NCBI GenBank assembly: GCA_021776685.1
Contig: JAJFFJ010000101.1
Coordinates: 1 to 37,517, forward strand
Source of the DNA: Alphaproteobacteria bacterium
Lineage (GTDB): Bacteria > Pseudomonadota > Alphaproteobacteria > Bin65
Direction: 5' to 3'
DNA length: 37,517 nucleotides
Position numbers and translations under genes: made by a program. The first letter of the stretch is position 1; each line of letters begins with the position of its first letter. Positions 1 to 37,517 of the stretch are shown here, piece by piece. The notes under the pieces were generated by a model that ran no database searches, was not told the DNA's origin, and saw only the letters and a program-made list of their open reading frames with translations.

Positions 1-1
1 G

Positions 2-1384
2 TCAGTTGAAGGTCAAGGTCTGTTGGAGGGGAAACCGGCAAAAATTTCCTGGTTTGAGAGCTTCAGGCCCCAGCCCGTGGTTCGCCGGATGAAATTGCAA
101 AGCCGCTTCGCAGCCAAAGATCTCAAAAAGCTGGGCGTCGAACCGGGTATTGAGCTCAAGGGCACCTTCGGCACGACCTTGCATATGGAAGGGCGCTATG
201 ACGGCGCTACCCGCCTGACTGCGAAAATGAACATGACGAATGCCAGTATCCGGCTCCCGCTGGTTGCCGTCACCAAACCGAAGGGTCAGCCAGCGACCCT
301 GTATTTGGGACTTCTTTTTCAAAACCAGCGCTTGATCTCAAGTCCCACCATTCAGTTGCAATCCAAAGCCATTTATCTGCAGGGCTATGCCCGTTTCTAT
401 CGCGCCAGTCGGCGGCTTCGAAAACTTGTGATCTCGCGGCTGAGGGCAGGGGTCACCGACATCGCCCTTCAAATCAATCAGCCGCCACGCGGCCCGCGAA
501 TTCTTACCATCAAAGGTAAGGCAATCGATTTGAGCAAGACTTTCGACATGCGGGGCAGATCCCCGGATGAGCCAATGCCGCCAACGATTATCCGTGCTTC
601 CGTCGAGCGTCTGTATTTTGCCCCTGGTCTGCCGTTCAGGAATGTTAAGGGTGCCGCGGTGTTCGACGGTGGAAACTGGCGCTCGATTAACGTCACGGCG
701 TTGGCTGGCAAGGGTGAGGTGAAGATTCGGCTGGTCGATGAAAGCCGCCGCAGGCGCCTGACCTTCGCGGCGGCAGATGCAGGCGCGACGCTGCGCGCGC
801 TGAATGTCTATGACAAAATTCACGGCGGGTCGATTTCCGTGACCGCCGTCATCAACGACCTGACGGGCGACCAGCAATTTGTTGGCCGTGCAGTGATGCG
901 CAAATTCCGCCTGCGCAATGCGCCGGCGGCGGCGCGCCTGCTGGCGCTGGCTTCCATCAGGGGGATCAGCAATCTGGGCGCGAAAGATGACGGCATCGCC
1001 ATGGATGAGTTTGTGGCGCCCATCCGCTTCCAGCGGGGTTTGATCGAGGTGCGAAATGCCCGGGCGGTTGGTTCCCAAATCGGCGTGACGCTGAACGGCT
1101 CGATAAACCTGAAAACCGATTTTATCAATCTGCGGGGAACGATCGTTCCTGCCTATTCGATCAATTCGTTGCTTGGAAAGTTGGTGGCCTCGGAAAAAGG
1201 CAGCGGGCTTTTCGCGGCCACATATCGGGTGAAGGGCAAGTTCGACGACCCGAAAGTTACTGTGAATGCGCTGGCCGTGCTGACGCCGCGCATCCTGCGC
1301 CGGCTACGAAACAGTTATTCCCCACGCCGGAAAACGCCGCACAATTTCAATGACTCGCTGAAAGATGGACTGATCGCGCGATAG
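2..1384 (+). CDS. AsmA/YhdP-like large envelope protein, C-terminal part (5' truncated by window)
   Basis: The frame is open to the left edge of the window, so this is the last ~460 residues of a longer protein; a TTG at 23 is probably internal. The visible part is rich in short alternating beta segments, such as the stretch around IGVTLNGSINLKTDFINLRG, and ends in a basic tail. That pattern is typical of the C-terminal region of AsmA-like/DUF3971 (YhdP-type) proteins, which are anchored in the inner membrane, span the periplasm and are linked to lipid transport to the outer membrane. The N-terminal membrane anchor is not in the window. The gene converges on tyrS with a 10-bp gap and no obvious terminator. 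The family call rests on overall pattern, so the exact subfamily is uncertain. Confidence 0.72.
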   Translation, partial: SVEGQGLLEGKPAKISWFESFRPQPVVRRMKLQSRFAAKDLKKLGVEPGIELKGTFGTTLHMEGRYDGATRLTAKMNMTNASIRLPLVAVTKPKGQPATLYLGLLFQNQRLISSPTIQLQSKAIYLQGYARFYRASRRLRKLVISRLRAGVTDIALQINQPPRGPRILTIKGKAIDLSKTFDMRGRSPDEPMPPTIIRASVERLYFAPGLPFRNVKGAAVFDGGNWRSINVTALAGKGEVKIRLVDESRRRRLTFAAADAGATLRALNVYDKIHGGSISVTAVINDLTGDQQFVGRAVMRKFRLRNAPAAARLLALASIRGISNLGAKDDGIAMDEFVAPIRFQRGLIEVRNARAVGSQIGVTLNGSINLKTDFINLRGTIVPAYSINSLLGKLVASEKGSGLFAATYRVKGKFDDPKVTVNALAVLTPRILRRLRNSYSPRRKTPHNFNDSLKDGLIAR

Positions 1385-1394
1385 CGCCGCATGC

Positions 1395-2645
1395 CTAGAC
1401 CCCACGGATCAGGGCGTGGCGTTTCTTTCCGGCGGATAGCTTGACGTGTCCTTCATTGCCGAGATCGGCGGCGCTGACGTTCTGCATGGCGTCGGTCGCA
1501 GGGACGTCATTGATCCGTCCGCCGCCGCCCTTAATAAGTCGCCGCGCCTCGCCGCCGCTTGCCGCCAATCCACATCGGCGGAAAAGTTCGAAGGCGGCAA
1601 TCCCCTCTTCCAGTTCTGCCAGTGGCACGTCGAAGGTCGGCAAGTCGTCTCCCGCACCACCTTCCACGAATGTCTGGCGTGCGGTTTCCGCTGCTTCATC
1701 GGCAGCGGCGCGGCCATGCAGCATGGCGGTTGCTTCGGTGGCCAGGACGATCTTACCGTCGTTGATCTCCACGCCTTCCAGGGCATCTATACGTGCGATC
1801 TCATCCAACGGCATTTCGGTGAACAATTTCAGAAACCGGCCAACGTCGGCATCCTCGGTATTTCGCCAGAACTGCCAATAGTCATAGGGTGGTAGCTTGT
1901 CGGTATTGAGCCATACAGCACCCTGAGCTGACTTGCCCATCTTGGCGCCCGACGATGTCGTGATTAGGGGCGAGGTGACGCCATAGAGTTCGAACTGCTC
2001 CACCCGTCGTCCCAGCTCGATACCATTGATGATATTGCCCCATTGGTCCGAGCCGCCAAGTTGCAGGATGCATTCGTGCCGGCGCGCGAGCTCCACAAAG
2101 TCGTAGGCCTGCAAGATCATGTAGTTGAACTCGAGGAAGGTCAGCGGCTGCTCACGATCCAGCCGCAGCTTGACGCTGTCGAAGCTCAGCATCCGGTTGA
2201 TCGTGAAGTGGCGGCCGACCTCGCGCAGGAAGGCGATATATTCCAGCCCATCGAGCCAGTCAGCATTATTGGCCATGAGCGCGTCTGTCGGCCCGTCGCC
2301 AAAAGTCAGAAAAGTCTCAAACACGCTGCGAATACTGGCAATATTGCTGTCGATTTGAGAATTGGTCAGAAGTTGGCGCGACTCGTCCTTGCCTGAAGGG
2401 TCGCCCACCTTTGTCGTCCCACCACCCATCAGTACAATTGGCCGGTGCCCGGTCTTCTGAAACCACCGCAACAACATGATCTGCAGCAGGCTGCCGACAT
2501 GGAGGCTATCGGCAGTCGCATCAAATCCGATATAGGCAGTACAGGTATTCGCCAGTTTGGCGTCCAAGCCTGCTTCGTCGGTCAACTGGTGAATGAAGCC
2601 ACGCTCTTGTAGAACGCGCAGGAAATCGGATTTAAACGCGCCCAT
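1395..2645 (-). CDS. tyrS: Tyrosyl-tRNA synthetase
   Basis: Class I aminoacyl-tRNA synthetase that charges tRNA-Tyr in the cytoplasm. The 416-residue product has the usual bacterial TyrS length. HVGS at residues 49-52 is the HIGH-type signature, GGSDQWGN near residue 198 is the tyrosine-site loop, and KMGKS at 235-239 is the KMSKS loop with Gly in place of Ser. The C-terminal ~65 residues form an S4-like RNA-binding domain. I chose the ATG giving [11 protein letters not shown] because homologues begin near there. The frame stays open 49 codons further upstream, but that extension has no family resemblance and would run into anmK. The 76-bp gap to anmK is a divergent promoter region. Confidence 0.96.
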
Positions 2646-2721
2646 CGGCGACTCCCAACTGTCAGGTGATTTTCGTGGAAGATCGGGCGTTTCGTTTATC
2701 ACAGCAATCTGAAAGCGGCAA

Positions 2722-3849
2722 TTGAGCCCGCCGGCGAAGACCGTGCACCGCCCCATTCGCACGGCCGTGGGACTGATGAGCGGCACATCCATGGATGGCG
2801 TCGATGCCGCGTTGATAAGGACCGATGGAGAATCGGTAATTGATGCAGGGCCAAGCCTGACCGTCAGTTATGACGGGGATCTTAGGGCGTCGCTGCAGGC
2901 AACCCTGGGCAAGCGTACAGCCTCTGACACGTTGATTTCCAGCCTGACCGATGCTCATGCGGTGGCGGTTAAGCAGCTTCTTGCGGAGGCAAAAATCGCG
3001 CCAGGGGATGTCGACGTGGTCGGATTTCACGGCCACACGATTTTGCATGAACCCTGGCTGGGTCGGACAATACAGATTGGTGACGGCGACCGCCTGGCGT
3101 CGGACCTGGGGATCGACGTCGTGTTCGATTTCAGGAGCGATGACGTGGCAGTGGGAGGGCAGGGTGCACCTTTAGTGCCCCTGTTCCATGCTGCGCTCTC
3201 GCAAGAGGTTGGAAGACCACTCGCGGTGCTGAATATCGGCGGCGTTGCCAATGTCACCTGGATCGGCGCAGGGTTTGATCCCGCGCGGCCCGCCGAGACA
3301 GCGCAGCATATTCTGGCCTTCGATTGTGGCCCCGGGAATGCCTTGCTTGATGATTGGGTGTTTCGCCACACGGGCCAACATTGGGATGAAGATGGCGCGT
3401 TGGCGGCGGCAGGCACTGCTGATCGGTCAGTGGTCGCGGGCTTCCTCGAAAATGACTATTTCGGAAAGGCACCACCCAAGAGCCTGGATCGGAACGACTT
3501 TCGCCTGGATGGCGTCGCGGATCTGACGCCAGAAGATGGCGCAGCGACGTTGGCCGAGTTCACCGCGGGTGCAATCGCTGCCGCGACCCGCTGGTTTCCG
3601 GAGCCGGCCGACCGTTGGCTGGCCTGTGGTGGCGGGCGGCGAAATCCTGTTCTGATGGCCAGAATCTCAGAGACATTAGAAGCATCCGTTGCGCCGGTGG
3701 AGTCTGTCGGCTGGGATGGTGACGCCCTGGAAGCGCAGGCCTTCGGATGGCTCGCCGTCCGGTCACTCGATGGACTGCCCCTGACCTTGCCGACTACTAC
3801 AGGTGTTGCCGCACCCCAGACCGGGGGGCGACTTCGCCGGTTCCGATAA
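2722..3849 (+). CDS. anmK: Anhydro-N-acetylmuramic acid kinase
   Basis: AnmK hydrolyses the 1,6-anhydro ring of anhydroMurNAc and phosphorylates it to MurNAc-6-phosphate during cell-wall recycling. The family signature [14 protein letters not shown] lies near the N terminus, followed by the sugar-kinase phosphate loops [10 protein letters not shown] and [13 protein letters not shown] and the late motif [13 protein letters not shown]. The length (375 residues from the TTG at 2722) fits the family's ~370. The start is uncertain: a GTG at 2743 is also possible and no strong ribosome site decides between them. The gene is divergent from tyrS, a neighbour pairing I recall from other alphaproteobacteria. 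It converges on the hydrolase gene with a 18-bp gap. Confidence 0.94.
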
Positions 3850-3867
3850 TTTTTCTAGGCTTCGGCT

Positions 3868-4530
3868 CTAAGCTTCTGCGGCGGCCTTCTTCTCTTCGAG
3901 CCGCTGGTCCACATAACCTTCGACGGTCCCGATCATTTCTTCCAGATGCTCGCTGAAGAAATGGTCGGCGCCGGGAATCAGCGAATAGTCGATTTTGATT
4001 CCCCGTTGGGCGGAGAGCTTCTTCACCAATTTCTCGACCGAGTCGGCGGGGACGATCGTGTCTGCGTCGCCATGCACCATGATCCCGGAGGAGGGGCAGG
4101 GCGCGAGGAAGCTGAAGTCATAGAGGTTGGCGGGCGGCGCGATAGAGATAAAGCCTTCGATTTCAGGGCGCCGCATCAACAGTTGCATGCCGATCCAGGC
4201 GCCGAAGGAGAAGCCAGCGATCCAGCAGCCGGTTGAATTCTCGTTGTGGCTTTGCATCCAGTCGAGGGCAGCGGCCGCGTCCGACAGTTCGCCTTCGCCC
4301 CTGTCGTAGATGCCTTGCGAGCGTCCGACTCCCCGAAAATTGAACCGCAGGCAGGAAAAGCCGCGGCGCACATACACATGGTACAGGTGATAGACAATCT
4401 TGTTGTTCATCGACCCGCCATGTTCCGGGTGCGGGTGAAGAAACAAGGCGAGTGGCGCGTTCTCGATCTTGCTGTGATGGTATCGGCCTTCAAGGCGGCC
4501 TTCGGGTCCGGCAAAAATAACGTCGGGCAT
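3868..4530 (-). CDS. Alpha/beta hydrolase (COG2945-like)
   Basis: A 220-residue soluble alpha/beta hydrolase. The nucleophile elbow GFSFG puts Ser108 in place, Asp157 follows in HGDADTIVP, and His190 lies in PGADHFFS, so the catalytic triad is complete. The early motif LHPHPEHGGSMNNK and the segment FNFRGVGRSQG are typical of the COG2945 group, whose substrates are mostly unknown. I chose the ATG giving MPDVIFAGPEG; the frame is open 26 codons upstream, but that stretch does not resemble the family. The C-terminal tail is Lys/Glu/Ala-rich. The gene is divergent from cysE with a 189-bp gap. The hydrolase fold is secure, the substrate is not known. Confidence 0.88.
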   Translation of the reverse strand: MPDVIFAGPEGRLEGRYHHSKIENAPLALFLHPHPEHGGSMNNKIVYHLYHVYVRRGFSCLRFNFRGVGRSQGIYDRGEGELSDAAAALDWMQSHNENSTGCWIAGFSFGAWIGMQLLMRRPEIEGFISIAPPANLYDFSFLAPCPSSGIMVHGDADTIVPADSVEKLVKKLSAQRGIKIDYSLIPGADHFFSEHLEEMIGTVEGYVDQRLEEKKAAAEA

Positions 4531-4719
4531 GTGGTGACCTGTTCTCTCTGCAATATTCGTGCCATCGGGCAAGACCGGGCCGGCCAAGTATGAAGGCACA
4601 ATCAGCAATTTATTCGCGGACCACCCTTTACTTGTTCGCTATTGCGGACAATCTTTAGGGAAATCCACCGTCTTTCGGGCGGCGCGTTGGCTTAGCCCGA
4701 TATGTGACAGGCTCGCAAC

Positions 4720-5454
4720 ATGTTCAAGAGACGGAGCGACCTTATAGCCTCGATTCGGGCCCGTGATCCCGCGGCCCGGTCGAATCTCGAGGTCATATTC
4801 AGCTATCCGGGCTATCACGCCCTGATTTTCCATCGCATTGCCAGCTGGTTTTGGCGTCGGCGAATGCGCTTTCTGGGCCGCTGGATCTCTCAGTGGGGCC
4901 GATTCTGGAGCGGCATCGAGATCCATCCGGGCGCACAAATTGGCCGTGGACTTTTCATCGACCACGGCATGGGTGTGGTTATTGGTGAAACGGCGGAGAT
5001 TGCCGACGACGTCACCCTATATCATGGCGTTACGCTCGGCGGCGTCGCGCCCTCTGTTGATTCAGACAGCCAGCGTCAGGTCAAACGCCACCCGACCCTG
5101 GAGTCCGGCGTCATCGTTGGTTCCGGCGCGCAAATCCTGGGACCCATCACAGTGGGCGCTGGCGCTCGAGTAGGTGCGAATGCGGTGGTCGTAGGTGATG
5201 TGTTGCCAGGCATGACGGTGACCGGCATCCCGGCCCGGGCGGTCATGCCAAAGGACAAGCAGAAGCAGCGTGAGTTTATGGCCTATGGCACGCCAAGCGA
5301 TCTGCCCGATCCGCTGGTGCCGGCGTTGGAGACCATGCGCTCACAGATCCAGCTTCTGGCGGACAAGGTCGATGCTATGGAGCGTGAAAAAAGCGCCCCA
5401 TCGAATGACGACGAAGACGACGCGTCCCAGGGCCGGTCCGCCGAAAGCGCCTGA
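4720..5454 (+). CDS. cysE: Serine O-acetyltransferase
   Basis: CysE acetylates serine with acetyl-CoA to O-acetylserine, the committed step of cysteine synthesis. The 244-residue product has the left-handed beta-helix hexapeptide region from about residue 68, with [12 protein letters not shown] at 80-91 and YHGVTLGG at 101-108, the conserved active-site segments of the family. The alpha-helical N terminus is shorter than in the E. coli enzyme, as in the short CysE class. After residue ~180 comes an unusually long acidic tail with a probable coiled coil ([20 protein letters not shown]). It is the first gene of an all-plus sulfur block; its stop lies 6 bp before the next desulfurase, so the two are probably co-transcribed. 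Cysteine made here would feed the desulfurases downstream. Confidence 0.94.
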
Positions 5455-5460
5455 CGCGTT

Positions 5461-6567
5461 ATGCCCGGCGTGCACGCATACCTGGATTACAACGCCACGG
5501 CGCCGCTGCGGGCAGGCGCGCGTGCGGCAATGGTTGAGGTGTTGGATGTTGTGGGAAATCCATCGTCCGTCCATGGCCCGGGCCGCGCCGCGCGCAAGAT
5601 CCTTGAAACCGCGCGAACCCAGGTCAGTGCATTGGCCTGTGCGGATCCGGCTGACCTGGTCTTTACCAGCGGTGCAACCGAAGCCAATGCACTTGCACTC
5701 CGTGGCGCTTCCCGGCGTTTGATTGCCAGCGCGGTCGAGCATCCCTCGGTTCTGGAGAATGCGGCCGGCGCGACGATCGTGCAGGTCGACGAGAATGGGG
5801 TCGTCGACCTTGCCAACCTGGAATTCGTTCTTGATGGCGATGATCGGCCTGCCCTCATCAGCGTCATGGCGGCGAACAATGAGACAGGGGCTATTCAGCC
5901 GGTCGCTGCCGTTGCTGATCTCGCCCGGCGTCATGGCACCTGGCTGCATGTGGATGCAGTTCAGTTGGCGGGGAAAGGTGACCTGCAGGACGTTTGGGCG
6001 TGCGCCGATCTCCTGTCCCTCTCTGCCCACAAGATTGGCGGGCCATCCGGAGTGGGTGCCTTGCTGACCAAGCCGGGGGTCGAGCTGAAATCATTGGTCG
6101 CAGGCGGCGGTCAGGAAAGGGGGCGGCGCTCCGGTACCGAAAATCTTATAGGCATTGCAGGCTTTGGTGCAGCGGCAGAGGCCGCAACGCGAGATTTGGC
6201 AGATATGGACCGAATTGCCGATTTGCGGGACCGGCTGGAATCGGGTGTGCGGTCACTCGATCAGGCTGCCCAGATTTATGGTGCCGCCGCCCGGCGATTG
6301 CCCAATACCTCCTGTATCGGCCTGCCCGGCATGCCGGCAGAGACGCAGGTCATGAATCTGGATCTGGCAGGTGTCGCTGTGAGCGCTGGAGCTGCCTGTT
6401 CTTCCGGTAAAGTACGCGCCTCTCATGTGCTCAGCGCCATGGGGTTCGACCAACATGCGGCATCATCGGCGATTCGGGTGAGCCTGGGTTGGGATTCCAC
6501 GGAGAAGGACGTAGATATATTTTTGAATGCCTGGGCGGCCATGAGTGCCCGGCGACACGCAGCTTGA
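5461..6567 (+). CDS. Cysteine desulfurase, group I (NifS/IscS-like), first copy
   Basis: PLP enzyme converting cysteine to alanine and enzyme-bound persulfide. The 368-residue product carries the PLP lysine at K191 in SLSAHKIGGP, the aspartate of LHVDAVQ at 165, and the catalytic Cys313 in SAGAACSSGK. FTSGATEAN and ANNETG are standard group I motifs. It lies between cysE (6-bp gap) and a second group I desulfurase (17-bp gap), which implies one transcript. It is more divergent from canonical IscS than the next gene, for example in lacking the longer linkers, so it may have a specialised acceptor. The desulfurase call is secure, its partner is unknown. Confidence 0.93.
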   Translation: MPGVHAYLDYNATAPLRAGARAAMVEVLDVVGNPSSVHGPGRAARKILETARTQVSALACADPADLVFTSGATEANALALRGASRRLIASAVEHPSVLENAAGATIVQVDENGVVDLANLEFVLDGDDRPALISVMAANNETGAIQPVAAVADLARRHGTWLHVDAVQLAGKGDLQDVWACADLLSLSAHKIGGPSGVGALLTKPGVELKSLVAGGGQERGRRSGTENLIGIAGFGAAAEAATRDLADMDRIADLRDRLESGVRSLDQAAQIYGAAARRLPNTSCIGLPGMPAETQVMNLDLAGVAVSAGAACSSGKVRASHVLSAMGFDQHAASSAIRVSLGWDSTEKDVDIFLNAWAAMSARRHAA

Positions 6568-6584
6568 CGAAGAAACAGCCCATC

Positions 6585-7763
6585 ATGACCACCGAACTCC
6601 CGATCTATCTCGATTTTCAGGCGACCACGCCGGTTGATTCACGCGTGATGGACGCAATGGTGCCCTGGTTTGACGTGCACTTCGGCAATTCCGGCAGCAT
6701 CCAGCATCAACACGGTCAGGAAGCGGAAGCGGCCGTGGAACACGCTCGTGGCCAGGTGGCGGCGCTGCTGAATGCTGATCCGCGCGAGATTGTTTTCACC
6801 TCAGGCGCCACGGAATCCAACAATCTGGCGATCAAAGGCGCATTGGCCTTTCATTTGAAACACCACGGCCGCGCCCATGTGGTGACCTGTACCACGGAGC
6901 ACAAATGCGTCCTGGAAAGTGTGGCGGCGATGGAGGCGATGGGCGCGACTGCAACAGTACTGCCCGTCGGCGACGATGGTCTGCTCGATATTGGAGCGTT
7001 GTCGTCGGCGATCCGTGAGGAGACAGTTCTGGTCTCCATCATGGCGGCGAACAATGAAATCGGCGTTTTGCAACCGATCGAGGAAATAGGCGCGCTCTGC
7101 CGGGAACGGGGCGTCTGGTTCCACACCGATGCGGCCCAAGCCGTGGCAAAGGTGCCCGTGGATGTGGATGCCGCGAAAATCGACTTGCTCAGCATTTCGG
7201 GCCACAAGATTTACGGACCCAAAGGCATTGGCGTTTTGTATGTGCGCCGCCGGCCGCGGGTTAGGCTGGAGCCGTTGTTCTCGGGTGGCGGCCAGGAGCG
7301 CGGGCTGCGGTCTGGCACCCTTCCCGTACCGCTCTGCGTGGGATTGGGCGCGGCATGCGAGATTGCTGCGTATGAATTGCAGGAGGAGGGGGCGAAAGCA
7401 GCCGCCATGAGGGACCGGTTCCTGACAAAGATCAGGGCGGAAATCCCTTCGATGATCGTGAATGGATCGATGGAGCATCGCTTGCCTGGCAACCTGAACT
7501 TGAGTTTTCCCGGCGTGGATGGCGCGCGCCTCCTGGATTCGCTGACCCGTATATCTGTTTCTTCTGGCTCGGCCTGCCTGTCGGATGATGTGGAGCCGTC
7601 TTACGTTCTACGTGCTATCGGTGTGGCTGATCCGGTGGCTGCCGCCAGCGTACGAATGTCTATTGGCAGGACCACAACCGAAGCGGAAGTGGATGAAGCC
7701 GCCGCGCATTTGGCCCAGGTGGTTACCAGCCTGAGCGCCGCGGCGACGATGGCAGCCGAGTAG
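6585..7763 (+). CDS. iscS: Cysteine desulfurase, group I (IscS-like), second copy
   Basis: A second PLP-dependent cysteine desulfurase, 392 residues from the ATG at 6585. The PLP lysine is K208 in SISGHKIYGPKG and the catalytic cysteine is C331 in SVSSGSACLSDDVEPS. The segment GGGQERGLRSGT is also diagnostic of group I enzymes. The same frame is open 32 codons upstream into the preceding gene, but the family begins at MTTELPIYLDFQATTP. It lies 17 bp behind the first desulfurase and ~860 bp before the Rrf2 regulator, so it is the likely housekeeping sulfur donor for clusters and for tRNA thiolation by MnmA (30462). An IscS next to an Rrf2 gene and the suf operon is a known alphaproteobacterial layout. 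Confidence 0.94.
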   Translation: MTTELPIYLDFQATTPVDSRVMDAMVPWFDVHFGNSGSIQHQHGQEAEAAVEHARGQVAALLNADPREIVFTSGATESNNLAIKGALAFHLKHHGRAHVVTCTTEHKCVLESVAAMEAMGATATVLPVGDDGLLDIGALSSAIREETVLVSIMAANNEIGVLQPIEEIGALCRERGVWFHTDAAQAVAKVPVDVDAAKIDLLSISGHKIYGPKGIGVLYVRRRPRVRLEPLFSGGGQERGLRSGTLPVPLCVGLGAACEIAAYELQEEGAKAAAMRDRFLTKIRAEIPSMIVNGSMEHRLPGNLNLSFPGVDGARLLDSLTRISVSSGSACLSDDVEPSYVLRAIGVADPVAAASVRMSIGRTTTEAEVDEAAAHLAQVVTSLSAAATMAAE

Positions 7764-7772
7764 CAACGCTCC

Positions 7773-8486
7773 TTGCAAGTTCCCCAACAGATTCGAAATC
7801 TAGCGCCAACAATGGTCCTTGTTCTGGGGTCGACTGTGGGGTTGTGGTCTTGTGCCAACGTTCCGGATCGCTCCCTGGGCCTGACCGATTTTCGCCAACG
7901 GGTGGTGGCGGTGGCAGAGCGGGAATGGCGTCATTTCGGCCGGCATCAGCGGGGCCGTGTGCGCCGCAACGGGTATCGTGAAAATGAGCCGCGGCAGGCC
8001 GCCCGGATCCGGCGTTATTGGCAGAAGGGGGTGGGCCGTACCGTCGAGAGCCCGCGTGTTGCCTGGTCGGGGGCGTTCATTTCATACGTGATGAAGGCTG
8101 CGGGCGCGGGCCGGCGGTTTGTCTATTCCGGCTCGCACTCTCCCTATATTCGGCGATCAATCGGTGCGGCGCGGACCGGCGACGGCGGCGCATCTTTCAC
8201 AGGGCATCGGCTCAGGGATTTCTCGCCCCGGCCGGGCGATCTGGTCTGCAATGCGTTGGTGGACGGTGTCGACTATGACAATCTTCCACGCTACTGGTCC
8301 GGTCATTGCGATGTCGTTGTCGCCGTGCGCCGCGGATCAATTGACGTGATAGGTGGCAACCTCAGTGACACGGTCGGTAAGCGAACTCTGATGACCGATC
8401 GGCGAGGCCGCCTTCTCCCCCACCAGCCACGACGGATTGACCCGTCCGTTAAACGGTGGTTCGTCATCATCGAAACCCGAATTTGA
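7773..8486 (+). CDS. DUF2272 domain protein, probable exported or lipoprotein
   Basis: A 237-residue protein of the DUF2272 type. It starts at a TTG 9 bp after iscS; an in-frame ATG lies at 7812. The N terminus has an arginine followed by a hydrophobic stretch ending LWSC at residues 24-27, a weak lipobox-like site, so it may be a lipoprotein. The conserved body includes PRVAWSGAFISYVMKAAG, a histidine in GSHSPYI, PRPGDLVCN and GHCDVVVAV. The Cys/His/Asp pattern of this family resembles NlpC/P60-like or CHAP-like hydrolases, so a cell-wall role is plausible but unproven. It interrupts the desulfurase and Fe-S genes and has no known role in cluster assembly. Its upstream spacing suggests co-transcription with iscS. 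Confidence 0.78.
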   Translation: MQVPQQIRNLAPTMVLVLGSTVGLWSCANVPDRSLGLTDFRQRVVAVAEREWRHFGRHQRGRVRRNGYRENEPRQAARIRRYWQKGVGRTVESPRVAWSGAFISYVMKAAGAGRRFVYSGSHSPYIRRSIGAARTGDGGASFTGHRLRDFSPRPGDLVCNALVDGVDYDNLPRYWSGHCDVVVAVRRGSIDVIGGNLSDTVGKRTLMTDRRGRLLPHQPRRIDPSVKRWFVIIETRI

Positions 8487-8569
8487 TATCTGCCCGTACG
8501 GGGGTGGCGAAGAGACTGCGCCGGAAAAGCGCACCTAATTGGTCTTGATTTCCCACCGCGGGGCGTTAG

Positions 8570-8587
8570 GTAATCTGTACCGATTAC
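8570..8587. promoter_or_regulatory. Palindromic operator candidate before the Rrf2 gene
   Basis: GTAATCTGTACCGATTAC is palindromic at 16 of 18 positions, with perfect 6-bp arms. It lies 38 bp before the Rrf2 start. A TTGATT element at 8545-8550 could serve as a -35 box, which would place the -10 region on the left arm. The position suggests autoregulation of the suf operon by the adjacent Rrf2 protein; that is inference, and the sequence does not match a consensus I can name. Confidence 0.5.
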
Positions 8588-8625
8588 GTCCGGAATAAAT
8601 CCGGCGCATTTCCGGGAGAGATTCC

Positions 8626-9081
8626 TTGATCCGGCTCAATGCCTTGACCGACTACGCCGTTGTAATTTTGGCGCAGATGACGCGTGACCCTGCCAGGCTG
8701 GTGACCGCGACCCAGCTTGCCGAGGAAACCGCTGTGCCTGCGCCAACGGTCGCCAAAGTCCTGAAGGAGCTTGCCCGGGAGGGCGTGTTGAAATCCCACC
8801 GTGGGGTCAACGGCGGCTATGTGCTTGCAGGCCAGCCGGAAGAAATCACTGTGCTCCAGATTATCCGCGCACTGGAAGGGCCAGTGGCGCTGACGTCCTG
8901 TGTCGATGGTTCACTTAGCGACTGCGATGTAGAAAGCCTGTGCCCGATGCGGGGCAATTGGGACAAGGTCAATCTGGCGGTTCGCTCGGCGCTTGGCAGT
9001 GTGACCCTGGCGGATATGGCGATGCCGATGATGGCGTTCGATCCGCCGCCAAAGGCCGCCACCGCGCCGGTTTCAGGTTAG
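8626..9081 (+). CDS. Rrf2-family Fe-S cluster-sensing regulator of the suf operon
   Basis: A 151-residue Rrf2/IscR-like transcription factor of the SUF-associated type. A winged helix occupies residues 1-70, with the recognition helix in VPAPTVAKVLKELAREG and the wing at HRGVNGGYVL. Three cysteines, C92, C100 and C106, are spaced as in cluster-binding Rrf2 proteins, so it probably binds an Fe-S cluster and changes suf transcription according to cluster supply. The start is TTG, chosen because a GGGAGAG ribosome site lies just upstream and family homologues begin MIRL. A near-perfect palindrome precedes it at 8570-8587. sufB follows after 12 bp, so the regulator heads the suf operon. Confidence 0.93.
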   Translation: MIRLNALTDYAVVILAQMTRDPARLVTATQLAEETAVPAPTVAKVLKELAREGVLKSHRGVNGGYVLAGQPEEITVLQIIRALEGPVALTSCVDGSLSDCDVESLCPMRGNWDKVNLAVRSALGSVTLADMAMPMMAFDPPPKAATAPVSG

Positions 9082-9093
9082 GGAGCGAGAGCT

Positions 9094-10545
<1,452 letters not shown>

Positions 10546-10812
10546 ATGGGCGACCCCTGGTTCCGTGTTGAGAAGACCGGCCTAGCCGCACAGCCCACGA
10601 ACTGGAAGGGCTGGGCGGTGATCGGCGTCTATATCGCTGCGCTGCTGGCTTGGATCGTTGTGGTCTTTGGGGTGCTGGGTCCGACCGGCCCCAATATTGC
10701 GATCTTCCTTGTTGGCGCAATTGCCATGACTGTTGTCCTGGTGGTGGTCGCCATGAAGAAAACCGAAGGCGAGTGGGCCTGGCGGCGCAATTCGTCCGCC
10801 AAAAATGACTGA
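10546..10812 (+). CDS. Small two-helix membrane protein between sufB and sufC
   Basis: An 88-residue protein whose ATG immediately follows the sufB stop, with 9 bp before sufC, so it is clearly an operon member. Two hydrophobic segments, about residues 22-46 and 49-69, are joined by a short GPTGPN turn and framed by charged ends; the tail has EGEWAWRRN. I recognise no enzymatic motif. A small hypothetical gene between sufB and sufC also occurs in Rhodobacter-type suf operons, which argues that it is real and conserved. Possible roles are tethering the cytosolic Suf complex to the inner membrane or an unrelated stress function; nothing in the sequence decides. Confidence 0.85.
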   Translation: MGDPWFRVEKTGLAAQPTNWKGWAVIGVYIAALLAWIVVVFGVLGPTGPNIAIFLVGAIAMTVVLVVVAMKKTEGEWAWRRNSSAKND

Positions 10813-10821
10813 GACCTGACA

Positions 10822-11571
10822 ATGCTTGAAATCAAAGATCTGCACGCCGCCGTTGATGGCAAGGAGATCCTCACCGGACTGACGTTGTCTATTGGCCCCG
10901 GTGAGATACACGCCATCATGGGCCCCAATGGTTCCGGCAAAAGCACGCTCAGCTATGTGCTGGCCGGCCGCGATGGGTATGAAGTGACCGGTGGCGAAGT
11001 TCTGCTCCATGGCGAAAGCCTGCTCGAGATGACGCCCGAGGAACGGGCGGCGGCTGGCGTTTTTTTGGCCTTGCAGTATCCGGTCGAGATTCCGGGTGTC
11101 ACCAATATGAGCTTCCTCAAACACGCCTTAAACGGCGTGCGCGTGCAACGCGGAGAGGAAGAACTGGACGCCGCTGCTTTTCTCAAGCTGGTTCGGGAGA
11201 AAACCAAAACCCTCGGCATTTCCGACGACATGCTCAAGCGCGCGGTCAATGTAGGCTTTTCCGGCGGTGAGAAGAAACGCAACGAGATCTTGCAGATGTC
11301 GGTGCTGGAGCCGAGCCTCGCCGTGCTCGACGAGACTGACAGCGGTCTCGACATTGACGCGCTCAAGGTGGTCGCAGAGGGGGTCAACGCGCTGCGTGGC
11401 CCGGCGCGTTCCATGCTGGTGATCACCCACTATCAGCGGCTTCTCGACTATATCGTGCCTGATTTTGTGCACGTGCTGGCGGGCGGACGGATTGTTGAAT
11501 CGGGCGACAAGAACCTGGCCAAGGAGCTTGAAGCCAAGGGCTATGCCGAATTTGTGCCGGAGGCTGCCTGA
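10822..11571 (+). CDS. sufC: Suf ATPase SufC
   Basis: SufC is the ABC-type ATPase of the SufBC2D scaffold; its ATP-driven dimerisation opens SufB-SufD for cluster building. The 249-residue protein has Walker A GPNGSGKST at 34-42, the Q-loop LALQYPVEIPG, the family-specific signature FSGGEKKRNEI at 146-156 and Walker B LAVLDETDSGLD ending near 177. The switch histidine is in ITHYQRLL. There is no transmembrane segment, as expected for a soluble ABC protein. The next gene begins 3 bp after its stop. Confidence 0.97.
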   Translation: MLEIKDLHAAVDGKEILTGLTLSIGPGEIHAIMGPNGSGKSTLSYVLAGRDGYEVTGGEVLLHGESLLEMTPEERAAAGVFLALQYPVEIPGVTNMSFLKHALNGVRVQRGEEELDAAAFLKLVREKTKTLGISDDMLKRAVNVGFSGGEKKRNEILQMSVLEPSLAVLDETDSGLDIDALKVVAEGVNALRGPARSMLVITHYQRLLDYIVPDFVHVLAGGRIVESGDKNLAKELEAKGYAEFVPEAA

Positions 11572-11574
11572 GCG

Positions 11575-12906
11575 ATGACCGTGCAAGTGCCAATGGATGA
11601 CGCCAGCCGCTCCTACCTTGATCGGTTCGGAGAATTGCGGCCGCGGCTGCCGGGATCAGGGTTGCCGTGGCTCGCGGATGTGCGCGATGCGGGCGCTGCG
11701 GCTTTTGGTGAAACGGGATTTCCCGGACGGAAGACAGAGAGCTGGCGCTACACCAACCTGGCCAGCCTGAAAAAGGTCGACTTCTCGGCCGATGCCGATC
11801 CGATGCCGGTGGACCAAGCCAGCCTGCCGGCGTTGGTTTATGGGCGTGAATCCAGTTGCCGCCTTGTGTTCGTCAACGGCGGCTTTCGCCCTGATCTTTC
11901 TGCGATCGCCGATTTGCCGGGCGGGGCGACCCTGGTCAGCTTCCGTGAAGCACTGGCAGAATGGCCGGATCTGGTTGAACAGGGTATTCAGGCCTCAGCT
12001 CCCGACGCATCCGATCCGCTGGCGGCGCTGAATGCGGCCTTCATGAGCGATGGATTCGTCCTGCACCTGAAGGAGGGCGTGTCCCTCGAAGCGCCAGTGG
12101 AAATACTTGCGGTCGGTACGGGTGCGGCCCAGGCGCCCGTCTATCATACGCGTAACCTGGTGATTGCAGGGCGGAACAGCCGGGCCACCATCGTCGAGCA
12201 TCATGTGGGCCTCTGCATCAGCAGCTATTTCTCCAACCAGGTGACTAACTTTCTCCTCGAGGAAGGTGCCTTGGTCCGTCACTGCAAGGTGCAGGATGAG
12301 AGCCGGGAAGCGTTTCACATCGCGCACAGCACCGCGCGTCTGGGGGGTGATGCCCAGTTTGACAGCTTCGCGTTTTCCCTGGGCGGTGCGCTCTCCCGCA
12401 ACGAGATCCACGTGCGGCTCGAGGCGCCCGGCGCCACCTGCCGCCTGAACGGCGCCTATCTAATGAAAGGCCGCCAGCATTGCGACAACACAACTGTGGT
12501 CGATCATCTGAGCCCGGATACGTCGTGCCGGGAGCTCTACAAAGGCGTCCTGGATGGCGAGGCCCATGGCGTTTTCCAGGGTCGGATTACCGTGCATCCT
12601 GATGCCCAGCGGACCGATGGCCAGCAAATGAACCGCGCGTTGTTGTTGTCCGACAAAGCGGAAATGAGCAGCAAGCCCGAGCTGGAGATCTACGCGGACG
12701 ATGTGAAATGTGCCCATGGCGCCACGGCCGGTGAGCTTGACGACATGGCGCTCTTCTACCTGCGCTCCCGCGGCGTCCCGGAAGAGGCGGCCCGGGGGCT
12801 GCTGGTAGAGGCGTTCCTCGGTGAAGTCATCGACGGGATGGCCCTGGCCGGCATGCGGCTGCCATTGCAGAAGAATATCAGCAAATGGATGGGGGACCGA
12901 CGATGA
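11575..12906 (+). CDS. sufD: Fe-S cluster assembly protein SufD
   Basis: SufD is the SufB paralogue that completes the SufBC2D scaffold and is needed for iron entry. The 443-residue product has the N-terminal segment GFPGRKTESWRYTNL typical of SufD, the central beta-helix, and the C-terminal block CAHGATAGELDDMALFYLRS, which contains the histidine implicated in E. coli. It starts 3 bp after sufC. Its stop overlaps the start of sufS as ATGA, which indicates translational coupling. Confidence 0.96.
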   Translation: MTVQVPMDDASRSYLDRFGELRPRLPGSGLPWLADVRDAGAAAFGETGFPGRKTESWRYTNLASLKKVDFSADADPMPVDQASLPALVYGRESSCRLVFVNGGFRPDLSAIADLPGGATLVSFREALAEWPDLVEQGIQASAPDASDPLAALNAAFMSDGFVLHLKEGVSLEAPVEILAVGTGAAQAPVYHTRNLVIAGRNSRATIVEHHVGLCISSYFSNQVTNFLLEEGALVRHCKVQDESREAFHIAHSTARLGGDAQFDSFAFSLGGALSRNEIHVRLEAPGATCRLNGAYLMKGRQHCDNTTVVDHLSPDTSCRELYKGVLDGEAHGVFQGRITVHPDAQRTDGQQMNRALLLSDKAEMSSKPELEIYADDVKCAHGATAGELDDMALFYLRSRGVPEEAARGLLVEAFLGEVIDGMALAGMRLPLQKNISKWMGDRR

Positions 12907-14177
12907 CCAACCCGGCCATGACGAATAATGTCGTCAATCTCGCCGGGCAGCGGCGCAACACCTATGACGTGGACGCGCTGCGTGCGGAATTCCCGATCCT
13001 CTCGCGTGAGGTCTATGGCAAGCCGCTGGTCTATCTGGACAATGGCGCCAGCGCGCAGAAGCCGCGCGCCGTAATTGACGCCGTCCGCCACGCCTACGAG
13101 CACGAATATGCCAACGTCCATCGTGGCGCGCACTACCTGAGCGGTGCCGCGACCGAAGCCTATGAAGGCGTCCGCGATAAGATCGCAACCTTCATCAACG
13201 CGCCTTCGCGGGATGAGATTGTCTTCGCAAAAAACGTGACCGAAGTAATTAACCTCGTGGCCTACAGCTGGGGTGTGGACAATCTGCATGCTGGGGACGA
13301 GGTGCTGATTACGGAGATGGAGCACCACGCCAATATCGTTCCCTGGCAGATGCTGGAGCAGCAGAAAGGGATCGTCCTCAAGGTGATCCCGATCGCTGAT
13401 GACGGCAGCTTTCAACTGGATGCTTTCGAGGCGCAATTGAGCGACCGGACGAAGCTCGTCTCTGTCACACATGTTTCAAACGTGCTCGGCACTGTCGTGC
13501 CAGTAAAGCAGGTCGTAGAAATTGCTCATGGCCGTGGGATCAATGTGTTGCTGGATGGCGCCCAGGGCATCGTTCATGAATCGGTGGATGTGCAGGATAT
13601 CGGCTGCGACTTCTATGCCTTTACCGGGCACAAGCTGTACGGGCCTTCAGGCATCGGCGTCTTATGGGCCCGGGCTGAGATTCTGGAGGCCATGCCGCCC
13701 TGGATCGGTGGCGGCGACATGATCGAAAAAGTGAGCTTCAGCGGCACCACCTTTGCCGAGCCGCCACACCGGTTCGAGGCAGGCACGCCGCCAATTGTTC
13801 AGGCGATCGGCCTGGGCGTCGCCGTGGATTATGTCTCCGCTATCGGCATGGATTTGATCGCGGCCCACGAACATGAACTGCTAACTTACGCCAGCAGTCA
13901 GATGTCGGAGATTGAAAAACTCCGCTTTATCGGTACCGCCGAGGGCAAGGCGGCGATTATTTCTTTCGTCATGGATGACATCCACGCCTATGACGTGGCG
14001 GCGATCCTGGATCGGGAAGGCGTGGCTGTACGGGTCGGTCATCATTGCGCCGAGCCGCTGATGGATCGGATGGGTGTGGAAGGTACCGTGCGCGCCTCGT
14101 TTGGCTTGTACAACAATCATGCGGACGTGGACGCGTTGATCGCAGCGCTCCATCGGGTGCGCGAGAAGCTGGGGTAG
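12903..14177 (+). CDS. sufS: Cysteine desulfurase, group II (SufS)
   Basis: Group II desulfurase working with SufE. The 424-residue protein has the PLP lysine K244 in FTGHKLYGPSG and the catalytic Cys382 in RVGHHCAEPLM, the short-loop arrangement specific to SufS. Group II motifs such as YLDNGASAQKP and ANVHRGAHYLS are present. I chose the ATG at 12903, which overlaps the sufD stop and has a GGGGGA ribosome site; an ATG at 12885 is possible but lies inside sufD. sufE begins 3 bp downstream. It is the third cysteine desulfurase gene in this 9-kb stretch. Confidence 0.96.
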   Translation: MTNPAMTNNVVNLAGQRRNTYDVDALRAEFPILSREVYGKPLVYLDNGASAQKPRAVIDAVRHAYEHEYANVHRGAHYLSGAATEAYEGVRDKIATFINAPSRDEIVFAKNVTEVINLVAYSWGVDNLHAGDEVLITEMEHHANIVPWQMLEQQKGIVLKVIPIADDGSFQLDAFEAQLSDRTKLVSVTHVSNVLGTVVPVKQVVEIAHGRGINVLLDGAQGIVHESVDVQDIGCDFYAFTGHKLYGPSGIGVLWARAEILEAMPPWIGGGDMIEKVSFSGTTFAEPPHRFEAGTPPIVQAIGLGVAVDYVSAIGMDLIAAHEHELLTYASSQMSEIEKLRFIGTAEGKAAIISFVMDDIHAYDVAAILDREGVAVRVGHHCAEPLMDRMGVEGTVRASFGLYNNHADVDALIAALHRVREKLG

Positions 14178-14180
14178 GCG

Positions 14181-14588
14181 ATGGCGCTGGAACAGTATCA
14201 GGAATTCGTCGATGCCCTGGAGATGCTCGAAGAGGATATGCGCTTCGAATACATCCTGGACCTCGCAAAAAAACACAAAAGCGATCCGTTCCCGGAGGAA
14301 TACAAGGACGACGCCCATCTGATGCATGGCTGCATGTCGAAGGTGTGGATCATCCATGAAGGCCGCGACGGGCGGCACTGGTTTCGGGGCAACAGTGACG
14401 CCGCGATTGTCAACGGTCTGGTCACCATGATGACCGAATCATTCAGCGGTCTGACGGCCGAGGAGATCGGTGGGCTTTCTCTGGATCATGTGCGTCGCCT
14501 AAATCTGGGCGCGCTAACCACCCAGCGGCAGGTGGGCATGATGGCGATGCTGAAGCACATTCAGACCCTTGCCGGGGTGCGGAGCTAA
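14181..14588 (+). CDS. sufE: Sulfur acceptor SufE
   Basis: SufE takes the persulfide from SufS and passes sulfur to SufB. The 135-residue length is standard. The acceptor is Cys51 in LMHGCMSKVW, and the later block GLTAEEIGGLSLDHVRRLNLG is a family hallmark. It lies 3 bp after sufS and 6 bp before the sufT-like gene. The adjacent partner desulfurase supports the assignment strongly. Confidence 0.96.
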   Translation: MALEQYQEFVDALEMLEEDMRFEYILDLAKKHKSDPFPEEYKDDAHLMHGCMSKVWIIHEGRDGRHWFRGNSDAAIVNGLVTMMTESFSGLTAEEIGGLSLDHVRRLNLGALTTQRQVGMMAMLKHIQTLAGVRS

Positions 14589-14594
14589 CGTGAA

Positions 14595-14990
14595 ATGAAC
14601 ACTGACGACCTCAAACTGGAAGACTTCATGCCCGGTGGCGCCGACGGTGTTAGTCGTGCCGGCACGCCACTTGCCGCCGGGATATCAGTCGCTGCGAAAG
14701 AGGCTGTCGTCGCGGCGGTCCAGGAAGTTTACGACCCGGAGATATCCGTCAATCTCTACGATCTGGGACTAATCTACGACTTGGTGGTGGAGGACAATGG
14801 AGATGTCCGTATTCGCATGACATTGACATCGCCCATGTGTCCGGTGGCGGGCATCCTGCCGCAACAGGTAGCCGATGCCGCCGCAGCGGTTGAAGGGGTC
14901 GGCGAAGTGGCAGTGAATCTGGTCTGGGACCCGCCCTGGACCAAGTACATGATGAGTGACGAAGCAAAAATCGCGCTCGACCTGTTTTGA
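14595..14990 (+). CDS. sufT: SufT/MIP18-family (DUF59) Fe-S maturation protein
   Basis: A 131-residue DUF59/MIP18 protein of the type found in suf operons and called SufT, thought to help mature or transfer Fe-S clusters. The core begins near residue 36, with VYDPEISVNLYDLGLIYD followed by TLTSPMCPVAG, in which Cys82 is the conserved cysteine, and ends in VWDPPWTKYMMSDEAK. The N-terminal ~35 residues are variable. It follows sufE by 6 bp and precedes sufA by 73 bp, the longest gap inside the operon. The molecular function of the family is only partly known. Confidence 0.93.
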   Translation: MNTDDLKLEDFMPGGADGVSRAGTPLAAGISVAAKEAVVAAVQEVYDPEISVNLYDLGLIYDLVVEDNGDVRIRMTLTSPMCPVAGILPQQVADAAAAVEGVGEVAVNLVWDPPWTKYMMSDEAKIALDLF

Positions 14991-15063
14991 GCGTATGTCG
15001 GCTGCAAATAGGCTGGAATTGGCCCTGCAGGCACACTAGGTAAAGGTCAGAGGAAAACGCACC

Positions 15064-15399
15064 ATGATGCCGCAAGTCATTACATTGACAGACAAGGCCG
15101 CTGCCCGAGTCAAAACCCTTATGGACAGGGCGGATGAACCGGTCGAGGGCCTGCGCGTGGGTGTCAAAAACACCGGCTGCAACGGTATGAGCTACATCGT
15201 CGAATATGCGACTGAGAAGCAGCAGTTCGAAGACGTGGTCGAGGACAAAGGCGTCAAGATCTTCATCGCGCCCACCGCCACCATGTTCCTGCTCGGTAGC
15301 GAGATGGACTGGGTCGAGGACAAGTTCAACTCGCGCTTTGAATTCATCAATCCGAATGAAAAAGGCCGCTGCGGCTGCGGCGAGTCCTTCACCATCTAG
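15064..15399 (+). CDS. sufA: A-type Fe-S carrier SufA/IscA
   Basis: A-type carrier of 111 residues that receives clusters from the scaffold and delivers them to apo-proteins. The three ligand cysteines are all present: C39 in NTGCNGMSY, and C103 and C105 in RCGCGESFTI. An AGAGGAAAA ribosome site precedes tandem ATG codons at 15064 and 15067, and either could start translation. The 73-bp gap to sufT could hold a secondary promoter, but I see no clear boxes. Whether it is called SufA or IscA is a matter of context, and the suf operon favours SufA. Confidence 0.95.
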   Translation: MMPQVITLTDKAAARVKTLMDRADEPVEGLRVGVKNTGCNGMSYIVEYATEKQQFEDVVEDKGVKIFIAPTATMFLLGSEMDWVEDKFNSRFEFINPNEKGRCGCGESFTI

Positions 15400-15455
15400 C
15401 TTCAACTGCAACATGCGCCGGTGACCCAGGTGCGGTGGCCGGCCCTCTTGATCCG

Positions 15456-15785
15456 ATGCCAAAAATCACTTTCATTGAACGAGACGGCAACCACAAGGAA
15501 GTCGACGCGCCTGTCGGCCACACTCTGCTTGACGTCGCCTGGGCCAATAAAATTGACATCGAGGGCGCCTGCGAAGGCTCGCTCGCCTGCTCCACCTGTC
15601 ACCTGATCGTGGATCCGGCCTGGTTCCCGCGCCTGCGAGCGGCGGACGAGGACGAGGAAGACATGCTTGATCTCGCCTATGGCCTCACCAAGACGTCACG
15701 CCTCGGCTGCCAGATCAAGGTAACGGACGACATGGATGGCCTGGTCCTCAGTCTGCCCAAAGAAGTCCGCAACATGATGCTTTAG
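15456..15785 (+). CDS. [2Fe-2S] ferredoxin, adrenodoxin/ISC type
   Basis: A 109-residue vertebrate-type ferredoxin that supplies electrons, probably for cluster assembly. The cluster ligands are C39, C45, C48 and C85, in the C-x5-C-x2-C...C spacing of the adrenodoxin/Isc Fdx class, within GACEGSLACSTCH and SRLGCQI. I start it at ATG 15456 rather than the upstream GTG at 15435 because homologues begin MPKITFI. It lies 56 bp after sufA and 9 bp before tenA. An ISC-type ferredoxin in a suf operon adds to the mixed ISC/SUF character of the locus. Confidence 0.95.
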   Translation: MPKITFIERDGNHKEVDAPVGHTLLDVAWANKIDIEGACEGSLACSTCHLIVDPAWFPRLRAADEDEEDMLDLAYGLTKTSRLGCQIKVTDDMDGLVLSLPKEVRNMML

Positions 15786-15794
15786 CGGGCAGCA

Positions 15795-16484
15795 GTGACC
15801 CAGCCCTACGCCAATCTTGGCAACCTTTTCAACCGCTTGCGCCAGGACTGTGCGGCTGAGTGGTCCGCCTATACCGATCATGCCTTTGTCCGCGGACTGG
15901 CTGACGGCTCGCTGCCCGAGGCCGCGTTCCGGCACTATCTGGGGCAGGACTATCTGTTCCTGATCCACTTTGCGCGCGCGTACGGGTTGGCGGCCTACAA
16001 GGCCGATGACCTGGACGACATCCGCGCTGCCGCCGCCACCATCTCCGCCATCGTCGATGTGGAGATGGCGCTCCACGTCGACTATTGCGCCGGCTGGGGG
16101 CTGACCGAGGCTGAAATGCGGGCCTTGCCTGAAGACCCCGCCTGTATGGCCTACACCCGTTACGTCCTGGAACGCGGCCAGGCCGGCGACCTGCTAGACC
16201 TGCAAATAGCACTGGCGCCCTGCGTGATTGGCTATGGCGAAATCGGCCTGCGCCTCGCCGCTGATCCGCTGACCGTCCGGGATGGCAATCCCTATGCTGC
16301 CTGGATCGAAATGTATGCCGGCGACGACTACCAGGAGGTGGCGCAGGCGGCCGTCGTCCAGCTTGACCGGCTGGCTGAACGCCGCGGTGGTGACGCCCGT
16401 TATGACAGCCTCCTCAAGACTTTCCGGGATGCAACCCGGCTGGAATCCGGCTTTTGGCAGATGGGGCTGGACACGGCCCGCTAG
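15795..16484 (+). CDS. tenA: TenA-family aminopyrimidine aminohydrolase (thiaminase II)
   Basis: TenA hydrolyses degraded thiamine pyrimidines for salvage. The 229-residue, all-helical protein carries the catalytic Cys143 in LAPCVIGYGEIG, Asp52 in LGQDYLFL, the segment AAWIEMYAGDDY, and Glu217 in ESGFWQMGL. It starts at GTG 15795, 9 bp behind the ferredoxin gene, so it is probably the last gene of the suf transcript. No other thiamine gene is visible. The link may be that ThiC, which makes the pyrimidine, is an Fe-S enzyme, so salvage would be useful when clusters are short; that is inference. Membership of TenA is clear, exact substrate less so. Confidence 0.92.
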   Translation: MTQPYANLGNLFNRLRQDCAAEWSAYTDHAFVRGLADGSLPEAAFRHYLGQDYLFLIHFARAYGLAAYKADDLDDIRAAAATISAIVDVEMALHVDYCAGWGLTEAEMRALPEDPACMAYTRYVLERGQAGDLLDLQIALAPCVIGYGEIGLRLAADPLTVRDGNPYAAWIEMYAGDDYQEVAQAAVVQLDRLAERRGGDARYDSLLKTFRDATRLESGFWQMGLDTAR

Positions 16485-16495
16485 ACCGGATCCGT

Positions 16496-16954
16496 CTAGA
16501 CCTGTGCATCCACGTCAATCCGCCCGGCATCATTGATGGTTACCAGCAGACCCTGGGCGATGACCCGGGCAGTGTCATCCAGTTCCATGGCCCTTGCGGT
16601 GTCCAGTCCGGCGCTGACCGCAGTGCATTCACTCGATGCCATCAGCTGGTTGGTCTCCACATCCAGCATCCTATGGACAAAGCGCAGATGCTTGCGGCCG
16701 ACTGCTACGAAGCCACTCTGGATCACGACCAGTTCGGTCCCCTTGAGCTCGCGCACAAACTGGAAGCTCTGCCGCAGAACGGCGATGCGCCGGCCCGATT
16801 GCTGCACCGTGCGTGGCGTCAGGCCAATGCGTGCAAGCAGGAACCAGGTCGCCTGGTCGAAGCGTGAGACATAGGCCTGCGTGTTCATGTGCGACGCCGG
16901 ATCGTATTCCGCTGCTGGAATGACGCCCTTGAAGGTCTCTGTCCACTCGGCCAT
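16496..16954 (-). CDS. Hotdog-fold acyl-CoA thioesterase
   Basis: A 152-residue hotdog thioesterase of the 4HBT group. The N-terminal motif EYDPASHMNTQAYVSRFDQA resembles the D-x-x-x-H-M-N/T active-site segment of these enzymes, which cleave acyl-CoA to acid and CoA. A GGAGAAAG ribosome site lies 7 bp before the ATG. It converges on tenA with an 11-bp gap and is divergent from the acyl-CoA synthetase with a 129-bp gap. Its neighbour performs the opposite reaction, so the two may balance one acyl-CoA pool. The substrate cannot be read from the sequence. Confidence 0.85.
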   Translation of the reverse strand: MAEWTETFKGVIPAAEYDPASHMNTQAYVSRFDQATWFLLARIGLTPRTVQQSGRRIAVLRQSFQFVRELKGTELVVIQSGFVAVGRKHLRFVHRMLDVETNQLMASSECTAVSAGLDTARAMELDDTARVIAQGLLVTINDAGRIDVDAQV

Positions 16955-17083
16955 TTTGCTTTCTCCGAAGGTGCCCCGGTCGCTGAGACCCCGAGTCTAG
17001 AAGCCGGACCAGGCGCCAACAAGAGAAGTAAAGTGCAGCCCGGCCGTATATGCGTCGGGTTCGCGTCACTGGAGCGGTCCAAC

Positions 17084-18982
17084 ATGAACCATACTGCCGG
17101 TCACTCGCGCTCCCCGGAGCCAATCGTCACTTTCGCCGATGTCCAGGCCATCGCCACACAGCCCTATGAAGAGGCGGTGCCGGTCACCAACATGTATGAC
17201 CTGTTCCGCCGCTCGGCAGAGCTCTGGGGCGAACGGCCGGCGATAACCTGGCTGCCAACCGGCGACCCGGATGGCCCGACCGTTACCTACAGCTACGCCG
17301 ACCTGTTCAGACGCATTACCCAGGCGGCCAACATGTACCGCGACCTGGGTGTGGGCGACGATGATGCCGTGGCGCTTTTGCTGCCCAACATGGCGGAAGC
17401 TCACTTTGCCCTTTGGGGGGCTGAAGTGGCGGGCCGCGCCGCGCCTATCAACAACCTCCTTAACCCGGATCATCTGGCGCACCTGGTGGAAGCGTCCGGC
17501 GCCAAGGTGCTGGTTGCGCTCGGCCCTGACCCGGAGTTGGGAATACTGGAGCGTGCGCTCGACCTGCGTGAGCGCTGCCCGCAATTGAACGCAACCCTGC
17601 TGGTCGATGGCGAAAGCAATATCGACAGTTCCAACAGCATCCATGAATTCATGGCCTTGCTGGACCAGTATCCCGGCGACCACCTGACCTTCAACCGGCC
17701 GCTGGGCCGCGACTCCATGGCGGCCTACTTCCATACCGGCGGCACCACCGGCGCACCCAAGCTGGCCCAGCACCTGCACGGCAACCAGGTTCATACCTCC
17801 TGGTCCGGCGCGCTCATGTACGACCTCAGTGAACAGGACGTCATGATCAACGGCTTCCCGCTGTTCCACGTGGCCGGCACCTTCGTCTTCGCCAGTACCG
17901 GCTATATCGCCGGCGCCCATTTGGTGCTGCCCACCCGCACCGGCATGCGCAATGCCGATGTGGTGGCAAACTATTGGCGCATTATCGAGCGCTTTGGCGT
18001 GACCATGATGGCGGGCGTTCCCACGGTCCTGGCCGGACTGATGAACGTCCCCGTGGATGACGCCAACATCTCCAGCGTGCGTATCGCCCTGACAGGTGGC
18101 ACGCCGCTGCCCACCGATCTGGCCGCCGCCTTCGAGGCGAAGTTCGACATTCCGATCCGCAACCTTTTCGGAATGACCGAATGCGCGGGCATCGTCAGCA
18201 TCACGCCCACCCACGGCGAACGGCGGCCCAATGGCTGTGGCTTCCCGCTGCCTTATACCGAGGTCAAGGCGGTGCCCCTGGGCCCCGATGGGCCGGACCT
18301 CACCCGAACCTGCGCGCCGAACGAATCGGGCGTCATGGTCCTGCGCGGTCCCCACGTGAGCCCTGGCTATACCGATGCGGCGCGGAACCCCGGCATGTTC
18401 ACCGACGACGGCTGGCTGATCTCCGGCGATCTTGGCCATGTGGACGAGCGGGGCGAGATCTTCCTCACCGGCCGCGCCAAGGACGTGATCATCCGTGGCG
18501 CCCACAATATCGATCCGGCCATGATCGAGGAGACCGTGGACGAGCACCCGGCGGTAGAGATCAGCGCCGCCATCGGCCAGCCCGACGGGTATGCCGGTGA
18601 GTTACCCGTGGTCTATGTGACCCTCAAGGCCGGCCAGACGACGACTGAGGAAGAGCTGCTGACCTTCCTTGCGCCCCGTATCGCCGAGCGGCCGGCCATG
18701 CCCAAGCGCGCCTATATCATTGACGCCATGCCGGTGACCCCCGTCGGCAAGATCTATAAGCCGGCGCTGCGTCTCCGCTCCATCGAGGAGACCTATGCGG
18801 CCGCACTGGCAGACCTGGAAGCCAGTGAGGGGGTCACCGTGCGGGTCGAAGGCCGCGATCAGGGCGGCAACCTGTCCACGTTGATACACGTGACCGGCGG
18901 CAGCGACTGCAAGGCCGTTGAGATGGCCATGAGCCAACGCCTGCGCGACTTCTCGATCCCCTGGCAGGCCGTCTGGGAATAG
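17084..18982 (+). CDS. AMP-dependent acyl-CoA synthetase
   Basis: A 632-residue member of the adenylate-forming family, resembling long acyl-CoA synthetases such as those grouped under PRK07529. The ATP-binding P-loop TGGTTGAPK is at residues 218-226, LFGMTECAGIVS is the A5 motif, the hinge region is at GRAKDVIIRG, and the C-terminal catalytic lysine is in TPVGKIYKP. It activates a carboxylic acid to acyl-AMP and then acyl-CoA; the chain length is unknown. I start it at ATG 17084; the frame is open 65 codons upstream but would overlap the divergent thioesterase. The gene is followed by a 314-bp region with unusual repeats. Confidence 0.9.
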   Translation: MNHTAGHSRSPEPIVTFADVQAIATQPYEEAVPVTNMYDLFRRSAELWGERPAITWLPTGDPDGPTVTYSYADLFRRITQAANMYRDLGVGDDDAVALLLPNMAEAHFALWGAEVAGRAAPINNLLNPDHLAHLVEASGAKVLVALGPDPELGILERALDLRERCPQLNATLLVDGESNIDSSNSIHEFMALLDQYPGDHLTFNRPLGRDSMAAYFHTGGTTGAPKLAQHLHGNQVHTSWSGALMYDLSEQDVMINGFPLFHVAGTFVFASTGYIAGAHLVLPTRTGMRNADVVANYWRIIERFGVTMMAGVPTVLAGLMNVPVDDANISSVRIALTGGTPLPTDLAAAFEAKFDIPIRNLFGMTECAGIVSITPTHGERRPNGCGFPLPYTEVKAVPLGPDGPDLTRTCAPNESGVMVLRGPHVSPGYTDAARNPGMFTDDGWLISGDLGHVDERGEIFLTGRAKDVIIRGAHNIDPAMIEETVDEHPAVEISAAIGQPDGYAGELPVVYVTLKAGQTTTEEELLTFLAPRIAERPAMPKRAYIIDAMPVTPVGKIYKPALRLRSIEETYAAALADLEASEGVTVRVEGRDQGGNLSTLIHVTGGSDCKAVEMAMSQRLRDFSIPWQAVWE

Positions 18983-19018
18983 GACAGCCTTGCTGCCGTG
19001 GTGACCTTTTTTTGAAAC

Positions 19019-19058
19019 GTTGCGAAATGTTGCCATTTGTTGCGGTTTGTTGCGATCA
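19019..19058. repeat. Four tandem 10-bp repeats, consensus GTTGCgattT
   Basis: Four head-to-tail units at 19019, 19029, 19039 and 19049 read GTTGCGAAAT, GTTGCCATTT, GTTGCGGTTT and GTTGCGATCA. GTTGC is invariant in all four. One unit per helical turn puts every GTTGC on the same face of the DNA, as expected for cooperative protein binding. The array lies ~240 bp before the binding-protein start and just after the acyl-CoA synthetase. Confidence 0.75.
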
Positions 19059-19123
19059 GGCTAACTTCAGTATCCACACGCCTTCGCGGGTATGACGGGA
19101 GGGGTAGCGGCAGAATCTCCCAA

Positions 19124-19150
19124 ATGTGGGTTTATGTGGTGTTTTGTGGG
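19124..19150. repeat. Three 10-bp periodic repeats, core TGTGG
   Basis: TGTGG occurs at 19125, 19135 and 19145, exactly 10 bp apart, in ATGTGGGTTT, ATGTGGTGTT and TTGTGGGGGT. A degenerate fourth step may follow at 19155 (TGGCGG). The sequence differs from the upstream GTTGC array but shares its period, 140-175 bp before the next gene. Confidence 0.55.
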
Positions 19151-19296
19151 GGTATGGCGGCGCCCCGCGCCAATCGTGAAGGCGTTCACCCAGGCAGAGG
19201 ACGAGCCAGGCCGCGAAACTGCGTGCGATGATCTCCTTTTCCAAGAGCCAACCTCTGAATATAGGTAAATTATCCTCTATTTCAAGGAAGTCACCG

Positions 19297-20298
19297 GTGC
19301 GTCTGATCCATGTTCTTGCCGTCGCATGCCTGGCGACCGGAATTGTGCCCGCGGCCGCTGACACGGTTGCAAATATTCAGCAGGCCGGCGTGCTCCGCTG
19401 CGGTGTCAGCCAGGGCTATCCGGGGCTGTCGAACCCGGACAACCAGGGCCGTTGGACCGGCATTGATGTGGACTATTGCCGTGCGCTGGCGGCTGCCATC
19501 CTGGGCGACGGGCAAAAGGTCAAATTCATCCCACTCTCCGCCAAGGTGCGGTTTACGGCCCTGCAGTCCGGTGAGATCGACGTGCTGTCGCGCTACACGT
19601 CCTGGACCTTCAGCCGCGACGCCGGACTGGGGATCAACTTCGTTGGCGTACTCTATCACGACGGACAGGGCTTCATGGTGCGCAGGTCGCTCAAGATCAG
19701 AAGCGCGCGCCAACTCTCCGGCGCCAGCGTCTGTACGGCCACCGGCACCACCACGGAACTCAACGTTGCCGACTATTTCCGCCGTCACCGCATGAAGCTT
19801 CGTATCGTGGCGTTCGAGAAAGCATCGGAGGTGATTGCCGCCTATGATTCAGGGCGTTGCGATGCCTACACCACCGCTCGCTTGCTGCTGACCGCACAGC
19901 GCACCAAGCTCAAGCGGCCCGGCGACCATCTGGTGTTGCCGGAGACGATCTCAAAGGAACCCGTGGGCCCTGCCGTGCGTCAGGGCGATGACCGGTTTTT
20001 CAATGTCGCAAAATGGGTGCTGAATGCGCTGCTGGCGGCGGAAGAGCACAAAGTCACGAAATTCAACGCCCCAGTTATGGTCCGCAGCGCCAATCCTGCC
20101 GTCCGCCGGTTGTTGGGCGGGGAGGGTAACCTGGGCGCAAAACTGGGGCTCCATGCTGCCTGGGCATTTCGGGCCCTTCGTGCGGTCGGCAATTATGCGG
20201 AAATCTGGCGCCGCCACCTGGGCCCCCTTGGTATCCCCCGTGGACGCAACCGCCTGTGGCGCGAAGGCGGCCTGCTCTATTCGCCGCCATTCCGGTAG
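19297..20298 (+). CDS. AapJ/BztA-like amino-acid ABC transporter substrate-binding protein
   Basis: Periplasmic binding protein for polar amino acids (SBP_bac_3 family, AapJ/BztA branch), 333 residues. The signal peptide RLIHVLAVACLATGIVPAAA is followed by GVLRCGVSQGYPGLSNPD, WTGIDVDYCRALAAAILGD, RFTALQSGEIDVLSRYTSWT and a C terminus ending GGLLYSPPFR, all characteristic of AapJ. I start at GTG 19297, which has an AAGGAAG ribosome site and gives a clean signal peptide; the ATG at 19228 would add 23 residues. No permease or ATPase gene is adjacent, so it is an orphan that must share a transporter elsewhere or serve chemotaxis or another sensory role. Confidence 0.9.
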   Translation: MRLIHVLAVACLATGIVPAAADTVANIQQAGVLRCGVSQGYPGLSNPDNQGRWTGIDVDYCRALAAAILGDGQKVKFIPLSAKVRFTALQSGEIDVLSRYTSWTFSRDAGLGINFVGVLYHDGQGFMVRRSLKIRSARQLSGASVCTATGTTTELNVADYFRRHRMKLRIVAFEKASEVIAAYDSGRCDAYTTARLLLTAQRTKLKRPGDHLVLPETISKEPVGPAVRQGDDRFFNVAKWVLNALLAAEEHKVTKFNAPVMVRSANPAVRRLLGGEGNLGAKLGLHAAWAFRALRAVGNYAEIWRRHLGPLGIPRGRNRLWREGGLLYSPPFR

Positions 20299-20313
20299 GT
20301 GTCCGGTAGGCTC

Positions 20314-20877
20314 TCAGCCCCCGGGCTTGTTCTTTCCAAGAAGGCACCCGAAGAAACCTCTTCGGGCGGTCGCGTGCATTTGGTCGGCACCGGCGTTTGC
20401 GCGAGCAAGATCAGCATAGAGATAGACAACCGATCCGGTTTCCATGCGCGCCAGCGCCGCCTCCGCCTTACGGCGGGCATCATCTGCCGTCTTCCGGTCG
20501 GCAAGGGCCTCGCGCCAATCCCGTGCAAGATCGCTGCGGTCGAAGCAGGGCCAGCAATAGCTGGCGCGGGTCCAAATCTCGCCGCGCTTCCGCCAGTGAA
20601 TCCGTGCTTCCTGCCAGCGCGTTGATGGCGTAATTCCCAGCTTCCCGGCAGTCTTGTCCAATCGGCGTTCCTGCCTCCGTAGATAGGCCAGGTAGGGGAG
20701 CAGGTGGCGGAGGCACTGCTGCGTGCCTTTCGCAAATTTCATCCGCGGGAACATGCGCGAAAGGGATTGCCCATCGTGTTCCTGGCGGGTTTGACCGGCG
20801 ACAGGGGCGACCGCTGTCACAAGAACTGCGAGGGCGAGGGTCAGGACCAATGAGGAGGGATATGTCTTCCGGCGCAT
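20314..20877 (-). CDS. Uncharacterised secreted protein
   Basis: I do not recognise this 187-residue protein. The N terminus is a clear signal peptide: MRRK, a hydrophobic run of LVLTLALAVLVTAVAP, then a probable cleavage at VAG-QT. The mature part is mostly helical and basic, with an Ala/Arg/Glu-rich helix ADDARRKAEAALARME and three cysteines around the middle plus one near the end. The frame continues 23 codons upstream through the repeat region, but the inner ATG is favoured because it starts the signal peptide; its ribosome site is weak. It converges on the binding-protein gene with a 15-bp gap and is divergent from the NTF2-like gene. Confidence 0.6.
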   Translation of the reverse strand: MRRKTYPSSLVLTLALAVLVTAVAPVAGQTRQEHDGQSLSRMFPRMKFAKGTQQCLRHLLPYLAYLRRQERRLDKTAGKLGITPSTRWQEARIHWRKRGEIWTRASYCWPCFDRSDLARDWREALADRKTADDARRKAEAALARMETGSVVYLYADLARANAGADQMHATARRGFFGCLLGKNKPGG

Positions 20878-20904
20878 GGCGGCGACGATAACTCTGTCTG
20901 TTCT

Positions 20905-20952
20905 GGATTGCCATGGCCCCGGATGGCCATGGGCCCGGATTACCATGGGATC
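20905..20952. repeat. Three tandem 16-bp repeats around CCATGG
   Basis: Units at 20905, 20921 and 20937 read GGATTGCCATGGCCCC, GGATGGCCATGGGCCC and GGATTACCATGGGATC. CCATGG, itself a palindrome, recurs exactly every 16 bp at 20911, 20927 and 20943. The array sits between the starts of two divergent genes (20877 minus, 21025 plus), where operators would lie. Confidence 0.75.
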
Positions 20953-21024
20953 GCGATATCGCTTTTGCTACCTTGACTGGAAGGGGCAAGGATCAATTGC
21001 AACTGACCGACAAGGAGGCCGCTG

Positions 21025-21474
21025 ATGCCGGCTACCGACTACATCGTCACCGATGATGACCTTACCCGCCTCAAGGCCTGCTATCAGGCATGGCATGACA
21101 ACAAAGGGCAGAATAACAGCCTGCAGAACTGGCTGGACCTGATGGCGGAAGACATCAACATCATCAACATCAACGAGGGCAATGACCCATCATTGGCCTT
21201 TGCAAAAGATCGCCAGGGACATGAAGAGGCGAAGGTCTACTTCACTGCGCTGTTTGACGGTTGGGAAATGCGCGACTGGAGCCCGGGCGTCTTCGTCAGG
21301 GAAGGCTGCTATGTCACCATGTTCGGCCAGTGCAGTTGGAAAAACAAATCCACAGGCAAGACAGCCAAGGGGCGGGTAGCCCATTTGTTCAAGTATGTGG
21401 ATGGCTTGATCTCCGAATTTACCGAGGTGTTCGATTCGGCCGAGGTGATCCAGGCCGCGACACCGGACGCTTAG
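21025..21474 (+). CDS. NTF2/SnoaL-like protein
   Basis: A 149-residue protein of the NTF2-like (SnoaL) alpha+beta cone fold: an N-terminal helical part (DDDLTRLKACYQAWHDN), a central WLDLMAEDINIININEG strand-turn, and C-terminal strands GCYVTMFGQCSWKNK and KGRVAHLFKYVDGLISEFTEVFDS. This fold serves as polyketide cyclase, isomerase or ligand-binding protein, and the sequence does not tell which. There is no signal peptide. An AAGGAGG ribosome site lies 10 bp before the ATG. It is followed by the terminator of the convergent outer-membrane gene. Confidence 0.8.
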   Translation: MPATDYIVTDDDLTRLKACYQAWHDNKGQNNSLQNWLDLMAEDINIININEGNDPSLAFAKDRQGHEEAKVYFTALFDGWEMRDWSPGVFVREGCYVTMFGQCSWKNKSTGKTAKGRVAHLFKYVDGLISEFTEVFDSAEVIQAATPDA

Positions 21475-21489
21475 AAGAAGGCTCCTGGC

Positions 21490-21522
21490 AAAAAGCGGGG
21501 CGGACCTTTTCGGATCCGCCCC
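21490..21522 (-). terminator. Intrinsic terminator of the outer-membrane barrel gene
   Basis: GGGGCGGA at 21497-21504 pairs with TCCGCCCC at 21515-21522, extended inward by CC/GG with one bulged A. On the minus strand the hairpin is followed by GC and five Ts (21494-21490). It lies ~60 bp past the minus-strand stop at 21582. On the plus strand it may also slow transcription from the NTF2-like gene, but no T run follows there. Confidence 0.75.
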
Positions 21523-21581
21523 GGCCGGCGGCGCGTCAGGAGAGGGGACAGCCCCCGTGCCCCTGATGCGGGAGCGACGGG

Positions 21582-22673
21582 TTAGCCGCCGGTTGAGAAT
21601 GGAATGATGAACCGCACCCCGCCGGTGAAGCTGTAGCCGCCCTGGTGGGTCAGGCTGGCAGCAGAGGTGTTGCCGGGGGAGGGGTGGCGGATGCCCGGCA
21701 TGGCGCTGTTGTAATTGAAGGCGCCGGTCAGGGCGACGATCACAGGGCCGAGACGGTAGCGTACACCCGCGGTCACGCCGGTCACAAAGGCGACGGTGGA
21801 GGCGGTGTCAGACGCGCTGCCACGGGCCACCAGATTGCCGGTACAATTATTCAACGGTACGCCGTTTGCGCCCTGGCAGCTGGTGCCGTTGTAACGGCTC
21901 CGCTGATAGGCAAAGCCGGCATAGCCGCCCACATAAAGGCGCATGCCGTGGGTCACCTTCCAGACCAGATTGGCGCCGCCGCGGAGGCCCAGATGCCAGG
22001 TGCGCACGCTTTCAAACATCAGCGAGTCTTGGAAAACCGTGCCCGCAACCCGGGTGGCGACAAAGGAGCGGATGCGGCCGTCATAGTCGGTATTGGCCTG
22101 GCCGCCATGAATGCTGACAAAAGGTGAGATGATCCAGCTGGGCGCGACCTTGTAATCGCTGCGGGCGGTCAGTGAAAGCTGCCAGCGGTTGTGGTCGGCA
22201 CTGAGCGCGCCTCGGGCACTGCCCGTGAGGCCAAAGCCGAATCCGGTGCTGGTGCCGTCCACCTGGAAGATGGTGCCCGCGCTGACGGACTGGTTGGTCT
22301 CAGTGCTGGTCTTTTTGCCGATACGATAGAGAAAGCCCAGCTCCAGCCGCACCTGACGTCCCATCCACGCCGGCATAGCGCCGTCGCGAAAGATATAGCC
22401 CAGCGTGGCGTCCGGGCCGCCGGAGAAAATCTTGGGCTCAAAGCTGAGGATTGGCGCGGCGTTGCCTGCGGTGAAGACATTGCCGTCGTAACGGGGCAGC
22501 TTCAGATAGTCGATGCCGCCTCCGCTGGATAGGTACCAGCTTCCGGCGCGGATCATGCTGGCGCCGGGCCAGCCGCCATCTGCGGGGTTGGCATGGCTGG
22601 GCGTGAGTGCGCCCGCGGTGATGAAGCCAGCAACGGCGATGCATCTGGCCGTGTGTTTGAAGTTAATCGTCAT
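21582..22673 (-). CDS. Outer-membrane beta-barrel protein
   Basis: A 363-residue protein with a signal peptide (FKHTARCIAVAGFITAGALT, cleavage near SHA-NP). The mature part consists of alternating amphipathic strands rich in Gly, Tyr and Ser, for example WHLGLRGGANLVWKV and MRLYVGGYAGFAYQRS, and ends with GYSFTGGVRFIIPFSTGG, a typical terminal barrel strand region. Two cysteines in SCQGANGVPLNNC may form a loop disulfide. The ATG at 22673 has an AGGAGAG ribosome site; the frame is open 111 codons upstream but that is noncoding in character. It is divergent from regulator 1 (22934), so it is a candidate target. The transported substrate, if any, is unknown. Confidence 0.8.
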   Translation of the reverse strand: MTINFKHTARCIAVAGFITAGALTPSHANPADGGWPGASMIRAGSWYLSSGGGIDYLKLPRYDGNVFTAGNAAPILSFEPKIFSGGPDATLGYIFRDGAMPAWMGRQVRLELGFLYRIGKKTSTETNQSVSAGTIFQVDGTSTGFGFGLTGSARGALSADHNRWQLSLTARSDYKVAPSWIISPFVSIHGGQANTDYDGRIRSFVATRVAGTVFQDSLMFESVRTWHLGLRGGANLVWKVTHGMRLYVGGYAGFAYQRSRYNGTSCQGANGVPLNNCTGNLVARGSASDTASTVAFVTGVTAGVRYRLGPVIVALTGAFNYNSAMPGIRHPSPGNTSAASLTHQGGYSFTGGVRFIIPFSTGG

Positions 22674-22933
22674 CTGTCTCTCCTGATTCTTCCTGCCGGG
22701 TAGGTCCCGATTGGGGCGCCAGAACCGTCCCGGCGTCTGAGGAGAGAGGTACAAGGCCCCGAATTCTCTTGCTTGAAGAGCAGGTGGAGAGTTTGTGGGG
22801 ATGGGCGGGAGAAGTCTGAAGATTTCATTCCAGGGGCGCTTGTGGATCAAGATCGGCCTATGCGGCTCGACAAGCCCGGGATGCGCGCTAGTATTCCCGC
22901 CTGCCATGCCAACGGGGATACGACCCTTTTTCC

Positions 22934-24496
22934 ATGATTTTTGCGTTCGGTGATTGGGAGCTCGATACCGGGCTCTATGAACTTCGATGCCAGGGCCAGC
23001 CGGCAAAGGTGGAGCCCCAGGTCTTCGATATGCTCGCTTTTCTGGTGCGTCACCGGGACCGGGTGGTCAGCCGGGACGAGATCATCGACGCCGTGTGGGA
23101 GGGCCGCATCGTCAGCGAAGCCACCATCTCGACCTGTCTGAAGGGTGCGCGCCAGGCGATTGGCGATGATGGCCGTCAGCAGCGGCTGATTAAAACCGTG
23201 CATGGCCGGGGCTTCCGGTTCGTCGGCGATGTGGCGAAAGAGGAAGCTGAGACACCCAGGCCCGAATCCTCTTCTGAACCACTGGCGGAAACGCCACCGG
23301 ATGCTCCGCTGCCCGCTGCTGGTGTGTCGGCGAAGCCTGTTATTGCCGTGCTTCCCTTCGACAATCTGAGCGCGGAGGGAGACGCTTATTTTGCCGATGG
23401 CCTGACGGAAGACATCATCACCAATCTGTCGCGTTTTCGGGATCTGCTGATCATTGCCCGTACCGCCACCTTCCTGTTCCGGGGGCGAGGGCAGACGCCG
23501 GCCGAATTCTGTGCGGAGCTGAATGCCGGATATTTTGTTGAGGGCAGCGTCCGCCGGGCCGGGAACCGGGTTCGGGTTACCGTCCAGCTGATCGAAGCGG
23601 CCACCGGATTGCACTTGTGGGCCGACAACTTCGACCGCGACATGGAAGATATTTTCGCGGTTCAGGATGAGGTCACGCGCACCATTGCGGGCTCGCTCGG
23701 CGTCAAGATGCAGGGCGCCGTGCGGCAACGGACCCTGAAGAAAAGCGCCCAGGAACTGGATGCCTATGAATGCGTGTTGCTGGCGCGCCGGTTCACGGAA
23801 GTGCTGAATGCTGAATCCCATGCAGAGGCGCGGGATCTGCTCGAACGGGCGGTGGAGCTGGACCCCGAAAACGCGGACGCCCACGCGCTCCTGTCAAACG
23901 TCTACCTGGCAGAGCACCGCTTCGGGCTGAATACGCAGGACGAGCCGATTTCCCGGGCGTTGAAGCAGGCGGAAATCGCGACCGATCTTGACCCTCAGAA
24001 TGCTTATGCGCGGTGTTGGCTGGCCGTCGTGCATTTCTTCCGGCACGAGAATGAAAAGTTTGAGGCGGAAGCCCGCCGCGCCCTTGAGCTCAATCCGAAT
24101 GATCCGGAGATCCTCGCCGACATCGGGCACTTTATGGCTTTCATGGGCCAATTTGAGCGTGGCATCGAACTGTCCCGCCGGGCCATGGAGCTGAACCCTC
24201 TGCATCCTGACTGGTACAATTACAGTTTCGTCCGATACCACTATGACCGGCGGGAATATGACGAGGCGCTGGCAATTCTCGGGCAGATCGGCATGCCCGA
24301 GTTTTATTGGTGGAACATGTTCCGGGCGGCGGCTCTGGGACAGCTGGGCGCCCCGGGGGCGAAAGCGGCCTTGACCCAGGCCATGGAGACGTATCCGGAT
24401 CTGTCTCCCGCGGCGGAATTCGCCAAGTGGAACGCTGCGCCAGATGATCTCGCCCACCTGGTAGAGGGATTGCGCAAGGCGGGGCTCGACGACTGA
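22934..24496 (+). CDS. Winged-helix / TolB-like / TPR regulator, copy 1
   Basis: A 520-residue modular regulator. Residues 1-100 form an OmpR/CadC-type winged-helix DNA-binding domain (FDMLAFLVRHRDRVVSRDEI, then LIKTVHGRGFRFVGDV). A Pro/Glu-rich linker spans 101-133. A TolB-like/FlgO-type domain follows at about 134-260 (VIAVLPFDNLSAEGDAYFAD, YFVEGSVRRAGNRVRVTVQL). Tetratricopeptide repeats fill 275-500. There is no transmembrane helix in the linker, unlike CadC, so it is predicted to be cytoplasmic. It is 260 bp from the divergent outer-membrane gene. It shares architecture and length with the regulator at 26230 and its rear two-thirds with the cyclase at 32636. The signal sensed is unknown. 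Confidence 0.9.
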   Translation: MIFAFGDWELDTGLYELRCQGQPAKVEPQVFDMLAFLVRHRDRVVSRDEIIDAVWEGRIVSEATISTCLKGARQAIGDDGRQQRLIKTVHGRGFRFVGDVAKEEAETPRPESSSEPLAETPPDAPLPAAGVSAKPVIAVLPFDNLSAEGDAYFADGLTEDIITNLSRFRDLLIIARTATFLFRGRGQTPAEFCAELNAGYFVEGSVRRAGNRVRVTVQLIEAATGLHLWADNFDRDMEDIFAVQDEVTRTIAGSLGVKMQGAVRQRTLKKSAQELDAYECVLLARRFTEVLNAESHAEARDLLERAVELDPENADAHALLSNVYLAEHRFGLNTQDEPISRALKQAEIATDLDPQNAYARCWLAVVHFFRHENEKFEAEARRALELNPNDPEILADIGHFMAFMGQFERGIELSRRAMELNPLHPDWYNYSFVRYHYDRREYDEALAILGQIGMPEFYWWNMFRAAALGQLGAPGAKAALTQAMETYPDLSPAAEFAKWNAAPDDLAHLVEGLRKAGLDD

Positions 24497-24600
24497 CCGT
24501 CAGCCGCTTGCCCGCGCGGCCGGGCCGGCTGGGCGTCTGCCACCAGGGGCAGAAGGTTCAACAGGACCACCGCTGCGACCAGGGTTTTCAGAATTTTCAT
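24304..24600 (-). CDS. Possible small exported peptide, antisense to the end of regulator 1
   Basis: The start region looks genuine: an AAGGAG ribosome site 7 bp before ATG, then MKILKTLVAAVVLLNLLPLVADA, a good signal peptide. After that the 98-codon frame is Ala/Arg/Ser/Pro-rich, resembles nothing I know, and runs ~190 bp antisense through the 3' end of regulator 1. Either it is a short exported peptide, or it is the 5' remnant of a gene whose body was lost when the regulator module arrived. An intrinsic terminator (24619-24679) sits directly ahead of its ribosome site, so expression would need read-through. Confidence 0.4.
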   Translation of the reverse strand: MKILKTLVAAVVLLNLLPLVADAQPARPRGQAADGQSSSPALRNPSTRWARSSGAAFHLANSAAGDRSGYVSMAWVKAAFAPGAPSCPRAAARNMFHQ

Positions 24601-24618
24601 TGGTCGGCTCCTTTTTTG

Positions 24619-24679
24619 AAAAAAGAGAGGACGGTCAGCCTGCCCGGTAGGGGGAGGAGAGGGACCAGGCTGACCGTCC
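24619..24679 (-). terminator. Strong hairpin with T run downstream of the acyl-CoA dehydrogenase-like gene
   Basis: Perfect 14-bp arms GGACGGTCAGCCTG (24629-24642) and CAGGCTGACCGTCC (24666-24679) are separated by 23 bp. On the minus strand the hairpin is followed by TCTC and six Ts. It lies 112 bp past the flavoprotein stop at 24791. Its T run touches the ribosome site of the small exported frame at 24600, so it could also act as an attenuator. Confidence 0.8.
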
Positions 24680-24790
24680 GGGCGTGCGGGGAGCGAACCG
24701 CATCGCCGGGGCATTCATGGCTTTCGCGTGGGAGGCCTTATTGGTGCGAAAGCCTTGAATACCGAGGGTTGGTGTGGGGCTGCGAGCCTC

Positions 24791-25960
24791 TTACGCAGCT
24801 TGCTTCTGCGGCTCGGCCGGAACCGTGTCGCTGATCGGGTCGAGGCCAAGGGCGATCCGTCCAGTGAAGCAATGCTGACGCTTCTCCGGCAGCGGGTGAT
24901 AGCGCACGCCGTGGGCATCACGCAGCAACCGCTCCAGGCCGGTTTTACGGAAGAAGCCTGAGCCGCCGGCCGTTTCCATGGCCTTCTGCACGGTCGTCAG
25001 GATCGCCTCCGCCGCAAGGGTCTTGCGGATCAGGATGGCGTTGGCGCCGTCAACGGTGGGCGCGAAGTCCCAGTTGTTGGTGATCGCCACCATGCTGTCG
25101 ACGGCCAGCTGCGCCGTGGTCAAGCGGTTCGTGAGTTCACCCAGCAGATAGGGCGTTTCCGGCTCATCAATGCGCTTCTGCGCTGCCTGGGTGGCGATTT
25201 CCACCGCCGCTTCGGCGACGCCCACATAGGCCGACATGATCATCGGCATGGCCACGGTCAACACCACATTCCACAGCGGGTGGTATTCGCCCTGGGGCCG
25301 CTTCAGCACGATTGCCTCTTCCGGCACGAAAACCTGGTCGAGAACCATGGTCTGCGAACCGGTCGCGCGCATGCCCATGGTCCGCCAGTCATCCATGCCC
25401 GAGACGCCGTCCGCGCTGATCGGCACCGGGAAATGAAACACCTGCGGCCCCTCGACCGGATCCAGATAGGGGGCGGAGGTCACCATGATGGCTCCGCGGG
25501 GTGAGCCGCTGGCGAAGGGCTTGTGCGCGCTGACCAGATAGCCGCCGTCCGTGCGGGTGATCTCGCCATTTGAGGCCATCCAGTCATTGGCGCCAGTGCT
25601 GACCAGGACCGCTTCGGTTGCAGCGACCTTTTCCAGAACCTTCCAGCCGGGCCGGTCGTTCAGATAGTTGAAAATAGCGGCCGCAATCAGGTGCTGGTGC
25701 ATCGACAGCGCCAGCGCCGTGGAGCTGCAGTAACCCGCAAGGGTTCGGACGAAGCTCGCCATTTCCGTATAATTGGCGCCGCCGCCGCCCAGTTCCGTGG
25801 GGATCATGGCCGACAGGATGCGGTGCTCGGCAAGCACATCATAATTGTCGTCGATAAAGCTGTCGGTCTCGTCCCGCTCGGTGATCTTCGCGGCAAAGCC
25901 GGGGCCGATCTTGTGGACGATTGCTTTGAGGTCGATCGTGGCTGTCTTCAGGCTGGTCAT
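24791..25960 (-). CDS. Acyl-CoA dehydrogenase-family flavoprotein
   Basis: A 389-residue flavoprotein of the acyl-CoA dehydrogenase superfamily. The N-terminal helical domain contains IPTELGGGGANYTEM and STALALSMHQHL, the middle beta domain has DDWRTMGMRATGSQTMVLD, and the C-terminal helical domain contains AGGSGFFRKTGLERLLRDAHGV. Where many true dehydrogenases have a YEGT-like segment with the catalytic glutamate, this one has RYHPLPEKRQ, so it may be an atypical dehydrogenase or a DszC/hydroxylase-like flavin enzyme. An AAGGAGC ribosome site precedes the ATG. It is divergent from regulator 2, with a 269-bp region full of repeat elements between them. Confidence 0.88.
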   Translation of the reverse strand: MTSLKTATIDLKAIVHKIGPGFAAKITERDETDSFIDDNYDVLAEHRILSAMIPTELGGGGANYTEMASFVRTLAGYCSSTALALSMHQHLIAAAIFNYLNDRPGWKVLEKVAATEAVLVSTGANDWMASNGEITRTDGGYLVSAHKPFASGSPRGAIMVTSAPYLDPVEGPQVFHFPVPISADGVSGMDDWRTMGMRATGSQTMVLDQVFVPEEAIVLKRPQGEYHPLWNVVLTVAMPMIMSAYVGVAEAAVEIATQAAQKRIDEPETPYLLGELTNRLTTAQLAVDSMVAITNNWDFAPTVDGANAILIRKTLAAEAILTTVQKAMETAGGSGFFRKTGLERLLRDAHGVRYHPLPEKRQHCFTGRIALGLDPISDTVPAEPQKQAA

Positions 25961-26052
25961 CTTTCTGCTCCTTTGGTTTCAGATCCGCCTGTGGGGACAG
26001 GCGGGGAAATTTGGGGGTCGGTCTGCTCGGGGGGTGGCCCGAACGCCGACCT

Positions 26053-26065
26053 GCATCAGTGATGC
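26053..26065. promoter_or_regulatory. 13-bp perfect palindrome
   Basis: GCATCA-G-TGATGC is a perfect 6+1+6 palindrome in the region between the divergent flavoprotein and regulator 2, 92 bp before the flavoprotein start. It is a candidate operator and may act alongside the direct repeats at 26102. It does not match a consensus I can name. Confidence 0.4.
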
Positions 26066-26101
26066 TGTTGTGCCGGAGCTGGGTCTGAAGCGCTTGAAGA
26101 C

Positions 26102-26134
26102 TGTCTGGGGATTGTCTGGGGATTTTCCGGGGAT
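26102..26134. repeat. 11-bp direct repeats, TGTCTGGGGAT
   Basis: Two identical units TGTCTGGGGAT at 26102 and 26113 are followed by a third, TTTCCGGGGAT, at 26124. An 11-bp step with a TGTC half-site is the spacing used by OmpR/PhoB-type winged-helix proteins, the same domain class as the regulator encoded 95 bp downstream. Overlapping it, CGGGGA (26128) and TCCCCG (26142) form an inverted repeat with an 8-bp spacer. Confidence 0.65.
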
Positions 26135-26169
26135 TGTATTTTCCCCGAATTTCCCGGCCTTTTTTCGGA

Positions 26170-26198
26170 TTGACTGGCACCCAACCCCACCATGAACT
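26170..26198 (+). promoter_or_regulatory. Possible promoter of regulator 2
   Basis: TTGACT at 26170-26175 matches the -35 consensus at five of six positions; 17 bp on, TGAACT is only a weak -10. The position, 32-60 bp before the start codon and 36 bp downstream of the direct repeats, is suitable, but the -10 is poor. Confidence 0.3.
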
Positions 26199-26229
26199 AG
26201 GGTTTCGGCGCTGAAGGGGTGAGGCCCGA

Positions 26230-27792
26230 ATGATCTATCGCTTCGACGAGTTCGAGCTCGATTTGGATAAATTTGAACTACGCCGCGCCGGGCAACCGCG
26301 CCACGTGGAGCCGATGGTCTTTGACCTGATCTGCTTTCTGTCCCGCAGCGTCGGCCGTGTGGTCAGCCGCGACGAAATCATCGACGGCGTCTGGGATGGG
26401 CGCATCGTCTCTGACGCAACCATCTCCAGCTGCATCAAGTCCGCCCGCAGGGCGCTGGACGACAGTGGCGACAACCAGACCTACATCCGCACCGTCCGGG
26501 GGCGTGGGTTCCAGTTTGTTGCGGATGTGGAAGGCGGGAATGCAGGCACTCTAGAAAAAGAGCCGATTGCTGCGCGGGAAAAGGCGCCTGCGTCGATCTC
26601 AGCACCGGTCGTTTCAAGCGGCACCAGCCTGGCATTGCTGCCCTTCGATGTGTTTTCGGGAGACACCAGCCTTCAGTATTTTGCCGACGGTCTGGTCGAA
26701 GACCTGACAACCATCCTCGCGCGGGTCCCGGCGCTGACGGTGATCTCCCGGTCGTCGAGTTTCAGTTACAAGGGCAAGAGCCCCAGCGTCGCCCAGGTCC
26801 GCGATGATCTGGGCGTCAGTCACCTGATTGAGGGCAGCGTCCGGCAACTGGGCGACATGGCGCGCATCAACGTGCAATTGATCGATACGGCGGACGGCGG
26901 CCATGTGTGGGCCGAGCGGTTCGACCGGCCCTTTGATGAGCTGATGAAGGTACAGGATGACATCATCCAGTCGATCAGCCGTGTGCTGGAGCCGCAACTG
27001 GTCAGGGTTTCCTATATTCGCGGTCAGTATCTGCAGCCGGAAGAGGATGCCGCGGCGGCCTTCAATCAGGCGAATGGCCTGCTGGCCATCAAGGGCTGGC
27101 ACCCGGCGAGCTTTACCGAAGCGGCGCGCTTGCTCGAAAAATGCGTCGATATCCAACCCGACTTTGCGCGGGCGCACGCGTTCTTGTCTCTGATATTGGG
27201 TCTGGGCCAGCGGATCGGCTTTCTCTACGACCGTGACGCGGCGATAGAGGAAAGCCTGGCGGCGGCCGAACGGGCGCTCGCGCTTGACGATGTGGATTCG
27301 ACGGTCCTGGGCTTCACCGGATGCGCCTTGGCGGACATCGGCCAGGCTCAGCGCGGCATTCCTTTGCTGGAAAAGGCGCTGGAGCAGGATCCCTCCAATG
27401 CCCAGGCGTGGGCGGCCCTGGGCGCGGCCAAGCTGGCGGACAGGCGGCCGGAGGAAGCGGCGCACGACCTGCGCGAGGGCATCCGCCTGAGCCCGCTCGA
27501 CAACCGGCTGGCAATCTGGATGAATTTTCTCGCCACGGCGCTGCTCTACGGTGGCGATACCGACGGCGCGGTGGAGGAAATTTTGAAGGCCTGCCGTCAG
27601 GACACCCGGAATTTCATGCCGCGGGTGACCAAAGCGGCAATCCTGCTGTCCGCCAAACGTGCAGATGAAGCGAAAGCCGCGATGGCAGAGGCCTACAGCA
27701 TTCGCCCGGAACTGAGCGAAATTGAGATTGCCGCCATCGTCGGCAAAAAGACCTGCAAAATCATGGGAAAGTTAGGCCTTCTGGCGGCCTAG
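26230..27792 (+). CDS. Winged-helix / TolB-like / TPR regulator, copy 2
   Basis: A 520-residue paralogue of the regulator at 22934, with the same domain order. An OmpR-type winged helix occupies 1-100 (VFDLICFLSRSVGRVVSRDE, YIRTVRGRGFQFVADV), a linker 101-130, the TolB-like domain 131-260 (LALLPFDVFSGDTSLQYFAD, LIEGSVRQLGDMARINVQLI), and TPR units follow, such as AQAWAALGAAKLADRRPEEA. No transmembrane helix is visible. It is divergent from the acyl-CoA dehydrogenase-like gene, and an 11-bp direct repeat lies between them, so autoregulation and control of that gene are plausible. Its last 21 bp overlap the convergent membrane-protein gene. Confidence 0.9.
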   Translation: MIYRFDEFELDLDKFELRRAGQPRHVEPMVFDLICFLSRSVGRVVSRDEIIDGVWDGRIVSDATISSCIKSARRALDDSGDNQTYIRTVRGRGFQFVADVEGGNAGTLEKEPIAAREKAPASISAPVVSSGTSLALLPFDVFSGDTSLQYFADGLVEDLTTILARVPALTVISRSSSFSYKGKSPSVAQVRDDLGVSHLIEGSVRQLGDMARINVQLIDTADGGHVWAERFDRPFDELMKVQDDIIQSISRVLEPQLVRVSYIRGQYLQPEEDAAAAFNQANGLLAIKGWHPASFTEAARLLEKCVDIQPDFARAHAFLSLILGLGQRIGFLYDRDAAIEESLAAAERALALDDVDSTVLGFTGCALADIGQAQRGIPLLEKALEQDPSNAQAWAALGAAKLADRRPEEAAHDLREGIRLSPLDNRLAIWMNFLATALLYGGDTDGAVEEILKACRQDTRNFMPRVTKAAILLSAKRADEAKAAMAEAYSIRPELSEIEIAAIVGKKTCKIMGKLGLLAA

Positions 27793-28035
27793 GCGTCCAT
27801 GCCAGGCTTTGGCAATGCCATAGGCCGAGAGCGCCAGCCAGACGGCCTCCATGAGAAAGGCCGGGAAATTGAATTCGACCACAAGGGATACAAGAATCAG
27901 CGTGGCGCCCAGGGCGTTAATCGCGGAATAGAACAGGCTTTCGGCCCGCATCAGGCTGAATTGCAGCCCACCATAGGCAATCACGATCAACAATACGCCG
28001 ACCGTGCCGACGGCGTCGTGCCAGGCGATTTCCAT
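27772..28035 (-). CDS. CBU_0592-type small membrane protein
   Basis: An 87-residue protein with three hydrophobic segments: VGTVGVLLIVIAYGGLQF, SAINALGATLILVSLVVEF and a last one around FLMEAVWLALSAYGIAKAW. This matches the CBU_0592 family of small inner-membrane proteins of unknown function. An AAGGAT ribosome site lies 6 bp before the ATG. Its 3' end overlaps regulator 2 by 21 bp tail to tail. The dioxygenase gene upstream on the same strand ends 31 bp before it, so the two could share a transcript. Confidence 0.82.
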   Translation of the reverse strand: MEIAWHDAVGTVGVLLIVIAYGGLQFSLMRAESLFYSAINALGATLILVSLVVEFNFPAFLMEAVWLALSAYGIAKAWHGRLGRQKA

Positions 28036-28065
28036 ATCTAAATCCTTGATTGAGGCGATGCCGCC

Positions 28066-28899
28066 TCAGGCGGCGTTCTGCTCCCAGATAACCGGGAACA
28101 GTTTGTCATCGGCTGGATAGGCGCCGATGGCGCAGTCTGGCTCCACCGGCAGTTTCACCGTAAAGGGCCGCGGATCATACTGCACATCTTCGCCGAAGAA
28201 CCGGATCGACAGGCCGACCCGGCGCTGGGTCGCAGACCTGTTCGGTCCCGCGCCATGGACGGCCAGCGGGTGGTGACAGATACAGTCGCCGGGTGCGAGA
28301 TCCCAGTCCAGGAACGTGAGATCGGGGTCATCCGTGCGTTCCGAGAAATTGGGGCAGGGCTCCAGGTTCGGGTCGTCGTAAGCAGGGTCTTCGTCTGGTG
28401 TGACAGGGCGGTAGAACTTGCCCCATTTATGGGAGCCTTTGAGATATTGCAGGCCACTGGATTCCGTGGTCACCGGTGTCAGTGCAACCCAGATAGAGAC
28501 CAGATGCTCGCCCAGGAACGGCCAGAAAGGCAGGTCGTGATGCCACTGGGTCGGCGCGACCGTATTCGGCTCTTTGATGAACAGCTGGTCGTACCAGAAT
28601 CGCGCCTTGTCGCAGCGCATCAGGGTGGCGCCGATTTCTGCGGCGGGTGACTGGTCGCGAAAGGCCTGAAATTCTGGGTCATACCCGGACATGAAAACCG
28701 TGGAATAGAACTTGCCGGTCTCATCCGGCCGGTCGACAACACGGGCGCGCCCGGCGCCGCTTTCCATATGAGCGATCGACGCATCGTGCATGCGTTGCAC
28801 CCAGGCCTTGTCGAACAGGCCCCGCAGACAGACAACGCCGTCCTCCTCATAGGTGCGAATTTCGTCTTCGGTGATCGGGCGCAGCGGGTGGTCATTCAT
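28066..28899 (-). CDS. Phytanoyl-CoA dioxygenase-family Fe(II)/2-oxoglutarate oxygenase
   Basis: A 277-residue member of the PhyH family, non-haem iron oxygenases that hydroxylate small substrates using 2-oxoglutarate. The iron ligands are His120 and Asp122 in QWHHDLPFW and, distally, His215 in PLAVHGAGPNRS; a basic residue in RRVGLSIRF probably binds 2-oxoglutarate. The early motif YEEDGVVCLRGLF is typical of the family. A GGAGGAG ribosome site precedes the ATG. It is divergent from the hydrolase at 29026 (126-bp gap). The substrate cannot be told; characterised relatives act on fatty acyl-CoA, ectoine or other small molecules. Confidence 0.9.
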   Translation of the reverse strand: MNDHPLRPITEDEIRTYEEDGVVCLRGLFDKAWVQRMHDASIAHMESGAGRARVVDRPDETGKFYSTVFMSGYDPEFQAFRDQSPAAEIGATLMRCDKARFWYDQLFIKEPNTVAPTQWHHDLPFWPFLGEHLVSIWVALTPVTTESSGLQYLKGSHKWGKFYRPVTPDEDPAYDDPNLEPCPNFSERTDDPDLTFLDWDLAPGDCICHHPLAVHGAGPNRSATQRRVGLSIRFFGEDVQYDPRPFTVKLPVEPDCAIGAYPADDKLFPVIWEQNAA

Positions 28900-29025
28900 G
28901 GCTGTCGGCTCCTCCAGTCGGGAATGATCGTCGTTTCGGCGGTTTCGGTCAATCTGTGCGGCCCTTTAAGTGGCCCGCTCCGGTGCCCATGTGAGGGCAG
29001 GGACGGGAACATCTCCAACTAGCCC

Positions 29026-30447
29026 ATGACAACACGCTTCGACTCAACCTTCAGTTCGCCCCCGGCGTCTGCTTCACGAACCCGACTTCGGGAGCGCCGC
29101 TGGCGCATACCCAATCCCCTCGCCATGCTATTGGGCAGCCGCATCATTGATGCACCTGTGACGCGCCTTGTGACCGGCCTGTTTTTCCCCTTGTCGCGTC
29201 TTCGGGCGGCTGCGGAAATTAGTGGTCGCGATGTGGCAGCCTTCGCGGCGGCTGTTCCCCTGGCGCGCTGCCCACAGGGTCTAAAGCGTCATTTGCGCCG
29301 GGTCCTGCCAAAGATCGATGCCGTCCGCCAATCCAGTGAAGATGCAGAGACCGCATGGCGGGCAGCCTTCTTTGCGCCGACAGCGCCGCCAGAGCATGAA
29401 CTCCTGGATATTGAGAAAGCCCGGGTCAAAGCCGCACGGGCCTATGGTCTGCAGCGCTTCCGGTTGTTCTGGACGTTGATCCGGGGCGGGGCGCCTAAGC
29501 TACGGAGTCAGGTTCCGAGTGCCTCGCGGTTGGGGGATGCTTATGGCGCGTATCTGGATGACCCTGGCGCGGCCTTTGCCGTTCCGGACGTTTTGCCAAG
29601 GGTCGACTGCTCCCACGAGATACCGGGACGTGCCGGGCGGGACTACTGGATCCGGTTTGCCACGCCATCTACCCGCCTGGGCGACACTGTATGGGCGAGG
29701 GTCCGGGAACCGGAAGGTGTGGCCGAGCCGGCGACCCTTATATTCGTCGGCGGTGTGGCGTCAGAATTCGACCAGATCGACCTTCCACCAAAGCGGCTTC
29801 TGGACCTGGTGCGGCAGGGCATTCGGGTCATCGAAGTGGAGGCGCCGTTTCATGGCAGGCGCCGGCGGCCGGGCGAATTCAGCGGTGAGCCCTATTTTGC
29901 GGCAGCACCCCTGGGCAGTATCGACCTGCTCACCGGCATGGCGCGTGAATTGGGCGTAATCGCCAATTGGGCGCGTCAGCGGGGATCCGGGCCGGTTTGC
30001 TTCGGTGGCGTCAGTATGGGGGCCTTTGTCAGCCAGTTGGCTGGCGTCCATGCCGCGCGGTGGCCGGCGGCGTGCCGCCCGGATGCCTTGTTTCTGGGGG
30101 TTACCGTTGACCAGGTCCACCGGCTGGCTTTTGAAAGCCTGCTTGCCCACCAAACCGGGTTGGCGGAAACCCTCAAAGCTTCCGGCATCGATATTGACGA
30201 CGCCCAGCAGTGGCGCGGATTCACGGATCCTGGAGGACCACCAGTAATGCCCGGCGAAAATATCATCGCCATCCTGGGCAGGCGCGACCGCATCACGCCG
30301 TTCGCCTATGGCCAGGCCCAGATGCAGCGCTGGGCTGTACCGCCGGAAAACCTGTTTGTCCGAAATGGCGGGCACTTTTCAACACCCATCGGCATGCTGA
30401 ACGACGGCAAGGCGCTGCACCGCCTCGTGGACTTGCTGGCGGCCTGA
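29026..30447 (+). CDS. ABHD18-like alpha/beta hydrolase
   Basis: A 473-residue protein whose C-terminal half is an alpha/beta hydrolase: [11 protein letters not shown] before the oxyanion region, [14 protein letters not shown], and the nucleophile elbow GGVSMGAF with Ser330. [11 protein letters not shown] supplies the acid and NGGHFSTP the histidine. The EAPFHGRRR motif resembles the ABHD18-like group. The N-terminal ~190 residues are helical and basic and I do not recognise them. There is no signal peptide. It ends 14 bp before mnmA, so the two may be co-transcribed, although no functional link is obvious. Confidence 0.78.
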
Positions 30448-30461
30448 ATTATATTGGATGC

Positions 30462-31586
30462 ATGATCGATCTGGAAACAAGCAAACCGCGGGCAGAGTCC
30501 CGCGTGGTGGTGGCAATGAGCGGCGGGGTGGACAGCTCCGTCACCGCAGCGCTGTGCGCTGAAGCCGGCTATGACGTGGTCGGCATCACGCTCCAGCTCT
30601 ACGACCATGGCGCCGCTGTGGGACGCAAGGGCGCCTGTTGCGCCGGACAGGACATCCATGACGCCCGCCAGGTGGCCGATGCACTGGGCATCCCCCACTA
30701 TGTGCTCGACTATGAAAGCCGCTTTCGCGAATCGGTGATGGATGACTTCGCGGACAGCTATCTGCGGGGAGAGACGCCGATCCCCTGCGTCCGCTGCAAC
30801 CAGACGGTCAAGTTCCGCGACCTGCTGGCGACCGCGAAAGATCTGGGCGCGGATGCGCTGGCCACCGGCCATTATGTACAGCGGGTCGCAGGCGCCGCGG
30901 GGGCGGAGCTGCACCGGGCCGTGGACAAGGCCAAGGACCAGAGCTATTTCCTGTTCGCCACCACGGCGGCGCAACTGGACTTTTTACGCTTTCCCCTGGG
31001 TGGCATGGCCAAGGCCGAGACCCGTGCCCATGCGGCGCGCTTCGCCCTGCCGGTGGCGGAGAAACCCGAGAGCCAGGACATCTGCTTTGTGCCTGATGGC
31101 GACTATGCCCGGGTGGTGGAAAAGCTGCGTCCCGGCGCAATTGACCCCGGAGAGGTGGTGGACCTGGATGGCCAGGTGCTGGGGCACCATGACGGCGTCA
31201 TCAATTTCACCGTTGGCCAGCGGCGCGGCCTGGGCGTTGCGGGTGGCGCAGAGCCCCTCTATGTCATTCGGATTGATCCGGCGGACAAGCGGGTGGTGGT
31301 CGGCCCCCGTGCAGCACTCGGCCAGCGCGACCTGAGTGTGGGCGGGATCAACTGGCTCGGCGCGGCGCCGGCGGCCGACGGCCAACCGGTGCAGGTCAGA
31401 ATCCGGTCGACCGCACCGCCGGTGGCGGCAACCTTGCATCCCCTCGGCGGCGACCGGGCAGCCGTCCGTTTGGAAGAACCGGCGGAGGGCGTATCGCCGG
31501 GGCAGGCCGCCGTGATCTATGACGGCAGCCGGGTACTCGGGGGTGGCTGGATCGAACGGCCGGACAACCTGGAGGCAGCGGCATGA
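30462..31586 (+). CDS. mnmA: tRNA 2-thiouridylase
   Basis: MnmA adds sulfur to U34 of Lys, Glu and Gln tRNAs. The 374-residue enzyme has the PP-loop SGGVDSS at 20-26, the catalytic Cys112 in [10 protein letters not shown] and the second catalytic Cys208 in [14 protein letters not shown] and [13 protein letters not shown] are further hallmarks. I start at ATG 30462; the same frame is open 84 codons upstream inside the hydrolase gene, which is not part of the family. Its sulfur would come from a cysteine desulfurase such as the IscS at 6585. The stop overlaps the next start as ATGA. Confidence 0.96.
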
Positions 31587-32119
31587 AGCGGATCGCAATG
31601 ATGGTTGGCGCAATGGCGATGCTCGCTTCGCCGCCGGCACAGGCCCAGCCGGTGAGTGTCTACACGAAGATCGACGAAAAGAACTGCAAGACCATACGGC
31701 GCGCCAAAGACGGCGACGGCGAATGGACGATTTCCCGGTGCAAGGGGCGGAATGGCTGGCAGGTTTTCCTCGACTATGACGACGCACGGGAAGCGCTCAG
31801 GCTGATGCGGGGCACCCAGGAATATCGGCTGCCGCATGGGATCGGCACGTTCAATTCTCTGGGGTCAACTATCGAGTGGCGTGCACCGGCGAGAGGTGCA
31901 CCTGCCAGCGTGCTGATTTTCCGTGTGCGCTGGAAGGACCTGCATACCAAGAAGCCCGGCGCGCGGCTCGTGGTGGTTCGGCTGGGGGCGGAAGGCGCCT
32001 GCGTTATCGGCACCGTGGATGCCCATATGACGGCTATAAATCTGCGTGCCCGACGGATGGCCGACCGCTACGCCGGCAAATTTCGCTGCGGTCGGGACAA
32101 GCCGATCAAGGTGCGCTAG
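31583..32119 (+). CDS. Uncharacterised secreted protein coupled to mnmA
   Basis: A 178-residue protein I do not recognise. It has a signal peptide ([20 protein letters not shown], cleavage before QPVS). The mature part is basic, with four cysteines (in [24 protein letters not shown] and KFRCGRDK), probably forming two disulfides in the periplasm. Its ATG overlaps the mnmA stop in an ATGA, indicating translational coupling, which is odd for an exported protein behind a tRNA-modifying enzyme. A short secreted tail-gene after mnmA may simply reflect shared transcription. It is followed by 239 bp without a gene up to the tRNA. Confidence 0.75.
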
Positions 32120-32233
32120 GCCGGCGGTCCGCACGGCCTGTTTTGAGCGAAGCCGGTGTGCCACCCGCGGCCAGCGATCGAACACCCATCAATCAGTGTT
32201 GCAGACCAGCCGACGCCTGTGACCGTCCGGCCC

Positions 32234-32262
32234 TTGCGTTCTCGGCAACTTGCGTCTATATC
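32234..32262 (+). promoter_or_regulatory. Possible promoter for tRNA-Met
   Basis: TTGCGT at 32234-32239 and TATATC at 32257-32262 are separated by 17 bp and lie ~97 bp before the tRNA. The match to sigma-70 boxes is moderate. No other feature is visible in 32120-32358. Confidence 0.35.
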
Positions 32263-32358
32263 GCCGCGTTCCTATCTGTTGGATGCAGGCAGGACGCTGG
32301 CGCAAAGCATTCTCCCGGGGTCTCCCCCAAGCATGCCAAAGCGCCCGGAAGACCCTGT

Positions 32359-32435
32359 GGCGGGGTAGCTCAGTTGGTTAGAGCAGCGGAATCATAATCC
32401 GCGTGTCGGGGGTTCAAGTCCCTCTCCCGCTACCA
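32359..32435 (+). tRNA. tRNA-Met (anticodon CAT), elongator type
   Basis: A 77-base cloverleaf folds cleanly: acceptor GGCGGGG with TCCCGCT (G-U at both ends), D arm GCTC/GAGC, anticodon stem GCGGA/TCCGC with loop ATCATAA giving CAT, and T arm GGGGG/CCCTC around TTCAAGT, with CCA encoded. The standard first base pair and D loop fit an elongator rather than an initiator. A CAT tRNA could in principle be the lysidine-modified Ile type, but the body resembles alphaproteobacterial elongator Met as I recall it. Confidence 0.93.
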
Positions 32436-32440
32436 ATTCA

Positions 32441-32475
32441 GAAGCCCTGCGGCACCACCTGCCGCGGGGCTTTTT
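32441..32475 (+). terminator. Intrinsic terminator after tRNA-Met
   Basis: GCCCTGCGGCA pairs with TGCCGCGGGGC (one T-G pair) around a CCACC loop and is followed by TTTTT. It starts 6 bp after the tRNA CCA end, so it ends that transcript and insulates the cyclase gene downstream. Confidence 0.92.
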
Positions 32476-32573
32476 GATTCCGCCGGGCTAACCGATATTG
32501 TCAGCTGGATAAAGGGAGGCGGACGGAAATTGAGCAGGTCACCCAGGTGTCAGCGATTGACCGAAAGCCCCCG

Positions 32574-32603
32574 TTGGCGAGTTCGGCACTCTCACGCTAT
32601 GGT
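32574..32603 (+). promoter_or_regulatory. Possible promoter of the adenylate cyclase gene
   Basis: TTGGCG at 32574-32579 and TATGGT at 32598-32603 (18-bp spacer, four of six consensus bases each) lie 33-62 bp before the GTG start. It is a moderate match only. Confidence 0.33.
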
Positions 32604-32635
32604 CCCCGGATACTAGGCCGAGTGGGGGAGGCCAC

Positions 32636-34423
32636 GTGGAAACGGAAAGAGTCACGCGCAGACTTGCCGCAATCTTTGCTGCGGATATGGTTGGCTATTC
32701 ACGCCTCATGGCCGCCGACGAGGAAGGCACCATAGCGCGCCAAAAAACCCATCGCAGGGAACTGATCGATCCCAAAATCGCCGAACACGGTGGGCGTATC
32801 GTCAAACTTATGGGGGACGGTATGCTGGTCGAATTTGCGTCTGTCGTCGATGCCGTCCGTTGTGGAGTCGAGGTTCAGCAGGCGATGGCTAAGCGCGAAG
32901 AAACGGTGGCTGAAGAGCAACGAATCCGATACCGGATCGGCATCAATCTCGGGGACATCGTGATCGACGGAGACGATATTCTGGGTGACGGCGTTAATGT
33001 TGCGGCGCGTCTGGAGGCTTTGGCTGATCAAGGTGGCATCGCAATTTCACGCGCGGCCAGGGATCAGGTTCGCGACAAGCTTGATTTTCCACTTGAGGAT
33101 ATGGGCGAGCACCAAGTCAAAAACATTGACCGTCCGGTGCATGTTTTCCGCGTAGGCCTTGAGGGGAAAATGGACAGCCCAAAGGCGGTTGCCGAAGGCC
33201 CGGCAGCCAAAGATGCGATCCCCGTGCCGGCGGACCGGCCGGCCATCGCTGTCTTGGCGTTTGAGAATATGAGCGGCGATCCCGAGCAGGAATATTTCGC
33301 CGACGGGATTGCTGAGGACATCATCACCGCCCTGTCGAAGTTTCGCGAGTTCATCGTTATCGCCCGGAATTCAAGCTTCACCTACAAGGGCAGTGCGGTC
33401 GACATCAAACGGGTCGCTGAAGAACTCGGTGTCCGCTATGTGCTGGAGGGCAGCGTGCGGAAGGCCGGCGGGCGCGTGCGCATCACGGGCCAGCTTATCG
33501 ATGCCCGGAACGGCGCGCATATCTGGGCGGAACGCTACGACCGCGGCCTTGACGACATTTTTGCGGTTCAGGACGAAATCACCCAAAGCATCGTCGGTGC
33601 GATTGCCCCGGGGATCGTGTCGGCCGAGATTCAGACCGCCCAACGCAAGGATGCCGGTCAGCTTGGCGCATGGGATTGCGTGATGCGCGCGCACGCCCTC
33701 ACCATGCAGTTTGCGCAGGAATATGTCGCCGAGGCCGGGCGTCTATTGGCTCAGGCGATTGAACTCGATCCGGAGAATGTCACCGCGCTCAGCGAGCTTG
33801 CGTTCATCCAGCATCTGGAAGGGGTCTGGGGCTGGAGCGATTCGCCAATGGACTCGATGGTGCGACTGGAGGAATTGGCACGAAAGGCGGTCGCGATAGA
33901 TGATCGCGATGCCTCCGCCCATGTCGCGCTCGCGATCGCCGAAGTCTTCACTGGCCAGCATGACAAAGCGCAGCACCGGTTGGAACGTGCCATCCACCTC
34001 AATCCCAGCCTCGCATGGGCGCACGGCTATCTCGGTGTGGTCCACTCATTTTCGGCGGAACCGGAGGCAGCCGATTCCTGCATGGAGACCACCATTCGGC
34101 TTAGTCCTCACGACCCCTTGCTGGTAATTTGGTATGCAGCGCCGGCTTGGGGCGCTTTGTGCACTGAGCGCTTCGAAGATGCGGTCGCACATGCGAAAAA
34201 AGCGGTGTCCCATAATCCCGATTTCCCCGACACGTTTATCATTTTGGCGTCGGCCTGCGGACATACCGGGCGGATTGACGAAGCGAAGGCGGCGCTTGAG
34301 CAATTCCAGCAACACCTGCCGGGCCTGACGGTAAATGATCCCAGGTTGATTCGGCCTTTCAAACGGCCGGAGGACCAGGAACGGTTCCTCGACGGCCTTC
34401 GCAAAGCGGGTTTGCCTGAATAA
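32636..34423 (+). CDS. Class III adenylate cyclase / TolB-like / TPR protein
   Basis: A 595-residue cytoplasmic protein. Residues 7-175 are a class III cyclase homology domain with all six canonical residues by alignment: metal Asp17 and Asp61, purine Lys57 and Asp114 (ATP type), and Asn121 and Arg125 for the transition state. It should therefore make cAMP. A TolB-like domain follows at about 200-330 (IAVLAFENMSGDPEQEYFAD, VLEGSVRKAGGRVRITGQLI), and TPRs run to the end, which closes GLRKAGLPE. The start is GTG 32636 with a GGGGAGG ribosome site. The rear two-thirds parallel the regulators at 22934 and 26230. The family is abundant in Rhizobiales; the stimulus is unknown. Confidence 0.93.
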   Translation: METERVTRRLAAIFAADMVGYSRLMAADEEGTIARQKTHRRELIDPKIAEHGGRIVKLMGDGMLVEFASVVDAVRCGVEVQQAMAKREETVAEEQRIRYRIGINLGDIVIDGDDILGDGVNVAARLEALADQGGIAISRAARDQVRDKLDFPLEDMGEHQVKNIDRPVHVFRVGLEGKMDSPKAVAEGPAAKDAIPVPADRPAIAVLAFENMSGDPEQEYFADGIAEDIITALSKFREFIVIARNSSFTYKGSAVDIKRVAEELGVRYVLEGSVRKAGGRVRITGQLIDARNGAHIWAERYDRGLDDIFAVQDEITQSIVGAIAPGIVSAEIQTAQRKDAGQLGAWDCVMRAHALTMQFAQEYVAEAGRLLAQAIELDPENVTALSELAFIQHLEGVWGWSDSPMDSMVRLEELARKAVAIDDRDASAHVALAIAEVFTGQHDKAQHRLERAIHLNPSLAWAHGYLGVVHSFSAEPEAADSCMETTIRLSPHDPLLVIWYAAPAWGALCTERFEDAVAHAKKAVSHNPDFPDTFIILASACGHTGRIDEAKAALEQFQQHLPGLTVNDPRLIRPFKRPEDQERFLDGLRKAGLPE

Positions 34424-34522
34424 TCACGGATTATCGTCAATTGTCCGCTTCTGTCTTCTAGTCAGCATCGAGCGCCATTCTTGCGTCCTCGGGTACTCAC
34501 CTGTATCAGCCGCCCAAGCCAA

Positions 34523-34564
34523 TTGACGACCGTCAAGGCGCACGGGGGCGGAAAGCCGCAAAAT
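34523..34564 (+). promoter_or_regulatory. FNR/FixK/Dnr-type box with -10 element before the hemerythrin gene
   Basis: TTGACGACCGTCAA at 34523-34536 is a perfect 14-bp palindrome matching the FNR-superfamily pattern TTGA-N6-TCAA. CAAAAT at 34559-34564 matches four of six bases of a -10 box. If transcription began at 34571, the box would be centred at -41.5, the class II activator position. The hemerythrin ATG is 62 bp further on. Confidence 0.55.
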
Positions 34565-34632
34565 GAGCCGTAGCATCCGCTATCTGCTGCGCCCCTGATG
34601 GTTTGGCGCAGCCGGCGGGGCGAGGAGATGCA

Positions 34633-35025
34633 ATGGCTCTCATCGAATGGGTGGAGTCCTATAGCGTCGGCGTCGACCAACTCGATGCGGACCACAAGCG
34701 ACTGATCGACATCATCAATCGCATCGATGCCGCCCAGGCGGCGAGCCGGTCGATCTCCTGGGCGATTGGCGAACTCGCGGACTACGCGCGCTATCACTTC
34801 GAGCGCGAAGAAAAGATGATGCAGGATGCGGCTTATTCCGACCTGGAAAAGCACCACCAACGTCACGGGGAATTCCTGGAGTGGCTGCACAGCGTTCAGG
34901 TCAGCCTCAGGATGGTGCCGGACGCCCAGTTTCACATCGGCTCGGATGTGCGCGATTATCTCGGCCGCTGGCTGACCAAACACATTTTGGTCGAAGACAT
35001 GAGCTACAAGGGCGAACTGGCGTAA
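34633..35025 (+). CDS. Bacteriohemerythrin
   Basis: A 130-residue single-domain hemerythrin that reversibly binds O2, and possibly NO, at a di-iron site. All expected ligands are visible: His21 in DADHKRL, His55 and Glu59 in HFEREE, His74 and His78 in HHQRH, and His117 and Asp122 in HILVED. The length is standard and no other domain is attached. The start at 34633 has a GAGGAG ribosome site; ten upstream codons in frame are not family-like. An FNR-type palindrome lies 97 bp before the start, which fits oxygen- or NO-dependent control. It is preceded by the cyclase gene and followed by 238 bp without a gene. Confidence 0.94.
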   Translation: MALIEWVESYSVGVDQLDADHKRLIDIINRIDAAQAASRSISWAIGELADYARYHFEREEKMMQDAAYSDLEKHHQRHGEFLEWLHSVQVSLRMVPDAQFHIGSDVRDYLGRWLTKHILVEDMSYKGELA

Positions 35026-35263
35026 ACCCTCCCTGCCTTCCCGCCCGTGCGGGCGTTCCCGAGAACCTCACCTTGCATGTCATCTTGCTTCACGATTGGC
35101 CTCTTGCATGAGGCCGCGAGTGGTACCGGATGGCCCAACAGGTTCATCGGCAAAAAGCCATTGAACGGGGCATGTATCCATGGCTGTTAGGCATCACGTA
35201 TCCTGATGATTGGCCGCATCATCGGCCAGCGAAATGCTCACCTTGTCAAACAATGGAGTTCGT

Positions 35264-36202
35264 ATGCTGCGGCTAATTCCAGGCCTGTTTCTGATGGCGG
35301 TTGCGTTTGCCCCGCACGCCTATGGTTTTGGGACGATCAACGGTCTCGGCCAATCATCGGAACATGGGAAAATCACACGGATCGCCTTGCGCCCGCTGGG
35401 ACTTGGGCCGAGAACCATGGCGGAGATTGCGGGCAGCCGGGGCCGATTTGGCGCCGTCGGTGCACCCGATCACCCCAAGCGGCGGCTGTATAATAAATCC
35501 ATCGCCCATTGTTCTGCCGCGGACCATCTCGCGACACCAGGCTATCCCCAAAGCCGGCAAGCCGCCGCTGCAATGTTACAGGCATGCCGGCGGTGGATCA
35601 TCAGCCATCTAAACCGGGCTGTAGTGGAGGCGGGGAGGCTGGTCAACCCAGGCGGCCGGATCCAGACTTCAGAGATTCCGTCCTTCATCCGCTGCACCTA
35701 TGCCGGTGGCCGGGGCCGGGCGAAATGCAATGTGCTCGGCGCCCTAGGGCTGGCCTTTCATGCGGCGCAGGATTTCTATGCCCATTCGAACTGGAGCGAC
35801 AGGCCCGCGAGCGGTCCAATTCATACGGCTAATCCACCAGGATTGGGCAACAGCGCCCGCGCACCCTGGCTCGACCCGCGGCGCAACCTGGCGTTCCCCA
35901 AGGGCCTGATCAGTGGATGTTTCCAGGGGTTGCCTGAGAAGCGCTACTGCAAGGGCCGCGTTCGCCACGCTGACCTGAACAAGGACACCGGAGCCATCAA
36001 TGTCGCCAACGGGACGGTTGGTGCGGGCAAAAGCCGGAGGGGCCGCATCAACGACAATTTTGCGCGCGCCGTTCGCGCTGCCATCTCCGATACTCGGGAC
36101 AAGTGGGCGTATTTTGAAGAGCAGGTGCTCAAAAAATATGGTGCGCAGCGCGGGCGGAAAATTATCTGCGTAATGCGCCGCGACCGCTCCCGCGGGTGCT
36201 GA
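35264..36202 (+). CDS. Secreted HET-C/phospholipase C-like protein
   Basis: A 312-residue exported protein with signal peptide LRLIPGLFLMAVAFAPHAYG. The central motif ALGLAFHAAQDFYAHSNW places His166, Asp170 and His174 as in the zinc-binding core of HET-C-like and bacterial phospholipase C-type proteins. His34 in SSEHGKITRIAL matches the N-terminal histidine segment of that family. Several cysteines (for example in CTYAGGRGRAKC and GCFQGLPEKRYC) suggest disulfides outside the cytoplasm. I start at ATG 35264, which has a GGAG ribosome site; the frame is open 18 codons upstream. It stands alone, converging on the DadA-like gene. Lipase activity is inferred from motifs only. Confidence 0.72.
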   Translation: MLRLIPGLFLMAVAFAPHAYGFGTINGLGQSSEHGKITRIALRPLGLGPRTMAEIAGSRGRFGAVGAPDHPKRRLYNKSIAHCSAADHLATPGYPQSRQAAAAMLQACRRWIISHLNRAVVEAGRLVNPGGRIQTSEIPSFIRCTYAGGRGRAKCNVLGALGLAFHAAQDFYAHSNWSDRPASGPIHTANPPGLGNSARAPWLDPRRNLAFPKGLISGCFQGLPEKRYCKGRVRHADLNKDTGAINVANGTVGAGKSRRGRINDNFARAVRAAISDTRDKWAYFEEQVLKKYGAQRGRKIICVMRRDRSRGC

Positions 36203-36223
36203 GGTTGGGACTGCGTTGCTTCC

Positions 36224-37480
36224 CTACGCCGGAGCCAGTTCAAGGCCGGTCCGGGGCAGGGCGGTCTCTCCCGTAGCGAGCAGGTCGGCAAGCAGGCGCG
36301 CGGAGCCTGCAGCCATTGTCCAGCCGAAGTTGCCTTGCCCGGCGTTCAGCCACAGCCCGTCAATCGGCGTTCGATCGATGATCGGCATTCCTGTGGGCGT
36401 CATGGGCCGCAAGCCAGCCCAACATGTGGGCTGGCCGTAGTCGGCGCCGGTCGGGAAAGCCAGTCGGGCGGTCGCATAGAGTTTGCGAAAGTCTGATGGC
36501 CGAAAGGATGTACGGTAGCCGTCAAAATGGAGGGTCCTCGTCATTCTGAGGCGGTCGCCAAAGGGGGCAAAGGCGAGGCCCCGGTCGATGTCGACTCCGC
36601 CAATCGCCGGGGGTGAGTCGTCCCTCCGCACCGGGAAAGTCGCTGAATAGCCTTTCACCGGATAGATCGGCAGGTCGAGACCGAACGGGCGGAGCAGGGG
36701 CCGGAGCAGCGCCTGGCTGAAGACTCCGAGGCAAACCACAAAAGCATCGGCCTCGATTCTTCCACCAGATGTCTGCGCCGCCACCACCCGGCCGCCCTCG
36801 ATGATGAGTTGATCGACATTTGTGCCGAGGCGAATGTCAGCCCCGGCCTCGCGACAGCGTTCCGCCAGCGCCAGGGTGAACAGGCGCGCGTCGCCGCTTT
36901 CGTCCTCCGGCGCGAGAAGCCCGCCCGTAATATCATCATTGCCGGAGACGCCCAGAAGCGCCCTGACCCTGGCACCGTCCACATCCTCAATCCGGACGCC
37001 TGCGTCCTCCATGAACTGGCTGGCTGCAGACGCACGGGCGAGATTTTCACCGTCGCGGAAAAAATAGATCAGGCCGTCGGCGCGGCGGTTGAACTCCACG
37101 CGCGTCTCATCAATGACATCGCGCAGGACTCCCTGGGAGTAGGCGCACAGCCGTGCCATGGCGGTCGTATTGGCAGCCGCTCTTTCCGCGGTGCATTCGC
37201 GCCTGAAGCGCCGTACCCAACGCCAGAATTCCGGGCTCAAGGTGGGGCGCAAGCGGACGATATGATCCCGCCGGCGGAGCGACCGGCGCATGGTGGTAAA
37301 GGCGCGAGGCGAGCCCCAGGCCATGGCAAAGCCCGCACCCACGCATCCGGCATTGGCATGGCTGGAGAAGTTGGCGGCTTCCTGCCCCCGGTCGACGAGG
37401 ATAACGTCGTGGCCATCTTTCAACAGCTGCCAGGCCGTCGACACGCCCACGACACCGGCACCCAGAACAGCCACCCGCAT
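36224..37480 (-). CDS. dadA: DadA-like D-amino acid dehydrogenase (FAD oxidoreductase)
   Basis: A 418-residue DAO-family flavoprotein that probably oxidises D-amino acids to 2-oxo acids, passing electrons to the respiratory chain. The N-terminal FAD motif VLGAGVVGVSTAW and the DadA-like segment SSHANAGCVGAGFAMAWGSP are present; the C-terminal part has WAGLRPMTPTGMPIIDRTP and NAGQGNFGWTMAAGSARLLA, typical of the family. It begins 37 bp from the window edge, so its promoter region is cut. No racemase is visible. Related enzymes oxidise other amino acids, so the substrate is moderately sure. Confidence 0.82.
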   Translation of the reverse strand: MRVAVLGAGVVGVSTAWQLLKDGHDVILVDRGQEAANFSSHANAGCVGAGFAMAWGSPRAFTTMRRSLRRRDHIVRLRPTLSPEFWRWVRRFRRECTAERAAANTTAMARLCAYSQGVLRDVIDETRVEFNRRADGLIYFFRDGENLARASAASQFMEDAGVRIEDVDGARVRALLGVSGNDDITGGLLAPEDESGDARLFTLALAERCREAGADIRLGTNVDQLIIEGGRVVAAQTSGGRIEADAFVVCLGVFSQALLRPLLRPFGLDLPIYPVKGYSATFPVRRDDSPPAIGGVDIDRGLAFAPFGDRLRMTRTLHFDGYRTSFRPSDFRKLYATARLAFPTGADYGQPTCWAGLRPMTPTGMPIIDRTPIDGLWLNAGQGNFGWTMAAGSARLLADLLATGETALPRTGLELAPA

Positions 37481-37517
37481 TCACAGCCTCATCAGATATG
37501 TCCGCGCCGAATATTTG

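Follow-up and report, generated by a model that had tools for sequence, protein, structure and literature searches.

A conserved four-unit 11-bp direct repeat as the probable operator of a winged-helix/TPR regulator facing a divergent flavoprotein gene in an alphaproteobacterium

The DNA analysed here, referred to below as the window, is the whole stretch of 37,517 nt, and it contains two paralogous regulator genes, each facing a divergently transcribed gene (Table 1). Regulator 2 matched PF00486 (Trans_reg_C) over residues 22-96 at 57.7 bits, against a gathering score of 26.2, and TPR families were also matched. No receiver domain was found among its Pfam matches, and hydropathy revealed no membrane segment (best 19-aa mean 1.31). 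Regulator 1 was 43% identical to regulator 2 over residues 1-355. The flavoprotein opposite regulator 2 matched PF08028, PF02771 and PF00441 above the cut-off, and 13 NCBIfam models, every one below its cut-off. The divergent partner of regulator 1 looks, as an impression only, like an exported, perhaps beta-barrel protein. A further reading frame (33176-34315) matched regulator 2 over residues 111-491 and not over the winged helix. Relatives of the winged helix were present in 33/385 genomes of the class (E 1e-18).

Table 1. Genes, repeats and promoter-like hexamers discussed in the text, with their coordinates in the window
Feature	Position	Strand	Remarks
Four-unit 11-bp direct repeat, probable operator of regulator 2	26092..26135	+	GCTTGAAGACT / GTCTGGGGATT / GTCTGGGGATT / TTCCGGGGATT
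Three 11-bp copies of the original prediction	26102..26134	+	units 2-4 in another register
Paralogous putative operator ahead of regulator 1	22771..22814	+	GCTTGAAGAGC / AGGTGGAGAGT / TTGTGGGGATG / GGCGGGAGAAG
Place of the divergent -10-like hexamer, gap 19	26067..26072	-	CACAAC, poor match
Other divergent hexamer	26062-26067		CAGCAT, gap 24
Putative -10-like hexamer, one of three that the regulator 2 promoter might use	26137..26142	+	TATTTT
Regulator 2, presumed operator binder	26230..27792	+	520 aa; N-terminal OmpR/PhoB-type winged helix and TPR repeats
Regulator 1, paralog of regulator 2	22934..24496	+	520 aa; winged helix and TPR
Acyl-CoA dehydrogenase-like flavoprotein (by Pfam), divergent, presumed target	24791..25960	-	389 aa
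Divergent partner of regulator 1	21582..22673	-	363 aa; no Pfam match

Between regulator 2 and the flavoprotein gene, TGTCTGGGGAT occurs exactly at 26102-26112 and again at 26113-26123, followed at 26124-26134 by a third copy, TTTCCGGGGAT, with 2 mismatches. The original prediction of two exact copies and a degenerate third was thus borne out, and its distances also proved correct on recomputation, with 95 bp from the repeats to the regulator 2 ATG (26230) and, on the other side, 141 bp to that of the divergent gene (25960). The tandem showed 20/22 period-11 identities, the highest value in the window, compared with a maximum of 18 in 200 first-order Markov resamplings, and it was the sole period-11 run in the window with at least 11 identities. 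Tandem Repeats Finder gave it a score of 58, ranking second in the window. The single 11-mer is not rare, with 15 matches in the window at up to 2 mismatches vs 10.1 expected; the 22-mer is unique in the 4.54-Mb genome, allowing up to 3 mismatches. A scan for sigma-70-type promoters from 25900 to 26300 found none, and the terminator-like match within the repeats was at chance level (1 vs a mean of 0.7). An 18-base inverted pair (89%) flanks the repeats with one arm near each gene (AGGCGGGGAAATTTGGGG at 25999-26016 and CCCCGAATTTCCCGGCCT at 26143-26160), and a palindrome, GCATCA-G-TGATGC, lies at 26053-26065, on the flavoprotein side of the repeats.

We assembled a set of 57 upstream regions from 26 family groups, drawn from genomes of the same class and two named assemblies, with both window regions included and three duplicates removed beforehand. 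Some of these regions fall within reading frames (fused genes, e.g. L032, L084 and L086) and were retained in the counts. The genus was represented by one genome, and family and order by the same 11 genomes. No regulator was found within flanks of about 1.5 kb at 12 other flavoprotein loci. Because no genome examined carried the same gene pair, conservation was assessed in relatives with other partner genes. Side-by-side reading revealed a block, common to related upstream regions, that opens with GCTTGAAGA and continues in 11-bp units. Independently of any motif, 21/57 regions reached 14/22 identities at period 11, compared with a mean of 1.8 and a maximum of 5 in 50 resampled sets; the same test at the remaining periods between 6 and 25 gave at best 10 regions (period 22, a harmonic of 11), followed by 7 (period 6). 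A direct-repeat site of about 11-bp period, as for PF00486 proteins, is present, and period 11 is prominent in the 57 regions.

The motif width of 44 was chosen by hand, the main PWM was seeded with GCTTGAAGA as spotted by eye, and the null sets were first-order Markov resamplings. A motif search from random starts (40 random seeds for the real set and 10 for the null sets) recovered the same block as the GCTTGAAGA start, and the de novo motif reached 27.9 bits vs 11.2-12.0 bits in 10 resampled sets. The resulting consensus reads GCTTGAaGann / ncCTGnAGATT / TCcTGGAGATT / ncCTGGATTTT. In leave-one-out scoring, 43/57 regions exceeded all 200 resamplings; when whole families were left out, 39/57 regions passed, representing 25/26 family groups, and 18/57 failed.

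The segment 26092-26135 was the highest PWM match in the window (35.8 bits), and its leave-one-family-out score of 32.9 bits was reached by 0/300 resamplings. The three copies counted in the original prediction are real, but the true number of units is four, a degenerate first unit (GCTTGAAGACT, 26092-26102) having been overlooked. Conservation of 11-bp TGTC repeats in orthologous intergenic regions had been put forward as a check; among relatives of the regulator, whose partner genes differ, the upstream operator is conserved. The TGTC letters themselves are weakly conserved. The second-best PWM place in the window (29.0 bits) is the one ahead of regulator 1. Two loci of one genome (L090 and L092, genome G288) share the GCTTGA start and the 11-bp period, have different cores (GTGCTATT and GTGCAATT) and a diverged recognition helix, and may have changed specificity.

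Outside the 44 bases conservation drops, save for a left block (T at -21, A at -20 and A at -25) that reads TAnnnT on the divergent strand and resembles a -10 element. Among the 37 strong sites (at least 20 bits), 21 had YAnnnT at a gap of exactly 19 bases from TCAAGC; no other gap between 2 and 45 accounted for more than 2. The stricter form TAnnnT was found in 14 strong sites at gap 19, in 1 at gap 20 and in none at other gaps. YAnnnT at gap 19 was missing in 16/37 strong sites, and it was absent for both regulator 2 (CACAAC) and regulator 1, where the hexamer at this place is TACCTC. On the regulator side, no sharp position was found for a -10 element. A divergent frame of at least 62 codons started 43-180 bp away in 37/37 strong sites, a count made without a chance control and open to miscalled short frames. 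Among these divergent partners, 20/37 had a Pfam match (E 0.001), the flavoprotein included, and 17/37 had none. The matches comprised OsmC-like proteins (4), methyltransferases (3), tautomerases (2) and pyridoxal-phosphate enzymes (2), and further an alpha/beta hydrolase, a selenium-binding protein, DUF1326, DUF1127, a di-haem peroxidase and a YadA-type surface protein; two of the matches (L062 and L063) fall under the curated cut-off. The varied partner families, together with divergent frames throughout, indicate that the partner changes and the layout stays. The fixed distance is to a hexamer on the divergent strand, which makes the divergent gene the likely primary target. Control of both genes by regulator 2, as first proposed, is favoured for the divergent gene and no more than possible for regulator 2 itself.

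The operator accompanies the regulator gene among relatives, which points to regulator 2 as the probable binder. Across 36 sites, similarity of the recognition helix correlated with similarity of the operator (r 0.34, 0/2000 permutations; 0.30 after fixing the N-terminal part of the winged helix), and so did similarity of the N-terminal part (r 0.28; 0.24 with the recognition helix fixed). Because the N-terminal part also tracks operator similarity, the helix correlation may in part reflect shared descent. The correlation is not credited to the recognition helix alone, the N-terminal control giving r -0.06 when unanchored and 0.28 when anchored. A histidine at one position of the helix went with lower PWM scores (13 of 76 regulators, median 5.5; p 0.005), and such regulators, judged by eye, seem to have another site, CTTGGA...TCCAAG. 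Loci L105-L109, L112, L114 and L117 have a TSH recognition helix and, by eye, CTTGGA-N6-TCCAAG-like inverted sites before the regulator; in the four that are annotated (L105, L107, L108 and L109), the divergent gene encodes an SDR oxidoreductase. At locus L025, from a Rhodobiaceae assembly, the winged helix shared 76% identity with the regulator 2 winged helix, while the whole protein was closest to regulator 1 (59%). Its operator was identical to the regulator 2 operator at 28/44 positions vs 26/44 for the regulator 1 operator, and thus slightly nearer to the former, a comparison that is suggestive only.

A second set consisted of 19 plasmid loci, chosen by hand across organisms from 100 numbered matches and including four close Azospirillum copies. 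The plasmid copies are annotated generally, e.g. as 'winged helix-turn-helix domain-containing tetratricopeptide repeat protein'. Loci L104 (Shinella) and L113 (Streptomyces) carry the same winged helix N-terminally on proteins annotated as alpha/beta fold hydrolases. With the PWM frozen, 4/19 plasmid loci scored above every one of 1000 resamplings (those of Sphingobium, Mesorhizobium, Shinella and Azoarcus, the last a betaproteobacterium), 8/19 were weak, with scores reached by 1 to 16 of 1000 resamplings, and the motif was absent in 7/19, where at least 98 of 1000 resamplings reached the score. YAnnnT at gap 19 was found in 2 of the 4 top loci.

An exact pattern derived from the motif gave 17 matches in the 385 class genomes vs 2 for the reversed control. 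Ten of the 17 precede a regulator of the winged-helix/TPR kind, and five of the remaining seven look like chance (at most 15.5 bits); the other two, L131 and L135, have high scores. Three operator-like sites had no family regulator within the fetched 1.5-kb flanks, and in all three a gene sits on the left side, that of the divergent target. One of them (L131; 32.8 bits, hexamer CATTGT) precedes, as read by eye, a cysteine-synthase-like gene, past which, some 1.7 kb from the site, a family regulator (L084) has its start. Another (L135; 41.2 bits, hexamer TAGCCT) precedes a cupin-like gene (Pfam 24.1 bits, cut-off 27.2). The third (L123; G000:C8:11739-11769, minus strand; 29.8 bits) is the fourth operator-like site of the window's own genome. 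The gene 103 bases beyond it encodes a small, exported-looking protein that has no Pfam match. At gap 19 the site has CAAAAA, which is not YAnnnT, and the site is possibly a target in trans.

Several other readings of the repeats were weighed. That they are a functionless tandem duplication, arisen by chance or by slippage, appears hardly probable at all: slippage can yield exact short tandems, and the 22-mer occurs only once in the genome, yet its register fits an operator model built without its own family group, and paralogous regulator 1 likewise has such an operator. Very improbable, too, is a Pho box, or a site for PhoB, OmpR or another response regulator. The Pho box was rejected as a candidate, with 9/14 positions matched here and 11/14 elsewhere in the window, although TGTC does recur at 11-bp spacing. 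Beyond the three family members, the genome has seven more places with an OmpR-type winged helix (counted by winged helix) that could supply such a response regulator, but with the operator PWM none of these loci scored above 8.0 bits. The strongly conserved bases of the operator also differ from the TGTC letters. Because those letters fall in weakly conserved columns and the Pho-box match is poor, the segment does not appear to be a PhoB site; of the term 'PhoB-like' in the original prediction, the fold and the 11-bp spacing hold and the PhoB site does not.

A small but appreciable chance is left to the operator mainly autoregulating regulator 2, by repression or activation, with the flavoprotein gene as a bystander. 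Autoregulation is common among such regulators; the operator lies 94 bp from the regulator 2 ATG, the hexamer on the flavoprotein side is poor, and TATTTT immediately follows the repeats. However, the distance that is fixed across the family is that to the divergent hexamer, whereas the distance from operator to regulator start ranges from 15 to 153 bp (46 sites). Moreover, L123, L131 and L135 precede left-side genes, and no family regulator was found in their 1.5-kb flanks, the one near L131 (L084) lying past its gene.

We therefore prefer, with good though not complete confidence, the reading that 26092-26135 is the operator of regulator 2 and most likely serves to recruit RNA polymerase to the divergent flavoprotein gene, as suggested by comparison of the related loci. 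The winged-helix domains would line up head to tail over the four 11-bp units, all on one face of the DNA and probably in the form of two tandem dimers. At its proximal end the operator reads TCAAGC on the divergent strand; this end would occupy the -35 position, and the bound regulator 2 would recruit RNA polymerase to the promoter of the divergent gene. If transcription starts about 7 bases past the -10 element, the operator would cover approximately -32 to -75 of this promoter. The TPR part probably senses or relays a signal. With CACAAC as its hexamer at gap 19, the flavoprotein promoter may be weak and dependent entirely on the activator, or may use CAGCAT at gap 24 instead, or this copy may have drifted.

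The conserved operator and the fixed promoter geometry together would provide this little-studied regulator group with a DNA code, a likely target in the divergent gene and a route to further targets. The chances are about even that SARP-like local activators form a large, as yet undescribed class in the Proteobacteria. If so, each winged-helix/TPR regulator would activate the unrelated enzyme or surface-protein gene opposite to it from four phased half-sites placed 19 bp from the -10 element. The letters of the half-sites would vary with the type of recognition helix, and targets could be predicted from sequence alone, also away from the regulator. We recognised no description of the four-unit operator in the open-access literature, among the matches listed.

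Compared with known systems, regulator 2 shares with PhoB the winged-helix fold and the 11-bp repeat period, and differs from it in having no receiver domain among its Pfam matches and in the poor Pho-box match at its operator. With the CadC/HilA/ToxR group of one-component regulators (PMC5693285) it has in common the N-terminal winged helix. Regulator 2 scored 109.6 bits with the CadC model (equivalog cut-off 400) and 74.1 bits with the HilA/EilA model (equivalog cut-off 589), in both cases well below the cut-off. CadC and ToxR have a membrane segment, whereas regulator 2 has none by hydropathy; HilA resembles it in this respect, having no membrane span (PMC5693285).

The predicted activation resembles that by SARP or PhoB proteins. 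SARP proteins, exemplified by AfsR and its afs box in Streptomyces, also have an N-terminal OmpR-type DNA-binding domain, with TPR repeats in AfsR, and use 11-bp direct repeats over the -35 region with constant spacing to the -10 element, the upstream repeat overlapping the -35 at afsS (PMC10936776). They differ from regulator 2 in the BTA domain that follows their winged helix, none being found among its Pfam matches at E 0.001, and in facing antibiotic clusters, whereas the operator described here occurs mostly in Alphaproteobacteria, opposite assorted genes. The afs box has two units, compared with four here, and the last, 3' SARP repeat lies 8 bp from the -10 element (PMC10936776), compared with 19 bp here (21/37 sites), one helical turn more. 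As a gap of 19 equals the SARP gap of 8 plus one turn of 11, the regulator would lie on the same helix face as a SARP protein, which makes activation by recruitment the likeliest reading. The idea of an OmpR-type domain acting on phased 11-bp repeats over the -35 region would thereby extend to Alphaproteobacteria.
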